Shown: positions 1-64,000 of the stretch, piece by piece
Layout of the letters: each line of letters opens with the position of its first letter
How positions within the stretch are numbered: the stretch's first letter is position 1
NCBI GenBank assembly: GCA_013349405.1
Contig: DUZS01000020.1
Span: 1-64,000 of the forward strand
Origin: Desulfuromonadales bacterium
GTDB lineage: Bacteria; Desulfobacterota; Desulfuromonadia; Geobacterales; Pseudopelobacteraceae
DNA: 64,000 nucleotides
Reading direction: 5' to 3'
Notes under the pieces: generated by a model
The model's input: the letters and a program-made list of their open reading frames with translations, nothing else
Databases searched by the model: none
What the model was told of the DNA's origin: nothing
Program-made: the position numbers and the translations under genes

Positions 1-250
1 ACCCGAGAAAACCAACGGCAGCCACGAGTGCCATCGGCAAAAATCCGACTCCCAGAACTGAACCGCAAGCGGCCTTGCAGCCACCGGCAAGTGCGTGCAT
101 TCCAAATCCGCTGCCTGCTCCACAACCAGCACCGTAGCCGGCTCCATAGCCTGCGCCGTAACCGCCTCCGTAACCAAGCCCTGCTCCTGCGCCATTGCCT
201 AATGCCACTGTTTTCACGCCGGCAACTAAATTCGGACAATTGTAAATCAT
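1..250 (-). CDS. Gly-rich small protein of unknown function, partial (C-terminus beyond window edge)
   Basis: Reading leftwards from an ATG at 250 gives 83 open codons up to the window edge, so the C-terminus is missing. A strong Shine-Dalgarno (AAGGAG) sits just upstream at about 258-265. The protein starts MIYNCPNLVAGVKTVALG, then has a Gly/Tyr/Ala tract with the repeat GYGAGYGAGYGAG (residues 25-42), then a hydrophobic Gly-rich stretch ending VGFLPMALVAAVGFLG. Cysteines occur at about residues 5, 43, 59 and 63. There is no charged N-terminus typical of a signal peptide. It could be a small membrane-active or bacteriocin-like peptide, or a structural Gly-rich protein; I do not recognise the family. 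It lies downstream of, and on the same strand as, the CZB gene. Confidence 0.6.
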   Translation of the reverse strand, partial: MIYNCPNLVAGVKTVALGNGAGAGLGYGGGYGAGYGAGYGAGCGAGSGFGMHALAGGCKAACGSVLGVGFLPMALVAAVGFLG

Positions 251-334
251 AGGTAGTCTCCTTTTCGGTGTATCTGTTGAGTATGTTGTAACTGCTTGAA
301 CTGCGTTTATTTACCACCAATTTTGATCTCAGTG

Positions 335-871
335 TTATCCACTCGATGAATCCCGGACATACCCTTTTGCCAGGTCTTTCTTCAGTAGATCCAGTGAGAC
401 CCTGGCAACATCCAGCCGGCTGCTTCTTTCACCAATCACCGACTTCAGCGCCTGCCAGGGGTGGTTGATCATGTTTTTCAGGCCGGCAGGTGCAACTTCC
501 TGAGACTCCTGGTATTTCTGCAATATTTTAAATTCCAGCATTGTCAGGAGATAGACAATTTCCTTACTCATTTTCAGAGCATTTTTAAAATCAAGCTCAG
601 CCTGAGCAGTCTTTTGTGAATTGAATTTTGAGCCATTATGCCATTCGACAACATTGTCTGCGGCAATATGAAAAATTTTATGACTTTTTTCCAGCATTCC
701 GATCTCCGGAATTTCCTTATACGTCCGCATTCCTTCGCCATAGAGCCAGACGCCGAGCTCGCAATTTTGATACGATGGGAGCGTGACTGCCGAGGTATTC
801 TTATGTATGAGCATTTCCAGCTGATGGACCCATTCCACATGGGTAATTCTGGCGATTGTTATATCGATCAT
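335..871 (-). CDS. CZB (chemoreceptor zinc-binding) domain protein
   Basis: The 178-aa protein carries the CZB zinc-binding signature: His11 (ITHVEW), Cys37 (NCELGVWLYG), His64 and His68 (EKSHKIFH). CZB domains bind zinc with a His/Cys/His/His set and usually sit at the end of chemoreceptors or diguanylate cyclases, sensing zinc or oxidants such as hypochlorite. Here the domain stands alone, with a helical C-terminal extension of about 80 residues, so it is probably a soluble cytoplasmic sensor or partner of a signalling protein. The ATG at 871 has no good ribosome site of its own. It overlaps (ATGA) the stop of an 8-codon ORF at 868-894 that does have one (GGAGATGCC before its ATG), which suggests translational coupling. 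It follows the PAS-LuxR regulator gene on the same strand. Confidence 0.8.
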   Translation of the reverse strand: MIDITIARITHVEWVHQLEMLIHKNTSAVTLPSYQNCELGVWLYGEGMRTYKEIPEIGMLEKSHKIFHIAADNVVEWHNGSKFNSQKTAQAELDFKNALKMSKEIVYLLTMLEFKILQKYQESQEVAPAGLKNMINHPWQALKSVIGERSSRLDVARVSLDLLKKDLAKGYVRDSSSG

Positions 872-894
872 ATAAGCGTTTTACCGTATTTCAT
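868..894 (-). CDS. possible 8-codon leader ORF coupled to the CZB gene
   Basis: ATG at 894 follows GGAGATGCC, a good ribosome-binding site, and encodes MKYGKTLI before a TGA that overlaps the CZB start codon (ATGA). This fits translational coupling or reinitiation. The ORF is very short and could be coincidental. Confidence 0.3.
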   Translation of the reverse strand: MKYGKTLI

Positions 895-1004
895 GGCATC
901 TCCATAAAGCGAAATACTTCAGGGTTCTTCTGACCGGACAATGCCTTGGATAAACAAAATACACAATAGTGATTTAATAATGAATTAATAGTGATATATT
1001 GTGG

Positions 1005-1925
1005 CTATTTTAGCGCGAGGAGATAGCTCTGCAGGTTTTGTTTTTTTCCGTTCAGCCCCAGTCTTTTCCTGATATTCTGCCGGTGCGTGTCAACGGTGTC
1101 CTTGGAAATATTGAGTAACGTTGCAATATCCTTTGATGTTTTACCTTCACGGATGAAGTTTGCCACTTCAATTTCTGAAAAAGTCAGATTATGAAGCGCT
1201 GTTGACAGTCTCATGGAAAATGGTGAGATAATCTGCAGCAGATTGGATTCGAGCAGACCGAGATAGGATATGTTTGAAGAGTCGGAAGCACATTTCCGTA
1301 ACTTTTCAATAGTCGGTATTATGAGCGTTTTCACGTTTGAAAAAACACGTTCTTCAAGTTCGTTTTTGTCATCCTCCCGCTGACGCAGCAGCACTTTCAG
1401 CGTGGTATTCAGATCCTCAAGATTTTGCGATTTTATCTCCAGTTCCTGATTCAGAGCGATCAAATCCTCAGTCCTGGCCCGTACTTTATCTTCCAGTTCT
1501 TCATGAGCTTCGCGCAGCGCCGCCTCCGCCCTTTTCAGCTCGGTAATGTCGCGAAAAGCGGTGACGGAGGCAACGGTCCTGCCACCTTCCATGATGGGAC
1601 TGCATAAAACAGATATTGGAAACGTACTGCCGTTTTTATGGGTAAACAGGTCATTGGCGGAACAATACTGGCTGCCGGTCATGATAACATTGCGCATCGG
1701 GCACTGCTCAAGCGGCAAAGAAGATCCATCGACATTGTGACAATGAATAATGTCATGAGCATTTTTATGCACCAGTTCACGCGCTGTCCACCCCAAAAGA
1801 CGCTCTGCTTCCGGGTTCATAAAGGTGATTTCACCGGCCTCATTTAATACAAATATGCCTTCGGCAATGTATTCGATAATATTCTGGAACAGAATTTCAT
1901 TGTTATACTGCATATATTTCCTCAC
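1005..1925 (-). CDS. PAS sensor / LuxR-type HTH transcriptional regulator
   Basis: The 306-aa protein has a PAS domain (about residues 10-130; FVLNEAGEITFMNPEAERLLGW and the closing VASVTAFRDITELKRAE), a coiled-coil of Glu/Arg-rich helices (about 130-190), and a C-terminal LuxR/GerE helix-turn-helix (about 240-300; LTFSEIEVANFIREGKTSKD, then TVDTHRQNIRKRLGL). No receiver domain is present, so it probably senses a small molecule or redox state through PAS and binds DNA directly. Its start overlaps the sigma-54 response regulator stop by 4 nt, so it is the last gene of that operon. A sigma-54 activator and a LuxR-type regulator encoded back to back in one operon is an unusual pairing. Confidence 0.85.
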   Translation of the reverse strand: MRKYMQYNNEILFQNIIEYIAEGIFVLNEAGEITFMNPEAERLLGWTARELVHKNAHDIIHCHNVDGSSLPLEQCPMRNVIMTGSQYCSANDLFTHKNGSTFPISVLCSPIMEGGRTVASVTAFRDITELKRAEAALREAHEELEDKVRARTEDLIALNQELEIKSQNLEDLNTTLKVLLRQREDDKNELEERVFSNVKTLIIPTIEKLRKCASDSSNISYLGLLESNLLQIISPFSMRLSTALHNLTFSEIEVANFIREGKTSKDIATLLNISKDTVDTHRQNIRKRLGLNGKKQNLQSYLLALK

Positions 1926-3277
1926 TCATCTTCTTTTCCTGTCAGTCCCAATTCCTTCAAGCGATACTGCAAGGTTCGCAGCGAGATACCGAGTGCCTCG
2001 GAGGTCTGACGGCGATTACCGCGATTTCTCTGCAAAGCGGTTCTGATCATCTCGGCTTCGCTCTGTTTCAGGAGTCCTTCACCGGATGGAGTTGCCGTGC
2101 TGCAATTAACTATCTGCGCAGGTAATTCGTCCAGCGTAATTTCTCCTCTGGCCAGAATAATTCCTCGTTCAATGACATTCTGAAGCTCGCGCACATTGCC
2201 GGGCCAGTCGTATAATGCCATCACACGGAGCGCTTCCGGTGTTATGCCGATAACACGCCGAAGCCCTGCAGCAGCAGAAAAACGGGCACAAAAGTATTTG
2301 ACAAGAGCGGGAATGACATCAGAGCGTTCCCGAAGCGGCGGCAGGAGAATGGGAAAAACATTCAGGCGATAATAGAGATCTTCGCGGAAACGCTTCTCTG
2401 CAACCTCAACGGCAAGGTCCCGATTAGTGGCGGCGATGACCCGCACATCTGTCTTGATCAACAGGGAACCGCCAAGCCGCTCAAAAACCCGCTCCTGCAG
2501 AACCCGCAGGAGCTTCGCCTGCAGGAGAGCGGGCATTTCACCGATCTCGTCAAGAAATATCGTACCCCCCTGCGCGAGTTCGAATTTTCCCCGCCGTGCC
2601 TGCACAGCGCCGGTAAACGCACCCCGTTCATGACCGAACAGTTCACTTTCGAGCAGATTTTCCGGAATAGCGGCACAGTTAAGCGGTATGAACGGCCCGT
2701 TTTTACGCGGACTTGCCAGATGAATTGTGCGCGCAATTACCTCCTTGCCGGTGCCACTCTCGCCCGTCAGCAGTACTGAGGTCGGCGTCTTTGCCACATC
2801 ATTCACCAGCTTTTCCACCCGCTCCATTGCCCGGCCGCTAAAGAGCAGTCCCTGTGGTGGGAGTCCGGCGTTCTCAAGCTCCTGAAGGGAAATACTCATC
2901 CGCTGCAGTTCCACCTGTTCTATGGCCCGCTTGATCGTTGCGAGAAAAGCTGCCGGACTTTCCAGCGGTTTTGGTAAAAAATCAAACGCACCACCTTTGA
3001 TTGCTGCGACCGCCTCTTCCAAACGGCCAAAAGCGGTGATGAAGATAAACAACGGCGGATTCGGCTCACAATGCACACGCTGAAACAGCTCCAGCCCGCC
3101 CCTGACCGGCATTTTCAAATCTGAAATCACCAGATCAAAGCGCTCCCGCTGAATGCGCCGTAACCCCTCACCGCCATCAGAGGCGGTCGCCACGGTATAA
3201 CCGGCGGTGTCCAGAATAGTCGTCAGCAGTTCCCGAAATACAGTATCATCTTCTACTATCAGTATGGTTGCGGACAT
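1922..3277 (-). CDS. NtrC-family sigma-54-dependent response regulator
   Basis: 451 aa from the ATG at 3277, chosen because GGAGACGTAATAAC precedes it and the receiver domain begins at once ([11 protein letters not shown]). Domains: receiver with phospho-acceptor Asp53 (VISDLKMP), AAA+ with Walker A GESGTGKE and the sigma-54 contact loop GAFTGA, and a C-terminal Fis-type HTH ([20 protein letters not shown]). It activates sigma-54 promoters after phosphorylation, almost certainly by the kinase encoded immediately upstream, whose stop lies 4 nt before this start. The sigma-54 promoter and two dyads found upstream of the operon (6370-6496) are likely targets. A longer reading to 3340 would run into the kinase gene and is unlikely. 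Confidence 0.93.
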
Positions 3278-3281
3278 GTTA

Positions 3282-4508
3282 TTACGTCTCCAGTGGCAGT
3301 TGCAAAGTAAATGTTGTACCAGATCCAACCGAACTCTCAACTGTCAGTCTTCCGCCATGTTCCAGTGCCACCTTGCGGCAGAGAGCAAGACCAAGCCCGG
3401 TACCACGCGCCTTATTGGTCCAGAACGGTTCAAAGATATGTGGAAGAATTTCCGGGGAGATACCGATACCGGAGTCGCATACTCTGATTATAGCGAGCGA
3501 TTGCATTTTTTCCAACTCAACTCGTAACTCACCACCGTCCGGCATCGCCTGGAGTCCGTTTTTTAACAGATTGAGCAGTAACTGAATAATGCGGCCTGAA
3601 GCGGACATCACCTTCAGAGAAGGGTGTGGCGTGTGGATGACTGCAACCCCGGCGGAATCGGCCTCCATGCGTATCATCGTGACGCAATCGTGTACCACTG
3701 CAGCCAGGTCAGTCGGCAGTCGCTCGCCCTGATCCTCACGCACAAAGGAAAGCAGGTCGTTAACCAACGATTCCATACGAAGCGACTGGGTTACGATCCT
3801 GTCCGCATAGAGGCGTGCCTGATCAGTTGTTTCAGCCGTTTCTATAAGTTGAGCAAAACCTTTGATTCCGGCCAGTGGATTGCGGATTTCATGCGCAATG
3901 ACCGCCCCCAGCTCACCGAGACGCGCCAGTTCTGCCTGCCGTGCCAGTTCACGTTGGCGTTTTTCGTCTCGCCGCAACAGATACATAACTCCAAGGGTGA
4001 CAAGCCAAAGCGAGATCGTCAGAAAAACCACAACTGTCACGCCGGTCTGCGCCCGCCTGATAACACGGTCCGCACGAAACGTATGGAGTCCAAGAGTCAG
4101 AAGATAGTCATCACCGGAGCCATGGATTGTCGTTTGGAGAAGATATATCTCCTCACCTGTGCCGAGTTTTTTACGCTCTTCAGAGATGCCGCTGTTACTA
4201 TCAATAACGGGAGGGGCTTCTGCTGAAACGGTTCCGACAAGTGCAGAATTGGTATGAAAGCGAACAACCTTGTGTTGGTCAATAAGTGCAAAATAGGCGA
4301 TATCTGCCGTGCGGTAACGGGCGAGTGCTTGAAAGGCCGGATCTACAGAGGCGAACTGCTCGATAGCAGTGGCTATTGAGAGTCCGGCACCCCGCAGGTT
4401 CTCTTCCGCAATTTGAGGCGCGGACTGAAATGAACTCCAGGAAAACCACCCTACCAGGAGAGTGAAACATATCGGGATTGCTATGATAAAGCGTTCGACT
4501 TTTCGCAT
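3282..4508 (-). CDS. membrane sensor histidine kinase
   Basis: 408 aa. N-terminal membrane helix (about residues 8-25), a periplasmic sensing domain of about 125 residues, a second helix (155-178), a HisKA domain with the phosphorylated His206 (AVIAHEIRNPLAGIKG), and a HATPase domain with N, G1 (VCDSGIGIS) and G2 (GTGLGLALC) boxes. There is no HAMP or PAS domain. It is the cognate kinase of the NtrC-type regulator downstream, and its start overlaps the end of the outer-membrane protein gene upstream. Its position in an operon of secreted proteins suggests it senses a periplasmic or envelope condition; the ligand cannot be read from the sequence. Confidence 0.92.
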   Translation of the reverse strand: MRKVERFIIAIPICFTLLVGWFSWSSFQSAPQIAEENLRGAGLSIATAIEQFASVDPAFQALARYRTADIAYFALIDQHKVVRFHTNSALVGTVSAEAPPVIDSNSGISEERKKLGTGEEIYLLQTTIHGSGDDYLLTLGLHTFRADRVIRRAQTGVTVVVFLTISLWLVTLGVMYLLRRDEKRQRELARQAELARLGELGAVIAHEIRNPLAGIKGFAQLIETAETTDQARLYADRIVTQSLRMESLVNDLLSFVREDQGERLPTDLAAVVHDCVTMIRMEADSAGVAVIHTPHPSLKVMSASGRIIQLLLNLLKNGLQAMPDGGELRVELEKMQSLAIIRVCDSGIGISPEILPHIFEPFWTNKARGTGLGLALCRKVALEHGGRLTVESSVGSGTTFTLQLPLET

Positions 4509-5404
4509 CAGAACGAATAGATGACCGCACCACCGCCAGCGTAGTCAGGACTGCTACTGCTTATGCCACGGGAGACGAAGAGATCAATTGCCGTTGACGG
4601 GCTCAGTGTCAGGAGCACTCTGCCTCTGACTTCCAGAAGGTTCTCAGAGTAATCCGAAGGAGCCGTTGCGCCCTTGATAATCAACATCGGGAGGATACTG
4701 TGCGTCATCTGATACCCGACTGTACCGCTGTAACTGAGGTAGTTCTTCAAACCGAAGCCATCCACTGTGCCCTGATAAGTGTACATGGCCTCACCAGCCA
4801 GATGCAGGTCGCCGAACCATTTGGAAAAATCGAGCCCCCCGCCGAAGTCGAATTCCCCCGTGCCAAGTCCGTTAGACAGAGACGCGGTCGGTGTTTTGAC
4901 AAACAGGGACGTCCTGACCTGAGGCAGAGCGTCACTTTCAAAGGAGAGGATGTAACCGGCCCGAAGAATAATGTCACCAAGCCCCGAAACCGAAGAGCTG
5001 TCAGCTCCCCCGGTACCTGAGGTCCCGGCGATTGCACCTGTTCCGGTTATTCCCCCTGTTCCCGTGATTCCGCCTGGCCCACCTTGACGGGCTGTACTCT
5101 GGGAACTGGTCAGAGCGGTTGGGGTTTGATAAATGGTCGTCGTCACCAGAGAACTGCTTTGATACAGAAGCGGCACTTCCACACTCATGTCGAGCCGCTC
5201 GGTCGGATACCAGCTCGCAATCAGCGGCAGATAGAAACTGCGGGTGGTACTCCCGGTATTATAGCTTCCCGAGCTGAATTCACCGCCGATGCTGATAGAG
5301 GCGATCGGCTGCTTTTCAGAAAGCTCAACAGCCCATGAAGCGCCGGCAAAAAATGTCATGGCAGCAAAAAGAGCAACCATTGTTAACAGCGAAGAATTAA
5401 TCAT
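4508..5404 (-). CDS. outer-membrane beta-barrel protein (transporter-like)
   Basis: 298 aa with a signal peptide (MINSSLLTMVALFAAMTFFA, cleavage near SWA-VE) followed by alternating amphipathic strands and a C-terminal aromatic residue (VIYSF), as expected for an outer-membrane barrel. Phrases such as FYLPLIASWYPTERLDMSVEV resemble the broad MetA-type or DUF3187-like outer-membrane families. A low-complexity Gly/Thr insertion (GITGTGGITGTG, residues 108-133) probably forms an extracellular loop. It overlaps the secreted OB-fold-like gene by 4 nt and the kinase gene by 1 nt, so all are co-translated. It may be a channel or a stress-sensing barrel; the substrate is unknown. Confidence 0.8.
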   Translation of the reverse strand: MINSSLLTMVALFAAMTFFAGASWAVELSEKQPIASISIGGEFSSGSYNTGSTTRSFYLPLIASWYPTERLDMSVEVPLLYQSSSLVTTTIYQTPTALTSSQSTARQGGPGGITGTGGITGTGAIAGTSGTGGADSSSVSGLGDIILRAGYILSFESDALPQVRTSLFVKTPTASLSNGLGTGEFDFGGGLDFSKWFGDLHLAGEAMYTYQGTVDGFGLKNYLSYSGTVGYQMTHSILPMLIIKGATAPSDYSENLLEVRGRVLLTLSPSTAIDLFVSRGISSSSPDYAGGGAVIYSF

Positions 5405-5931
5405 CTGCCACTCCCTCTCATGGTGCCGCCACGGTAACCGGCACCCCCGCCTGCGCCACGATTGATGTTTTGCCCTGCGCCGTCACCCCCGCCACGACCT
5501 CGTGACCAGTTTGGAGTACCTGAACTGGAACGCAGAGTCAGTGAACCACCTGCCGTTTTATTGTCCAGTTTCTGGGCAAATATATAGGTTGAGCCATCTT
5601 TCCCCTGAGCTATGGAGCCGGTTACGCTCAATTCCTGATCGCGACTTACGGTAAACCGTTGTTGTTCCCAGTAAGACCAGGGGCCAAGCAGCACCGTGAC
5701 AACACCCTGCCCTGTCGCTATGGTCATCTGGGTATGTTCATTTTTTTCTGCTTTGGCTGGAGGAGTGATGACCGTTCCGCGTATGGTGGCAACGGTATTG
5801 ACATCATACCCGGCGGCAACATCGAGTCCGCTGGGACGCTGACGCGTATCGTCACCCCAGAAAGCACGCGCTTCAGTGCCACCGCCACAAAGCAGGGCAA
5901 AGGTTATAAGGATAAAAATGGTTCGTTTCAT
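5401..5931 (-). CDS. secreted OB-fold-like protein with Gly/Arg-rich tail
   Basis: 176 aa from the ATG at 5931 (MKRTIFILITFALLCGGG), giving a standard signal peptide cut near EARA-FW; the longer reading to 5961 would add ten residues before the Lys-Arg start. The middle part (about residues 40-125: TIRGTVITPP, VVTVLLGPWSYWEQQ, LSVTGSIAQGKDGSTYIFAQ) looks like a small beta-barrel of the bacterial OB-fold type seen in periplasmic binding proteins. The last 45 residues are Gly/Arg/Asn rich (RGRGGGDGAG). Its stop overlaps the next gene's start by 4 nt. It probably works in the periplasm with the outer-membrane barrel and the sensor kinase; its ligand is unknown. Confidence 0.75.
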   Translation of the reverse strand: MKRTIFILITFALLCGGGTEARAFWGDDTRQRPSGLDVAAGYDVNTVATIRGTVITPPAKAEKNEHTQMTIATGQGVVTVLLGPWSYWEQQRFTVSRDQELSVTGSIAQGKDGSTYIFAQKLDNKTAGGSLTLRSSSGTPNWSRGRGGGDGAGQNINRGAGGGAGYRGGTMRGSGR

Positions 5932-6011
5932 AGCGGCAATTCCTTGTTCAATGGGTACCAACGATCCTGGCCAGGTGGGTAATACCTGACCGGGATCGTT
6001 GGTGGTACATG

Positions 6012-6326
6012 CTACGGAGCGGTAGGTGCTGCCGGGGCTACCGGTGTGGTCAGACGTGAACCGTCCATCAAGCCGTTACCTTTACCCTGGCGCGTGGGCG
6101 AGCCGTTGGCCGTTACACCGGTGGTGAGGAACGTGCCGTCACGGCGCTGTGAGTCGACCGGGCGTGCCGCTGCTGCTGTTCCGGCTGCGGCCTGGGTGGA
6201 AGTACACGTTCCGTTACTCTGGCCCTTGCTGCCACCGTTACCACGACCCGCTGCGGAGACATCACTTGTTGCCAATGCGGCCAGAAATCCTGCTACTGCT
6301 ACTGTGGTGATGATACGTGTTTTCAT
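6012..6326 (-). CDS. small secreted protein of unknown function
   Basis: 104 aa from the ATG at 6326, preceded by AAGGAG at good spacing. It has a signal peptide (MKTRIITTVAVAGFLAALAT, cut near VSA-AG), then a low-complexity mature part rich in Gly, Ser, Thr and Ala (GRGNGGSKGQSNGT) with a single Cys and a Pro/Ala-rich end (TTPVAPAAPTAP). It is the first gene after the predicted sigma-54 promoter at 6371-6387, so it should be strongly expressed when the downstream regulator is active. No family recognised. Confidence 0.7.
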   Translation of the reverse strand: MKTRIITTVAVAGFLAALATSDVSAAGRGNGGSKGQSNGTCTSTQAAAGTAAAARPVDSQRRDGTFLTTGVTANGSPTRQGKGNGLMDGSRLTTPVAPAAPTAP

Positions 6327-6370
6327 GGTCCTACTCCTTCTTGGTGAGATAGTCAATCTGACCTTATAAG

Positions 6371-6387
6371 AGCAGAAGGTATGCCAA
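6371..6387 (-). promoter_or_regulatory. sigma-54 (-24/-12) promoter of the envelope-sensing operon
   Basis: On the minus strand the sequence TTGGCATACCTTCTGCT matches the sigma-54 consensus, with GG and GC separated by exactly 10 nt. It lies about 45 nt upstream of the start at 6326. The operon it drives encodes an NtrC-type activator, so positive autoregulation is likely. Confidence 0.75.
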
Positions 6388-6450
6388 GCTTATAACTGAC
6401 TGAATTAGAATAATATTTCTGCTTTTAAGACACAAACTGATTCATATTTA

Positions 6451-6496
6451 GTGCAAATTCTGCACCTGTATTGCTATGCCTGCACGCCTTTGCAGG
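6451..6496. promoter_or_regulatory. two dyads, putative enhancer sites for the sigma-54 activator
   Basis: GTGCAAATTCTGCAC (6451-6465) and CCTGCACGCCTTTGCAGG (6479-6496) are two TGCA-n(5-6)-TGCA inverted repeats. They lie 70-120 nt upstream of the sigma-54 promoter, the usual distance for enhancer sites of an NtrC-family protein. The shared half-site supports binding by one regulator, presumably the one encoded in this operon. Confidence 0.5.
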
Positions 6497-6546
6497 GGGT
6501 AGTTGCTGAACAGGCATATCCCTTGACCTGAAACGAACCCGGCGGC

Positions 6547-7233
6547 TTAACTTTCTCCCGTAATACGGCCATCACTCACCTGAAATATCCGGTCGAAGCC
6601 TTCCACCATACGATGGTCATGGGTAACAACCAGGATAGCGGAGTGATTTTCCACAGCCAGTTTTTTCAGGAGGGCCATGACGTTTTTACCATTTTCAGTA
6701 TCAAGCGCAGCGGTCGGCTCATCGGCAAGAATCACCTTCGGCTTGTTGGCTAAAGCGCGTGCTATTGCGACCCGTTGCGCCTCGCCACCGGAAAGGGCTG
6801 ACGGAAAATTGTTCAGTCGGTGACCAAGATTGAGTGAGGTGAGTAGTTCGATAGCCCGGCTTTTAGCCTCAGAGCGTGACAGATGGTTTATCTCCAGCGC
6901 CACCATAACGTTCTCAATGGCGCTCAAAAAAGGTATCAGGTTGTGGGCCTGGAAGATGAAACCGAGCTTTTCACGCCGCATCCGCTTCAGGTCGAAGCCG
7001 GGCGTCCAGCCTTCATCGGCAACCACCGCACCATCGATGACAACCTTACCGTGTGTCGGTTCATTAATCAGGCCGATAGCGGTAAGCAGAGTTGTCTTTC
7101 CTGACCCGGAAGGGCCGAGAATGGCGACCAGCTCCCCCGGTTTCACCTGAAAAGTAGCATCGGCAATAGCGGTAACCGTCGTCTCGCCTTTACCGTAAAT
7201 CTTCGTCAGATTGTCCACTTCGATTGCGTACAT
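6547..7233 (-). CDS. ABC exporter ATP-binding protein (DevA/MacB/LolD type)
   Basis: 228 aa from the ATG at 7233, which lies 4 nt after the permease stop; longer readings run into the permease. It has Walker A (GPSGSGKT), Q-loop (FQAHNLIPFLSAIENV), signature ([15 protein letters not shown]), Walker B (VILADEPTAALD) and H-loop (VVTHDHRM). This is the class of ATPases that power FtsX-like permeases for export or lipoprotein release. It is the third gene of the membrane fusion protein-permease-ATPase operon. Confidence 0.93.
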   Translation of the reverse strand: MYAIEVDNLTKIYGKGETTVTAIADATFQVKPGELVAILGPSGSGKTTLLTAIGLINEPTHGKVVIDGAVVADEGWTPGFDLKRMRREKLGFIFQAHNLIPFLSAIENVMVALEINHLSRSEAKSRAIELLTSLNLGHRLNNFPSALSGGEAQRVAIARALANKPKVILADEPTAALDTENGKNVMALLKKLAVENHSAILVVTHDHRMVEGFDRIFQVSDGRITGES

Positions 7234-7237
7234 GGAT

Positions 7238-8440
7238 TTATCCACCGAGCGCCTCCGCAGGCTCAACCGTGAGCGCTTTTCTGATACCGACAAAACTGGA
7301 AATCATGCAGATCGCAACAACAATGACAAAGAGCATCTGCAGATCGAATGGTTCCAGGACAATCCGGCGGGGAAATTTTTCGTAGGTGAGCAGGATCAGT
7401 AGGTAACCAATGCCGTAGGCAATTATGCCCATCAGCAGTGACTGTTGGAGAATCATAGCGACGATTACGCGATTCTGTGCGCCGATCAACTTCAAGGTGG
7501 CGATAACTTTGATCTTGTCAAGGGTCGAGGTGTAAATGATGAGTGAAATAATGACCGCAGAAATTACCAGCAGGATAATCCTGAACAACCCCAGTTGCAT
7601 TCTGGCCTTTTCGATCATGCCCTTCGCCAGGATTGCGGTTTGCTCGGCATCAGATAAGGGTTTGAAATGGTTCCAGCGGCTGATCCGTTCCTGAACCTCA
7701 TGGAGGTTTGCACCGGGTGCCAGTCGTACCACAATGGTGTTAACCGTATGAGTTGATTCGGTGATGGCGGTGATGTTCTGCTGCAGGTATTTTCCCTGGG
7801 CAGGAGACAAGGACTGAATGGTGGCGAGGTTCGCTCCGATCCGCTCCCGGTCATTCCTGATAGCGTCGTTGTCCTTTTTGAACTGGATATCCTGGGCATC
7901 GGCCAGGCTCACATAGGCAACCGGATCACCGCTGGATGAGACAATCTTGCCGGTTAATCCTACGATTGTGTAATCATGAAGGCCAAGATGGATCTTTTCG
8001 CCTATCGCCATGCCCATCGCCTGTGCAGCCACCATTTCATAATGTTTCTGGCGGATATCGCGCCCGGCAACAATCTCCGGCGGGCCGCCGGAGCTGTTCA
8101 ATTCATAACCGATCAGGAAAAAGCGGAATGGTTTGCCGTAACGTTCAATCTGGATCGTCTGGAAAGAGAGCGGGGAGGCCTCCGCAACACCGGGCACCAA
8201 CCGTATGCGGTACTTGATGTCTTCCGGGATGCGCGAACTCTCAGCAAACGGACCGTTGGTATTCTGCTGTACAACCCAGATGTCTGCCTTGTTTGCGTGC
8301 AGTATCGCCAGGGCGTCGGCGATAAGTCCCCGATAGATACCCCCCATGCTGATAACCACCCCAAGGAGGAGTCCAAGGCCGATGGAGGTCAGTATAAACC
8401 TGCCCAGGTGGTAGCGTATATCCCGAATGGCGAGATTCAT
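7238..8440 (-). CDS. ABC exporter permease, FtsX/DevC type
   Basis: 400 aa. One N-terminal membrane helix (about residues 12-32), a large periplasmic domain (about 35-280), then three C-terminal helices (about 285-390) ending just before VEPAEALGG: the MacB/DevC/FtsX topology. Such permeases act mechanically with an ATPase and a membrane fusion protein to move peptides, glycolipids or toxins out of the periplasm. It overlaps the membrane fusion gene by 4 nt. The cargo cannot be inferred. Confidence 0.9.
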   Translation of the reverse strand: MNLAIRDIRYHLGRFILTSIGLGLLLGVVISMGGIYRGLIADALAILHANKADIWVVQQNTNGPFAESSRIPEDIKYRIRLVPGVAEASPLSFQTIQIERYGKPFRFFLIGYELNSSGGPPEIVAGRDIRQKHYEMVAAQAMGMAIGEKIHLGLHDYTIVGLTGKIVSSSGDPVAYVSLADAQDIQFKKDNDAIRNDRERIGANLATIQSLSPAQGKYLQQNITAITESTHTVNTIVVRLAPGANLHEVQERISRWNHFKPLSDAEQTAILAKGMIEKARMQLGLFRIILLVISAVIISLIIYTSTLDKIKVIATLKLIGAQNRVIVAMILQQSLLMGIIAYGIGYLLILLTYEKFPRRIVLEPFDLQMLFVIVVAICMISSFVGIRKALTVEPAEALGG

Positions 8441-9609
8441 TGTGCAGCCCGCACCTTCATGCCTTCCTTGAATTTTGCCAAATTAGCGGGAGAAGCTGCT
8501 GCTACACGATCACCGGCATCCAGTCCTGATACAATTTCAGTCAGGCTGCGCCGGTCCTCAATTCCGGGAGTTATCTCTTTGAACGTTAGCCGGCTGTCCT
8601 TTATCACCCAAACTCCCCGTTTTGTGCCCTTTGTGATAATAGTGTCGGAAGGGAGAGACGGAACCTTTTTTTTACTATCCGAGACGATATACACATCAGA
8701 CTGTTCACCGAGGCGGAAGTTCTCCAATGGCACGTTAAACGCGACATCTACCTCAAGCTCTTCAGTTACCCGGTCGCTCTGCCGCCCCAGGCGAGCCACC
8801 TGACCGGAAAGCGGTTCCCCTTGCGAGGAGCGCAGGGTAATCATGGCCTTCTTGCCGACAGTCACCCCGCGTAGCTTTGATTCATCGACATTGGCCTTGA
8901 CCCAGACTGTGCGAGGATCAGCCAGGGTGAAGATTGACGCCCCCGGGGAAACTGTGGCACCTTTCTCCAGATCACGGGTGATGATGATGCCATCCTGAGG
9001 TGCATAGATAACGGTATCTGCAACCTTGCTCCTGGCAAAACCGACACCGGCACGACCAACCTGCTGCTCCATCTTTATCGCCTCTACCGCTGCCTCACTG
9101 CGGGCGACTTCCTCCCTGGCAACCTGACAGGCAGTATCGTACTGCTCGGCCTCCAGCGTGGAGACGAGATTCTCTGCATAGAGACTCTTGAAACGCACGG
9201 CATTCTTCTCCGCCAGGACCAGATTTGTCCTGGCCTTCTGGAGATTGGCCAGTTCAACTCTCAAGATTGCTGCTGACCGGCTCAGCCCGGCCTCGGCCTG
9301 CTGTTCCTGATGACGGAAGTCGTCATTTTCCAGTTTGGCAAGAAGTTGCCCACGCTTCACCCGATCACCCTGATCCGCATACAACTCGACAATTCTACCG
9401 GTAATCTTGCTGGAAACGCCTACCACCACTTTGGCCTCAACTGTTCCGTTACCATAGACCTGCTCAGTAAGGTCGCGTCGTTCAACAGTCACAACCGTTA
9501 CCTTTGTCGGGGCAAAGAGCGTCATTTTAAGAGCAACGCCGAAGACGACAAGAGCCACAAGCCAGATCAGATAGTTTTTCTTACGGACTACACTTTTCCA
9601 CAGATTCAT
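8437..9609 (-). CDS. membrane fusion protein (HlyD/DevB type)
   Basis: 390 aa. A single N-terminal membrane anchor (about residues 12-30), a lipoyl-like half (GNGTVEAKVVVGVSSKITGR), an alpha-helical hairpin (about 95-190), the second lipoyl half (VIYAPQDGIIITRDLEKG) and beta-barrel/MPD domains at the C-terminus. This is the periplasmic adaptor of a tripartite ABC exporter that would dock to a TolC-like channel encoded elsewhere. First gene of the operon; the TetR regulator gene lies upstream on the same strand, with a dyad between them. Confidence 0.9.
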   Translation of the reverse strand: MNLWKSVVRKKNYLIWLVALVVFGVALKMTLFAPTKVTVVTVERRDLTEQVYGNGTVEAKVVVGVSSKITGRIVELYADQGDRVKRGQLLAKLENDDFRHQEQQAEAGLSRSAAILRVELANLQKARTNLVLAEKNAVRFKSLYAENLVSTLEAEQYDTACQVAREEVARSEAAVEAIKMEQQVGRAGVGFARSKVADTVIYAPQDGIIITRDLEKGATVSPGASIFTLADPRTVWVKANVDESKLRGVTVGKKAMITLRSSQGEPLSGQVARLGRQSDRVTEELEVDVAFNVPLENFRLGEQSDVYIVSDSKKKVPSLPSDTIITKGTKRGVWVIKDSRLTFKEITPGIEDRRSLTEIVSGLDAGDRVAAASPANLAKFKEGMKVRAAQ

Positions 9610-9772
9610 GCATCACTCCTTACGGTGGTTCGCATTGTTTACCGAATGCCCTGTCGAGCCGCGCCAACGCAGTATAATATCGTATCGTGCCTGAGTGTTC
9701 GATGTTTGGGTATCAGGCGCTTGTGCATGTTTTTCAGTCGTCAGAAGCAGATATGGGGATAATCGTTGGCGA

Positions 9773-9802
9773 GTGATTGGATTTAATGTGACCTACCAAT
9801 CA
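9773..9802. promoter_or_regulatory. inverted repeat between tetR gene and export operon
   Basis: GTGATTGG (9773-9780) and CCAATCAC (9795-9802) form a perfect 8-bp inverted repeat with a 14-nt spacer. It lies between the TetR stop and the export operon start, and has no T-run. It may be an operator for the adjacent regulator or a weak transcript end. Confidence 0.35.
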
Positions 9803-9818
9803 CATGTGTAACAAAAAA

Positions 9819-10406
9819 TCAGCTGATCAGTTTCAGAAAATTGGTCCACAGCTTCCTGCTCTCAACAGTTATATCACTGTTCAAAACACCGATTGTCTGT
9901 CTTAACGCGGTAAACTGGATCATGCCCAGCATGGTCAGCGCGGTCTCCCGAGGCAAAATGTCCGGCTTAAGCTCTCCTTCGCGGACGCCGGCGGCTATTA
10001 CACCTGATACTGTTTCGACATAACTGCCGATACGTAATGTCAGGGATTTTGCGACATCGGGATGCCCAAGGAATACATCCTCAGAGAAGATAAAACGGGG
10101 GACACCCGGGTTCTCTGCAATAATTTTGATATGGGAGAAAAAAATCGTCTCCAGCTTTTCAAGTGGCTTACGACCGCCGGCGGCTATTGTTGCCGCATTG
10201 CCCATAACCGAACTACCTATGAAATCTGCAAGGGCGGAATACAGTTCATCCTTGCCGCTGAAGTGACGATAAATATTTGCCTCACTCATTCCGGCTGATT
10301 CTGCAATTGCAGCAATGGTAAGTGCTCGCACACCCTTGCTGCTAACAACCTCAAGGGCCGCCTGTACTATTTCTTCCTTCCGGATACGGGTACTTTTTTT
10401 TATCAA
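9819..10406 (-). CDS. TetR-family transcriptional regulator
   Basis: 195 aa. The N-terminal TetR helix-turn-helix is clear (KEEIVQAALEVVSSKGVRAL, then IAESAGMSEANIYRHFSGKDEL, residues 10-55), followed by a helical ligand-binding domain. The most likely start is a TTG at 10406; no in-frame ATG precedes the HTH. It sits upstream of the export operon in the same orientation and likely represses it and itself, releasing DNA when a hydrophobic effector binds. A candidate operator dyad is at 10418-10435. Confidence 0.88.
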   Translation of the reverse strand: MIKKSTRIRKEEIVQAALEVVSSKGVRALTIAAIAESAGMSEANIYRHFSGKDELYSALADFIGSSVMGNAATIAAGGRKPLEKLETIFFSHIKIIAENPGVPRFIFSEDVFLGHPDVAKSLTLRIGSYVETVSGVIAAGVREGELKPDILPRETALTMLGMIQFTALRQTIGVLNSDITVESRKLWTNFLKLIS

Positions 10407-10417
10407 AAATGGCCTCG

Positions 10418-10435
10418 TGTGATTATATGCTCACA
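10418..10435. promoter_or_regulatory. palindromic operator-like site upstream of tetR
   Basis: TGTGATTATATGCTCACA is a TGTGA/TCACA dyad with an 8-nt AT-rich centre, 12 nt upstream of the TetR start codon, a typical place for autoregulatory TetR binding. The half-site resembles Crp boxes, but the spacing (8 rather than 6) does not fit Crp. Confidence 0.4.
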
Positions 10436-10602
10436 TAATATTCAGAATCAAGCATGTATGCAAGAAAAAATTTTCACTTGACGAACGCTGAATTGAGAGG
10501 GCTGAGAGACTGGTGGCTGAGCGGATATACTCTTATCTTGTATCCAAACAGTCACATGCGGTATATACAGGGAGTAACAAACACTTACGTCGAGGAGGTT
10601 TT

Positions 10603-11097
10603 ATGCGGAATTCAATTTTAGGTTGTATGGCGTTTCTTTTAACCGCAAGCACCATTGTGGCGGCAGACCTGCCGGTGTCCCCTAACGGTATTGCCATGTA
10701 TCCTGACTACATGTCGTGGAAAGTCATCGCCCCTTCATATCGCGAAGACAAGGTCCATATCCGCATCATCACCGGTAATGATATTGCTGTTTCAGCTATG
10801 CGTGCCGGAAAAAATCCGCTTCCCGACGGCAGTGTGCTGGCCAAAGTTGCCTGGAAAGCTGAAAAGCATCCCAACTTCCCGGTTGCCACTGAACCTGGGG
10901 CATTCGTACAGGTCGAGTTTATGGTGAAGGATGCCAAGAAGTACAAAGATACCGGCGGCTGGGGCTTCGCTCGTTTCGTAGGCAACAATTTAAAACCGTA
11001 TGGCACGGATGCCGGTTTTGTCGCTGAATGTTTTGGGTGTCATGTACCGGTTGCTAAAAACGATTACCTCTATACTAAAATGGCGAAGACTCCCTGA
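10603..11097 (+). CDS. cytochrome P460-family protein
   Basis: 164 aa from the ATG at 10603, preceded by GAGGAGG; the longer reading from 10513 has no such site. Signal peptide (MRNSILGCMAFLLTASTIVA), then the P460 fold (FMVKDAKKYKDTGGWGFARF) and a single c-type haem motif CFGCH (residues 143-147). P460 cytochromes carry a cross-linked c-haem and oxidise hydroxylamine or bind NO. A cross-linking Lys cannot be assigned by eye. It is periplasmic. Convergent with the cytochrome c biogenesis pair downstream. It may act in nitrogen-oxide detoxification. Confidence 0.85.
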   Translation: MRNSILGCMAFLLTASTIVAADLPVSPNGIAMYPDYMSWKVIAPSYREDKVHIRIITGNDIAVSAMRAGKNPLPDGSVLAKVAWKAEKHPNFPVATEPGAFVQVEFMVKDAKKYKDTGGWGFARFVGNNLKPYGTDAGFVAECFGCHVPVAKNDYLYTKMAKTP

Positions 11098-11136
11098 ATA
11101 TTTCATCACTGGTATGATGCATCCCTTTGCAGAGTT

Positions 11137-11778
11137 TTAGAAAGCCATATTCCCCTTGATGATGGAGTAGAGACCGAATGCGACCAGAATGCCGCCGGTA
11201 ATGTAGCGGAGAACTGTATCATGCCGCAGCACCCCCTTGATCTTGTTCTGTAACAGCTGAGATGAATAACCGACGATCAGCATCGGTATCGCCAACCCGA
11301 GAGAATAAAAACCAAGCAGAATGATTCCGGTTGCCAGCTGACCATTGGTGGCAACCATCGTCAGCGTGCTGGAGAGAAACGGGCCGACGCATGGAACCCA
11401 GATTACTCCAAGTGCCAAGCCAAGTATCAGAGCGCCGATGCGCCCTTCCCCTGTGACCCGGATATTGGCAAGCTGATAAAACCGCTTGAAGATACTCAGA
11501 TCAAACATCACCATCAGCCCCATGATGACGATGATGGCTGCCCCGCCAATTTCAATAGAGCGGGTTTTTCCGATCAGCAGAGCACCGAACAGTGACGAGA
11601 TCGCCCCCATCGCCATGAAGGAGATGGCAAGGCCGGTTACTATAATCAGCGGTCGAAAACGGTCTTCCCGCTCAGCACCGGCCATAATTATCGGGATTAC
11701 CGGCAGTACGCAGGGTGACAGTACACTTGCCAATCCTGCGCCGATCGCCATAAAGAGAGTGACAATACTGAAGTCCAC
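11137..11778 (-). CDS. CcdA/DsbD-like thiol-disulfide transmembrane protein
   Basis: 213 aa, six hydrophobic helices. It has the CcdA signature SPCVLPVIPIIM (residues 21-32) and the second conserved cysteine in VPCVGPFLSSTL. CcdA carries reducing equivalents from cytoplasmic thioredoxin across the membrane for cytochrome c maturation or thiol repair. The start is GTG at 11778, overlapping the stop of the thioredoxin-like gene (TAGTG), so both are translated as a pair. Its direct partner should be that thioredoxin-like protein. Confidence 0.92.
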   Translation of the reverse strand: MDFSIVTLFMAIGAGLASVLSPCVLPVIPIIMAGAEREDRFRPLIIVTGLAISFMAMGAISSLFGALLIGKTRSIEIGGAAIIVIMGLMVMFDLSIFKRFYQLANIRVTGEGRIGALILGLALGVIWVPCVGPFLSSTLTMVATNGQLATGIILLGFYSLGLAIPMLIVGYSSQLLQNKIKGVLRHDTVLRYITGGILVAFGLYSIIKGNMAF

Positions 11779-12173
11779 TACTTCAGCCCGTCAAGCGCAG
11801 CAGAAATGGTTTCGATGCTCTGGATGCCGGGCGGGAATACCTTGCTGATGGTGCCCGCTTTGTCAACCAGAACCAGCGAGGGGAGGCTTCTGACACCATA
11901 GTCATAGAATGCTTTCTGGTCGTTTTGATCCATGGCATTGACGGGGGCAAGAGTAAAGGTTCCCTTCCGTTTTTCCGTCAGCTTGTCAAGCACCTGCTGC
12001 TGAGCCTTACAGGGCCCGCCATTTGGATTCTGGAAAAAAACCAGCGTAGGCTTGCCTTTTCCGATAGACTGGCTGAGTATCGGAGTACTCAAAGGGGCTT
12101 TAGGCGCGGCTGAAGCAAATGATGCTGTTACGAATACTGATACTGCCAGCAGTGTTATTATGGCTCGTTTCAT
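11778..12173 (-). CDS. periplasmic thioredoxin-fold protein lacking the first active-site Cys
   Basis: 131 aa with a signal peptide (MKRAIITLLAVSVFVTASFA). The thioredoxin fold is evident (KPTLVFFQNPNGGPCKAQQQ, then YGVRSLPSLVLVDKAG with the cis-Pro). The usual WCxxC is NGGPC: only the second Cys remains. Family knowledge says that the first Cys is the nucleophile, so this protein may be a monothiol carrier or use a partner Cys. It is paired with CcdA, and the start is fixed by GAGGAGACAAATC before the ATG. Confidence 0.85.
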   Translation of the reverse strand: MKRAIITLLAVSVFVTASFASAAPKAPLSTPILSQSIGKGKPTLVFFQNPNGGPCKAQQQVLDKLTEKRKGTFTLAPVNAMDQNDQKAFYDYGVRSLPSLVLVDKAGTISKVFPPGIQSIETISAALDGLK

Positions 12174-12203
12174 GATTTGTCTCCTCGTAAATATTCTCCA
12201 CTA

Positions 12204-12815
12204 TTATGACTGTGCAACCGCCAGAAGGACCGGATATGTGCGGTCTCCTTTTTGCATTATGGTTGCTTTTGTTATTGAGATTGCTACATAGCCGCTGCTT
12301 TCCAGCAGAGTCGTCAGCGCTGTCCGGCTGAAACCATGGTGAAAGACTCCGGTCGGGTCTTCGTGAAAGCTGCCATCCTCTGCTTCAAGGTCGGCAAGGG
12401 CGATCCATCCGCCCGGGTACAGCCGTGAAATGAGTGAGGATAAAAGCGTCTCCGGATCTTTGATATGATGCAGGGTCATGGCACTGACGATCAGATGAAA
12501 TTTACCCTCCGGCAGTTGACCGGCGGAAAGATCGCACAGAGCGGTTTTTATGTTTGTATTTCCGGATGCTTTGACTTTTTCGCCAAGCTGTTCCAGCATA
12601 GCGCAGGAACTGTCAATACCGGTAATACTCCCCACATAAGGTGCAAGTTCAACTGTTACCAACCCGGTTCCGCACCCGATATCCATGGCATCCCAACCGG
12701 TCGACAGGCTGAGTGTGTTCTTTATTGCTGTGGCAATTTCTGTTGCAACCTTAACTCGACGAGGCTCTTCGTCCCAGCTCCCTGCAACTTTGTCAAAATC
12801 ACGTATTTTTGTCAT
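12204..12815 (-). CDS. class I SAM-dependent methyltransferase
   Basis: 203 aa with the SAM-binding motif I (AMDIGCGTGLVTVELAP), motif II (SITGIDSSCAML) and the post-II segment LIVSAMTLHHIKDPETLL, as in UbiE/Tam-like small-molecule methyltransferases. AGGAACTGG precedes the ATG. The substrate is not evident. It stands 30 nt from the thioredoxin-like gene on the same strand. Confidence 0.85.
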   Translation of the reverse strand: MTKIRDFDKVAGSWDEEPRRVKVATEIATAIKNTLSLSTGWDAMDIGCGTGLVTVELAPYVGSITGIDSSCAMLEQLGEKVKASGNTNIKTALCDLSAGQLPEGKFHLIVSAMTLHHIKDPETLLSSLISRLYPGGWIALADLEAEDGSFHEDPTGVFHHGFSRTALTTLLESSGYVAISITKATIMQKGDRTYPVLLAVAQS

Positions 12816-12851
12816 CCAGTTCCTTTCTAATGCTCAAAATAAGAGTTAATT

Positions 12852-13568
12852 TTATAATGTATCCAGCATCCAGATCGATTTATATGCGTTTTTAACCGCT
12901 CCGGTACGTTTTTTAGCCTCTGCGGGATTTCCCTGTTTTAACGCCTCCAGATAGTCAACAACATTTTTTCTCCCTTCGGCAAAAGCAGGATTAAAATCTT
13001 TTTGTACTGAGGTAACATCTGGAGCAAGCGCCTGTTCATCCCATTTCAGAAGAAACCAGGGAGCATAGCGTTCATATACCCGTTGCGCATCTTCTGGCTC
13101 TTTTGCCAATGCGGCCTGATTAAAAACGACTTCCATGACTTCATGAAAATCATTTGCCTTATCTGCAAGCGAGACAATTCCGGAGCGGACACGCATATCC
13201 CACATCAGATAGCGGACTTCTTCAAGCACAGTATGTGCTCGCCCGATATTACCGGCATTAAGATAATCAACTGATTGTTTGGCAACCTCTACCGGGCGTT
13301 TTATTCTGGCTGCAAAATCCTGAATTCCAGCAAATTTTTTAGGTGGATCAGTGGCATAAATAGCGGCTAATTTTCCCCAGCTTTCCATAAAGGAAGTCAG
13401 CGCGACCTTGGCTTTATCCGCATCATCTTTCTTACTGGTGAGAGCGAGAGATTTTTTGTAGAAACTGTACGGCTTGGCGAGGTCACGGGTAAATGCTTCA
13501 TACTCTGAAGCAAATGACATTGTGGCGCTTATTATGCCAATTGCGACAAACAGACTTGTTTTTTTCAC
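12852..13568 (-). CDS. periplasmic helical protein of unknown function
   Basis: 238 aa from a GTG at 13568 with GGAGGAGCCT upstream. A signal peptide (MKKTSLFVAIGIISATMSFA) is followed by an all-helical region with repeated aromatic/charged helices (VRYLMWDMRVRSG, YERYAPWFLLKWDEQ). The architecture recalls four-helix-bundle periplasmic proteins, but no metal or haem motif is obvious. Between a methyltransferase gene and a rhodanese gene on the same strand, perhaps part of one sulfur/redox unit. Confidence 0.65.
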   Translation of the reverse strand: MKKTSLFVAIGIISATMSFASEYEAFTRDLAKPYSFYKKSLALTSKKDDADKAKVALTSFMESWGKLAAIYATDPPKKFAGIQDFAARIKRPVEVAKQSVDYLNAGNIGRAHTVLEEVRYLMWDMRVRSGIVSLADKANDFHEVMEVVFNQAALAKEPEDAQRVYERYAPWFLLKWDEQALAPDVTSVQKDFNPAFAEGRKNVVDYLEALKQGNPAEAKKRTGAVKNAYKSIWMLDTL

Positions 13569-13584
13569 AGGCTCCTCCGAGGTT

Positions 13585-13893
13585 TTATTTTTCTATTTTC
13601 AATCCAGACTTGCGCCACCCCGACATATGTCCATCAAGGAGGGTAGTGTTTTTGTAGCCATACAGTCGTAACAGTCCCTGAGCCATCCGGGCGCGGGGAC
13701 CATGTTCGCAGGTAATAACCAATTTTCGGTTTTTATCCTCCGGCAGCTTCGCTATTTTCAGCAGTATTTTCAGGTTTGGAGCATGGATGGCTCCCGGAAT
13801 ATGACCAGAATTAAATTCAATGCCGCTTCTCACGTCCAGAACAAATGGTGCTATTTTTGTTGTTAATTTCTGTAACAGCTCTTTAACATGCAT
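13585..13893 (-). CDS. single-domain rhodanese
   Basis: 102 aa from the ATG at 13893, which has AAAGG at suitable spacing; a TTG at 13908 is an alternative. The rhodanese fold is shown by FVLDVRSGIEFNSGHIPGA and the active-site loop TCEHGPRA with the catalytic Cys. Rhodaneses transfer sulfane sulfur to thiols or cyanide. It has no signal peptide and so is cytoplasmic, unlike its periplasmic neighbour. Confidence 0.9.
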   Translation of the reverse strand: MHVKELLQKLTTKIAPFVLDVRSGIEFNSGHIPGAIHAPNLKILLKIAKLPEDKNRKLVITCEHGPRARMAQGLLRLYGYKNTTLLDGHMSGWRKSGLKIEK

Positions 13894-13908
13894 GGTAAGA
13901 CCTTTCAA

Positions 13909-14370
13909 AATGGCAAGGAGTATTCACGCCGATTTTTCATGAAACCTTCTTATAACCGAACTTCAGTGTCGAATTGTGCCTGAAGTAACACATACCGCCT
14001 TTTCTACCGGGAAACTGATCTTCATCTCAAACATTCTGTTTTGTTTTGTTAATGTCCTCAAAATACTATTCAATAATATGCATGTCAATATAAATATAAA
14101 TATTCAATCCATTGATCCTGTAAACAACTGTTGAATCACAGAAGACGCTGAGGTTCGCAGAGAGAATAAATTTGTCGTACACCCGTTTTCCTCGTTTAAC
14201 TTGACACTGAAAAGGGTTTGATATAAGGTGTCCCACTAATTCAGCGCATCCAAAGAACCGAATAACCGGCATTCAGGACGCAGATAGAGAAAAATGCGGA
14301 ACCCTGCAATAACACGATATTTTTGCGATACTGAAAAAATAGGAAGGTAAGTTACTGAAATGGTTCAATT
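13909..14370. other. intergenic, no gene seen; possible degenerate repeat fragment
   Basis: No convincing ORF. The stretch near 14136-14165 (CACAGAAGACGCTGAGG followed by TTCGCAGAGAG) resembles the short purine-rich 'cacagag-gacgc-agag' sequences that recur between genes in many proteobacterial genomes. The end of the gap should hold the tRNA-Pro promoter. Confidence 0.3.
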
Positions 14371-14447
14371 CGGTGCGTAGCGCAGCCTGGTAGCGCACTA
14401 GACTGGGGGTCTAGTGGTCGCAAGTTCAAATCTTGTCGCACCGACCA
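14371..14447 (+). tRNA. tRNA-Pro (anticodon GGG)
   Basis: Full 77-nt cloverleaf with an encoded CCA. Acceptor CGGTGCG/CGCACCG, D-arm GCGC/GCGC, anticodon stem CTAGA/TCTAG with loop CTGGGGG (anticodon GGG), T-arm GCAAG TTCAAAT CTTGT. A 10-bp hairpin follows at 14453-14487. The accessory region to the right makes it a plausible integration site. Confidence 0.96.
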
Positions 14448-14452
14448 ATAAA

Positions 14453-14487
14453 AACAGGGACTTAGCCAATTTGGTTGAGTCCCTGTT
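14453..14487 (+). terminator. hairpin after tRNA-Pro, probable terminator
   Basis: AACAGGGACT and AGTCCCTGTT form a perfect 10-bp stem around a 15-nt loop that can itself pair (CCAA/TTGG), followed after four bases by GTTTT. This fits the transcript end of the tRNA. Confidence 0.6.
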
Positions 14488-14504
14488 CTGGTTTTAAGGT
14501 AAAA

Positions 14505-14526
14505 TGTGTAGCGTATGTGTAGCAAG
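14505..14526. repeat. tandem 11-bp repeat, possible recombination-site relic
   Basis: TGTGTAGCGTA and TGTGTAGCAAG lie head to tail 58 nt after the tRNA-Pro. Similar short repeats flank tyrosine-recombinase attachment cores next to tRNA genes. No integrase gene is seen within the window. Confidence 0.3.
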
Positions 14527-14755
14527 TGATAATTTTATGACCTCATAAAAAACCGCCCCTGAAATTATCAAGAGCGGCCTTTCTGCCTACAATAGCCCTC
14601 TCTCCACAAAACTCAGATAGAAGGCATCGCTGACAAACCATTAGACAGCTGAAGTAATGGATAAAATAGCAGCAGAAACCCTAAGGCAAAAATTGCCCGG
14701 GAGTACAAATGTTCACGAGAGACGCTTTATAAATATTTGAGACAAGGAGAAGTCA

Positions 14756-15208
14756 TTGGCAAAAGTAACTGAAAAATCTTTGAAGGCCCGGTGTACTGAA
14801 TTGAACATGGGACCATTGCGGAATACCACCTTTGGCATCCGGGCAACCCGGACAGGTAATGGTTATACCGTAGAACTCCTCTACCGTGACAGCACTCCTC
14901 CGCAGATCCTTGCCGAAGCAGTTACCGCTGCTGAAGCAAGCTCTGCAGTAGAGGGATGTGCCGCCGGAGCCGCTGCTGTACAAGTTGCGGGACTTGACAA
15001 ACCTGAATTCGTTACTCGGGAAACTTTCATTCGTCAATCAGGTGAGCGTTGCCCGAAGTGTGCAACGAAGGATATCAGCACGGGTCACCTGTCGGCGGTG
15101 AAGGGAGTAATGTCTCAGCATTGCTCTTGTCAGCGATGTGGGTTGTCTTGGAGAAGTATCTATCGTCTTGATGATTATGAAGCGGCTGTTTCGGTCATGG
15201 AGGGTTAG
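14756..15208 (+). CDS. zinc-ribbon protein of unknown function
   Basis: 150 aa from a TTG at 14756 with AAGGAG 8 nt upstream. The C-terminal third has a zinc-ribbon pattern: CPKC at residues 99-102 and CQRC at 125-128, followed by GLSWRSIYRLDDYEA. The N-terminal part is a mixed alpha/beta domain with an Ala-rich helix (AEAVTAAEASSAVEG). It may bind nucleic acid or be a phage/plasmid-type accessory protein. No close relatives recognised. Alone on its strand, between tRNA-Pro and the split HTH gene. Confidence 0.65.
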   Translation: MAKVTEKSLKARCTELNMGPLRNTTFGIRATRTGNGYTVELLYRDSTPPQILAEAVTAAEASSAVEGCAAGAAAVQVAGLDKPEFVTRETFIRQSGERCPKCATKDISTGHLSAVKGVMSQHCSCQRCGLSWRSIYRLDDYEAAVSVMEG

Positions 15209-15285
15209 TGCGGGTGGCCGCCAACGAGGGTACTGGTGACAGCGACATCGATAGGAAGTGATTTCTTTCCCGGGAAATAGTGATA

Positions 15286-15317
15286 TAGCGGCGGACATTA
15301 GGATAACGCCGCCGCTA
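15286..15317. repeat. inverted repeat, possible bidirectional transcript end
   Basis: TAGCGGCGG and CCGCCGCTA form a perfect 9-bp stem with a 14-nt loop between two convergent genes (ends 15208 and 15340). It has no T-run. A 12-bp palindrome TTTCCCGGGAAA lies 10 nt before it (15265-15276). Confidence 0.4.
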
Positions 15318-15339
15318 CATTAGAAATATCTTAAATGTA

Positions 15340-15702
15340 TTATGCGCATAACTCAAGATTAAAGCGGTTTGCCTTAACCATAGGTACAACTTCTCTCGCG
15401 TGCTGTTTAACGAGATCAATTATGCCGTAACCGGCCATAGTATGTAAGGTTCTCGACAAATTACTTTTGTTGCGACCCGTTAAGTCCCCTAATTCTCTGA
15501 GAGACCTGGGTTTTTTTCCCTCGATTACTCGTAACAACATTCAATTGTCATCACTCAGGACTTGAGCAAATGACTGCAAAGATTCAAACCAGACCTTTGG
15601 TTCGTCTTTCTCAGGCTTATACTCTCCCTTTGCAATAGTAATAGTCCTCTGCTTAAATTCCTCACGCGACATAATGCCGACGTTGATGCTCTTGGTTGTC
15701 AT
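15340..15702 (-). pseudogene. HTH DNA-binding protein (antitoxin-like) split by an in-frame TGA
   Basis: ATG at 15702 (GGAGA upstream) opens MTTKSINVGIMSREEFKQRT and runs 53 codons to a TGA at 15541-15543. The very next codon in the same frame is ATG (15540), and the frame continues for 66 more residues containing the winged-helix part (LRELGDLTGRNKSNLSRTLH). The two pieces join into one protein of the HVO_A0114/antitoxin-like HTH type, where the break point normally reads SD-x-N-x-LL. A single CGA-to-TGA change is the simplest explanation. Reinitiation at the adjacent ATG could still make both halves. No toxin partner is seen beside it. Confidence 0.75.
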
Positions 15703-15770
15703 ACGTTATCTCCACTAAACAAACGGAATGTATATGCTTATGGTGCTGTGAATATTATTTGAAATCCCAA

Positions 15771-16289
15771 TTACGGCAGACCCAGCAACTCTTTCACCAC
15801 ACCATCCAGACCTTCCTGACGGAGCAGCGTAAGAAAGAATTCCATGACGGTCGGCGCATGCGGACGGAATCCGTGCTGATGAAACGACATCCCAGCTTCG
15901 TGTGGTGTGCGGTTGTCCTTGCGGTTGTTGCATGGCTTGCAGGCGCTGACAGTTTGTTCCCATGAATTAACTCCGCCTCTGGACTTGGGCAGGACATGGT
16001 CAACCGTAAGTTCCGAAACGGGGAAATTCTTACCGCAGTAGACGCAATTGTATTCATCCCGTACGAAGAGGTTTCTCCGGTTCCATGTAACGCCGTGGCG
16101 GTACATTCTGCGGATCGCTTTCAGGAGCCGGATAACTTTGGGGAGAAGGAAGTGGCCTCGCAATGGGATATCGGAATCAACAAGGGATTCGGCCCGGTTG
16201 GAGGCAACGAGCCATGCCGCCCGGCGCCAATCAATTGTTCCCAGATACTGAAATCCGATGTTGAACACATATACGGTTCTGCTGGTCAT
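15771..16289 (-). CDS. HNH endonuclease
   Basis: 172 aa. Two CxxC zinc knuckles (CVYCGK and CKPCNN) frame the HNH core (LTVDHVLPKSRGGVNSWEQT, then NNRKDNRTPHEAGM), with the catalytic DH and the Asn/Lys cluster intact. HNH enzymes cut DNA, or RNA in some families, with one metal ion. The N-terminal 75 residues are a conserved alpha/beta lead (YVFNIGFQYLGTIDWRRAAW). It begins 22 nt after the RtcB stop and has AAGGAGAAATAGGTC upstream, so it is the last gene of the RNA-ligase cluster. That location makes a role in nucleic-acid processing or defence plausible. Confidence 0.9.
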   Translation of the reverse strand: MTSRTVYVFNIGFQYLGTIDWRRAAWLVASNRAESLVDSDIPLRGHFLLPKVIRLLKAIRRMYRHGVTWNRRNLFVRDEYNCVYCGKNFPVSELTVDHVLPKSRGGVNSWEQTVSACKPCNNRKDNRTPHEAGMSFHQHGFRPHAPTVMEFFLTLLRQEGLDGVVKELLGLP

Positions 16290-16310
16290 GACCTATTTCT
16301 CCTTCTGTTA

Positions 16311-17612
16311 TTATTCCCCCTGTGCCTTGATATTGATCAGGGGCTTCACGAAATCTATTACTTCGATCACTATGCCCTCCTGATAGGCGATGACCGAGGT
16401 TATGTCCTTATACGCACCCGGTGCTTCATCAAGGGTGGTCTTATCTGATGTTGAGACTATCCCTGCCATTTGACCTTTGAACTCTTCAAGGTCGAGGCTG
16501 CGCTTTGCTTCCTTCCGCCCCATTCTCCGCCCACAACCATGGGAAGCAGACGACAGGTATTCCTGATTACCGAGACCGCGTGTGATATACACGCCATCCC
16601 GCATGTTCGCCGGGATAATGCCGATCTGGCCAAGATCTGCCGGAGTTGCCCCTTTACGGTGCAAGACACCATCAGTCGTTTCAACGGCGTGATTGTGATT
16701 TTCGTTGACCATTACGGTCATAATCCGCGCGATGTCCTGTTCACCGAAATTCATCAGAGCCAAAACCGTCCGAAGCATCGTCTCACGATTATAGAGAGCG
16801 AAGTTTAGGGCAAAATTCATATCGTGCTGATATGCCTGCCCCAAATCGGAGCTTAGCGGGAACAGCCGCCCTTGTTTCATGTAATAACCACCGATGCTAT
16901 GGCCGACATTACGCGACCCACTGTGAATAGTGATGCAGACTTCGCCACTCCGGTTTTCGCCTATCTCGATAAAATGGTTGCCGCCGCCAAGAGTCCCGGC
17001 CTGGTTCTCTACTTTGTCGTTGACACGTGTGATGAGATCCTTGTTGCCAGAAGGAGACACAAACTTTGGAAAACCGAAGACTTTACTCTTTCGGCTTGCA
17101 AACCCTGACGGGATTAAATTCTGGATCTTCTGAAACAGGCCCACTTTTGCTCTTGAGTCCGGAAGCAGATCTGCAGTTCTGATGCCCGTTGAGATATACA
17201 CCATGCCACAGCCAATATCGTAGCCGACAAATGACGGTGAGATATGATCGTCAAGAAGCGCAACTCCGCCGATTACCAAGTCATATCCGGTGTGAACATC
17301 CGGCATGATCACCAGTTTTTTCAGGCAATCAAGCGAGAGGACGTCGTGAATCTGCGTGAGAGCGGACGGTTCTATTTCATCCAATGGAATCAATAATTGC
17401 AACTTGTCGGTACTGGTCACAGCATTCTCCTTGTTCATAATTGTGAGAGTGGAGGGAGCGTTTTCGCTTTCCTCCACGGCTGCCATCCTTGCAACGTGAT
17501 CAGAATGCTTCTCGAATCCTTCGCTGGTGCGTGATACACCAGAGACCTTCCAGGGCTTACACATTTTGCAGCCTGCACGCTGGTTTCTGGAGCGACCTCG
17601 TTTGTGATGCAT
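16311..17612 (-). CDS. rtcB: RtcB-family RNA ligase with an N-terminal Cys/basic domain
   Basis: 433 aa from the ATG at 17612 (TGAGGAATGGA upstream). The ligase part starts near residue 59 and keeps the RtcB catalytic set: MPDVHTGY, DIGCGM (Asp132, Cys135), GGGNHF (Asn212, His213), IHSGSRNVGH (His230), NENHNH, HRKGA, and SASHGCGRRM with the guanylylated His (358). RtcB joins 2',3'-cyclic phosphate or 3'-phosphate RNA ends to 5'-OH ends using GTP and Mn2+, repairing cleaved tRNA or rRNA. The first about 58 residues are a separate basic segment (KRGRSRNQRAGCKMCKPWKV) usually seen as a stand-alone small protein. An ATG at 17438 would give a 375-aa ligase alone but lacks a ribosome site. It overlaps nothing and starts 8 nt after the upstream small gene. 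Confidence 0.93.
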   Translation of the reverse strand: MHHKRGRSRNQRAGCKMCKPWKVSGVSRTSEGFEKHSDHVARMAAVEESENAPSTLTIMNKENAVTSTDKLQLLIPLDEIEPSALTQIHDVLSLDCLKKLVIMPDVHTGYDLVIGGVALLDDHISPSFVGYDIGCGMVYISTGIRTADLLPDSRAKVGLFQKIQNLIPSGFASRKSKVFGFPKFVSPSGNKDLITRVNDKVENQAGTLGGGNHFIEIGENRSGEVCITIHSGSRNVGHSIGGYYMKQGRLFPLSSDLGQAYQHDMNFALNFALYNRETMLRTVLALMNFGEQDIARIMTVMVNENHNHAVETTDGVLHRKGATPADLGQIGIIPANMRDGVYITRGLGNQEYLSSASHGCGRRMGRKEAKRSLDLEEFKGQMAGIVSTSDKTTLDEAPGAYKDITSVIAYQEGIVIEVIDFVKPLINIKAQGE

Positions 17613-17620
17613 TCCATTCC

Positions 17621-17932
17621 TCACTTTCTGAAATACGTCTTTTTCCATCTGTTAATTGCTTTTTGGATAGTGCTCCCATAAGGATTTTCCCAGTCCCTGC
17701 AAAGGTTCTCACGGCGATAAATCCAGCGACCCCACCGCTCAAGATGCTCATTGATGGTGGTTCTATCCACAACGTCATGAATATCCCAGGTCTCGTACAA
17801 CTTCCGGTACGCGTTACCGCTGGGTATGCCCCCTTTGTACCTGCGCACCTTTCTGTTTGCAAAACACTTCCCGATTCTGCCACGGACCGGCGCATATTTG
17901 AGCACCGGGTGCTTCTTGAAACTTCGAGCCAT
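17621..17932 (-). CDS. small basic protein of phage/plasmid type, RtcB cluster
   Basis: 103 aa, very basic (MARSFKKHPVLKYAPVRG, then FANRKVRRYKGGIPSGNAYR), with Trp/Tyr-rich segments (LYETWDIHDV, RWGRWIYRREN, WENPYGSTI). This resembles a widespread family of small hypothetical proteins in phages and mobile elements that begin MARSFKK; their function is unknown to me. The charge suggests RNA binding. AAGGAGG precedes the ATG and a 7-bp hairpin lies just before it (17952-17970). First protein-length gene after tRNA-Phe and the leader ORF, and only 8 nt from the RtcB start. Confidence 0.75.
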   Translation of the reverse strand: MARSFKKHPVLKYAPVRGRIGKCFANRKVRRYKGGIPSGNAYRKLYETWDIHDVVDRTTINEHLERWGRWIYRRENLCRDWENPYGSTIQKAINRWKKTYFRK

Positions 17933-17951
17933 TTATCTGGCCTCCTTGTCG

Positions 17952-17970
17952 GAGAACCTCAAGGGTTCTC
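17952..17970 (-). promoter_or_regulatory. hairpin between leader ORF and the RtcB cluster
   Basis: GAGAACC and GGTTCTC form a perfect 7-bp stem with a 5-nt loop, starting 2 nt after the leader stop codon and ending 3 nt before the ribosome site of the 103-aa gene. Ribosome position on the leader could control whether it forms. Confidence 0.4.
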
Positions 17971-17972
17971 AC

Positions 17973-18002
17973 TTACAAAAAGGCGTCATCATAAAAATAC
18001 AT
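17973..18002 (-). CDS. 9-residue leader ORF MYFYDDAFL
   Basis: ATG at 18002 with AAAGGAGATATC upstream, a near-perfect ribosome site, encodes MYFYDDAFL and stops. Four of nine codons are Phe or Tyr. It lies between the tRNA-Phe gene and the RtcB cluster and is followed by a hairpin, as in translational attenuators. The coding call rests only on the ribosome site and context. Confidence 0.4.
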   Translation of the reverse strand: MYFYDDAFL

Positions 18003-18025
18003 GATATCTCCTTTACGTGAAAAAA

Positions 18026-18101
18026 TGGTGCAAGGGGTCGGTATTGAACCGACTGCCTGTGAATTTTCAATTCACCGCTCTACCATTTGAGCTACCCTTG
18101 C
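18026..18101 (-). tRNA. tRNA-Phe (anticodon GAA), atypical, with encoded CCA
   Basis: 76 nt. Acceptor GCAAGGG/CCCTTGC, D-arm GCTC/GAGC, anticodon stem GTGAA/TTCAC with loop TTGAAAA (anticodon GAA), T-arm GTCGG TTCAATA CCGAC, discriminator A and CCA. All stems are perfect, so it looks functional. The AT-rich anticodon stem and loop region and the D-loop differ from housekeeping bacterial tRNA-Phe genes, which hints at phage or island origin. A T6 run follows the CCA. It is co-oriented with, and directly upstream of, the leader ORF and the RtcB cluster. Confidence 0.92.
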
Positions 18102-18115
18102 ATTTTATTATGCTG

Positions 18116-18184
18116 GGAGCGGGTATCGGTGCCGCCCCGATCTGGCTGGGGATATGAACCCCTGCTGTTCACTGGAACACCCGC
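18116..18184 (-). ncRNA. cloverleaf-like RNA element or degenerate tRNA
   Basis: On the minus strand a 7-bp closing stem (GCGGGTG/TACCCGC) encloses three hairpins: a 3-bp arm (TTC/GAA), an imperfect arm GCAGGGG TTCATAT CCCCAGC and ATCGG GGCGGCA CCGAT. The order copies a tRNA with a shrunken D-arm and a CAT-containing middle loop; CCCA follows the discriminator position. The T-loop lacks TTC, so it is not a normal tRNA. It may be a tRNA pseudogene or a tRNA-like RNA. It lies 15 nt upstream of tRNA-Phe. Confidence 0.4.
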
Positions 18185-18194
18185 ATCATTTGAT

Positions 18195-18248
18195 TGAGAG
18201 GGGAGTCCGCTAAGATGTTTCATCTACAGCGGGCTAACCCATCTCTAA
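18195..18248 (-). ncRNA. long imperfect hairpin in leader of the tRNA-Phe/RtcB cluster
   Basis: GAGATGGG/CCCCTCTC (one mismatch), an internal loop, CCGCT/AGCGG and AGATG/CATCT stack into one rod-like stem with a tiny AAA loop. Together with the cloverleaf element it makes a densely structured RNA upstream of tRNA-Phe. It could be part of the primary transcript or a separate small RNA. Confidence 0.4.
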
Positions 18249-18309
18249 TCCAGGCGAGGCATGCTCTGGGCCTCCTTTGATGCATCCGCGCAACCTGAAT
18301 TAATTAAAC

Positions 18310-18344
18310 TAAAAAACCCCCTAATCATCTGACTAGAGGGTGTT
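18310..18344 (-). terminator. rho-independent-like terminator, minus strand
   Basis: On the minus strand CACCCTCTAG pairs imperfectly with TTAGGGGG and is followed by six T. No protein gene of normal length ends here, so the terminator implies a short transcript from within 18345-18640. Confidence 0.45.
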
Positions 18345-18640
18345 TGAACGGCACTCTTCTCAGGATGATTAACTATGTATTGGACTTCCGCCTACATATT
18401 GTCTGGCAATAAATCGATACAGTGACAATGTGGATGTACCGGTCTCCGCGTGGAGTGCACATTCTGATAATGCTGTATGCCAGGAACGTGAAAATAGCGG
18501 TCTTAAAATCATTTGAAAGTTTTTCCCCTTCTTTGATATTTGTTCAGTTTGCGGAGGGATCTGCCCCTCCCGCATTCTGCACACATAATTCAGTTGTCTT
18601 ACTTATCAGGCTTCCTTTGACTCAGTTACTCTATAAACGA
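18345..18640. other. gene-poor gap between two minus-strand terminators; small RNA or peptide candidate
   Basis: No convincing protein of normal size. On the minus strand an ATG at 18586 opens 25 codons (MCAECGRGRSLRKL, very basic, CxxC) to 18509, without a clear ribosome site. A GC hairpin (GGAGGG-n-CCCTCC type) lies at 18551-18573. The flanking terminators suggest an independent short transcript. Confidence 0.25.
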
Positions 18641-18676
18641 AAAAACCCGGCCATCTCAAATGAGGGTCGGGTTTCA
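18641..18676 (-). terminator. terminator of the glycerate kinase transcript, minus strand
   Basis: AAACCCGACCC and GGCCGGGTTT (minus strand) form a strong stem followed by a T6 run, the expected end for the glycerate kinase and 47-aa ORF transcript. Confidence 0.65.
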
Positions 18677-18679
18677 TGA

Positions 18680-19020
18680 ACACATAAAAATGCGTTGCTA
18701 ATCCTTACCTCACGTTAAAATCCTCTTTTGAGGAGTACTCTGTAACTGCAAAAATGCCATTATCCCAGCTCTCGCTGATAAAATTGTGCATCCCACGGCA
18801 CAGTGGTTGTGCAAAGGATGATTTCAACGGATATGTGGCGTTCATTGATTGCATATAACCGCTCTCAAAATTTGATAGTCCGCCTTATAACAGATATAAT
18901 TTGATCGTGTCAACAAAAAGTTTAATAAAAGTCTGGCTGCATCAAAAATCATGAGTCACATGAATTGCATTCAAGCAGAATTCCATCAATGCTTACTTTC
19001 AAATTCCACATTGGCACCCG
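18680..19020. other. intergenic, no gene seen
   Basis: AT-rich with no supported ORF, probably the untranslated end of the glycerate kinase transcript. A TTGGCAC-n-TTGC string at 19012-19028 mimics a sigma-54 promoter but has 11 nt between GG and GC, one too many. Confidence 0.4.
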
Positions 19021-19164
19021 CTATTGCTTGACAGGCTTATGTACAAGGTATTCGTATTCTTCATCATGATGCTCAAGCCAGTGAAGAACTTCGTCATCGT
19101 CCATTTTAGCAGATAGGCTTGTGTACGTTTCGCGGAAACGTTTTATCAGATTTGCATTTTCCAT
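19021..19164 (-). CDS. 47-aa acidic protein coupled to glycerate kinase
   Basis: ATG at 19164 follows GGAGGTTTGAA, so its ribosome site lies in the last codons of glycerate kinase and its start is 1 nt after that stop. The product starts MENANLIKRFRETYTSL and becomes strongly acidic and His-containing (MDDDEVLHWLEHHDEEYEY). It is predicted helical, with no Cys and no membrane segment. It may modulate the kinase or be an unrelated small protein. No family recognised. Confidence 0.6.
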   Translation of the reverse strand: MENANLIKRFRETYTSLSAKMDDDEVLHWLEHHDEEYEYLVHKPVKQ

Positions 19165-19165
19165 T

Positions 19166-20299
19166 TCAAACCTCCATCTTTAGAATAGCAGCAATGTTTC
19201 GAGAAGCAGTTCGTACATTTACGGCCGCATTTGTTAAGGCTTCCTCCACGGTACAAACCTGGCTGATTACACTGAAGACGGCGTCAAAGCCGTGGCCATG
19301 AACCACGGCTGCATCGCTTGACAGGCAGCCGGCAATGCCGATGACCGGTTTTCCATACCGTTTGGCCATGCGTGCTACACCAATCGGCGTTTTGCCATGT
19401 ATGGTCTGACTGTCAATGCGTCCCTCTCCGGTAATCACCAGATCGGCATGCTTCACGATAGCCTCAAATCCGACGGCTTCCATGATGATTTCGATACCGG
19501 GCCGTAACTGTGCCCCCAAGAATGCAAGCAAGGCAGCGCCCATACCACCTGCTGCCCCCGCGCCCGGCACTGACTCCACCTGCACACCCAGGTCCCGATG
19601 AATTATGCTGGCATAGCGGATAAGATTTGCGTCCAAAGCTGCCACCATCTCCGGCGTAGCGCCTTTCTGCGGCCCGAAGACCGCACTAGCCCCCTTCGGG
19701 CCTGTTAACGGATTGTTAACATCGCAGGCTGCTTCAATCCGGCACGACCTCAGACGCGGGTCAATACCACTGATATCGATGTGCTCAAGATTCGTCAGCT
19801 CATCGCCGCCACATCCGATTCCACATCCGTTAAGATCCAGCAGTTTTACCCCGAGAGCCTGAAGCATTCCGGCTCCCCCGTCGTTGGTCGCACTACCGCC
19901 GATACCGATGATGAGGTGGTTGACACCCGTATCGAGCGCTGCCTTTATCAACTCTCCGGTACCATAGGAAGTTGTTTTCAATGGATTGCGTAGATGGGTG
20001 GCGATCAAGGCAAGGCCACTGGCAGCTGCCATTTCGATAATAGCTGTTTTACCATCACCGGTCAGACCATAGAAAGCGGTGACCGGTTCACCCAGGGGAC
20101 CTGTCACATCCACCTCTCTACGTGTGCCTCCGGTGGCGTCGACCATTGCGGCAACGGTACCTTCGCCGCCGTCAGCCATAGGCAGTTTGAAGTAATCCGC
20201 ATCCGGGAATATCTCGCGAAAGCCAGCTTCGATCTCTGTTGCCACTTCAAGTGCGGTCAAACTTTCTTTGAATGAATCGGGAGCTATGACTATCCGCAT
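19166..20299 (-). CDS. glxK: glycerate kinase (GlxK/GarK family)
   Basis: 377 aa from the ATG at 20299 (a GTG two codons earlier is possible). The N-terminus MRIVIAPDSFKESLTALEVA, the segment LPMADGGEGT and the glycine loop IGIGGSATNDGGAGMLQALG are hallmark features of type-I glycerate kinase, which makes 2- or 3-phosphoglycerate from glycerate with ATP. The enzyme is cytoplasmic. It lies downstream of the pirin remnant and shares a transcript with the 47-aa ORF that follows. Confidence 0.93.
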   Translation of the reverse strand: MRIVIAPDSFKESLTALEVATEIEAGFREIFPDADYFKLPMADGGEGTVAAMVDATGGTRREVDVTGPLGEPVTAFYGLTGDGKTAIIEMAAASGLALIATHLRNPLKTTSYGTGELIKAALDTGVNHLIIGIGGSATNDGGAGMLQALGVKLLDLNGCGIGCGGDELTNLEHIDISGIDPRLRSCRIEAACDVNNPLTGPKGASAVFGPQKGATPEMVAALDANLIRYASIIHRDLGVQVESVPGAGAAGGMGAALLAFLGAQLRPGIEIIMEAVGFEAIVKHADLVITGEGRIDSQTIHGKTPIGVARMAKRYGKPVIGIAGCLSSDAAVVHGHGFDAVFSVISQVCTVEEALTNAAVNVRTASRNIAAILKMEV

Positions 20300-20322
20300 G
20301 GGCACAACCTTTCGATTACCTT

Positions 20323-20493
20323 TTATTTCACGAATGTTCCGTGCCGATACTCGTCAAAAGCAATTTTCAGCTCTTCCTGGGTGTTCATAACAACCGGGCC
20401 GCTCCAATACCCGAAGGCCCGCTTCAGATGGACACCCGCACCTTCGATGGTGGGGAGGCTTTTGAATATTTTTGAAATTCGGCGTGTGGTCAT
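20323..20493 (-). pseudogene. pirin remnant with in-frame internal deletion (56-aa ORF)
   Basis: The ORF encodes the first 29 residues of pirin (MTTRRISKIFKSLPTIEG to RAFGY) joined in frame to the last 27 (WSGPVVMNTQEELKIAFDE to FVK). The intact paralogue is at 23010-23921; about 240 central residues, including the metal-binding cupin, are missing. Its ATG overlaps the ADP-ribosylglycohydrolase stop (ATGA), so it may still be translated as a mini-protein. It cannot have pirin activity as known. Confidence 0.88.
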
Positions 20494-21512
20494 GCTTGAT
20501 CATCTTTCTGCTGTGTTGGCGTCAGAGCCACCGCCGCGACAATTTGCTCTATGTCAGCTTCGATCTGGTCATGAGCCGAAAGTTTGGTCAGCCATGCAGC
20601 AGGAATAGCCTCAATTCCGAGATATGCTCCGAGCCAGGCACCAATCATGGCAGCTCTTCCGGCATTATCACCACCGGCGTTAGCAGTAGCTGTCAAAGCT
20701 TCTGCAAAGTCATTTGAGCAGATAAGCATCGTATGCAGGGCCGCAGTAAAGCTTGAGAGGAGCGGACAGGATTGCCCGAAAAGCATGGTTGCATCATGCA
20801 CGGAAAGTGTCCGTGAGGCGCTGGCTGATTCTATCCGTTCTATGACTTCAGAATACTGGTTCTCCGGTGATTTTATGATCAGAATTGTTTCGGAAATGGC
20901 TGCCTCTGGGGAACTGCCATTGATCAGAGCTCGCAGTATCAGGGCCGTTGCCTGTGAGTAAGCGATAGCTCGCAGGTTGTTCTGACATACCCGGGTTACC
21001 TTTGCTATCGTGCCAGGCAGGGCATCGTCATTCAGATGTGATACCACTATCGGGGCAAGATGGGTAACCGTAGCAGGTTGGTCATCATCTGCCCCGTGTT
21101 GAAAATTAAAGGGAGTGGTTGGATTGTTGTCGTGATAGGCACGATAATTGGCGATCATGCCCTTGGTGGCATGGTCGCGGTAGCCGGTGTAGGAGTCATC
21201 GGTCATGAGCTTGATCAACTGCGACCCAAAGTCGTATGCATCGAAATGCCCGCATCGGGCAACTGAATCCAGAACAAGCAGGGCGGCATCCCCGTAATGA
21301 GTAAAGTCACCGGATTGCTTACCATCATGGTAGTGTCCGGAAAACGGGGTCTCGAAACCTTTAATTCCCCCCGGAAATCGTGTCGCTACTTCATCCAGAT
21401 TATAAATCCAGTGGCTTCCCAAGCAGAACGCATCACCAATGAGGCTCCCCCATAAAGCCCCCCGCATTCGATCTTTAGATGAAACAAACTTTTCTTCAAA
21501 TTTGATTGTCAT
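20490..21512 (-). CDS. ADP-ribosylglycohydrolase family protein
   Basis: 340 aa from the ATG at 21512. The family signature is visible: RMRGALWGSLIGDAFCLGSHWIYN near the N-terminus, FTHYGDAALLVLDSV, and a late metal-ligand segment GGDNAGRAAMIGAWLGAYLG. Members remove ADP-ribose from protein or nucleic acid (DraG type) or hydrolyse related compounds. It may be an ARH-like housekeeping hydrolase rather than nitrogenase DraG. Its upstream region and first three codons (MTI) copy those of the pirin gene, and its stop abuts a pirin remnant, so it looks inserted into a duplicated pirin gene. Confidence 0.87.
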   Translation of the reverse strand: MTIKFEEKFVSSKDRMRGALWGSLIGDAFCLGSHWIYNLDEVATRFPGGIKGFETPFSGHYHDGKQSGDFTHYGDAALLVLDSVARCGHFDAYDFGSQLIKLMTDDSYTGYRDHATKGMIANYRAYHDNNPTTPFNFQHGADDDQPATVTHLAPIVVSHLNDDALPGTIAKVTRVCQNNLRAIAYSQATALILRALINGSSPEAAISETILIIKSPENQYSEVIERIESASASRTLSVHDATMLFGQSCPLLSSFTAALHTMLICSNDFAEALTATANAGGDNAGRAAMIGAWLGAYLGIEAIPAAWLTKLSAHDQIEADIEQIVAAVALTPTQQKDDQA

Positions 21513-21573
21513 AATATTTCCCCTTTTACTCATTGTCTGCCTCGACGCTGCCTTCCGTCAAGGGGCTTTCTCT
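21509..21573. repeat. copy B of the pirin upstream region
   Basis: The stretch TGCCTTCCGTCAAGGGGCTT with flanking CATTGTCTGCCT and the start-site segment matches 23918-23979, with only scattered differences over about 60 bp. It now serves the ADP-ribosylglycohydrolase gene. Confidence 0.8.
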
Positions 21574-21729
21574 GTTCCTTGATCAGAAAGAATTGCCACG
21601 TTAATCATGAACCAGCTGTTTCGGGTATTTTATTGGGGGTGCTTACTTTACCAAGAGGGAGTATAATCAACATCGGCCATTGAACAAGGCGGCAAGGGTA
21701 ATTAAATCTGAATAAGAGGGAGAATAGCG

Positions 21730-22719
21730 ATGCCGAAAATAGTCCGTTTTTATGAAACAGGTGGACCCGAAGTACTCAAAATAGAGGAGTCACCACTTAT
21801 GGAGCCTGGTGTGGGCGAGGTTCGTCTCAAAGTTGAAGCGATAGGCCTGAATCGGGCAGAAGTAATGTTCCGACAGGGGCAATATCTGGAAAATCCGACA
21901 TTCCCATCTCGACTCGGCTATGAAGCTGCGGGGGTTGTAGATGCAATCGGTCCTGGTACTGTCGGCATTAACATCGGCGACCGGGTAAGCACCATTCCTT
22001 CATTTTCAATTGGTACCTATGGCGTCTATGGAGAAAGCGCCGTTGTGCCAGCATATGCTGCAGCCCATTATCCCGAGAAACTATCCCCGGTTGAAGGGGC
22101 CGCGATCTGGATGCAGTATCTGACGGCCTTCGGGGCGCTTATCGAATTCGGAAAATTGCAGAAAGATGACACTGTATTGATCACTGCGGCGAGCAGCAGC
22201 GTCGGATTAGCCGCAATCCAAATCGCAAAGTCAGTCGGGGCGACCGCCATTGCCATTACCCGCGGCGCCGATAAGAAATCCTTTCTCATGGAGGCCGGGG
22301 CGGATCACGTTATAGCGACTGACGAACAGGACCTGGTTGAAAGCGTCATGGCCATTACATCTGGAAAAGGTGCTGAAATGGCATTTGACCCAATTGCCGG
22401 AGCAATGTTGGGAGAGCTTGCCGGTGCTGCAGCTCCCGGTGCAACTATCTTTGAATATGGAGCACTGTCGTCGGCACCGACCACATTTCCCCTGTTTTCA
22501 GCGCTGGCCAAGGGCTTGACTGTGCGCGGGTACACCCTGTTTGAGATCGCCAAAAATGCAGAAAGTCTTGCCCGTGGCAAACAGTTTATCTACAACGGAC
22601 TTGAGAATGGCGTATTGAAGCCGGTTATCGATCGAGTATTTCCTTTAGAAAGTATTGTTGAAGCCCACAGGTACATGGAATCCAACCGGCAAAAAGGCAA
22701 AATTGTGGTACAAGTCTGA
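21730..22719 (+). CDS. zinc-less MDR-family quinone oxidoreductase / alcohol dehydrogenase-like
   Basis: 329 aa. The medium-chain reductase fold is clear: GroES-like N-terminal part (PGVGEVRLKVEAIGLNRAEV, then YEAAGVVDAIGPGT) and a Rossmann domain with VLITAASSSVGLAAIQIAKS. The structural and catalytic zinc ligands of alcohol dehydrogenases are absent, pointing to the NADPH:quinone reductase branch. A cytoplasmic redox enzyme for quinones or enones. Transcribed away from its neighbours and flanked by copies B and C of the pirin upstream region. Confidence 0.9.
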   Translation: MPKIVRFYETGGPEVLKIEESPLMEPGVGEVRLKVEAIGLNRAEVMFRQGQYLENPTFPSRLGYEAAGVVDAIGPGTVGINIGDRVSTIPSFSIGTYGVYGESAVVPAYAAAHYPEKLSPVEGAAIWMQYLTAFGALIEFGKLQKDDTVLITAASSSVGLAAIQIAKSVGATAIAITRGADKKSFLMEAGADHVIATDEQDLVESVMAITSGKGAEMAFDPIAGAMLGELAGAAAPGATIFEYGALSSAPTTFPLFSALAKGLTVRGYTLFEIAKNAESLARGKQFIYNGLENGVLKPVIDRVFPLESIVEAHRYMESNRQKGKIVVQV

Positions 22720-23009
22720 AAAATGAAACCAGCTCTTGACCTGTGCTCCTGATTGAGACTTCTGCGCGGGTGCTGATACATCGACAGCATAGCCGAATGT
22801 GGCGTATATAAGCGGCATGGAATCAGTACGCATTTCTATTCTGAGGCTCTGGCAATAGGAGTTACACTCCGACAAATCCAGGGCCTTTTATTTTGTCTGC
22901 ATGTACAGAAAACTGCAGTTCCCTCTGTTGAAAATGTCGTACCAACAAATTTCATATTTTAATTAATGTTACGATCCCAAAGACTTGATACTGAGGAAGA
23001 ACAACACAC
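22720..23009. repeat. intergenic with copy C of the pirin upstream region
   Basis: Positions 22885-22962 match 23965-24042 (ATTTTGTCTGCAT, CAGTTCCCTCTG, TGTCGTA, TTTCATAT in the same order and spacing). The rest of the gap shows no supported gene. A weaker version of the dyad at 24016-24035 is at 22927-22946 (GTTG/CAAC). Confidence 0.7.
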
Positions 23010-23921
23010 TTACTTAATGAACGTTCCATGCCGATACTCGTCAAAGGCAATTTTCAGCTCCTCCTGGGTGTTCATAACAACCGGACCGTTCCAGGCCACC
23101 GGTTCGCCCAAAGGTTTCCCGGAAACAAAAAGGAAGCGTACCGGCTTATCTGTCGTTGTTATCTCGATTGCTTCGCCTGCATGTTCAAACAGTACTACCG
23201 TTTCAGCCACGCAGAGGCAGTGATGCTCGGTTTCCGACCAGCCGTGACCAACCATTTCATATGCACAGGCATCCCGCTGATCGTCAAAATACCCTTCTCC
23301 GGACAAGATGTAGGCGAAGGCAGTATGTCCGGTCGGCAGCGAGTGAGAAAATAGTGTCCCGGCTGGCACGCTGATATCAAGCATTTCCGGTTCAATGACA
23401 ATATCTCCCACAGGTCCCTGTACGCCTGCCACCTCCCCGGCTATGATTTTGACCATGACACCATTATCAAGCGTTACGTTCGGGATTTCATTCGCCTTGA
23501 CGTCGCGGTAACGAGGCGACATCATCTTTTGAGAGGCCGGTAGATTGGCCCAGAACTGGAATCCCCACATGGTGCCGGTCGGGCTCACCTGGGGCATCTC
23601 CTGATGGATAACGCCGCTGCCGGCGGTCATCCACTGCACATCACCGGCACCGATAGTCCCCTTGTTGCCCATGCTGTCACCATGTTCAACAAGCCCCTCC
23701 AGGACATAGGTAATCGTCTCGATACCCCGATGCGGATGCCAGGGAAATCCGGCCAGATACTCGTCCGGATTGTCAGTATAAAAATCATCCATCATCAGGA
23801 ATGGGTCAAACAGGGGCACCTGGGCATACCCGAAGGCCCGTTTCAGATGGACACCCGCACCTTCGATAGTGGGAAGGCTCTTGAATATTTTTGAAATTCG
23901 GCGCGTGGTCATGATAGTCAT
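23010..23921 (-). CDS. pirin family protein
   Basis: 303 aa from the ATG at 23921 (AAAAGGAGATATT upstream). Pirin/cupin features: FPWHPHRGIETITYVLEG with the metal-binding histidines, HGDSMGNKGTIGAGDVQWM, SGVIHQEMPQ, and the second cupin half with PTGHTAFAYILSGEGYF. Pirins are iron-binding cupins; several have quercetin 2,3-dioxygenase activity or act as redox-linked co-regulators. Cytoplasmic. A truncated paralogue lies at 20323-20493. The promoter region carries a 7-bp dyad at 24016-24035. Confidence 0.95.
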   Translation of the reverse strand: MTIMTTRRISKIFKSLPTIEGAGVHLKRAFGYAQVPLFDPFLMMDDFYTDNPDEYLAGFPWHPHRGIETITYVLEGLVEHGDSMGNKGTIGAGDVQWMTAGSGVIHQEMPQVSPTGTMWGFQFWANLPASQKMMSPRYRDVKANEIPNVTLDNGVMVKIIAGEVAGVQGPVGDIVIEPEMLDISVPAGTLFSHSLPTGHTAFAYILSGEGYFDDQRDACAYEMVGHGWSETEHHCLCVAETVVLFEHAGEAIEITTTDKPVRFLFVSGKPLGEPVAWNGPVVMNTQEELKIAFDEYRHGTFIK

Positions 23922-24015
23922 AATATCTCCTTTTGCGTCATTGTCTGCCTTGACACTGCCTTCCGTCAAGGGGCTTTCATTTTGTCTGCATCTACAAAAG
24001 AATACAGTTCCCTCT

Positions 24016-24035
24016 GATGATATTGTCGTATCATC
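24016..24035. promoter_or_regulatory. operator-like dyad upstream of pirin
   Basis: GATGATA and TATCATC form a perfect 7-bp inverted repeat around TTGTCG, 95 nt upstream of the pirin start. Copy C (22927-22946) keeps the outer dyad with a paired change (GATG/CATC becomes GTTG/CAAC), as expected for a protein-binding site. Confidence 0.45.
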
Positions 24036-24297
24036 AATTTCATATACGGATTCCCTTGGCTAAAATTAAAACCTTTAGACCGTTATAATCTACCCGAATG
24101 AGGGGGTAAACTGGTTTATTTTTCGTTTGTATTTGTATAGAGCCTATTTTTTAGCTTTTTGGGAAACAGACCGTTGCCTATTTAATTAGAAGCATACCTA
24201 AAATAACTATTAACAAGTAAATACAGTTACTTATGATCTATGACTATTCTCTGGGCAAAGTGATAAACAGTCGGATTTTACATAACATTTTTGAAAC

Positions 24298-24339
24298 ATA
24301 TCCACAGCGTCCACAGGGTTATCCACATTTTTTGTGGAA
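24298..24339. promoter_or_regulatory. cluster of DnaA-box-like sequences
   Basis: ATATCCACA (24298), GCGTCCACA (24307), the perfect box TTATCCACA (24319) and an inverted TTTCCACAA (24331-24339) lie within 42 bp in an AT-rich gap. No replication gene is nearby, so this may be a DnaA titration or regulatory site rather than an origin. Confidence 0.4.
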
Positions 24340-24655
24340 ATGTTACTCTGCACGAAATACCAGTTACTTAGCCGATTTTATGATGAGAAAACCTGACTAT
24401 TTAATTAAAATATTTCTGAACTTCTTGATCTATAGTTTCTGAGGCGATTCACTGAGGGAAGAGTCAACTCTTGTTTTTTGCCTTTCTGGATGAGCGGAGA
24501 AGCTGTAAAAAAACATATGGCACTTTCCGCCCCTCTCTGAAGCTGTTGAAGGGCTTTTTCATGATTCGAGAAGCTCACCACGAACGGCAATTTATTCTAT
24601 TTATTGCATTACAGTTTCTTGGTGAGAATGTAAGTCGGGAGGAAGCTCATTTTTC

Positions 24656-25594
24656 TTACTTCTGTTCTTTATCGTTTTTCATCGTGCTTGCTTTTAGCCC
24701 CTGCCACTCATCGTAAGCATCTTTTGTAAAATTCAGACAAGCGCTCATTGAGTCAAATGAGTCTCCCGTTTGACAACTCCATAACCCATTCTCTTTGCTT
24801 GCCATCTTGACACTTGTCCTGTATTTCCCATAACCGGTTTTAGCCGTTACTGTCACACAGGCATACGAGATACCTTTATACTGTCTTTGCGTGATTTTAC
24901 CTATGTTCGCCGAACTCGAAAAATAGAGTCGATCCTTTATTTCCGCAACAAGATCAGCGTTTGCGGCATACGCATAAGTCGAGAAAAAAATAATTAAAAA
25001 CAGACATAGAGCTGCAGATGCAGCCACTGTTTCCTCAGCAAAACAGCGCACTAACGGCATGAAACCTCGAAAATCGGAACGCAGGTCATAAAAGTGCCGT
25101 TCCAGCTCAACCTCACCACCCGCAAGCGGATTTGATCGCGTCACCCTTCGCGACATCCTCTCAAATGCGGTGCCAATGCCGCTCACCTCGCCATACGATG
25201 GCAGAAGTTCCTCAAAAATGTACGGAACAAGCTTTTGCATACGTTCAGGCAGCTCATTATTATGCTTTGTTATGACCGCTCTCGTCCTGAGCAGATAATC
25301 GCCAAGCGGTTCATCCGACCAGCAATTCCATTCCTTAACAAGGAAATGATCATAAAACAGATCGATCATTACTCCGCGATACAGACCGTAGTACGGGTCT
25401 ATGCGCCGTCTGCTCTGCTGAAACAGCTCAGAACGACTGGAGAAGGAATCAATCCTGCGGTGCAGGTGAATGCCGTGCCGAATGCGCACGGGAAATCTTT
25501 CCGTCAGCGGTCCTTTGACAAAATCTCCCATAAAGTTGCCGACCAGAATCTGGTCATCGTCACCGGAAAGCAGCATGTGAAAGAGGAAGTTCAT
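24656..25594 (-). CDS. acpH: AcpH-like acyl carrier protein phosphodiesterase fused to a secreted-type domain
   Basis: 312 aa. Residues 1-185 match AcpH (DUF479): MNFLFHMLLSGDDDQ, GNFMGDFVKG, GIHLHRRIDSF, MIDLFYDHFL, the HD-like metal site; AcpH removes phosphopantetheine from acyl carrier protein. Known AcpH proteins end near residue 195. Here the frame runs on through a hydrophobic segment (residues 191-210, ASAALCLFLIIFFSTYAYA, a typical signal peptide) into a 100-residue domain with YKGISYACVTVTAKTGYGKY and several Cys. A GTG at 25027 with GAGGAAACA before it could start this second part separately. Either a real fusion or two genes whose stop was lost. Confidence 0.8.
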   Translation of the reverse strand: MNFLFHMLLSGDDDQILVGNFMGDFVKGPLTERFPVRIRHGIHLHRRIDSFSSRSELFQQSRRRIDPYYGLYRGVMIDLFYDHFLVKEWNCWSDEPLGDYLLRTRAVITKHNNELPERMQKLVPYIFEELLPSYGEVSGIGTAFERMSRRVTRSNPLAGGEVELERHFYDLRSDFRGFMPLVRCFAEETVAASAALCLFLIIFFSTYAYAANADLVAEIKDRLYFSSSANIGKITQRQYKGISYACVTVTAKTGYGKYRTSVKMASKENGLWSCQTGDSFDSMSACLNFTKDAYDEWQGLKASTMKNDKEQK

Positions 25595-25721
25595 GGGGTG
25601 GGCAGCAGTTATGAGTTACAGTTACGGGTTGATAACGTCCGTAACGAGAAATGAGACCATCGCTCAATGAACGTCGTACGCCCTTGTCGCTCCAACAAAA
25701 TCAAAGGTCTTGTTTTTCCAG

Positions 25722-26525
25722 TCACAGAATTCTCAGAAATTTCCCGGCTACCCAGTGCTGCTCGGTTGAGTTAATCCGACACCATCCATTGGCTTCTTCA
25801 TAGACATTGACGACAACTCCCTGCTTTAACGCCCTTACGATTGAGGCGCTGCCATTACAGGAGCAGCGGACGTTCAGATTTGTCGCCGTCACTGCGGCCT
25901 GGTATTTGCTTCCGGCGGTTATATGTGCTGATTCGCCGAGGGTTCCCAGCATCGAAGTCACCAGCGGGATAAACCCTGCGGCCGCCGCGGTAACAGAATT
26001 ACCGCCAAAAAACGCTGTGCCCGGACAGGTTTTTGTGGTACCGGAACCATCAGTGCGGGCGCCGCTTGTAAGGTCATACCAGTGATGGTACACAATGCTG
26101 TCCGTGGCAGGAACCAGATTAAACTCACGGCAGAGAAGCGCATTGACCCTGACTATGGCGTCACGGTGGGTTTCGTTCATCACATCACCGCCCATGTCAA
26201 AGTTGCCGGTATTTTCGATGCAAAGCCCTGAAGTATTCGCCCCCTTAATGCCTGCTGGAATGCGCTCAAAGGGACGACAGACGGCGACGGTTCCGTCGGG
26301 GAACGTGGTCAGATTTTGTGCAATCTGGTCGAATCCCCGCTCTATATGACTCTGCTCCATGCTCTTGAGGAGGGCAAAATGGTTATTTCCCTTGAAATGA
26401 CTATAACCGGGTATATAAGTATGATGGTTCTGGATCAACGTCACTATCCGGTTGAACCTGGTGTCTTTCAGCCACTGATCGAACTCATCGATGGAAAAAT
26501 GGAGGAACTTTCCGTCTTTTTTCAT
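25722..26525 (-). CDS. N-acetylmuramoyl-L-alanine amidase with SH3-like domain
   Basis: 267 aa from the ATG at 26525 (AAGGAGTCATTACA upstream). The amidase_2/PGRP fold is seen in IQNHHTYIPGYSHF, RGFDQIAQNLTTFPDGTVAV, IENTGNFDMG and the zinc/catalytic end YHHWYDLTSG...TKTCPGT. The C-terminal about 70 residues look like a bacterial SH3 domain (VTATNLNVRCS, GVVVNVYEEANGWCRI). It cleaves the amide between muramic acid and the peptide stem. No signal peptide, unlike recycling AmpD in size and unlike exported amidases, so it resembles a phage endolysin. Confidence 0.85.
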   Translation of the reverse strand: MKKDGKFLHFSIDEFDQWLKDTRFNRIVTLIQNHHTYIPGYSHFKGNNHFALLKSMEQSHIERGFDQIAQNLTTFPDGTVAVCRPFERIPAGIKGANTSGLCIENTGNFDMGGDVMNETHRDAIVRVNALLCREFNLVPATDSIVYHHWYDLTSGARTDGSGTTKTCPGTAFFGGNSVTAAAAGFIPLVTSMLGTLGESAHITAGSKYQAAVTATNLNVRCSCNGSASIVRALKQGVVVNVYEEANGWCRINSTEQHWVAGKFLRIL

Positions 26526-26801
26526 TGTAATGACTCCTTGCTTTGGCATAAAAAAGCAGCGCCGTTTGTGTGCAATCAATAAATGATACCTGTCTTGTCA
26601 ATAACAATTTTCACCGTAATTCTCAATAAAATAAAAATATGCATATTTTAAAAACAATAGCCATCCTGCATTTATTTTACCGGGGACAACAGCTTCTCTG
26701 ATAGAGAGTATGAATCATTCTCGCTGCGGTCTATATTTGGTACTATGTACGATTTACGCGATGTGCTAATTTCGCATTGATTCAGAATGTTTTAGAGGAG
26801 T

Positions 26802-27377
26802 ATGCCATTGACCCACAGAACGTTAACCATCGCCGGCTGGCTTACCATGATGAGTGCCTTTGCCTCAATTCCAATGGCATATCTTGCCTTTACACTGGAA
26901 GGTCGATCAGATGCAGGCAGCACTTTCGTGCTATCTGTTATGCAGGGAGCTGGAACAGCTCTATTTGTTGTCATCACTCTTTTCCTCAAAAGGTTTCTGA
27001 ATCGTCTCTTCATGTTCCATGATTCCGACAAGAGCATAGTCTTGATGATACTGGCCAATGTTGTAGCCGGGTTTTTAATTGTCGGGGGGATGTACATCTC
27101 CTCGACAAAGGAAATCGCAGGTATCGCCGCATTAGTACTGATGGTGTTTCAGGGAATAGTACAGATCCGCTTCGGGTATACGTTACTGAAGTTGGGGAAC
27201 GATCTTGGAGGATTACTCAAGCCTTTCAGTTACCTGAACATTGCAACAGGAATATGCGTCGCTTCGATTGTGCTTATACTGGCAGGCGTTGTAGTCAGTG
27301 CCATAGCTGACCTGATGCTTGCGACACTCTTTTTCAACGCCTCGAAGCAACTGAAAGAGGCCGGGCAGAAAATGTAA
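26802..27377 (+). CDS. multi-pass membrane protein of unknown function
   Basis: 191 aa from the ATG at 26802 (TTAGAGGAG upstream). About five hydrophobic helices (for example MMSAFASIPMAYLAFTL, IVLMILANVVAGFLIVGG, IVLILAGVVVSAIADLML). Charged residues cluster between helices. No known transport motif. A small integral inner-membrane protein; no family recognised. Convergent with the HD-GYP gene. Confidence 0.75.
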   Translation: MPLTHRTLTIAGWLTMMSAFASIPMAYLAFTLEGRSDAGSTFVLSVMQGAGTALFVVITLFLKRFLNRLFMFHDSDKSIVLMILANVVAGFLIVGGMYISSTKEIAGIAALVLMVFQGIVQIRFGYTLLKLGNDLGGLLKPFSYLNIATGICVASIVLILAGVVVSAIADLMLATLFFNASKQLKEAGQKM

Positions 27378-27417
27378 CGCATTGAAAAAATGATTTTTGA
27401 AATTGAAGAGGTGTACC

Positions 27418-28680
27418 CTATCCCTTGAAATATTTCCTGATGCATATTTCAAGTTTTCCGTGCAGCAACTCTTCATCGCTCGTGCAGATTTCAGCGTACA
27501 TATCCTCAGCATGATCAAGAAAGAGCTGTGCAATCTCCGGATCAAAGTGGCTCCCCAGCGAATTACGCAGAAACTCCACAGCGACAGCAAAACTGAAGGG
27601 CTCTTTGTAAGGTCGCTTTGAGGTGAGGGCGTCAAACACGTCAACAATTGCAAATATACGGGCGTTCAGCGGGATATTCCCCCGTGTCAGCCCCTCCGGA
27701 TAACCACTGCCGTCATACTTTTCATGATGGCAGCGGACTACGTCGAGCGCATCCTGCAACCAGTCGTAACCCCGGATTATATCCTCGCCATGCCGGACAT
27801 GGCTCTTCATGATTGAGAACTCCTCCTCGGTCAGTGAACCCGCTTTATGCAGAATAGCATCTGCAATAGCAATCTTGCCGAGATCGTGAAGAAATGCACC
27901 CTTGATCAACCCCTGCATGGCTGTGGGCGAAAGCCCCAGACTCTCACCGATTCGCACGGAGTAAAGCGAAACTCGGTAGTTATGGATATTGGTGCTGCTG
28001 TCACGTTTGTCAATGGCGCTGCCCAGCACCTTCAACATACCGATGTTGGTCAGTGCCAGATTTTTAGAAAAGTCAACAAGGTTGCGGTTGAGGCGGATGA
28101 TAAGCGGATAGAGCGCCAGGCTTGTGGCTAAAATGACCAGTACGACGAGGATTAAGGACCAGAGAGATTGACGCTTGATCTCGGCGATCACCTCGGTCGG
28201 CCCGTGGTAAATCCCTTCCAGATAGCCGGTTTTGGTTCCGCTGCTATTAAACAGCGGGACAAAGACCCGCATAAAAGTGTCGTTCCCCAGAGTCATCTTC
28301 TTGTAGACAATGCCGTTTTTATCGGCAAATTCAGTGCCATGTCGGGGGAGTTTCCCTTCAACCTCGATAGCGAGCGGTTTAATCACTTCAGTGATTTTTT
28401 GGGAGCTGCCATCATAAAATTCGACGGCAATCAGGTTATCACGTTCCATCTGCACCTGAATCCGATGGTTAAACTCCGCAAGGGCCGGACCTGAAGGAGA
28501 TCTCAGGTAGGTGGTCATCGCGTCCGTGTAATGCGCCGTCTCCGTTTTGGCCATGGTCACTATCTGGTTATCCAGGCGGAGATTGCCGAGATATTGAACC
28601 AGAGTGCCGATTACAAGAGAGAGGACAAGCCAGAGCAGAACCAGTCTGAGAATAAGCCATGTATGGAGGTTAGTAATCAT
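27418..28680 (-). CDS. membrane HD-GYP domain protein (c-di-GMP phosphodiesterase)
   Basis: 420 aa from the ATG at 28680 (GGAGACGAAAGACAA upstream). Two membrane helices (about residues 8-28 and 175-195) flank a periplasmic sensor domain. The C-terminal half is HD-GYP with HDLGKIAI, the second-site HVRHGEDIIRG and the GYP motif in HHEKYDGSGYPEGL. HD-GYP enzymes hydrolyse c-di-GMP. It lies 94 nt downstream of the ABC exporter genes on the same strand and may be co-expressed, hinting at a surface or biofilm link. Confidence 0.9.
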   Translation of the reverse strand: MITNLHTWLILRLVLLWLVLSLVIGTLVQYLGNLRLDNQIVTMAKTETAHYTDAMTTYLRSPSGPALAEFNHRIQVQMERDNLIAVEFYDGSSQKITEVIKPLAIEVEGKLPRHGTEFADKNGIVYKKMTLGNDTFMRVFVPLFNSSGTKTGYLEGIYHGPTEVIAEIKRQSLWSLILVVLVILATSLALYPLIIRLNRNLVDFSKNLALTNIGMLKVLGSAIDKRDSSTNIHNYRVSLYSVRIGESLGLSPTAMQGLIKGAFLHDLGKIAIADAILHKAGSLTEEEFSIMKSHVRHGEDIIRGYDWLQDALDVVRCHHEKYDGSGYPEGLTRGNIPLNARIFAIVDVFDALTSKRPYKEPFSFAVAVEFLRNSLGSHFDPEIAQLFLDHAEDMYAEICTSDEELLHGKLEICIRKYFKG

Positions 28681-28774
28681 TTGTCTTTCGTCTCCTTCGC
28701 TGCGGCAATCGTTTTGTCTGATCGGGAGATCCACAGATTTTGTTGTTCCGTTTCTCCATGGAGCAGTGACATCA

Positions 28775-29461
28775 TCAAGCCACGATCTGCCCGTCAACCA
28801 GTTCAATTACCCTCCTGCAACGTTTTGCCAGACGTGGATCATGAGTAACAATAAGGAAGGTTGTGCCTGATTCCTGATTTACCTCGAACAGCAGTTTAAA
28901 TATCTCATCGGCGGCGGCAGTATCAAGATTTCCGGTTGGCTCATCGGCCAGAATGAGCGGAGGATTGGCTGCGAGAGCCCGCGCGATGGCTACCCGCTGC
29001 TGCTGACCACCGGAGAGTTTGGCCGGTTTGAAAGAGAGGCGGTCAGCCAACCCTACCCGCGTAAGCAGTGCCGCTGCCCGCTCGCGCTGCAGCGGTGTTG
29101 GTCGCCCCGCTTCCAGCATCAGCGGCATCATGACGTTTTCGAGAGCCGAGAACGCCGGAATCAGGTGATGAAACTGGAAGACAAAGCCGATACTCCTGCC
29201 CCGCAGTTTTGTAAGCTCTTCATCCGGTAATGTTCCCGTATCCCGACCTGACACCCGAATTACGCCGCTCGTCGGCTGTTCCAGAAGACCGATGATATTG
29301 AGCAGGGTACTTTTACCGGAACCGGACGGGCCGATAAGTGCGGAAAATTCCCCCTGCTGGAGCGTAAGATTAATCCCGTGGAGCACTTCGGTTGTAACGC
29401 CATCGTTGCCGTACTGTTTGCGGACATCAGCCAGCTGAATTATGGTACTCATATCAGACAT
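28775..29461 (-). CDS. ABC transporter ATP-binding protein (LolD/MacB type)
   Basis: 228 aa from the ATG at 29461, which overlaps the permease stop; an ATG at 29452 is equally possible and neither has a clear ribosome site. Walker [10 protein letters not shown]-loop [10 protein letters not shown], signature [15 protein letters not shown], Walker [14 protein letters not shown]-loop VTHDPRL. It powers the FtsX-like permease encoded just upstream. Confidence 0.93.
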
Positions 29462-30674
29462 TGCGGATCGCCACAACCGGATCAAGCTTCGCCGCTCGCA
29501 CCGCAGGAGCGGCGGCGGCCAGAATTCCGGTTACTGTTGCCACCGCTGCCGCAATCAAAAACATACCCGGTTCAAGCACCACCGGAAAGATCGGAGTACC
29601 ATCAGGATTTCTGGCGGTGCTGGCGAAGAAAGTCACCAGCAGTGCACCCAGTCCGCAGCCGAGCAGGGAGCCGATCAATCCGACAACACCTCCCTGAAGG
29701 AGAAAAATATGGCGTATTCTCCGACGAGAACAGCCCATTGCCCGCAAAATTCCAACCTCCCGTGATTTCTGAATAACCGAAACGACCAACACACTCGTTA
29801 TACCGAAGGCTACAGAAATGATGACAAAGAATTGAATCATATAGCTGGACGCACTCTGCGATTTGAGACCGACCATCAACTGGGCGTTGGTTTTCATCCA
29901 GCTTTCGGCGGTCAACCCGGTCTGTTGGGCGAGCTGTGCACCGATAACCTCTGCTTTGAAAAGATCGCGTACGGTAACATCGATGCTTGATACGCCGCCG
30001 ACAAGATCGAGCAGGTTCTGGGCTGAGCGGAGCGTGATGAATACCCAGCGGCGGTTGAGATCACGGATACCGACGTCGAAAATTCCGGCGACGGTAATCG
30101 TTTCACTGCGGCCGTCAGCTGTCTGCAGGCGGATTTTATCTCCCAGTGTAACCCCCAGTTCACGCGCAAGATCGGTACCGACAGCAGCATCATTGGCAGA
30201 AATGCGGAACTCCCCCTCCTTCATGAATGATGCCATCGGCACTATTCTGGTATATTTTTCCTGATCAATCCCCATCAGGGCGACCGATTTGGTGGCGTTC
30301 CCCCGAATGGCGAATGAGGGCCCGGCGACGAGCGGTGAAACGGCCGTCACTTCAGGACGCTTCTCAAGCTCCCGCATAATTTGCTGCCACTGCAGGATCG
30401 AACTGAGCCGCTGGGCGCGACGTTCGATATTGGCGGAAACGGACAGCGTACTATCCGGTTTGATGATGCGTCGGGCTTCATCGTCCGGCGACCGCATAAC
30501 AACATGAGCCTGGGTCCCCAGAGTCTTCTCGATGATACTGCGCTGCAGACCGGTAATCAGCGAAGTCAGGAACACAATCACTCCGACCCCCATCGTGACC
30601 CCACCGAGCATAAAAAAAGATTGTGCCCGCCCCTCTTTCAGAAAGCGGACTGCCAGCAGCCATTCAATGCGCAT
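29454..30674 (-). CDS. ABC transporter permease, LolC/MacB (FtsX) type
   Basis: 406 aa from the ATG at 30674 ([18 protein letters not shown]); longer readings run inside the membrane fusion gene. One N-terminal helix ([18 protein letters not shown]), a periplasmic domain of about 220 residues, three C-terminal helices ([20 protein letters not shown] and two more). The segment [20 protein letters not shown] is typical of LolC/E and FtsX permeases. Overlaps both neighbours by about 10 nt. Probably exports lipoproteins, peptides or glycolipids. Confidence 0.9.
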
Positions 30675-31893
30675 TGTTTTTTTCACCGCCAGCACGCTGC
30701 AGTCGGATTCTGCTGCCAACGGCCGTTTTACTTGAACCTGGCAGAACCAATTCCCCCTCTTTAAGTCCGCTGGTAACTTCGCTGGCACCGCTGCCACGGA
30801 TGCCGAGTGTAATATTCCGGCGTACCGCCCTTCCATCGCGGGCCACCAGCACCCAGGGGGTTGTCGAGGAGTCACGCACCGCTTCAGACGGTACTGTCAA
30901 CACGTGTGCATGGCGGGCAACTTCTATTTCCAGTGAGACAGTCATATCAGGGACGAGGTACGAGGGTGGTTCGGTAACGTCACAGCGCGCCTCAACCGTA
31001 CCCCGCTGCGGGTCAACAGCCGGCACGACCATAGAGAGCCGGGCCGGAAATGACTTCTCGGGATAGGCATCAGCAGAGGCGACAGCGGACTGCCCTACCC
31101 GCAACAAGCCAAGGTTTTTCTCGTCAATCTGGGCGGTAATCTGCGTACGCCCATTCCGGGAGAGCACCAGAAGCGGCACCCCCGGCTGAGCAACATCGCC
31201 GACCTCGACTTTCCGGCTGATCACCACACCGTCACCCGGTGCGGTGATAACCATGCGGGCAAGTCGTTCCCGTGCGACCGTCACCGCAGCTCGCGCCTGA
31301 GCCAGTCTCGCTTCTGCAAGCTTGATGTCGCTCCCCTGCGGACGGCTGTTACTCCGCTGCAGTTTTTCCCTCTCCACCAGACCGGCAGCTACATCGCGTG
31401 CCCGCACCGCATCGTCCAGATCTGCACGGCTGGAGATACCGGAATCATGCAATTTCTGAATACGTTCATACGCGCTGGCCGCCTGATGTAACGTTGCTTC
31501 AGCTTCCGCCACCCGTTGCTGACTGACCGGACCGTCTATTGCTCCAATCTGCTTCAGGCGCTCCTCAAGCTCACGGACAACAGCCAATGACTGGTCAAGC
31601 GCAGCCCGGGCTTCATCATCACGCAGCTGCAGCAGAACCTGCCCGGCCTTCACCCGGTCTCCGGCTTCAACATGCACCGCCACAATTGATCCGAGAATCT
31701 GGCTGCCCACCTCTACCCGCGCCAGCGACGTTACCCGCCCGGTGGTAACCACCGTCTGCAACAGATCCCGCCGTTCTACCGGGATACCCTCAACATGTTT
31801 CCCGTTCAGCGACACCATAAAAACTACGGCAACCAGCAGCAGCAAAACCACCCCGATAACTATGCGGCGGATAGAAAAAGAGCGTACTGTCAT
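30664..31893 (-). CDS. membrane fusion protein (MacA/HlyD type)
   Basis: 409 aa from the ATG at 31893 (GAGGTGAAATGC upstream). N-terminal anchor (RRIVIGVVLLLLVAVVFMV), lipoyl halves (SLARVEVGSQILGSIVAVHV and VITAPGDGVVISRKVEVGD), a helical hairpin (about residues 90-200) and beta domains. It forms a MacAB-like tripartite exporter with the two genes downstream. This is the second such exporter in the window, and it is distinct in sequence from the one at 6547-9609. Confidence 0.9.
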   Translation of the reverse strand: MTVRSFSIRRIVIGVVLLLLVAVVFMVSLNGKHVEGIPVERRDLLQTVVTTGRVTSLARVEVGSQILGSIVAVHVEAGDRVKAGQVLLQLRDDEARAALDQSLAVVRELEERLKQIGAIDGPVSQQRVAEAEATLHQAASAYERIQKLHDSGISSRADLDDAVRARDVAAGLVEREKLQRSNSRPQGSDIKLAEARLAQARAAVTVARERLARMVITAPGDGVVISRKVEVGDVAQPGVPLLVLSRNGRTQITAQIDEKNLGLLRVGQSAVASADAYPEKSFPARLSMVVPAVDPQRGTVEARCDVTEPPSYLVPDMTVSLEIEVARHAHVLTVPSEAVRDSSTTPWVLVARDGRAVRRNITLGIRGSGASEVTSGLKEGELVLPGSSKTAVGSRIRLQRAGGEKNNAH

Positions 31894-32002
31894 GCATTTC
31901 ACCTCATACTCTCGCTGTGTACATGGATTGAATCAGTACACTGTTGCAATTACCCCGACATTTGTTGCATAGTTTGCAAAAAAATTACAAGGAGAACTTG
32001 AT

Positions 32003-32821
32003 ATGATCGACTTTATTATTAATCAACAGCTTTGCACCACATGCGGCACCTGTGTTGCGGACTGTCCGGCAATGATCATCGCGATGGAGAATGGCTTCCC
32101 AACTATCGCCACCGAAAATGAGGCAACTTGCTACAAGTGCCAGCACTGCCTGGCCGTCTGCCCAACCGGTGCCGTCTCTATTCTGGGGCTCAAAGCGACC
32201 GGCAGCCGACCCCTGGCGGGAGGATTTCCTGCGCCGGACAAGGTAGAAATGTTGATCAAGGGAAGGCGCTCGATACGGCGCTATAAAGATGAAAACCTCG
32301 ATCCGGCGCTGCTGCAGCACCTGCTCGAAGTGGCCGGGCACGCACCAAGCGGCAGGAATACCCGGCAGGTCCGTTTTACCGTCGTTGATGATAAGGATAA
32401 AATGGCGGTGCTGCGCGAAGAGGTGATGACCGGATTGACCAGATTGGTGCACGACAACGCCCTTCCTGAAGGGTTGAGCTATTATGCCGACTTCATCATG
32501 ATGTGGGAGAAGAACCGGTATGACGTTATTTTCCGTGGGGCCCCGCACCTGCTGATCGTCTCGGCGCCACAGAACGTGGCGTCACCGCTGCCCGACTGTC
32601 TGATTGCCCTTTCATACTTTGAGCTGTTTGCCCAGGCAAACGGCGTCGGCACCGTTTGGAACGGACTTGCCAAGGTGGCCATCAACGACCTGCTGCCAGG
32701 TATGCGCGAACGCCTCGGCATCCCGGATGATCACCTGATCGGGTATGTCATGGCCTTCGGCAGACCGGCGCTTCACTATGCACGTACCACTCAGCATGGG
32801 GTAATCATCCACCGGGTGTAA
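32003..32821 (+). CDS. ferredoxin-nitroreductase fusion protein
   Basis: 272 aa from the ATG at 32003 (AAGGAG upstream). Residues 1-60 are a 2x[4Fe-4S] ferredoxin domain with the cysteine sets CTTCGTCVADCP and CYKCQHCLAVCP. Residues 75-272 are a flavin nitroreductase (RRSIRRYKDE, then EVAGHAPSGRNTRQVRF). Such fusions couple low-potential electrons to flavin reduction of nitro compounds, quinones or unknown substrates and are common in anaerobes. Cytoplasmic. Convergent with the MFS gene, with 5 nt between stops. Confidence 0.92.
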   Translation: MIDFIINQQLCTTCGTCVADCPAMIIAMENGFPTIATENEATCYKCQHCLAVCPTGAVSILGLKATGSRPLAGGFPAPDKVEMLIKGRRSIRRYKDENLDPALLQHLLEVAGHAPSGRNTRQVRFTVVDDKDKMAVLREEVMTGLTRLVHDNALPEGLSYYADFIMMWEKNRYDVIFRGAPHLLIVSAPQNVASPLPDCLIALSYFELFAQANGVGTVWNGLAKVAINDLLPGMRERLGIPDDHLIGYVMAFGRPALHYARTTQHGVIIHRV

Positions 32822-32826
32822 TGATA

Positions 32827-34167
32827 CTACGCAGACTCTCCGACCGGATCGGGTCGCTTGGTCTTGTTGATACGCAACACCAGACTCGAGGCAAGAAGGC
32901 AGATAATACCGGAAAGTATGAACGCAATCATATAGTCACCAAGGTAGGTCCGTATTGTTCCTGCAAAGGTAGCCGCCAATGCGGCCCCTACCTGGTGGCT
33001 GGCGAAGATCCAGCCGAACATGACCCCCACATGTTCCCTGCCGAATGCGTCTGCAGTCAGACGTACCGTTGGCGGTACCGTGGCAATCCAGTCCAGACCG
33101 TAGAACAGAGCAAATGCCGTAAGCCCCCATTCCGGACCGCTCAATGCAAACGGCAGCCCGAGCAGCGACAACCCTCTCAAACCATAATACCAGCAGAGCA
33201 GATAGCGGCTGTTGTACCGGTCGGACAGCCACCCGGAAAGGGTCGTTCCGGCCAGATCAAGTATTCCCATAAAAGCGAGGAGGCCCGCAGCCCGTACTTC
33301 GGGAATGCCGTGATCAAAACAGGCCGGAATCAGATGGGTACCGATCAGGCCGTTGGTGCTGGCGCCACAGATGAAAAAACTACCCGCCAGCAGCCAGAAA
33401 TCCCTTGAATGCATGCCCCGGCGCAGGCCATTAAGTGCGACCTGAAATGGATTGACTGCCGGACCACTCTGTAGAGCTGGTGTGGTACGGGTTTCACCAC
33501 CATCTTCTCCATAGGGAAGCAGACCGACATCTTTCGGATAATTACGCATGAACATCAGAACGACCGGAAGCGCGATACAAGCGGCAGCGGCAATTATAAA
33601 GGCTGCAACGCGCCAGCCATGATTGTGGGACAGAGATGCCAAAATTGGAAGAAACACCAACTGGCCGGTGGCAGCACTGGCGGTCAGAACACCCATCACC
33701 GTCCCCTGTGATTTTGTAAACCAGCGATTGACCACCGTTGCGCTGAGACTGTACGCCGTCATACCGGATCCGCAGCCGACAACAACTCCCCAGATCAGCA
33801 CCATATGCCATGGCTTTGTCATGAGCGTCGTCGCACTGACGCCAATGGCAAGCAGCAGCAGCGCAGTGGCCATGGTCCGCCGTATGCCGAAACGGGCGAA
33901 AAATGCCGCTGCAAAGGGCCCCATCAATCCATAGAGAAGCAGATTAACAGAGACAGCAATCGAAATAGTTGCCCGCGTCCAGCCGAATTCCTGTTCCAGC
34001 GGCACAATGAGAATGCCCGGGGTTGACCTGATCCCGGCAGTTACCAGCAGAGTCAGAAACGTCACTCCGGCAACGACCCAGGCGTAATGAAACCGCCCCC
34101 TGACTCTGTTCTGCGGGGTCTCTGAAATCTGAGAATTGTTTCTTTGAGGACTATCGGAATTGTTCAC
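32827..34167 (-). CDS. MFS transporter, monocarboxylate/oxalate-formate antiporter-like
   Basis: 446 aa, twelve hydrophobic helices. The opening FHYAWVVAGVTFLTLLVTAG and the loop RFGIRRTMATALLLL are typical of the OFA/MCT branch that carries organic acids. The segment YPKDVGLLPYGEDGGE lies in the central cytoplasmic loop. Start is GTG at 34167 with AAGGA upstream. Substrate unknown. It is 12 nt downstream of the DCC gene, likely one transcript. Confidence 0.85.
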   Translation of the reverse strand: MNNSDSPQRNNSQISETPQNRVRGRFHYAWVVAGVTFLTLLVTAGIRSTPGILIVPLEQEFGWTRATISIAVSVNLLLYGLMGPFAAAFFARFGIRRTMATALLLLAIGVSATTLMTKPWHMVLIWGVVVGCGSGMTAYSLSATVVNRWFTKSQGTVMGVLTASAATGQLVFLPILASLSHNHGWRVAAFIIAAAACIALPVVLMFMRNYPKDVGLLPYGEDGGETRTTPALQSGPAVNPFQVALNGLRRGMHSRDFWLLAGSFFICGASTNGLIGTHLIPACFDHGIPEVRAAGLLAFMGILDLAGTTLSGWLSDRYNSRYLLCWYYGLRGLSLLGLPFALSGPEWGLTAFALFYGLDWIATVPPTVRLTADAFGREHVGVMFGWIFASHQVGAALAATFAGTIRTYLGDYMIAFILSGIICLLASSLVLRINKTKRPDPVGESA

Positions 34168-34179
34168 TTTGCAGGGTCC

Positions 34180-34599
34180 TTATCGTTTGAATGTGCCAGT
34201 CCGGCAGGTGCCGCTGTGGCAGAGGTTTCTCTTTGGCAGGTACGGGCGGATTCGGGCAAAGCCCTTATAGAGCAGGCGGGCCACCGGGTTGACCAGCGGT
34301 AACGCTGCCAGGCTGTTCAGGGTAGCATACAGAAATGAATTCGGGAACGCCTGCCAGATAGCCTGAAACGCCTCGACGCCCCGGTATACCACACCATTCC
34401 TGTCAACTGCATGAAGCTCATACATGAATCGGTCCAGAGTAATCTGAAAAGGAGCCGGATCAAACTCGGGCGCAGCAATATCAACCGCGACCAGCCTGCC
34501 GCCATGATCCTGACGCAGGTAATGCTCAATCTCCGTGGCGCAGACGATGCACGACCCGTCGTAAAACACCCTCAGGGGATATTCCGGCTTATTCGGCAT
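34180..34599 (-). CDS. DCC-family (DUF393) thiol-disulfide protein
   Basis: 139 aa. The family hallmark is at the N-terminus: FYDGSCIVCATEIEHYLR with a CxxC, then LVAVDIAAPEFDP and the aromatic/Gly segment GVVYRGVEAFQAIWQAFP. These are small thioredoxin-like proteins of uncertain role. Several Cys near the C-terminus (CHSGTCRTG) may add another redox pair. It lies just upstream of the MFS gene. Confidence 0.88.
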   Translation of the reverse strand: MPNKPEYPLRVFYDGSCIVCATEIEHYLRQDHGGRLVAVDIAAPEFDPAPFQITLDRFMYELHAVDRNGVVYRGVEAFQAIWQAFPNSFLYATLNSLAALPLVNPVARLLYKGFARIRPYLPKRNLCHSGTCRTGTFKR

Positions 34600-34811
34600 A
34601 GGTCAAAGTTTCCTTTCCACAAAAACTATCTTCTTGTAATAAATAATGCCATTATTTTGAGTCTAACAACTCATTCCGCAGTAGTAAAGTACTAAAAACC
34701 CGTTGTTAAATCGGGTAAACTGCTGTATCGTTGCCAGTAACTATTTACATTACGAATAATTCTTACATGTGCTGTTTGTCAGTTCAGCTAACTCTCTGAC
34801 GGAGGTGTGCC

Positions 34812-37004
34812 ATGAAGATTCATAATAAATACTTCCCCTTCCTTCTCCTCACACTTGTTTCTCTCTTTTCTCTTCTCATTTTGATAAATTGCGGCGGCGG
34901 TGGCGGCACTACTGCCGTCACACCCCCCACTCCCGACATAACCGGCGGCTGGGCCGGGACCTGGTCCGGCATCGATCCGGTCGCCGGACAGGTAACCGGC
35001 AACTGGCAGGCGGATGTGCTCCAGGCCGGAAAAAATGTCAGCGGCAGCGGTACGTTGAGCGGTGACGTCGACTGTTCCGATGGCGCCCTCGCCGGGGCTG
35101 TCGGCGCCAACAACGTCCCGGCAGGAACACTTACCCGGGCACCATGTCAACAGAACAGCTGGACCATCACGGCACTGGATATGACGACCCGTAGTGTCAG
35201 CGGCACCTGGACTCAACCGGGGAGCGGTGCTTCCGGCACCTTTACCGGCACCCAGGTGGCACTGCCGACCGGACCGCAGATAGCATTTTTCACCCCTCAG
35301 GGAGGTATCCCCGGGGCAATAATGACCATTGTCGGCTCCGGTTTTGACCCTGTCACTGCGAACAATCTGCTTTCAATTAACAGCAGCTCTCCAGCCCAGA
35401 TAATTTCTGCCACCGCAACCACGCTTGTCGCCAGAGTCCCGGCAGGAGCATCTTCGGGACCGCTCTCCCTGAAAACCGCCATCAGTCCCCGCTCCTTCAA
35501 CGCCGCCGCCGGATACCCCACCCCGGTCAGCTCCGGTTCAATCACGGTCGGTTCACTGCCGGAAGGCGTTGCCGTCACCCCTGATGGCCGACGGGTGTTT
35601 GTAGCCAACAGCAGTGACGGCACGGTCAGCATGATCAACATCAATCCCCGCACGGTTATCTCCACCACAAAGGTATTTACTCAAGGTGAAGCAATCATTA
35701 GCGGGATTGCTATCAGTGCCGATGGAAGGCGAGTGTATACGGGGTATTATGACCCGGCCAGCAGGGAGCGCGGCCTTGCCGTACTTCACGGGACTACAAA
35801 TGCCGTACTCCGCACCATTACGCTTGCGACAGCACAACCGGCTCCGGCCCCGGGCACTAACTCCGGTGGTGTTGCCATCAGTCCCGACGGCTCGTTCGTC
35901 ATGGTGGCAAATAATATCGAAGGCGGAGCGTTTTACGACGTAGATGTGGCCGGCAACCTGGTTGTTGCTGCCACAACGCCCCCCGGTTCGAGCTCAATAC
36001 CGAGGGGAGCGGCAATCAGCCCTGACAACCGGAGTGCCTATCTGCTTTACAGCGGGGCACATGTCATCCAGGTTTTCAGCCTTTCCGGAAAAAGCGTCAC
36101 CGCCACCATCAACCTGTCATCAGCTCCGACAAGCGTGGCCATCTCTCCCGACGGACAAAGGGCCTACGTTTCAAGTTCTGACGCTGGTACGATAACTGTT
36201 ATCGACACAACCACCAACAGCATCCGTAACAGTTGGGGCGGCTTCAGCACTCCGGCAGGTGTGGCTGTCAGCCCGGATGGTTCAAGAATATTTGTGGCAA
36301 ATAGTACCGGTAATTCGATCTCTGTAGTGGCAACGGCTGATGGCGCAGTGGAGTCAGCCGTTCCGACCGCTGCAGGACCGACCGGAGTCGCCATATCTCC
36401 GGATGGGAAACGGGCGTTTGTCACCAATCGCTTCCCCGGGACCGTGGAAGAGATCGGTGGTGTCGCTTCGTTGGCGGTCGCCAAGTCCGGTTCCGGAATA
36501 GGAACCGTCACATCACAGCCAGGTGCAATCGACTGCGGCTTCAACTGCTCCGCACAATTCCCCCTGGGCACGATCGTGACACTCTCCGCAGTCCCGTCTG
36601 CGAATTCTACATTCGCCGGGTGGAGTGGAGACCCGGACTGTTCAGATGGTGTAATATCTCTGAGTGACAGTAAAAGCTGTGTTGCCATTTTCACCGCCGC
36701 ACAAAGCAACAACGGAGGGGGCTATTATGGCGGCGGCGGTTGTTTTATCGCTACAGCAGCCTATGGTTCTTCCCTTGATCCACACGTCAAAGTACTCCGC
36801 TCCTTTCGGGACCGTTACCTCATGACCAACGATGCCGGACGCGCGTTCGTGACGACATACTATCGGCACTCGCCACCGCTTGCCGCGTACATATCACGTC
36901 ACGAAACACTCCGGGGTGCGGTGCGGCTGATGCTGACGCCACTTGTGTATGGTATCGAGTTCGCAACCGGCCTCGCGTCTGACGTTGCAGAGGCCTCGCG
37001 TTAA
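34812..37004 (+). CDS. surface lipoprotein with IPT, YVTN beta-propeller, InlB-like and [10 protein letters not shown] elements
   Basis: 730 aa. Signal sequence ending LLILINCGG, a weak lipobox. Then a low-complexity Gly-rich linker, an IPT/TIG-like domain (about residues 160-235, [20 protein letters not shown]), six or more YVTN-type propeller blades (repeats of [19 protein letters not shown]), and a divergent InlB/bacterial repeat with [13 protein letters not shown] and [10 protein letters not shown]. The C-terminal [16 protein letters not shown] motif and a 50-residue tail follow, as found on many exported proteins of Geobacter relatives. Probably outer-surface attached. A terminator follows at once, so it is transcribed alone. 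Confidence 0.85.
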
Positions 37005-37030
37005 CGGAAGTACCGTATCCGACAGGTAAT

Positions 37031-37060
37031 AAAAAAGGCAACCGGATGGTTGCCTTTTTT
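37031..37060 (+). terminator. rho-independent terminator after the YVTN gene
   Basis: GGCAACC/GGTTGCC stem with a 4-nt loop, flanked by A6 on the left and T6 on the right, so it can stop transcripts from both directions (the YVTN gene and the RND operon). Confidence 0.92.
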
Positions 37061-37126
37061 ATCGGTTATCTCTTCTGTTGGGATCAACAGAATTCGCTTT
37101 TCTACATGACCATTAATACCCTCTAC

Positions 37127-40100
37127 CTATTTACGCAATTCAGCTTCAGAAACCGCTGCCGGATTGTCCTCATTTCTCTCCCGCTCTCTGCCATGATCTT
37201 TCGCCACCAGCATGTAAATGGACGGCACCACAAAAAGAGTAAAAAATGTTCCGATGAACATGCCGCCGACCAGAACGAGGCCGATTGAGTTTCGGGCGGC
37301 TGCTCCGGCGCCACTGACCAGCGTAAGCGGAAAGTGGCCGGCAATGGTGGCGGCGCTGGTCATCAGAATCGGTCGCAGGCGGGTCATGGCGGCCGATCGG
37401 ATCGCTTCAAGCTTGGGCAATCCCCCTTCCTGCAATTTATTGGCAAACTCCACGACAAGTATACCGTTTTTTGCCACCAGGCCCACCAGAGTAACCAATC
37501 CGACCTGCGAATAAATATTGAGCGTTGTCGTCCATCCTTTTGTCCAGAAAGGGGTGTTGGGATCAGGCATTTTGAGGAACGTGAAGATCAGTGCGCCAAA
37601 GATGGCCAGTGGTACTGAACCGGCCAGGATCACGAAAGGGTCACGGAAGCTGTTGAACTGGGCGGCAAGCACCAGGAAAATAAGCACAACCGCCAGCGAG
37701 AATGCCGGAAGAAACTTGTTCCCCTCAACCCGCAGCTGCCGCGACTCACCGGTGTAATCAAGCAGATACCCCTTCGGCAGCACCTTACCCGCCTCATCTT
37801 CCAGAAAGCGCAGCGCCTCATCCAGAGGGCGCAGAGCGACGCCGCTGATTTTTACGGCATTCAGCTGCTGAAAGCGGTTCAGTGAGCGAGGCACAACAGA
37901 TTCTTTGAGCGTTGCCACGGTTGAGAGCGGAACCAGCGTACCATTCGGTCCGGTAACGCGGATATCATTGAGCTGTTCAGGATTGAGGCGACCGACCCGC
38001 TCTATCTGGGGGATAACCTTGTAGCTGCGTCCGGCAATATCAAAGCGATTAACAAACCCGCCCCCCACCATGCCGCCGACATCAGTGGCAATCTGCCCAA
38101 GGGTAAGCCCCATAGCGGCAACTTTATCCCGATCGATGACAAACTCCGTCTGCGGTTGATCGATTTTTACGTCGATCAGGGGCGGAAAGGCGAACATACC
38201 GCTCTTCATCGCCTGCATCTGGATTTTTTTGGCAAATTCAAGTATCTGCGCACTCTCAGCCGTTGAAGCGATGATAAACTCAACCGGGAACTGTCCCCCT
38301 CCCGGAAGAGCAGGCGGTGTAACCGGGAAAACAGTGACACCGGAAATTGTGCCCAGTTTCTGTTGAACCTCCGGCAGAATCTGGAATATTGTCCGTTTGC
38401 GTTCATCCCACGGCTTGACAATCATCCCTGAGAATCCGGATGAGGGAAAGGTGATCTGAAAGGTAAAATCTGTTTCCGGCACACTCATAAAAGCCTTGTT
38501 GACCGCAGCGGCATAGCTTCGGTTCTGATCAAGTGTCGAGTTTGCCGCCGCATCCAGAATACCGAAAATGACCCCCTGATCCTCAGTGGGAGCGAGTTCG
38601 CGGGCCGACATGGTGAACAGCGGGATCGTCAGAAAGCTGAAAATAATCCAGATGCCGTACACCGCCGGGCGGGCGGAAAGGGTCCGGTCAAGCAGGCGAC
38701 CGTAGAATACCTTGAACCGTTTGAAATCACGGGCAATCTTTCCGGCAAAACCATGCTCCTCCATCCCCGGTTTCAGCAGTTTTGCCGACATGACCGGTGA
38801 AAGCGTCAATGCCACGATACCTGAGATGGTGACCGCGCCGGCGAGCGTCAGAGAAAATTCGCGGAACAGCGAACCGGTCAATCCCCCCTGAAGTCCGATG
38901 GGGAGGTACACCGCTGCCAGAGTGATCGTCATGGCAATGATCGGGCCCAACAGTTCCCGCGCACCGGAGAGAGCAGCCTCAAGCGGTGATTTACCCTCGC
39001 CGAGGTGACGCTCGACATTCTCCACCACGACAATGGCATCATCGACGACAAGACCGACCGAGAGTACTACCGCCAGCAGGGTTAACAGGTTGACGGTGAA
39101 ACCGAAAATCTGCATCAGGAAGACAGCTCCGATGAGCGAAACCGGAATGGCAACGACCGGGATGAGTACCGCACGGAACGATCCGAGAAAGAGGAATATT
39201 ACAATCATCACGATAATGAGGGTGTCAACCAGAGTTTTCAGCACTTCAGAGATGGCGTTATTGATGTAGTTAGTGGCGTCGTAGGCCACCTTTGCGTGCA
39301 TACCGCTCGGAAGCTCGCGTTGAATGGCCGCCATTTCAACATTCACCCGCTTGATGACGTCGATAGAGTTGGCATTAGGCAGCGGCCAGATTCCCATAAA
39401 AACTGCAGCCTGACCGGAGAATCGAACTTCGGCTTCATAATCCTCCGCGCCAAGCATGACATCGGCAACATCCGCAAGACGCACCAGTGTGCCATTCTGC
39501 TGGCGGACAACCAGATTCTTGAACTCATTTACGGTATTGAGATTGGTATTGGCGGACAGGTTGACCTGAATAAGCGCACCTTTACTGCGGCCCAACGGCG
39601 CCAGAACGTTATTGGCAGCAAGGGCCTGTCTCACCTGCGCCGGACTGATGTTGAGCGCCGCCATCCGGTCCGGTTTGAGCCAGACCCGCATGGCGAAGGT
39701 GCGGGCACCGAGGATATCGGCACGCTGCACCCCGGCAAGAGCGGACAGGCGCGGCTGAACTACCCGGGCCAGATAATCGGTGATTTCGTTCTGTTTGAGA
39801 TCATCCGAAGTGAAACTGAGGTATGCCGAAGCGAACTGACTGTCGGCAGATTCGATGTTGATACTCGGAACCTCTGCCTCCACCGGCAGGTCGCGGCGCA
39901 CCTGATCAACCTTTGAGCTGATTTCCGACAAAGCCTTGGTGGCATCATAGTTCAGTTTCAGTCGGACATTGATGGTAGAGAGACCGAGAGCGCTCTGCGA
40001 TTCCATATATTCAATGCCATCAGCTGCGGCAATAGCCCGCTCAAGCGGGGTGGTAACAAAACCGCGCACCAGCTCGGCATTGGCACCGACGTACACCGTT

Positions 40101-40246
40101 GTAACGGTAACCGCAGAATTTTCACTGCGGGGATACTGGCGAACATTGAGGGAACGAATAGCCTGTAGTCCGGCGATTATGATCACCAGGTTGACTACAA
40201 GTGCCAGGACGGGACGACGTATGAAGAGATCAGTAATAGTATTCAT
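37127..40246 (-). CDS. RND multidrug efflux permease (AcrB/MexB HAE1 family)
   Basis: 1039 aa, the usual length. Twelve membrane helices with two large periplasmic loops; the N-terminus MNTITDLFIRRPVLALVVNL and the helix-4 segment VLSVGLVVDDAIVVVENVER carry the Asp pair that relays protons. It pumps diverse amphiphiles out through a periplasmic adaptor and TolC-like channel. No outer channel gene is adjacent. Its start is 6 nt from the adaptor stop, so both share one operon. Confidence 0.95.
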   Translation of the reverse strand: MNTITDLFIRRPVLALVVNLVIIIAGLQAIRSLNVRQYPRSENSAVTVTTVYVGANAELVRGFVTTPLERAIAAADGIEYMESQSALGLSTINVRLKLNYDATKALSEISSKVDQVRRDLPVEAEVPSINIESADSQFASAYLSFTSDDLKQNEITDYLARVVQPRLSALAGVQRADILGARTFAMRVWLKPDRMAALNISPAQVRQALAANNVLAPLGRSKGALIQVNLSANTNLNTVNEFKNLVVRQQNGTLVRLADVADVMLGAEDYEAEVRFSGQAAVFMGIWPLPNANSIDVIKRVNVEMAAIQRELPSGMHAKVAYDATNYINNAISEVLKTLVDTLIIVMIVIFLFLGSFRAVLIPVVAIPVSLIGAVFLMQIFGFTVNLLTLLAVVLSVGLVVDDAIVVVENVERHLGEGKSPLEAALSGARELLGPIIAMTITLAAVYLPIGLQGGLTGSLFREFSLTLAGAVTISGIVALTLSPVMSAKLLKPGMEEHGFAGKIARDFKRFKVFYGRLLDRTLSARPAVYGIWIIFSFLTIPLFTMSARELAPTEDQGVIFGILDAAANSTLDQNRSYAAAVNKAFMSVPETDFTFQITFPSSGFSGMIVKPWDERKRTIFQILPEVQQKLGTISGVTVFPVTPPALPGGGQFPVEFIIASTAESAQILEFAKKIQMQAMKSGMFAFPPLIDVKIDQPQTEFVIDRDKVAAMGLTLGQIATDVGGMVGGGFVNRFDIAGRSYKVIPQIERVGRLNPEQLNDIRVTGPNGTLVPLSTVATLKESVVPRSLNRFQQLNAVKISGVALRPLDEALRFLEDEAGKVLPKGYLLDYTGESRQLRVEGNKFLPAFSLAVVLIFLVLAAQFNSFRDPFVILAGSVPLAIFGALIFTFLKMPDPNTPFWTKGWTTTLNIYSQVGLVTLVGLVAKNGILVVEFANKLQEGGLPKLEAIRSAAMTRLRPILMTSAATIAGHFPLTLVSGAGAAARNSIGLVLVGGMFIGTFFTLFVVPSIYMLVAKDHGRERERNEDNPAAVSEAELRK

Positions 40247-40252
40247 GGCGGA

Positions 40253-41371
40253 TCAGTTGTTTTCCGGTTTTGGGGAATGCTGAAATTGCGGGGCAAGTTT
40301 GTTGTCGATGACCGCTGCCTGACCATTGCGCAGCTTGAAGACACCGGTACTTACGACGGTTTCACCGATCTTGAGGCCGGAGGTAACGGCCACGAAATCG
40401 CCACGCTTCTCACCCAGCCTTATAAATTGCTGGCGGACAACCAAGCCTTTGCCTTCTTTGGCGTTTTCAACAATGAACACCGAATCGCTGTAAGGAGCGT
40501 ACAGGACCGACGTCGCCGGGATGGCGAGAACCTGCTGACGTGTCGGGAGGCCGACTGACACAGTAATGTACATGCCGGGGCGCAGACGTTCTCCCTTGTT
40601 TGAGACCGTGGCCTGAATTTTTACCGCCCGGGTTTCGGCATCAACCAGCGGGTTTATGGCAGTAATTTTTCCGGTTAGCATGTCAGTGCCGAGAACATCA
40701 CCGCTGAGTCGGACCGGATACCCCATTTTCAGCTGTGACAACTGCTGCTGCGGCAGGGAAAAATCGACAAAAACCGGATCAAGAGCCTGCAGGGTAACAA
40801 TCTGGTCACCCTCCCTGAGCATTTGTCCCTGATTGATAGTTCTGATGCCAAGCCGACCGGCAAACGGAGCGTGAACAGTTTTTTTTGCCATGGCCGCCCG
40901 CAGAGTATCGACTGCAGCCTTTGCCTGCAGTGACGCTGCAAGCGCTTTATCCAGATCCGTCTGGGCAATTATGCCATCAGCCAACATCCGCTGCGCACGC
41001 TTCAGCTCGGTTTCTGCAAGCGTTGCCTGAGCCTGGGCACCCGGCAGCTGAGCTTCTTCAGAGCTGATATCCTGCTGCATGAGGAGGTCACCCTTTGCCA
41101 CTGGACTCCCTGACTCAAAAGCTATTTTCATTACTTTCCCGGCAGCTTCAGCCGCAACTGTCACCCCCTGCACAGCGGTAAGCGACCCGACAGAACTGAG
41201 CGAGGTTTCCCAGGTTTCCGCTGTAACCAGCGCCGTGGTCACCGTTTCAGGCGGCGGCACAAACTTCTTGCCGCCAGCTATCATAGACCTGATCTGCAGT
41301 GTTTTTATTCCGGCAAGAACGGCAACGATGAGCAGAACGCCGAATACAGCAAAAATGATGCGCTTTTTCAT
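40253..41371 (-). CDS. RND efflux periplasmic adaptor (AcrA/MexA-like)
   Basis: 372 aa from the ATG at 41371 (GGAGCACCATTCC upstream). N-terminal helix (IIFAVFGVLLIVAVLAG) as anchor, lipoyl half (VTVAAEAAGKVMKIAFESG), helical hairpin, second lipoyl half (TVHAPFAGRLGIRTINQG) and C-terminal barrels. Adaptor for the RND pump downstream. The promoter region on its right also holds the divergent OYE reductase start at 41669. Confidence 0.92.
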   Translation of the reverse strand: MKKRIIFAVFGVLLIVAVLAGIKTLQIRSMIAGGKKFVPPPETVTTALVTAETWETSLSSVGSLTAVQGVTVAAEAAGKVMKIAFESGSPVAKGDLLMQQDISSEEAQLPGAQAQATLAETELKRAQRMLADGIIAQTDLDKALAASLQAKAAVDTLRAAMAKKTVHAPFAGRLGIRTINQGQMLREGDQIVTLQALDPVFVDFSLPQQQLSQLKMGYPVRLSGDVLGTDMLTGKITAINPLVDAETRAVKIQATVSNKGERLRPGMYITVSVGLPTRQQVLAIPATSVLYAPYSDSVFIVENAKEGKGLVVRQQFIRLGEKRGDFVAVTSGLKIGETVVSTGVFKLRNGQAAVIDNKLAPQFQHSPKPENN

Positions 41372-41668
41372 GGAATGGTGCTCCATACTGGTAAGGTGTA
41401 AAGGCGATATTCAGAACTGTGTCCAGCAAATAAAGCCGATAAGTTTAGTCTTATAACATGCGTTGCACCGGAAGAAAAGTCGATAATTTTCACTTCGTAC
41501 TAATGGAGTAATTTCAATGGACATGACTTTTGTCAAGAGTATCGGATAAAATTTGTCCTGTTCACTTAAAGCACATCTGTGATACAGTGTCTGCCAAAGT
41601 GCTGCTGGTTTTCCGTTTGTGAAAAGCAGCTGACAGTACAATCAAATGACAAAGGACAGGTGAATGAT

Positions 41669-42760
41669 ATGAAACTTTTTTCCTCCTCGCAGCTTGGCCC
41701 TGTATCACTTAAAAACCGCATTGTGATGTCACCGATGACCCGCAACCGCGCGCCTGGCAATATTCCCAACGATCTGATGGCCGAGTATTACGGCCAACGT
41801 GCCGGCGCCGGCCTGATCATTACCGAAGGTACGTCACCCTCTCCTAACGGCCTTGGCTATCCGCGCATCCCGGGAATTCATTCCGCTGCACAGACCAAAG
41901 GATGGCAGTTGATCACTGGCGCCGTACACGCCCGTGGCGGCACAATTTTTATCCAGCTGATGCATGCCGGTCGGGTCGGCAGCGTGCTGAACCTGCCGGA
42001 GGGTGCCGAACTGATCGCGCCTTCAGCCGTCACAATGAGCGGGAAAATCTGGACCGACAGTCAGGGAGAACAACCGTACGGTACGCCGCGCGAACTGACA
42101 TCCGTAGAAATCAAGAGGACCATCGACGAATATGTCCTGGCTGCACGCAACGCCGTAGCCGCCGGATTTGACGGTGTTGAGATACATGGCGCAAACGGCT
42201 ACCTGATTACCCAGTTCCTTGACCCGGGGTCGAACCTCCGCAGCGACGAATATGGCGGAGATGCCGCACGACGCAACCGCTTTGCTCTTGATATTGCCGA
42301 TTCTGTAAGCGCGGCTATTGGCGCTGAGCGGGTCGGCATACGGCTTTCCCCTTACGGCGTGTTTAACGATATGAGCGGCAGCTACGCAGGGATTGCGGAT
42401 CAGTATGGCGACCTGGCGGCAGCTCTCGGGAAACTCAATCTTGCCTACGTTCATCTGGTTGATCATTCGGCAATGGGAGCACCCAAACCGGAGGCTGCAA
42501 CCGTAGAGCGTATCAGTTGTGAATTTAAACAGGCTGGTGGCGGGGCGGTCATATTATCCGGCGGGTACGATCGTGACCGGGCCGAAGCCGATCTGGCCAG
42601 CGGCGCGGCCGATCTTATCGGCTATGGACGGCCGTTTATCTCAAATCCTGATCTTGTTGAGCGGTTACAAAGCGGTGCTCCGCTGGCTGTGCCGGATCAG
42701 GCGACCTTCTATTCGCCCGGCAGCGCAGGATATACCGATTATCCCTGCCTCAACCAATAA
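41669..42760 (+). CDS. Old Yellow Enzyme family alkene reductase
   Basis: 363 aa from the ATG at 41669; the longer reading from 41579 lacks OYE sequence at its start. FMN-binding OYE features: KNRIVMSPMTRNRA, EYYGQRAGAGLIITEGT, FIQLMHAGRV, GFDGVEIHGANGYLITQFLD, and DLIGYGRPFISNPDL. Such enzymes reduce activated C=C bonds, maleimides or nitroesters with NAD(P)H. Divergent from the RND efflux operon, which fits a shared response to electrophiles; regulation is not visible. Confidence 0.94.
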   Translation: MKLFSSSQLGPVSLKNRIVMSPMTRNRAPGNIPNDLMAEYYGQRAGAGLIITEGTSPSPNGLGYPRIPGIHSAAQTKGWQLITGAVHARGGTIFIQLMHAGRVGSVLNLPEGAELIAPSAVTMSGKIWTDSQGEQPYGTPRELTSVEIKRTIDEYVLAARNAVAAGFDGVEIHGANGYLITQFLDPGSNLRSDEYGGDAARRNRFALDIADSVSAAIGAERVGIRLSPYGVFNDMSGSYAGIADQYGDLAAALGKLNLAYVHLVDHSAMGAPKPEAATVERISCEFKQAGGGAVILSGGYDRDRAEADLASGAADLIGYGRPFISNPDLVERLQSGAPLAVPDQATFYSPGSAGYTDYPCLNQ

Positions 42761-43048
42761 AACCAGAGCAAAAACGACAAATGGGATGCCTCACGGCATC
42801 CCATTCTTTCATTCTCTCCACCCTGTCGTCAGCTTTAAGGGCCTCCGGCGAGTTCCTTAATTGTGGGAATCAGTATACTGCTTCAGGCAGACCCGCGTAC
42901 AGAGGGCAGCACACCACAGCAGGGAGCGACCCCCGTTTTATTCAGCATTCCGCCCGGGCGCATCATCCAACGGGCAGGGTAGAGAGAACAGACTGTGGTC
43001 AATTATTACTCCGATGATTGGAACAATTCAAGCGTTTTATAGAAACTT
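42761..43048. terminator. intergenic with a perfect 10-bp hairpin terminator
   Basis: ATGGGATGCC/GGCATCCCAT at 42781-42804 with a 4-nt loop follows the OYE stop. A T-rich tract follows only loosely, so it may also serve the convergent DAHP synthase operon. The remainder holds no supported gene. Confidence 0.7.
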
Positions 43049-44062
43049 TCACCGGTTCTGCAGAAAATAAGTCAACTGCCCGATTTCGTTCATCATTTTC
43101 TCAAAACCGGGAAATGTCAGAGATTGAGGACCATCGGAAAGCGCTTTTTCCGGCTCGGGGTGCACCTCCACCAGGACACCGGCCGCTCCGGCGACCAGCG
43201 CCGCTTCAGCCATCGGCACTACCAGAGAGCGTTTACCGGTTGCGTGAGAAGGATCAACCATGATCGGCAGATGCGACAACTCTTTGATCAGCGGGACTAT
43301 CGAAAGGTCCAGAGTGTTACGGGTGGCCGTTTCAAAGGTGCGAATGCCCCGTTCGCAGAGAATAACCTGATCGTTTCCTTCGGCGAGAATATATTCCGCC
43401 GCCGCCAGAAACTCCTCCACCGTGGCGCTCATGCCCCGCTTCAACAGCACCGGCTTACGGATTCTTCCCACTTCTCGGAGCAGGTCAAAGTTCTGCATGT
43501 TGCGGGCACCAATCTGCAGCAGGTCGGCATACTCGGCAACGAGACCGACAGTATCCGGGCTCATGACTTCGGTCACAATCGGCAGTCCACTCTCTTTTCC
43601 GGCAACCGCCAGGAGTTTCAGTCCTTCTTCCCGCAACCCCTGAAAGGTATGCGGACCGGTGCGGGGCTTGAATGCTCCGCCCCGCAGCATATCACCCCCG
43701 CACTTTTTGACAAAGAGTGCGGTTTTGACAATCTGCTCGAGGCTTTCCACCGCACAGGGGCCACCGACGACAACCGGACGACAGCCCCCGCCGACTTTAA
43801 TGCCTGCAACATCTACGATCGTATCTTCTGGATGGAAATCGCGCGACACGAGCTTGTACGGTTTCGACACATGAATAACCCGCTGTACGCCCGGCAGCTC
43901 CAGAATCTTACTGTCATCAACATAGCCATGGTTACCCAGCACACCGATGGCGGTTCGTTCACTCCCCGGAATCGGTTCAGCCCGGAAACCCATCTCCTGC
44001 ACGATTCTTGAAATTGCATCAACATCTGCCTGAGTGGCGTTATGGTTCATTACGATAAGCAT
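43049..44062 (-). CDS. aroF: 3-deoxy-7-phosphoheptulonate (DAHP) synthase
   Basis: 337 aa. The N-terminal about 70 residues form an ACT/ferredoxin-like regulatory domain ([30 protein letters not shown]); the TIM-barrel follows with [43 protein letters not shown] and [13 protein letters not shown]. This is the Thermotoga/Bacillus-type I-beta enzyme, first step of aromatic amino acid synthesis. GGGGACAGTGAA lies upstream of the ATG. Last gene of an operon with a Crp-family regulator, transketolase (source of erythrose 4-phosphate, its substrate) and thiL. Confidence 0.97.
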
Positions 44063-44077
44063 TTCACTGTCCCCGTT

Positions 44078-44767
44078 TCATTCGTATCGTTCCGACATTT
44101 TCTGAAGTTTTTCCATCTGATGCACGACTACCCGATTTCCCTGCACTTCTATGATTCCCTCGTCCTTCAGCTTTTTGAACGTACGGGAAATGGTTTCGCT
44201 GGCGGTGCCGAGTCGTGACGCCAGTTCGCCCTTTTTAATCCCCAGATCGATATAGGTAATGCCGCCAAAACTGGTAGAGCTTTCGGCTGCCCGGCGCACG
44301 AGAAATGACGCCAGCCGCGAGGCAACGTCAGCAAAGGAAAGCTCCTCGATCTGGCGGGCAAACTGGCGCAGCATGAGTGAGAGCGACACCACCAGGTTAA
44401 GAGCAAAGTTGGGATTATGACTCATCAGCTCCATGAAACCCTGCCGGGGGAGGTACAACACCTCGCCGGACTCCATGGCCCGTGCTTCCGCCGGATATTT
44501 GCCGTCGCCGAAAAAAGCGGCTTCGGCAAAGGTTTCGCGCGGCTTGACAAAATGAAGCACCTTCTCGCGCCCGTCGGTGGACATCCGGCACAGCTTGATG
44601 CTGCCCGACAACAGCAGATAAAAGCCGGTGGCTTCATCCCCCTCACTGAACAGGGTTTCCCCTTTTTTGAAGGCCCTTCGCACAGTAATAGCTGCCAACG
44701 CGGCAAGATCGAGATCTTTCAGGCCGGAGAAGAGAAGCGGTTTTTTTAACTGTTCGATCAGTTCCAT
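44078..44767 (-). CDS. Crp/Fnr-family transcriptional regulator
   Basis: 229 aa. Cyclic-nucleotide-binding-like domain (about residues 1-120; LFSEGDEATGFYLLLSGSIK), a dimer helix, and a winged HTH (about 165-215; KKGELASRLGTASETISRTF). No cysteine cluster for an iron-sulfur centre, so it is not Fnr itself. The start is 4 nt after the tkt stop and has no own ribosome site, so translation is coupled. Its place between transketolase and DAHP synthase suggests control of carbon flow, an inference only. Confidence 0.93.
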   Translation of the reverse strand: MELIEQLKKPLLFSGLKDLDLAALAAITVRRAFKKGETLFSEGDEATGFYLLLSGSIKLCRMSTDGREKVLHFVKPRETFAEAAFFGDGKYPAEARAMESGEVLYLPRQGFMELMSHNPNFALNLVVSLSLMLRQFARQIEELSFADVASRLASFLVRRAAESSTSFGGITYIDLGIKKGELASRLGTASETISRTFKKLKDEGIIEVQGNRVVVHQMEKLQKMSERYE

Positions 44768-44770
44768 GGT

Positions 44771-46774
44771 TTATTGTTTCAAAAACGCCGCTATCTTCTC
44801 GGCTACCTGCGGCGAGGTGAAACCGAACTGTTCGGCCAGCACCTTGTCCGGTGCCGATGCGCCAAAATGTTCGATGCCGATAAACAGTCCGTTACAACCG
44901 ACCAGACTGCCCCACGCCATACCCCGACCGGCCTCGATAGCTACGCGAGGTACTCCGGCGGGAAGCAGTTCGTTGCGATACCCCGCAGGCTGGGCAAGAA
45001 AGGTTTCCAGACAGGGAACCGATACAATACGGGCGGCAATTCCCTGTGACGCGAGCGCTGCGGCGGCTTCTACCGCAACGTGCACTTCAGAACCGCTCGC
45101 CATGATGACAACGGCAGGTGCCGCAGCAGGAGATGAAACAATATACCCACCTTTGAGGGCATCAGCAGGAGTAAACGACGCAGGGCGGACAATGACCGGC
45201 AGTTTCTGTCGGGTCAGAATCAGAGCGGTCGGACCGGCATACTGGAGAGCAGCCTGCCAGGCGAGTGCCGTTTCAACGCCGTCAGCCGGGCGGATGACCT
45301 GCAGGCCGGGGATGAGGCGGAGTGAGGCGACATGTTCGATCGGCTGATGTGTCGGGCCGTCCTCACCGACAAAAAAGGAGTCATGGGTAAAGATATACAG
45401 CGCCTGTTGCCCCATTAATGCCGACAGACGCACTGCCGGACGGCAGTAGTCGGCAAAGACGAGAAATGTGGCGCCGTAGGGGATAAAGCAGCCGTAGAGC
45501 GCCATACCGTTAATAACGGCCCCCATGGCGTGTTCACGGATACCGAAGTGCAGATTGCGCCCGGCAAAATTGTCGGCCTGCACCGAAGCAGAACCTTTGA
45601 TATCGCTATTGTTGGAGGGTGCGAGATCGGCAGAGCCGCCGACCAGAGAAGGAATCATCGCCGCCACTTTCTGCAGCACCGTTCCCGAAAGTGCGCGGGT
45701 CGCGCCATCCTTACCGGCAACAGACGCCAGCAGCTCTTCAGTCAGGTTTGCCGGCAGCTGTTTATGCCACATGGCATCCCATAATTGCGCCTTTTCAGGA
45801 TTGGCAATACGCCAGGAGGCAAAACCGCGCTGCCAGGAGTCATAGCCCCGTTTCACCTCATCAACCCTCTGCTGACAGGTGGTCTGCACATCCTCAGGAA
45901 CCGTAAACGGCGGCGTATCCCAGCCAAGATTTTTGCGGGTAGCGGCAATTTCGTCAGAACCGAGTGGCGAACCATGGGCAGCGGATGACCCCTGCTTTGC
46001 AGGACTGCCATAGGCAATAAGAGTCGTGGCAATGATAAGTGACGGCTTGCCGGTTTCAGCCTTGGCCGCAGCAATTGCCGCGACAATCTGCTCGTTATTG
46101 TGGCCATCTATCTTCTGGACATGCCAGCCGCTGGCGATGAAGCGTCCTTCCACATCCTCGGACCAGGCCAGATCGGTTTTCCCCTCAATGGTGATACTGT
46201 TGCTGTCATAAATATAGATCAGATTCCCCAGTTTAAGGTGGCCGGCCAACGCTGCCGCCTCGTAGCTGATGCCTTCCTGGAGACAACCGTCTCCGCAGAG
46301 CGCATACACATAATGATTGATCGGCTTGAAATCAGCGCTATTGAAACGTTCGGCCGCCATACGTGCGGCGAGCCCCATACCGACACCATTGGCAAAGCCC
46401 TGCCCCAAAGGTCCGGTAGTAACTTCGACGCCGACCGTATGGCCGAATTCGGGGTGGCCGGGAGTTTTACTCCCCCACTGGCGGAAGTTTTTGATTTCAT
46501 CCATTGACAGGTCATAGCCAAACAGATGCAGCAGTGAGTAGAGCAGCATTGAGCCATGACCGGCGGATAGAATGAAACGGTCACGGTTCGGCCAGCGCGG
46601 ATCGTCCGGATTAAAGTCAAGAAAATTGCCCCACAGGGCAACAGCACAATCGGCGGCCCCCATCGGGAGACCGGGGTGACCTGAGTTTGCTCTGTCCACC
46701 GCCTCGGCGGAGATGATGCGGATGGCGTCAGCACATCGCCGGGCCTTGTCTGCGGGGATCATGATGTGATGCAT
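44771..46774 (-). CDS. tkt: transketolase
   Basis: 667 aa, full length. Thiamine diphosphate-binding signatures: [18 protein letters not shown] near the N-terminus, [15 protein letters not shown], and the transketolase motif 2 segment [18 protein letters not shown]. It shifts two-carbon units between sugar phosphates in the pentose phosphate and Calvin-like routes, supplying erythrose 4-phosphate for DAHP synthase. AAAGGAATTCAC precedes the ATG at 46774. Between thiL and the Crp-family gene. Confidence 0.98.
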
Positions 46775-46806
46775 GTGAATTCCTTTCGCTCTGCTGAATT
46801 GAGAAG

Positions 46807-47811
46807 CTATGTAAAGTGGTTAAATCCATTGAACGGAGCAGTACATGGAGTGCCATCGCGGGTGATTACCGTAACCCCGGAAAAGCTTGTTACTATACCA
46901 ACACGCGTAGCTGCAACGCCACACTTTTTCGCACACGCGACAATTTTTTCCCGATTGGAGTTGCGAGCGGTAAAGCAGAGTTCATAATCTTCGCCTCCGG
47001 TAAGCGCATATTCAAAAGGGATAGCGCCAAGATCTGCCGTGACTGAGCGGAACATGCCGGAAAGCGGGAGATCGTCAACCCGGAGGGTTCCGCCGACTCC
47101 TGACATATCTGCAATATGACCGAAATCAGCACGAATACCATCGCTGACATCAATCATGGCGGTAGCCAGCCCTGCTTCCGCAAACGCCAGGGCCACTGAC
47201 ACGCGCGGCGCCGGATTGAGGAGGCGGGAGAGGAGCGACTCTGAGACGGCAGTGCCATTTTCAAGCTGGCTCAATGCGAACGCCGCATCACCGAGCGTCC
47301 CGGTCACCCAGATATCGTCATCCGGTTGAGCACCCGAGCGGCGGACAATCAGGTCAGGATATTGCTCGCCCATAATGGTCACCGAAATTGTCAATCCGTT
47401 GCGTGACGAGCAGGTATCCCCGCCGATCAGGGTAACATTGTATTCTGTGGCAACTTCCTGAAAACCACGCATTAAATCATCTATAAAATCAAGGGGGAGA
47501 TCCGGGGGGATTGCTAAGGAAAGGAGTGCCCAGTGCGGAATACCGCCCATGGCAGCGATATCGGAAATACTGACCGCCAGCGATTTACGCCCAAGAGTGA
47601 ACGGATCATGCCAGGCACGGCGAAAATGAACGTCCTCAAGCAGCATGTCAGTGGAGGTCAACAAGCGCATGCCCGGGGTAAGCGCCGTCACGGCGGCATC
47701 ATCACCGATTCCGGTGATAACGCTCTCATGGGGTGTCACCCGGGCAGTTATGCGGGAAATGAGGCCGAATTCGCCAAGTGCGGCAAGTGTGGATGATTTC
47801 TTTTGAGTCAC
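46807..47811 (-). CDS. thiL: thiamine-monophosphate kinase
   Basis: 334 aa, typical length. AIR-synthase/ThiL fold: [49 protein letters not shown] and [20 protein letters not shown]. It phosphorylates thiamine phosphate to the diphosphate, the cofactor of transketolase encoded just downstream (32-nt gap), so this operon makes both enzyme and cofactor. Start is GTG at 47811, with no strong ribosome site. Confidence 0.96.
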
Positions 47812-48301
47812 GATTGGATGAGTTCCGTTGTGTTATTGTATTTGCAACGGAAGCATACTCGCCACTGATTGATTAGTCAAATGTCACGTTTTCACCCTTC
47901 GACCCGATGCTGAAGCGGCTCTGGCCGGATCTATGGGGGGGGGTGCTGTTTGAGGGATTAGTGGTGATAGAAGCGGTCAAGGCGTTTACCAAATATCTGA
48001 TCGAAACCGGCGGGTCGGGCAAGGGGAAAGAACAATTCAAAGGGTTTGACGGGAAGAAAAATCTTATCCTGTCGCACGGTAACGAAACCACTGGAATAAA
48101 GCGCCCCTTTTTCCTGCTTGGTTTTTGAGTTTCCACAAGTTGTCATCACAAGACCCGTTTACTCTCCTGATTAGCTCTCATTCGCCACTTTGATTCAATA
48201 CTTTTATTGATTTATTGGTCAAGAGTATTGCAATAGCATTGCTGATATGCTATTTTGCGCAAGTTTTACACACTTACACAACAACCAAAAAGGAGCAATA
48301 C
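47812..48301. other. 490-nt gap between divergent genes; no certain gene
   Basis: Both strands are open across 47873-48136 (a 73-codon plus-strand frame and an 87-codon minus-strand frame), but neither has a ribosome site or recognised protein. The overlap of open frames on both strands suggests a GC-biased remnant or repeat rather than a gene. The rightmost 100 nt should hold the promoter of the parvulin gene. Confidence 0.35.
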
Positions 48302-49255
48302 GTGAAATTTATTACCACTACAAAACTGTTTACAGCCACTCTTTGTGTGGCTGCACTTGTCGGTTGTCAGGGCGGCTCAACGTCCGGCGGGTCAAAAACT
48401 GAAGGGAAGAAAGAGGGTAAAGTACTGGCAGAAGTCAACGGCGGCAGTATCACCACGGGCGATTTTGAGCGTGAGCTGAAAAATCTGCCGGAATATCTGA
48501 AAGCGATGGCTGATACTCCCCAGGGACGTAAAGAGATGCTGGACACCATGGTCATTCGTGAACTGATCCTCCAGCAGGCTGCCAAAGACGGCCACGACAA
48601 AGGTACGGAGCTTGAGGAAAAACTTCAGGATCTTAAAAAACGCCTGATCGTGGAATCATTTCTCAAGAAAAAAGTTGAAGTTGAATCCAAGGTTTCAGAT
48701 GAAGACATGAAGAAGTTTTATGAGCAGAATAAAGATAAATTCAAATCCGGCGAACAGATTAAAGCAAGCCATATTCTGGTGAAAACCGAAAAAGAAGCAA
48801 AGGATATCGTCGCCCAACTGAAAGCCGGCGGAAATTTCGAGGAACTGGCAAAGAAAAACTCCTCTGACTCATCTGCCGCCAAAGGGGGCGATCTCGGCTG
48901 GTTCGGCAAAGGCAGTATGGTTCCCGCTTTCGAAAAAGCAGCCCTCGCACTCAAAGAAGGGCAGATATCTGACGTTGTCAAATCAGATTTCGGCTTTCAT
49001 ATCATCAAACTGACCGGTAAACGCCCTGCCGGCGTCCGTCCTTTTGAAGAGGTTAAAGAGCAGATCAAGGGTGCGATCATGCCGACCAAACAGCAGGAAG
49101 TGTTCCAGAAGATCAAGGAAGAGCTGAAAAAGGATGCAAAGATAACCATCAAGGAAGATGTACTGAACAGCGTTGGCGGCAAGAAGGAAGAGCCGAAAGC
49201 TGACGAAAAGAAGCCGGCAGAGACTGCTGCACCGGCCGCACCGGAAAAGAAATAG
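48302..49255 (+). CDS. parvulin-type peptidyl-prolyl isomerase lipoprotein (PrsA-like)
   Basis: 317 aa from a GTG at 48302 (AAAGGAGCAATAC upstream). Lipoprotein signal with lipobox LVGC, a SurA/PrsA-like helical N-domain (VLAEVNGGSITTGDFERELK), and a parvulin domain (IKASHILVKTEKEAKDIV, KKNSSDSSAAKGGDLGWF, FGFHIIKLTGKR). Residues 290-317 are Ala/Pro/Glu-Lys rich. It folds or chaperones exported and outer-membrane proteins in the periplasm. Tandem with a second parvulin gene 100 nt downstream. Confidence 0.93.
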   Translation: MKFITTTKLFTATLCVAALVGCQGGSTSGGSKTEGKKEGKVLAEVNGGSITTGDFERELKNLPEYLKAMADTPQGRKEMLDTMVIRELILQQAAKDGHDKGTELEEKLQDLKKRLIVESFLKKKVEVESKVSDEDMKKFYEQNKDKFKSGEQIKASHILVKTEKEAKDIVAQLKAGGNFEELAKKNSSDSSAAKGGDLGWFGKGSMVPAFEKAALALKEGQISDVVKSDFGFHIIKLTGKRPAGVRPFEEVKEQIKGAIMPTKQQEVFQKIKEELKKDAKITIKEDVLNSVGGKKEEPKADEKKPAETAAPAAPEKK

Positions 49256-49356
49256 TGCCTGCTTGACCTGATACTGGCATATGCAGTACTTTTAACCGGA
49301 AGCGGGAGCGGATTCCCCTTCCGGTTTTGACATCTAATGATGAAATGAGTTCAACT

Positions 49357-50430
49357 ATGAATCGACCTACATTAGCGACAGTGGCAACAATCCTGACTCT
49401 GGTATTGCTGGGGGGGTGCGCCGCAAACAATGCCGCCGTCACCAGGCAACCAACGGAAGAGGCCCTCAAGGCGGAGCAGTCAAGTTCCTCTTCTGACAGC
49501 TCAGGCAAAACAAAAATCATTACGAATGCCATTGTTGCTGTTGTCAACGATGAAATTATTACGCTGTATAATGTCAACCGCGAAGCAGAGCCTGCCTTTA
49601 CTGAAGCCAAAAAGAAAGCCGCCCTAACTGACGCGGAAAAGAGTCAGATTCGCCGCATGGTACTTGATCGCCTGATTGAAAAGAAATTGACCGAGCAAAA
49701 AATCAAGGAACTGAATATTAAAGTATCCGAGGACGAAATCAGACAGGCGATTGATGATGTCCGCAAGCAGAACAATATTCCTTCGCAGGAAGCGCTTGTT
49801 GTCGCGCTTGCCGCGCAAGGTCTCTCATTTGAACAATATCGTACCCAGTTGCAGGATCAGATCGAAAAGTTGAAACTGGTCAGTATGGAGGTCCGCTCAA
49901 AAGTGTATGTCGGCGAAGGTGAAATGCGGGAGTATTACACTGCCAACCTGGCAAAATATTCTGAAGATGAAAGCTTCCGCGCACGGCATATCTTCTTTAA
50001 AAGCGGAGAAAAGGCAACTTCTGAGCAGATTATGCAGGCAAAAGCCACCGCTGCCCTGGTCCTTGCCGAGACCAGGGCAGGCAAGGATTTTGTCGAGTTG
50101 GCAAAAAAGTTCTCCGAAGACCCGGCAGCCCGTAAAGATGGTGGTGATCTCGGGAGTTTTAAAAAAGGGGATATGCAGCCGGATCTGGAAAAAGCTATCC
50201 TCTCATTGAAACCAGGTGAGGTCAGCGACCTGATCTCTACACCGATCGGTTTTCATATTATCAAGCTTGAGAGCAGAACCTCCGGTACAGTCAAGCCGTT
50301 TGAAAGTGTTAAAGGGGATATTGAAGAGATAATTTACCGCAAAAAATCAGAAGAGCGCTTCAGCCAATGGGCCAAGGAGTTGCGCGGCAAAGCCACTGTC
50401 GAGATCAGAACTCTGGACGGCCTGTTGTAA
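49357..50430 (+). CDS. SurA-like parvulin lipoprotein
   Basis: 357 aa from the ATG at 49357; ATG at 49345 is an alternative and neither has a strong ribosome site. Lipobox LLGGC, a SurA N-domain (AIVAVVNDEIITLYNVNRE, LDRLIEKKLTEQKIKELN) and a parvulin domain (FRARHIFFKSGEKATSEQI, FSEDPAARKDGGDLGSF, IGFHIIKLESRTSG). An outer-membrane protein chaperone. It converges with, and abuts, the receiver-like gene at 50431. Confidence 0.92.
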   Translation: MNRPTLATVATILTLVLLGGCAANNAAVTRQPTEEALKAEQSSSSSDSSGKTKIITNAIVAVVNDEIITLYNVNREAEPAFTEAKKKAALTDAEKSQIRRMVLDRLIEKKLTEQKIKELNIKVSEDEIRQAIDDVRKQNNIPSQEALVVALAAQGLSFEQYRTQLQDQIEKLKLVSMEVRSKVYVGEGEMREYYTANLAKYSEDESFRARHIFFKSGEKATSEQIMQAKATAALVLAETRAGKDFVELAKKFSEDPAARKDGGDLGSFKKGDMQPDLEKAILSLKPGEVSDLISTPIGFHIIKLESRTSGTVKPFESVKGDIEEIIYRKKSEERFSQWAKELRGKATVEIRTLDGLL

Positions 50431-51183
50431 CTATTCCTTGCGACGCAGATAGCCGAGGAATTCCTCACAGGTGAGCTGTTTTTTCCGTATCAGGTGAGCT
50501 ATTTCTCGGCTCAAAGCCTGTTTTTCTCCATCTTTCATGGTTTCTTTCAACAGGGCAAACAAAGGTGTATTACTGCTGTATGGATCGAGGCGGAGTCGTT
50601 CCTGAAGCTCGAACGCCGACATATCGGACAACATCTGGGAACAGAACATCATATAGACCGGATGGATTGAAGCGAGAGCGAGCGCTTCTTTGCCGGTATA
50701 CCCTTTTACTACTTCAAAACCCAATGACTCCACGGCCTTGGCAAGCTTCTCTTCTCCATTCCGGGACACTACCATCGATTGAAGATCCCAGGTTTCGGCC
50801 TCTTCTGTCAGGCCATAAACAGCAAGTCGGCTTTGCAGGTAGTGCTCGTCAATCGGCAGGGTAAAAAAACCGGCCACCGGAAATACCCCCCCGACTTTTC
50901 CCATCTCGCTCAAAAAAACCGGCAGCACAGGAATATTGCGGGTGTCGGGAGAGCTTTTGATTTTCAGCAGCACACCCCAGCCATCATCAGAGAACGGGGA
51001 TACATCCAGAACAATTCCAAGCGGCCTTCCGGTTGCAAGATTAGAGTACTCCTCAACCCGGCAGACATAGCCGCCGGCTTCAAGGTACGAAGAAAGCATT
51101 TCTTCGCGCCCTTCACCCGGCTTTACCCCTAATATCCAGAGTTCACTCCGGGGTACCGTTTTTTCTGTCAAAGCTCCTGTCAT
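50431..51183 (-). CDS. protein with two degenerate receiver-like domains
   Basis: 250 aa. Two alpha/beta segments resemble response-regulator receivers: one with LGIVLDVSPFSDDGWGVLL (about residues 50-70) and one with PVYMMFCSQMLSDMSAFELQ (about 170-190), where the acceptor Asp is replaced by Cys or neighbours. No output domain. A possible scaffold or pseudo-receiver. It is coupled to hldE (3 nt gap) and ends an envelope operon. Confidence 0.65.
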   Translation of the reverse strand: MTGALTEKTVPRSELWILGVKPGEGREEMLSSYLEAGGYVCRVEEYSNLATGRPLGIVLDVSPFSDDGWGVLLKIKSSPDTRNIPVLPVFLSEMGKVGGVFPVAGFFTLPIDEHYLQSRLAVYGLTEEAETWDLQSMVVSRNGEEKLAKAVESLGFEVVKGYTGKEALALASIHPVYMMFCSQMLSDMSAFELQERLRLDPYSSNTPLFALLKETMKDGEKQALSREIAHLIRKKQLTCEEFLGYLRRKE

Positions 51184-51186
51184 AGG

Positions 51187-52662
51187 TCAAGACTCCGCTG
51201 AATAAAGTTCAAGAATTTTCTCTATTATATTCGTTGTCGATTTACCATCAACAAAAGTAATCAACTCCACCCGACCGCCGTACGCTTCGACAATGTCACG
51301 CCCCACGACCCCCTCCAGCGCATAGTCACCCCCCTTGGCCAGTATAAACGGCTTGAGTGCAGCGATCAACTCCAGCGGCGTATCCTCCTCAAAGATGGTA
51401 ACATAATCAATGCAGTCAAGAGCCGCCAACAGGTGAGAGCGCTCCTCCTCATCGATCAACGGTCGTTTGGGCCCTTTCAGACGACGCACGGAAGCATCAC
51501 TGTTGAGACCAAGTACAAGCAGGTCGCCAAGACTCCTCGCTTTTTGCAGATATTTAACATGGCCGGCATGCAGCAGATCAAAGCAGCCATTGGTAAAAAC
51601 AATCCGTTTACCTCTGCTTTTCTCCGTCTCTATCAGAGGTGCCAAAGCATCCAGACTCTTTATTTTAGCATGGCTGTCCTTGTGGACAAGTGAAACCGCG
51701 TCAATAATCTCCTGTGGGGAAACAATGGAAGTCCCCAGTTTACCGACGGCAATTCCTGCAGCGACATTAGCAAGCCGAGCCGACTCGGCCATACTGAATC
51801 CGGAGGCGATCCCTAATGCCAGCGCAGCCAGCACAGTGTCCCCTGCGCCTGAAACATCAAATACTTCCCGAGCCACCGTCGGTATGTGAACAATATCGCC
51901 ATCCCTGGAAAAAAGTGACATCCCTTCTTCGCTCCGGGTGATCAGAAGGTGCTGTAAGCCGGTTGAGTCCATGATGACACCTGCCGCCTGCGCGAGACTC
52001 GCTGCATCCGTTATGGGCACTCCTGACGCAGCCTCGGCCTCCTTGCGGTTCGGGGTCAGCAGCGTTGCGCCGGCATAGCGACGGAAATCGGTCCCCTTTG
52101 GGTCAACAAGAACAGGAATACCAGCCAGAGCGGCTGATGAGATCGCCGCAGCGATTACCTTCGGCGTCAATACACCTTTATTGTAGTCTGAAAGGACGAT
52201 GACATTATACTCAGCGGCATGGGCAGCAATCCATGTAGAGAGCTGCTGTTCAAAGGCACCGGACAGCACGTCCCGCGACTCCCGGTCAATCCGGACAATC
52301 TGCTGGTTCGCTGCAACGACCCTCGTTTTACGGCTGGTACGACGCTCATGATCCTGGAATACGGCCCGGACATCGATCTGCTGGTGACTGAACTGGCCGA
52401 GCAGCTCGCGACCATTCTGATCGTCGCCAACAACCGAGCAGACCGAAACCTGTACACCGAATGCCGCCAGATTATGCACCACATTGCCGGCGCCACCAAG
52501 GCGCAGTTCCTCACGGATGACATCGACGACCTGCACCGGAGCCTCGGGGGAGATACGGTCCGCCCTGCCCCAAAGGTACTCGTCAAGCATCAGATCACCG
52601 ATAACCAGGCAGCGGATCTTATTACAACGGGCAAAGAGAGTTTCAGCAGTTATACGTTCCAC
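51187..52662 (-). CDS. hldE: bifunctional heptose-7-phosphate kinase / heptose-1-phosphate adenylyltransferase
   Basis: 491 aa, full length. Residues 1-325 are a ribokinase-like kinase (GDLMLDEYLWGRADRISPEA, then DVSGAGDTVLAALALGIASG); residues 340-491 are a cytidylyltransferase-like domain with FTNGCFDLLHAGHVKYLQKA. It makes ADP-heptose for lipopolysaccharide core. Follows gmhA (14 nt), the previous step of the same pathway. Confidence 0.97.
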   Translation of the reverse strand: MERITAETLFARCNKIRCLVIGDLMLDEYLWGRADRISPEAPVQVVDVIREELRLGGAGNVVHNLAAFGVQVSVCSVVGDDQNGRELLGQFSHQQIDVRAVFQDHERRTSRKTRVVAANQQIVRIDRESRDVLSGAFEQQLSTWIAAHAAEYNVIVLSDYNKGVLTPKVIAAAISSAALAGIPVLVDPKGTDFRRYAGATLLTPNRKEAEAASGVPITDAASLAQAAGVIMDSTGLQHLLITRSEEGMSLFSRDGDIVHIPTVAREVFDVSGAGDTVLAALALGIASGFSMAESARLANVAAGIAVGKLGTSIVSPQEIIDAVSLVHKDSHAKIKSLDALAPLIETEKSRGKRIVFTNGCFDLLHAGHVKYLQKARSLGDLLVLGLNSDASVRRLKGPKRPLIDEEERSHLLAALDCIDYVTIFEEDTPLELIAALKPFILAKGGDYALEGVVGRDIVEAYGGRVELITFVDGKSTTNIIEKILELYSAES

Positions 52663-52676
52663 GGCACCCCCGGAAA

Positions 52677-53249
52677 CTATCTGGTAAACAGCGTCTTTTC
52701 CAGCAAGTCACAAACGATATGGATGATGGTGATATGGCCTTCCTGAATCCGGGGCGTATCATCGGACGGCACGACCAGCGCGAGATCGCAGCACTTCATA
52801 ATACTGCCGCCATCCTTGCCGAGCAGGCCGACCGTGCGACAGCCCACTTCACGCGCCAGTTCAAGTGCGTGCCGGACATTGGGAGAATTCCCGCTGGTCG
52901 ATATCCCGACCACTACATCCCCCGCTGCTGCCAACGCCTCAACCTGGCGCCGGAATACCGTGTCAAAACCATAATCGTTGCCGATAGCGGTCAGAATAGA
53001 GGTGTCAGTCGAAAGAGCCACTGCCGGAAGTGCCCGCCGCTCCATCTTGAAGCGGCCGACTATTTCCGCAACAAAATGCTGGGCATCCGCAGCAGAACCG
53101 CCATTGCCCATTACCAGCAGCTTCCCCCCCCTGGTGAACGTATCAACAAGCAGCGTCGCCATTTCAGCTATCCGGGGCGTCATCTTCTCTTCAATCAGGG
53201 TAATGACGTCGCGATGCGCCGCTAATTGTGCTGCAATTTCCGTTTTCAT
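52677..53249 (-). CDS. gmhA: sedoheptulose-7-phosphate isomerase
   Basis: 190 aa from the ATG at 53249 (GGAGCACACCT upstream). SIS-domain features: [52 protein letters not shown]. It converts sedoheptulose 7-phosphate to D-glycero-manno-heptose 7-phosphate, first step to ADP-heptose. Between a glycosyltransferase and hldE. Confidence 0.96.
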
Positions 53250-53272
53250 AGGTGTGCTCCTGAAAATTCCTG

Positions 53273-54310
53273 CTACTGAATTTGTACGGACATAAAACTG
53301 CTGCACAGCTCGTCATGGGAGATGACAGCGTCACTGCCGGGGAAGCAGGTCTCGCTGCAACCCCGCACCATAAGCATATCAGGTGACGCAGCCCTCAGGG
53401 CCGCAACCTTCCGTTGCAGGCTCCGCAGCGGAAACAGGACGGACAACGGCAGCAGTTCAATTCCGGTATGCAGGCCATTCCAGCCCATTTTACGGAACGC
53501 TACTTGTTGGCGACGATGCAGCAACAGCGTGAAATGATGGCCCTGACGGGCACCATGCAAAAGAGCGCTGATGATCTCAGTAACTGTTCCGGCATCAGCT
53601 TTCGGGCCAAAATAAACGCAATAATGGCGGAGAATCCCCCACTTGGCCAGATACGCAGAACGGCTCTTCCGGATCATCTCGTTTCTCCGTTGCAGTGAAC
53701 CGAACTGCTGACCGGCAGAACAGACCAGGCAGCAGCGACCGGTGATGGCGGTTCGATAGCCGAATGCTGCAACACGGCGTGTATACTCACGCAAGCACCA
53801 CTCATCACCGTCGAGATCATCATCAAACAGACCTGCCGCTCTGAACATTTCACTACGCAGCAGAAGAGTTGCGAACGAGACGGTACAGCTCTCCATCACC
53901 GTGCATCCCGGAGCAGGTTTCGGGAGTATTGGAGCTTCCACACCACTGAACAGCGGTGAAACAATACCGGCACCGGTGGTTTCCGCCACGTTTACCAGCG
54001 TCTCCAGCCATCCGGAATGCACCGTCACGTGTGGCCGGACAATAACGGTATAGGTGCTGTCAGAACGTTCGAGACCGAGATTGAGCGCAGCAACCAGACC
54101 GATATTCCGTTCCGATTTGATAAACAGCCCCTGCTCCCCCATCGACTCGGAGAACTCCTCGAGCATGAGTTCAGTCTCACGGCTGCTGCCGTTATCAACA
54201 ATGATCAGACGTGCTTCGGGAGAGTGTGCAAGTATGGCAGCAAGACAGGCACGGGTTTCAAAAGGGTTATTCCAGACTGGAACAAGAATGTCAATAGTTG
54301 GGGAGGTCAT
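53273..54310 (-). CDS. family 2 glycosyltransferase
   Basis: 345 aa from the ATG at 54310. GT-A fold: [39 protein letters not shown], and an [20 protein letters not shown] segment where the usual DxD is weak. No membrane helix pair typical of polymerising synthases. It likely adds a sugar to LPS core or a surface glycan, fitting the heptose genes downstream. Acceptor and donor unknown. Confidence 0.85.
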
Positions 54311-54388
54311 AGCGGCTGGAAGAGGTTTTACATGATGAGCCACAGAAGTCGATTTGTCTGACGCTTCTGTGGCCCATACAATGTCTGA

Positions 54389-57028
<2,640 letters not shown>

Positions 57029-57065
57029 TCACGGCATAGTAACTACCTATTAACGGAGGAACATC

Positions 57066-58571
57066 ATGAAATTAAAACTGTATCTCGCAGCAGTAATGCT
57101 CGTTATCCTGGCCGGACTGGTTCCGATTGCCGCAATGGCCGAAGAAAAGAAAGATGCCGCACCGGCAGCCCCCGCTGCCGTTGCAACCCCTGCTGCAGCC
57201 CCGGCAGATGCTGCGAAACCAGCTGAAGCGCCTAAACCAGCTGATGCAGCAGCACCTGCAGCAGCTCCCGCTACCCCTCCGGATGTCAAACCGGTACTGA
57301 ATACCGGTGACACCGCATGGATGCTAGTATCATCAGCATTGGTTCTGTTGATGATTCCCGGCCTGGCACTGTTCTACGGCGGTATGGTCCGTCAGAAAAA
57401 CGTACTCTCAACGTTCATGCATTCATTAATAGCCATGGGTATCGTCGGCGTGCAGTGGGCGGTGATCGGCTACTCGCTCTCTTTCGGGCCTGACATGGCA
57501 AAAATGGGGCTGATCGGCGACTTCAGCAAATTCATGCTGGACGGGCTGATCATCATGAAAGATGCCGCCAGCGGCACCGTTGAATGGGCGCTTTTCCAGA
57601 ACTACACCAAAGAGCCGGGCGCGATTCCTGAGCTTGTCTTTGCCATGTATCAGTGTATGTTCGCCATGATCACTGTGGCGCTCATCTCCGGCGCCATGGC
57701 GGAGCGTGTAAAATTCTCCGCCTACTGTCTGTTTGTGCTCCTCTGGACCACGCTGGTCTATGATCCCCTGGCACACTGGGTCTGGATGACCGATGGCTGG
57801 CTGTTCAAAAAAGGTGCTCTTGATTTCGCCGGCGGTACCGTTGTTCACCTTTCATCCGGTATTTCAGCATTGGCTTTCCTCATGTTCCTCGGCAAACGTC
57901 ACGGCTACCCGACGGAGCGTATGGCACCGCATAACCTGCCGCTCACGCTCCTCGGTGTCGGTCTTCTCTGGTTCGGCTGGTTCGGCTTCAATGCCGGTTC
58001 AGCAATAGTTGGCGTCAACACATCCGATGCAGCAGGCGGTTTGGCCGGTCTGGCATTTGCGACCACCACCATTGCACCTGCCGCAGCCGGCCTTTCCTGG
58101 ATGATTGCTGAATGGATCCACTCCGGCAAACCGAGCGCTCTCGGCTTCGGCTCCGGCGTCGTTGCCGGCCTCGTTGTCATCACTCCGGCCGCCGGCTTCG
58201 TACAGCCGGGTGCAGCACTATTGATGGGTCTGATGGCGGGCCTGGTCTGCTACGGCGGCATCCTCCTGAAAGCCAAACTGAAATATGACGACTCACTGGA
58301 TGCCTTTGGTGTCCATGGTATCGGCGGAACGTTCGGTGCGATCATGACCGGTGTCTTTGCTACGGTTGGTGCCACCGGACTGCTCTCCGGAAACTTCAAG
58401 CAGCTCATGATTCAGTTGATTGCAGTTGTCGCAGCTGGTGCCTATGCGTTTATTGTCACCGTAATACTCGCCTTCATTCTCGACAAGACTATCGGTCTGC
58501 GTGTTGATAAAGAAGACGAAATCATGGGTCTTGACCAGACGCAGCATTCAGAAAGTGGTTACAATATGTAA
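57066..58571 (+). CDS. amtB: ammonium transporter Amt with Ala/Pro-rich N-terminal extension
   Basis: 501 aa. A signal sequence (MKLKLYLAAVMLVILAGLVP) is followed by a low-complexity Ala/Pro/Lys segment (residues 28-75), longer than in most Amt proteins, then eleven helices with DTAWMLVSSALVLLMIPGLA, GGMVRQKNVLSTFMHS, DFAGGTVVHLSSG (pore His) and FGVHGIGGTFG (second His). Conducts ammonium under PII control. 37 nt after glnK; a terminator follows. Confidence 0.96.
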   Translation: MKLKLYLAAVMLVILAGLVPIAAMAEEKKDAAPAAPAAVATPAAAPADAAKPAEAPKPADAAAPAAAPATPPDVKPVLNTGDTAWMLVSSALVLLMIPGLALFYGGMVRQKNVLSTFMHSLIAMGIVGVQWAVIGYSLSFGPDMAKMGLIGDFSKFMLDGLIIMKDAASGTVEWALFQNYTKEPGAIPELVFAMYQCMFAMITVALISGAMAERVKFSAYCLFVLLWTTLVYDPLAHWVWMTDGWLFKKGALDFAGGTVVHLSSGISALAFLMFLGKRHGYPTERMAPHNLPLTLLGVGLLWFGWFGFNAGSAIVGVNTSDAAGGLAGLAFATTTIAPAAAGLSWMIAEWIHSGKPSALGFGSGVVAGLVVITPAAGFVQPGAALLMGLMAGLVCYGGILLKAKLKYDDSLDAFGVHGIGGTFGAIMTGVFATVGATGLLSGNFKQLMIQLIAVVAAGAYAFIVTVILAFILDKTIGLRVDKEDEIMGLDQTQHSESGYNM

Positions 58572-58591
58572 ACCGTAGTTTTGTTCCAATT

Positions 58592-58632
58592 AAAAAGCCG
58601 CTGCACTCTCTCCTGAGTGTGGCGGTTTTTTT
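58592..58632 (+). terminator. rho-independent terminator after amtB
   Basis: GCCGCTGCACTC pairs with GAGTGTGGCGG (one bulge) and is followed by seven T. It closes the nitrogen locus. Confidence 0.9.
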
Positions 58633-59098
58633 GTCTGATGTAACAAGCTATCGCCTACGTTCCATTGAAAATTAACTACCTCACAGTAAGCTACGAGGTA
58701 TCAACTCAGTAATTTTATTCTCTCGAAGCAAGCTCTTGAGAATATAGCCCGAAGTGTTTTAATTAAACTTGCAAATATTTTAATTTTGTGTTCTATTCCT
58801 AAAAATTTGTCTGCCAAAATTACATAAATGCCAATTGCGTACGAACTTCCCTCTCTGTGAACCAATGGCACAATCTGAAAATTTCAGAACCTATTGTGTG
58901 CGATCCTCCCTCACCGTGAAACCAATAGCTGCTTCAAAAACGACATAAACTATTGTGTGCGAACTTCTCTCCCGGTGGACCAATAGAAATTTGGATTTTC
59001 GTCTATATAACTGACGACACGTGACCGGCTGCATTCCGGTACTGTGATATGTTTTCGTTACATTTCAGATCACCTTATTGAACTGACAAGGGGGAACT
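58633..59098. other. 466-nt gap with a three-unit repeat; promoter of the giant gene
   Basis: No supported gene. AT-rich on the left; the repeat cluster 58831-58986 takes the centre. GGGGGAA lies just before the ATG at 59099. Confidence 0.6.
58831..58986. repeat. three imperfect repeats of 37-38 bp with a 59-60 bp period
   Basis: Units at 58831-58868, 58891-58928 and 58950-58986 share the frame CTATTGTGTGCGA-n-CTC-n-GTGAACCAATAG, with inverted ends (CTATTG/CAATAG) in units 2 and 3. Spacers of about 21-22 bp differ. The repeats diverge from each other, so this is not a regular CRISPR. It could be a set of protein-binding sites or a small palindromic repeat family. Confidence 0.7.
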
Positions 59099-62000
59099 AT
59101 GCGAAATACCCGATGGCTCAGACTGTTCATGGCAGCGTTGGCATTTTTACCGTTCATACATCTGGGATCTTCAGATGCGTCTGCAGCATCACCCGGTTAT
59201 GCAATCGTGGTCCCTGCCAACGTATCATTTGATCCGGATGGAAGCGCCGACTACTTCAAGACCGGTAACCGTGTCAAGCAGAGCCTTGCCCAGCGCGGCA
59301 TCACCGATATCACCAGCATCTACACGGGAAAAAGCAGCCTGCAAAACGCCATCCAGGTATGGGCGCGGGACAAGATGAACGCCGACCCCGCGCCGCTCTA
59401 TATCGTCGTCATCAACCACGGCAGCGTGGACCAGTTCTATCTTGGCAACGAGACGGTTACGGCTGCGGAAATGAACTCCTGGCTGGAAACCCTTGAAGCG
59501 AACATCACTCCTGCCGCACAGCTGCAGAAAAGAGTCGTCATCTTCGGCTTTTGTTATTCCGGCACGTTTATCAAAAACCTTTCCCGGTCCGGACGCATCG
59601 TGATATCCAGTTCGGCTCCCGATGAGGAGAGTTACCGGGGACCGGCCGAACCGGACGGCGTCAGGGGGGGCGAATATTTCATCGAGCAGCTGTTTGCAGA
59701 GCTCGGTCGCGGTGTAACCCTTAAAAAGGCATTCAGCGCTGCAACTGCAAGCGTACGGGCATATCTTCCGGACCCCGCCATCGACCTGGTCAGCCAATAC
59801 CTCCCCTTCTATCTCGACGGCGCCGTTCAGCATCCACTGCTCGACGACGACGGCGACGGCATCGGCAGCAACTCTTTTTCCGATGACACGGGAGACGGTC
59901 TCATTGCCGGGACCCTCACTCTGGGGACGCTCCCCCCCTGCTCCCCGAACACATCCGGATGCCCCGCAGCAATCAGTAATGTATCCGAAACGCTTTTCCT
60001 AGACGAGAACAGCACAACTGCACCGGTATGGGTCAAATCGAGCGACGATTACCGCACCCGTTGGGTTATCAACGAAAACACCGGCATGCTTTACAATTCC
60101 GCAACGGGAGCATGGGAGGAGAATGTCGCCATCGACCCCGGAATGAATGTCCAGTCATATCACCTGATAGAGAACAATGCGTATCTCTCCATCTCACCTC
60201 TGCGCACCTCGGTGGTGTACCGCGCCCTGGCCGGCAACAATCCCCCGGCCCCGTTCGGACTGACGGAACCGCTCTCCGGCTCGACCCGCCCTGGCGTCCT
60301 GGCGTTGCGCTGGGAGGATGCCGTCGACCCGGACGGCGACGCCGTCACCTATACCCTGCTCCTCTCCCGCAGCAGCAGCTTTTCCACCATTGACCTGAAG
60401 CGTGAACTTCTGCTCTACCCTGCCTTCGGCATAGATGCCACTGCCGGACTGCAGTCGGGAGCAACCTATTACTGGAAAGTCCAGGCGGTCGATGCCTACG
60501 GTTCAATCACGGAAAGCTCCCAAACCGGCTCGGTTACCATCGATAACAGTGGCGGTATTCCTGCCCTGGTTGAAGGCCACGCTCTGTCACTTTACAGCGG
60601 CCTGCCGGTTGTCGGAGCTTCAGTCTGGTCGTCCGCCGGCAGTTCGACAACCACGGCAGCCAACGGTTATTTCGTATTTACGACACAATCCGGCAACACG
60701 TCAGTATCCACCTCCGCAAGCGGATTTGTACAGGCGACCAGAAACATAGTCACACGCCCCGGAGACAAAACGGAGTTGAGAATTCCGTTGGAGCCGGCAG
60801 TTCGTCCGACACTGACGGTAAACTTCAAGGGTCCAGGTTTCGGCACCGTTGAAAGCATTCCGGCAGGAATCTTCTGCAGCACGGGCAACAGCTGCAGCGG
60901 CGCTGCAACCGCTCCGAACATGAAGCTAGTCGTCTCAACATCAACACCCCATACGATTTTATCGCGTTGGGAGGGGGGCTGCTACAGTTCCGGTGACTGC
61001 ACGATCCAGATGACCGCAGACAAAACCGTCACGGCGATCTTCGCCGCCGCTCCGGGTGCCATGACGACATCATCCACATCATTTGGTGACACCTGGGCAG
61101 AATTCTCCGGCCTCGTCAACACCAACGAACTCACCTCGGAAAGCCGCTTTGCCCATCGACTACTGCCCAGCGGCACCTGGCTGTATACATCCTGGCTGAG
61201 CGTTAATTACGGCAGTTTTGGAAGCTTCTGGGCTCCGGTCCGCTCGACAGTCTCCGGTCTGCTCCCCCTTGGTACCTACGAATACCGCATCGAAGCTCGC
61301 AACGCCCAGGGAAGCACCAGCAGCACGACTACCGCAACCGTTACCCTGAAGGGTTCGGCACCCTACGCCTCCACCGGCACGATATCGAACCTGACAAGCA
61401 CCGGAGTTACCATTGCCGGCTCGGTTACCCCCCGCGGCAACAATACGACATACTGGTTCGAATACGGCACCTCCACTTCATACGGCAGCGCCACGCCGCA
61501 GCTTTCCGCCGGCAGTGACCTGACCGCAACCGTTTCTGTCTCCACCGTCTTGAGCGGCCTCCTCCCGAGTACAACCTACTTCTACCGTACCGTGGCTTCG
61601 AACCAGTACGGCACGGCATACGGCAGCAGCGGAAGCTTCTATACACCCTATACGGGCGCACTCACCGGGTTTGGCCTGGTTAAGGACATTTACCCCGGGA
61701 CATCGTCTTCGTCTCCAAAAGCGCTCATCGAGTATAACAATGTCCTGTATTTCTCGGCAGACTCCATGGACCCCGCACCAACCTACACCTGGTACAACAG
61801 GGAGCTGATGCGATCCGACGGAACGCTGGACGGAACATTCCTCGTCAAGGATATTTCGCCCGGAGGATCCGGGTTCGACCCGACAGGGATGATCAAGATA
61901 GGCGGGTATCTCTACTTTACCGGCAGTTGGCCAACTTCCATTTACCGAACCGACGGGACCTCAACCGGAACAATCGGCGTATTCTCTTCTCCGCACTCAG

Positions 62001-64000
62001 TGAGCTCACTTACTCCTTCGGGTGACAGGTTGTTTTTTCAGGACTATGACATTAACTGGGCTGGGAGACTCTGGGTCACGAGTGGGACCACCAATACCCT
62101 GGTAACTTCAGGGTTGTCCATTTCCACTATAAGCCCCTGGAACCAGGGAATTTTCATGAACGTCCAGACAGTGGCGGAAGGAACGGAGCTTTGGAAGTCA
62201 GACGGCACGACTGCCGGGACGGTGATGGTCAAGGACATCAATCCGGGAACGGCTTCCTCCTCACCGTCGCAGGTTGTGCAGGTGGGCACCACCTGGCTGT
62301 TTTCGGCCGATAACGGGGTCAACGGCAAAGAGTTATGGCGCACCGACGGCACAGCAGCAGGCACGGTAATGGTGAAAGACATCTGTCCGGGAACCTGCAG
62401 TTCCATGTATGACACCATCAAGGTCATGTACGGTATCGCCTATTTCTGGGCTTCAGACGGCGTCTCCGGCTACGAACTGTGGCGCTCGGACGGCACGGAG
62501 GCCGGAACCTGGCTGGTGAAGGACATCTATCCGGGGGCATACTCCAGCATGCCGTACGAAGTGATCGTGGAGAATAATCTGCTCTTCTTCAACGCCGAAA
62601 TACCTGGAACCGGAAGAGAACTCTGGCGATCCGACGGCACGGCAGAAGGGACCTTCATGCTCAAAGACATCCATCCGGTCAGCACGGCTATGTATATATA
62701 TCCAACCGGAATGCGCGGTGTGTATGGCAAGGTGTATTTCCAGGGCAATGACGGCATTTCGGGGAATGAGATATGGGTGACAGATGGCACTCCGGCGGGG
62801 ACAACTCTGCTTCGTGACATCTATCCCGGCAGCGGCAGCTCAAATCCGACAGGTTTCACCGGGGTGGCAGGCAACCTGTACTTTGCGGCAACGGCTCCGG
62901 GCACAGGTACGGAACTTTACTACCAGGCGCTGACGACCTATTCCGTAACACCTTCCGCCGGGCCGAACGGCAGGATTAATCCGGGATCGGGCCTGATTTT
63001 GAGCGAAGGGGTCTCCGGCAGATTTTCAGTCAACCCGGATCCGGGCTACCGGATCGCCTCCGTCTCCGGATGCGGCGGCAGCATGTCCGGAAATATCTAT
63101 ATAACTGCGCCGCTTACCGCAAGTTGTGCCATAAATGCCTCTTTTGAACCTGATACCTTCCAGGTGACTCTGACCGCCGGATTACATGGTTCGATTACCG
63201 GTCTGACGGTTGTCCCCCGCAACGCTCAGCCGACCTACTCCATCACACCTGACACCGGTTATCATGTTGTGGACGTCACGGTAAACGGGGCATCGGTCGG
63301 AGTAGTCACCAGTTACACGTTCCCGACAGGCATTGCAGCGAACACCACCATTTCAGCAACCTTTGCCATCAACACGTACAGCATCGCGGTAGCCGCCGGA
63401 CCCAACGGAACTATAAGCGGTCCGACAGCAGTAACCTACGGCGAAACAGCCAGCTACACCATCACCCCCGCCAGCGGCTACCATATTGCCGAAGTGCTGG
63501 TGGACGGCATCAATACGGGAGCACTATCCAGCTACAGCTTCGGCCCGGTGTCTGCCGATCACACCATTACGGCCAGCTTTGCCATCAACAGCTACACGGT
63601 AACGCTGACCGCCGGAGTCGGCGGCAGCATCAGCGGTCCAACTGTTGTTAATCACGGCGACCTGCCGACCTACACCATCACGCCAAACAGCGGCTACCGC
63701 ACTACCCAGGTCAGGGTTGACAACGCATATATCGGCGTTGTTTCCAGCTACACGTTCACAATTCCGGTAACCGCACCAAAAACTATCACCGCATACTTTG
63801 CCATCAACACCTATCCCATGACCGTAACTACCGGTTCCGGAGGGTCGATTACCGGCCCTCGCAGCGTAAACCACGGCACCACTGCGGTCTACAGTATTAC
63901 CCCTATCAGCGGCTATCAGGTGGCGGATGTTCTGGTTGACGGCGTCAGTGTCGGACCAATTACGAGCTACACCTTCAGTTCCGTGTCTCAACCCCATACC
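59099..64000 (+). CDS. giant secreted protein: C13/caspase-like peptidase head, FN3-like, ELWRSDGT and InlB-like repeats (partial)
   Basis: Open from the ATG at 59099 to the window end, at least 1634 codons; the C-terminus is outside. Signal peptide (MRNTRWLRLFMAALAFLPFI), then a legumain/caspase-fold peptidase (about residues 38-240) with His in VVINHGSVDQFY and Cys in VVIFGFCYSGTF. Next come Ca-binding-like DDDGDGIGSNSFSDD, Ig/fibronectin-like modules (about 370-850), at least six about 48-residue repeats built on ELWRSDGTAEGT and LVKDIYPG (about 880-1270), and four or more about 72-residue InlB-type repeats (YTITPNSGYRTTQVRVD). Probably cell-surface or released. The repeat DNA shows no frameshift. 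Confidence 0.85.
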   Translation, partial: MRNTRWLRLFMAALAFLPFIHLGSSDASAASPGYAIVVPANVSFDPDGSADYFKTGNRVKQSLAQRGITDITSIYTGKSSLQNAIQVWARDKMNADPAPLYIVVINHGSVDQFYLGNETVTAAEMNSWLETLEANITPAAQLQKRVVIFGFCYSGTFIKNLSRSGRIVISSSAPDEESYRGPAEPDGVRGGEYFIEQLFAELGRGVTLKKAFSAATASVRAYLPDPAIDLVSQYLPFYLDGAVQHPLLDDDGDGIGSNSFSDDTGDGLIAGTLTLGTLPPCSPNTSGCPAAISNVSETLFLDENSTTAPVWVKSSDDYRTRWVINENTGMLYNSATGAWEENVAIDPGMNVQSYHLIENNAYLSISPLRTSVVYRALAGNNPPAPFGLTEPLSGSTRPGVLALRWEDAVDPDGDAVTYTLLLSRSSSFSTIDLKRELLLYPAFGIDATAGLQSGATYYWKVQAVDAYGSITESSQTGSVTIDNSGGIPALVEGHALSLYSGLPVVGASVWSSAGSSTTTAANGYFVFTTQSGNTSVSTSASGFVQATRNIVTRPGDKTELRIPLEPAVRPTLTVNFKGPGFGTVESIPAGIFCSTGNSCSGAATAPNMKLVVSTSTPHTILSRWEGGCYSSGDCTIQMTADKTVTAIFAAAPGAMTTSSTSFGDTWAEFSGLVNTNELTSESRFAHRLLPSGTWLYTSWLSVNYGSFGSFWAPVRSTVSGLLPLGTYEYRIEARNAQGSTSSTTTATVTLKGSAPYASTGTISNLTSTGVTIAGSVTPRGNNTTYWFEYGTSTSYGSATPQLSAGSDLTATVSVSTVLSGLLPSTTYFYRTVASNQYGTAYGSSGSFYTPYTGALTGFGLVKDIYPGTSSSSPKALIEYNNVLYFSADSMDPAPTYTWYNRELMRSDGTLDGTFLVKDISPGGSGFDPTGMIKIGGYLYFTGSWPTSIYRTDGTSTGTIGVFSSPHSVSSLTPSGDRLFFQDYDINWAGRLWVTSGTTNTLVTSGLSISTISPWNQGIFMNVQTVAEGTELWKSDGTTAGTVMVKDINPGTASSSPSQVVQVGTTWLFSADNGVNGKELWRTDGTAAGTVMVKDICPGTCSSMYDTIKVMYGIAYFWASDGVSGYELWRSDGTEAGTWLVKDIYPGAYSSMPYEVIVENNLLFFNAEIPGTGRELWRSDGTAEGTFMLKDIHPVSTAMYIYPTGMRGVYGKVYFQGNDGISGNEIWVTDGTPAGTTLLRDIYPGSGSSNPTGFTGVAGNLYFAATAPGTGTELYYQALTTYSVTPSAGPNGRINPGSGLILSEGVSGRFSVNPDPGYRIASVSGCGGSMSGNIYITAPLTASCAINASFEPDTFQVTLTAGLHGSITGLTVVPRNAQPTYSITPDTGYHVVDVTVNGASVGVVTSYTFPTGIAANTTISATFAINTYSIAVAAGPNGTISGPTAVTYGETASYTITPASGYHIAEVLVDGINTGALSSYSFGPVSADHTITASFAINSYTVTLTAGVGGSISGPTVVNHGDLPTYTITPNSGYRTTQVRVDNAYIGVVSSYTFTIPVTAPKTITAYFAINTYPMTVTTGSGGSITGPRSVNHGTTAVYSITPISGYQVADVLVDGVSVGPITSYTFSSVSQPHT

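Follow-up and report, generated by a model that had tools for sequence, protein, structure and literature searches.

Organization of the locus

The locus was analysed within a 64 000-nucleotide stretch of DNA from a Desulfuromonadales bacterium, hereafter the window. A tRNA-Phe gene, a nine-codon leader ORF, a gene for a basic protein (BAS), an RtcB RNA ligase gene and an HNH endonuclease gene follow one another on the minus strand from position 18101 to 15771 (Table 1), and all were found where an earlier note on this DNA had placed them. Every ORF of the operon is open in the window. Four further genomes of the genus (G084, G096, G103 and G111) have the identical gene order, the RtcB gene of G084 being split across two contigs; this repeated order, together with the low dN/dS of RtcB and HNH, indicates that the cluster is more than a chance grouping. 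The terminator-like hairpin ahead of the array carries one substitution relative to the related locus L033 and none relative to L034.

Table 1. Features of the locus, with positions in the window.
Feature	Position	Strand	Basis or remark
tRNA-Phe(GAA) with encoded CCA	18026–18101	-	ARAGORN; Rfam, 67.9 bits
Leader ORF, MYFYDDAFL*	17973–18002	-	Shine-Dalgarno-like AAGGAG; identical in L033, L034, L035 and L046
Hairpin between the last leader codons and the BAS Shine-Dalgarno sequence	17940–17984	-	Fold z -3.68
BAS, basic 103-aa protein (MSRSYKK...YKKLYxSWDIxD)	17621–17932	-	
N-terminal extension of the RtcB ORF (GCKMCKPWK)	17439–17612	-	Homologous to stand-alone small ORFs
RtcB RNA ligase ORF, 445 aa	16311–17648	-	PF01139, E 3.9e-76
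HNH endonuclease	15771–16289	-	HNH_5, E 2e-16
Conserved 194-nt non-tRNA element of the array	18112–18305	-	100% identical to L046
Terminator-like hairpin and T run, just ahead of the array	18306–18345	-	Recognized by eye in the sequence
Block common to the window and the relatives' mobile element	14616–22968		Same end points against L267 and L268

RtcB and its neighbours

RtcB reseals RNA ends bearing a 2',3'-cyclic phosphate and a 5'-OH. The motifs DIGCGM, GGGNHF, HSGSR, NENHNH and SHGCGR, which we take to be the catalytic motifs of RtcB, lie within the alignment to a solved RtcB and, with the PF01139 match, uphold the identification of the gene as an RtcB ligase with its presumed catalytic residues. 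The RtcB domain begins only near residue 70–71, which corrects the reading of the full ORF as RtcB; residues 13–57 match small separate ORFs elsewhere, and this extension probably has a start codon of its own, 8 nt past the BAS stop codon.

The RtcA cyclase and RtcR that mark an rtcBA/RtcR repair operon gave no match in the window's 96%-complete genome, nor did archease or Ro60/TROVE. The scores for the PrfH-coupled type of RtcB were well below the cut-offs (NF007153, 159.2 bits against 407; TIGR03073, 131.1 bits against 271.8). In tRNA-rich viral loci (L085, L161 and L231) RtcB closely adjoins an HNH gene. The nearest RtcB proteins outside the genus, from Persephonella, Geothermobacter and Synergistaceae, had no HNH or BAS gene in the stretch examined, and a lone tRNA gene was present in one of these eight loci. 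The two nearest viral RtcB proteins (57–58% identity) had no tRNA gene within 21 kb.

A reduced tRNA array of a mobile element

The window's genome contains a second, canonical tRNA-Phe(GAA), clearly different in sequence from the cluster copy; the latter is therefore an extra tRNA, redundant with the host set as examined for Phe, and the suggestion that it is a spare rather than the genome's sole normal tRNA-Phe was borne out. At the same locus the four relatives carry three to five tRNA genes (Tyr, Ser, Trp, Ser, Phe): five in G084, five over two contigs in G103, four in G111 and three in G096. A long tRNA array holds about 11 or more tRNA genes, and neither the single gene of the window nor the three to five of the relatives form such a dense run; homologues of BAS or HNH elsewhere sit among up to 31. 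Judged by these comparisons, the tRNA-Phe is the one tRNA gene that a mobile array has retained here.

The locus was found in five of 39 genomes of the genus, and the array is present in all four BAS carriers other than the window's genome. In G111, the relative whose element was read furthest, the locus lies within an element encoding a phage-type integrase (Arm-DNA-bind_3) and F-type type IV secretion genes (TraC, TraN), which by gene content mark the array as horizontally mobile. The integrase region of G096 is 94% in common with that of G111, and a TrfA-like gene adjoins the G096 locus. The carrier is probably an integrative and, probably, conjugative element. An empty site was not found: in six genomes with glycerate kinase homologues, the compared stretches have nothing but the kinase gene in common with the window.

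The 194-nt element contains two strong stem-loops (18305–18190) and a cloverleaf-like fold with CAU at the anticodon position (18184–18119). The fold energy of the 5' half is low (z -3.15) and that of the cloverleaf half is ordinary (z -0.86); a cloverleaf was formed by 15 of 2000 shuffled sequences. Across the class the element was present in five of 277 genomes, each of them from the window's genus. No Rfam family matched within it, even at a relaxed E-value, and blastn detected no relatives in plasmids or phages. Identity as a Y RNA was rejected on the lack of an Rfam match and of a TROVE/Ro60 match in the genome.

Selection and decay

The loss of tRNA genes raises the question of whether the locus is dead, the decaying remains of a vanished mobile element without a role at present, from which the tRNAs have gone one by one and the rest will follow. 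Several observations agree with this: one tRNA gene is left against three to five in the relatives, the G111 integrase falls outside the block shared with the window (14616–22968), the neighbouring regulator gene is interrupted in L033 as well as in the window, and the dN/dS of BAS is not low (0.31–1.28, on 6–9 changes, few and mostly non-synonymous). Set against them are the dN/dS values of RtcB (0.09–0.15) and HNH (0.06–0.13) relative to other genomes of the genus, by which both genes are still under purifying selection in the shrunken locus, the open state of the whole operon, and the low divergence of the tRNA-Phe, leader and element (0.0–2.6 substitutions per 100 sites, against 4.4–5.1 upstream). 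A dead remnant is an unlikely description.

The HNH gene and the defence reading

An HNH of the window's type was found among tRNA genes in nine of 18 sampled plasmids and phages, the other half having fewer than three tRNA genes; one homologue lies among 26 tRNA genes on a plasmid of M. intracellulare. The earlier note had suggested a defence or repair module with the tRNA as substrate, decoy or replacement. As a defence against phages or plasmids, this would have the HNH attack, the tRNA act as decoy and RtcB repair. In G111 the region does include type III restriction genes and the gene of a PrrC-like AAA protein (PF13166), but PF13166 gave no match in the window's genome, G084, G096 or G103, and PADLOC returned only weak HNH-domain matches, PtuB and Cas9 among them, the best at E 1e-7. 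Since HNH proteins of this type sit among phage and plasmid tRNA genes, a role as attacker is unsupported, and the defence reading is improbable. A co-encoded anticodon nuclease, as sought through PF13166, was rejected as a general explanation: the one strong PF13166 match among the five carriers, in G111, lies ∼42 kb from the array.

The HNH could instead be a homing endonuclease through which the array spreads, with RtcB and BAS as unrelated passengers. A study of mycobacterial arrays gives an HNH-type endonuclease as their most widespread protein gene, linked to changes in tRNA repertoire (PMC5966550). The RtcB–HNH neighbourhood, however, repeats in the three viral loci named above, and the Anabaena array is reported to go up together with rtcB and an HNH gene (PMC10272220), which makes the passenger explanation doubtful.

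BAS belongs to a family associated with tRNA genes

No Pfam family exceeded its cut-off for BAS, and neither PHROGs nor NCBIfam gave a convincing match; by these searches the family is undescribed. Full-length BAS was found in five of 141 genomes of the order, the window's own included, so that the cluster does recur beyond the genome in which it was noticed. When 395 genomes of the phylum were searched with a BAS profile, the window's genome alone gave a match. Among viral contigs with a BAS homologue, 40 of 58 (24/36 and 16/22 in two sets) had at least three tRNA genes nearby, tmRNA genes being included in the count, and 18 did not; the comparable figure for viral RtcB loci is only 7/80. The tRNA and tmRNA genes near viral BAS homologues are on the same strand in 661 cases and on the opposite strand in 11. 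Homologues were also found on megaplasmids with 26 and 27 tRNA genes. The AlphaFold model of BAS (mean pLDDT 69) was too weak for a structure search; from its charge, our guess is that BAS binds RNA.

A leader ORF and predicted hairpin precede many BAS genes

The predicted hairpin upstream of BAS pairs GCCUUUUUGU with ACAAGGAGGC, with inner pairing of GAGAACC and GGUUCUC, and hides the BAS ribosome-binding site; the one hairpin substitution in L033 retains a G–U pair. With a leader ORF that has its own ribosome-binding site and a hairpin over that of the next gene, the predicted structures have the layout of a translational attenuator.

A tiny leader ORF and a hairpin hiding the ribosome-binding site were found upstream of 15 of 30 BAS-family genes, against 31 of 555 control genes. 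The set comprised genes from 28 of 36 viral contigs (six identical copies and two matches without a defined start were left out), two plasmids and the window; L146 was dropped from these 31 for a weak ribosome-binding site. The criterion was fixed after viewing the upstream sequences of the 28 viral genes, and this test is therefore post hoc. As the BAS profile had found only the window's own genome, genomes were unfit for validation and new viral contigs were used; of 22 new genes one (L333) was dropped for a weak ribosome-binding site. In this independent test, with the criterion frozen, seven of 21 genes qualified against eight of 233 controls (p 4e-5). The new genes are 49–67% identical to the nearest gene of the first set. 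Those in clusters below 60% identity to the first set gave 6/14 (p 2e-5, control genes unclustered), and the first set counted as 60% clusters, with the window left out, gave 13/26. The criterion excluded half of the first set and two thirds of the new genes.

Tyr and Phe occupy four of the nine codons of the window's leader, matching two tRNAs of the ancestral array. It is a real possibility that such leaders sense ribosome-targeting antibiotics rather than tRNA loss, which would make the cassette a response to drugs or translation stress. The 22 leaders with a hairpin are not matched to one amino acid; eight end in Phe-stop and seven have two codons only. The drug-responsive leader MsrDL (MYLIFM*) stalls ribosomes at its own stop codon with erythromycin (PMC10314930), and translation inhibitors induce the Anabaena array (PMC10272220). 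The Tyr/Phe-rich composition of the window's leader speaks against this explanation, as does the fact that many of the family's hosts are phages.

A proposed cassette for replacing and repairing tRNA

The most plausible theme is one that connects RtcB and supernumerary tRNAs with tRNA damage, and in this respect the earlier note's reading stands; its purpose-built single-tRNA decoy does not, because the lone tRNA is the leftover of an array. We put at slightly better than even (a probability of about 0.55) that the locus is a stress-inducible tRNA replacement and repair cassette, formed by the array remnant of a mobile element and the accessory operon BAS–RtcB–HNH. It would probably help the bacterium to survive when its protein synthesis is damaged.

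By analogy with Anabaena, damage to the host's tRNAs or a stall in translation would be answered by the array with spare tRNAs. The leader and hairpin would act as a translational attenuator with the BAS site closed by default, and a ribosome held on the leader, by uncharged tRNA-Tyr or tRNA-Phe or by a ribosome inhibitor, would open it. The attenuator arrangement is supported by sequence and statistics, and its direction is what we infer. Folding of the window's leader gave no clean open state: when a ribosome occupies the stop codon, the site may again be covered by a second hairpin, and at several ribosome positions alternative hairpins cover or partly cover it. Once the site was open, BAS and RtcB would be made, and RtcB would reseal tRNAs or rRNA cut to the ends that it joins. 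The HNH most likely cuts DNA and in this way maintains, moves or rearranges the array. As one tRNA only remains, the tRNA-supply role may have been lost in the window.

Why tRNA arrays are carried by phages, plasmids and conjugative elements has long been asked, with codon supply, defence evasion and stress survival among the answers. Where an array is linked to an RNA ligase, an HNH and a small protein under leader control, the answer from stress and repair can be tested directly, and a BAS family with micro-ORF leaders in viral and plasmid arrays offers a handle on the timing of array use. Tentatively, BAS may found a new protein family of the tRNA arrays of phages, megaplasmids and conjugative elements, induced by stalled ribosomes through micro-ORF leaders; with RtcB and HNH, such arrays would be no passive stocks of tRNAs but translation-rescue cassettes that regulate themselves and sense tRNA damage in cis.

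Comparison with known systems

The available parts of the cited papers permit comparison with five systems. Jumbo-phage RtcB ligases lie beside phage tRNAs and are interpreted as mending cut tRNAs next to the supplied ones (PMC7824862); that part of the paper describes no BAS-like protein, leader or comparable cassette. The rsr-yrlBA-rtcBA RNA repair operon also combines RtcB with a noncoding RNA, there in a response to tRNA damage (PMC7790460), but the window's genome is without a match to RtcA, RtcR or Ro60. MsrDL shares a tiny leader ORF and a hairpin before the controlled gene, but acts on transcription and answers macrolides (PMC10314930), whereas here the hairpin hides a ribosome-binding site. 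Mycobacterial plasmid and phage tRNA array units likewise place extra tRNAs and a homologous HNH on mobile DNA and have far more tRNAs (PMC5966550, PMC12803027); the words RtcB and ligase are absent from the main text of both papers.

The closest precedent is the TrcR regulon of Anabaena PCC 7120. In a trcR deletion mutant the 26-tRNA trn operon, rtcB (77-fold) and the HNH gene all8564 (17-fold) were over-expressed, and repression by TrcR is relieved by translational stress (PMC10272220). One stress response there unites the supernumerary tRNAs of a megaplasmid with RtcB and with an HNH endonuclease that is alike by description. Unlike the scattered genes under a repressor in Anabaena, those of the present locus form a single linked cassette with a leader and BAS.

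Composition and origin of the locus

The tRNA-Phe, leader ORF, small basic protein (BAS), RtcB and HNH order proposed in the earlier note was present in full on the minus strand, and the RtcB motifs, as claimed for the catalytic residues, fall within the alignment to a solved RtcB.

Features of the locus and its surroundings in the window
Feature	Positions	Strand
Conserved 194-nt non-tRNA element	18305-18112	minus
Cloverleaf-like fold within the element	18184-18119	minus
tRNA-Phe(GAA)	18101-18026	minus
Leader ORF MYFYDDAFL*, 9 codons	18002-17973	minus
BAS, basic protein, 103 aa	17932-17621	minus
RtcB ORF, 445 aa	17648-16311	minus
HNH endonuclease, 172 aa	16289-15771	minus
HVO_A0114-type regulator gene	15702-15340	minus
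Short pirin-derived ORF	20323-20493	
Pirin gene	23010-23969	
Region common to G111 and G096	14616-22968	

Of 141 genomes of the order, nine had a BAS match, which was full-length in five, all in the window's genus. The element, tRNA-Phe, leader, BAS, RtcB and HNH were retained together in all five carriers; in G103 the element, and in G084 the RtcB gene, is split by contig ends. The earlier note had linked the single tRNA to a defence or repair module, but the comparison does not support a purpose-built unit with one tRNA: all four relatives carry more tRNAs upstream of BAS, and the window locus is a tRNA array reduced in size. A glycerate kinase gene precedes the array in the window, G084, G096 and G111 and was not seen in G103.

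Gene order upstream of BAS in the five genomes
Genome	Order
G084	Tyr-Ser(GCT)-element-Trp-Ser(TGA)-Phe
G103	Tyr-Ser(GCT)-element-Trp-Ser(TGA)-Phe, spread over two contigs
G111	Ser(GCT)-element-Trp-Ser(TGA)-Phe
G096	Tyr-Ser(GCT)-element-Phe
Window	element-Phe alone

Substitutions per 100 sites against the relatives' loci L033 and L034, respectively, were 2.6 and 0.5 in the element, 1.3 and 1.3 in tRNA-Phe, 1.1 and 0.0 in the leader region and 5.1 and 4.4 in the upstream region. The dN/dS was 0.09-0.15 for RtcB, 0.06-0.13 for HNH and 0.31-1.28 for BAS, the last from 6-9 changes. The cloverleaf-like fold, with CAU at the anticodon position and lacking a normal T loop, was missed by ARAGORN and Rfam; its element is retained in 5/5 genomes. 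In both the window and L033 the regulator gene adjoining HNH is broken by an in-frame stop; L036 has an intact copy.

The locus tRNA is not the only tRNA-Phe of the genome (G000; 3.43 Mb, 60 contigs, 96% complete), as a second, canonical tRNA-Phe(GAA) at G000:C14 has the same anticodon loop and a clearly different sequence. The window tRNA-Phe is supernumerary and unlike the host's kind. A single RtcB locus was found, and this 96%-complete genome gave no match to RtcA, archease or TROVE, in agreement with the reported absence of RtcA, archease and Ro60, and none to RtcR.

BAS is a protein family of tRNA arrays

At least three tRNA or tmRNA genes accompanied BAS in 24 of 36 viral loci in a first scan and in 16 of 22 new loci in a second, a sample in which some contigs are copies of one phage, compared with 7 of 80 viral RtcB loci. 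These tRNA and tmRNA genes lay on the BAS strand in 661 cases and on the opposite strand in 11, and in the first viral set tRNA density was 1.61 per kb in the 500 bases nearest BAS and dropped to 0.47 per kb at a distance of 6-10 kb. A BAS homologue was also present in two Firmicute megaplasmids, with 26 and 27 tRNAs in the surrounding stretch, and a Lactobacillus phage had a tRNA-Arg ∼15 bases upstream. Four further genomes of the order encode BAS-like proteins, as does a second site in G000, in each case with no tRNA in the stretch examined. BAS is a protein family of tRNA arrays. The window protein matched no Pfam family above the cut-off and no NCBIfam family, and had two weak PHROGs matches (E 0.0019, residues 80-100, and E 0.03); ten diverse members had no PHROGs match at E 0.01 and three had no Pfam match above a cut-off. 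Among viral contigs and a plasmid with BAS, RtcB or HNH, tmRNA genes occurred among the tRNA genes in L131, L133, L135, L161 and L285.

A leader and predicted hairpin upstream of BAS

In the window a long hairpin is predicted to form between the final leader codons and the BAS Shine-Dalgarno sequence (94 nt, -28.9 kcal/mol, z -3.68; equalled by 1 of 200 shuffles). The leader ORF is unchanged in all four relatives, and one change in L033 preserves a G-U pair. A similar layout was seen upstream of viral BAS genes: a tiny ORF with its end serving as an arm of a hairpin that encloses the BAS ribosome-binding site, several of these ORFs terminating Val-Phe-stop or comprising just two codons. Under one scoring rule, derived post hoc from the same data, leader and hairpin preceded 15 of 30 BAS genes, versus 31 of 555 non-BAS genes from those loci (p 2e-10). 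With the rule unchanged, new genes gave 7/21 for BAS and 8/233 for others (odds ratio 14, p 4e-5), and the count was 6/14 for clusters sharing under 60% identity with the first set (p 2e-5). These data show a conserved arrangement, which is the firmest new result. We infer that BAS may be switched on by stalled ribosomes; truncated-RNA folds of the window gave no clean open state, as the site can be covered by another hairpin with the ribosome at the leader stop.

HNH and RtcB near tRNA genes

HNH homologues were present in 67 plasmid and 65 phage records. In 18 of these, hand-picked for taxonomic spread, nine had at least three tRNA or tmRNA genes (185 in total, all on the HNH strand) and nine had none; this HNH type is often located in arrays. 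It occurred in the stretch of 4 of 86 viral RtcB loci, a set with at least one contig entered twice, and within ∼650 bases of RtcB in three (L085, L161 and L231, with 8, 10 and 25 tRNA genes), so the combination of RtcB, HNH and tRNA array is recurrent but rare. Near viral RtcB, tRNAs were more frequent than background, at 0.253 per kb in the nearest 500 bases versus 0.06-0.09 further out, and 28 of 80 loci had any tRNA. No tRNA lay near the two viral RtcBs closest to that of the window, and the eight closest cellular loci outside the genus held neither HNH nor BAS, and one tRNA in all.

The RtcB domain begins near residue 71 of its ORF, and residues 13-57 match small free-standing ORFs of sphingomonads and viruses. 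Array linkage of this piece is weak, since a tRNA lay within 30 bases in 3 of 13 loci with such a match and the other ten had none in the stretch examined.

Within 600 bases of viral RtcB, tRNA-Pro made up 10 of 23 tRNA genes (L166, L168, L170, L171, L183, L185, L186, L193, L200 and L234), and further away 4 of 86, counts in which some contigs may be near copies. A tRNA-Pro-cutting defence would explain this.

A mobile setting

The common region has identical end points in the comparisons with G111 and G096, and outside it matches were restricted to repeated pirin-gene pieces and short repeats. The short ORF combines both ends of the neighbouring pirin gene and is an internally deleted second copy; L046 has a fuller form at the same place. 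In G111 one flank holds a tyrosine integrase (Arm-DNA-bind_3), a UvrD-like helicase and an Hsp70-like protein, and the other carries F-type type IV secretion genes, beyond which come type III restriction genes together with a PF13166 AAA protein. The integrase region is common to G096 and G111 (94%), and a TrfA-like replication gene adjoins the locus in G096 (L033). These sequence comparisons indicate that the locus is mobile. In PADLOC the AAA protein (L271:16806-19040, ∼42 kb from the G111 array) matched a candidate defence family strongly and PrrC weakly, and it is a candidate tRNA-cutting defence; no PF13166-type match was found in G000, G084, G096 or G103.

Comparison with known systems

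A limited literature search, mostly of listings, turned up no account of a cassette linking tRNA array, RtcB and HNH, and none of the BAS family or of leaders in arrays. The array, RtcB and HNH components are known individually, as is their joint regulation in Anabaena, where excerpts of PMC10272220 describe a silent 26-tRNA operon under TrcR repression that is relieved by translation inhibitors; trcR deletion raised rtcB 77-fold and the HNH gene all8564 17-fold. Salmonella RtcB, in excerpts of PMC7790460, is part of an operon turned on by cut tRNAs, and phage tRNAs and ligases are regarded, in parts of PMC10264068 and PMC7824862, as a counter to tRNA-cutting defences. Because of these precedents the cassette may be read as an inducible supply-and-repair kit on a mobile element, in which a role for HNH as a DNA enzyme of the array is likelier than one as the attacker. 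The window copy would be a reduced form of such a kit, of which the repair half may be all that remains.
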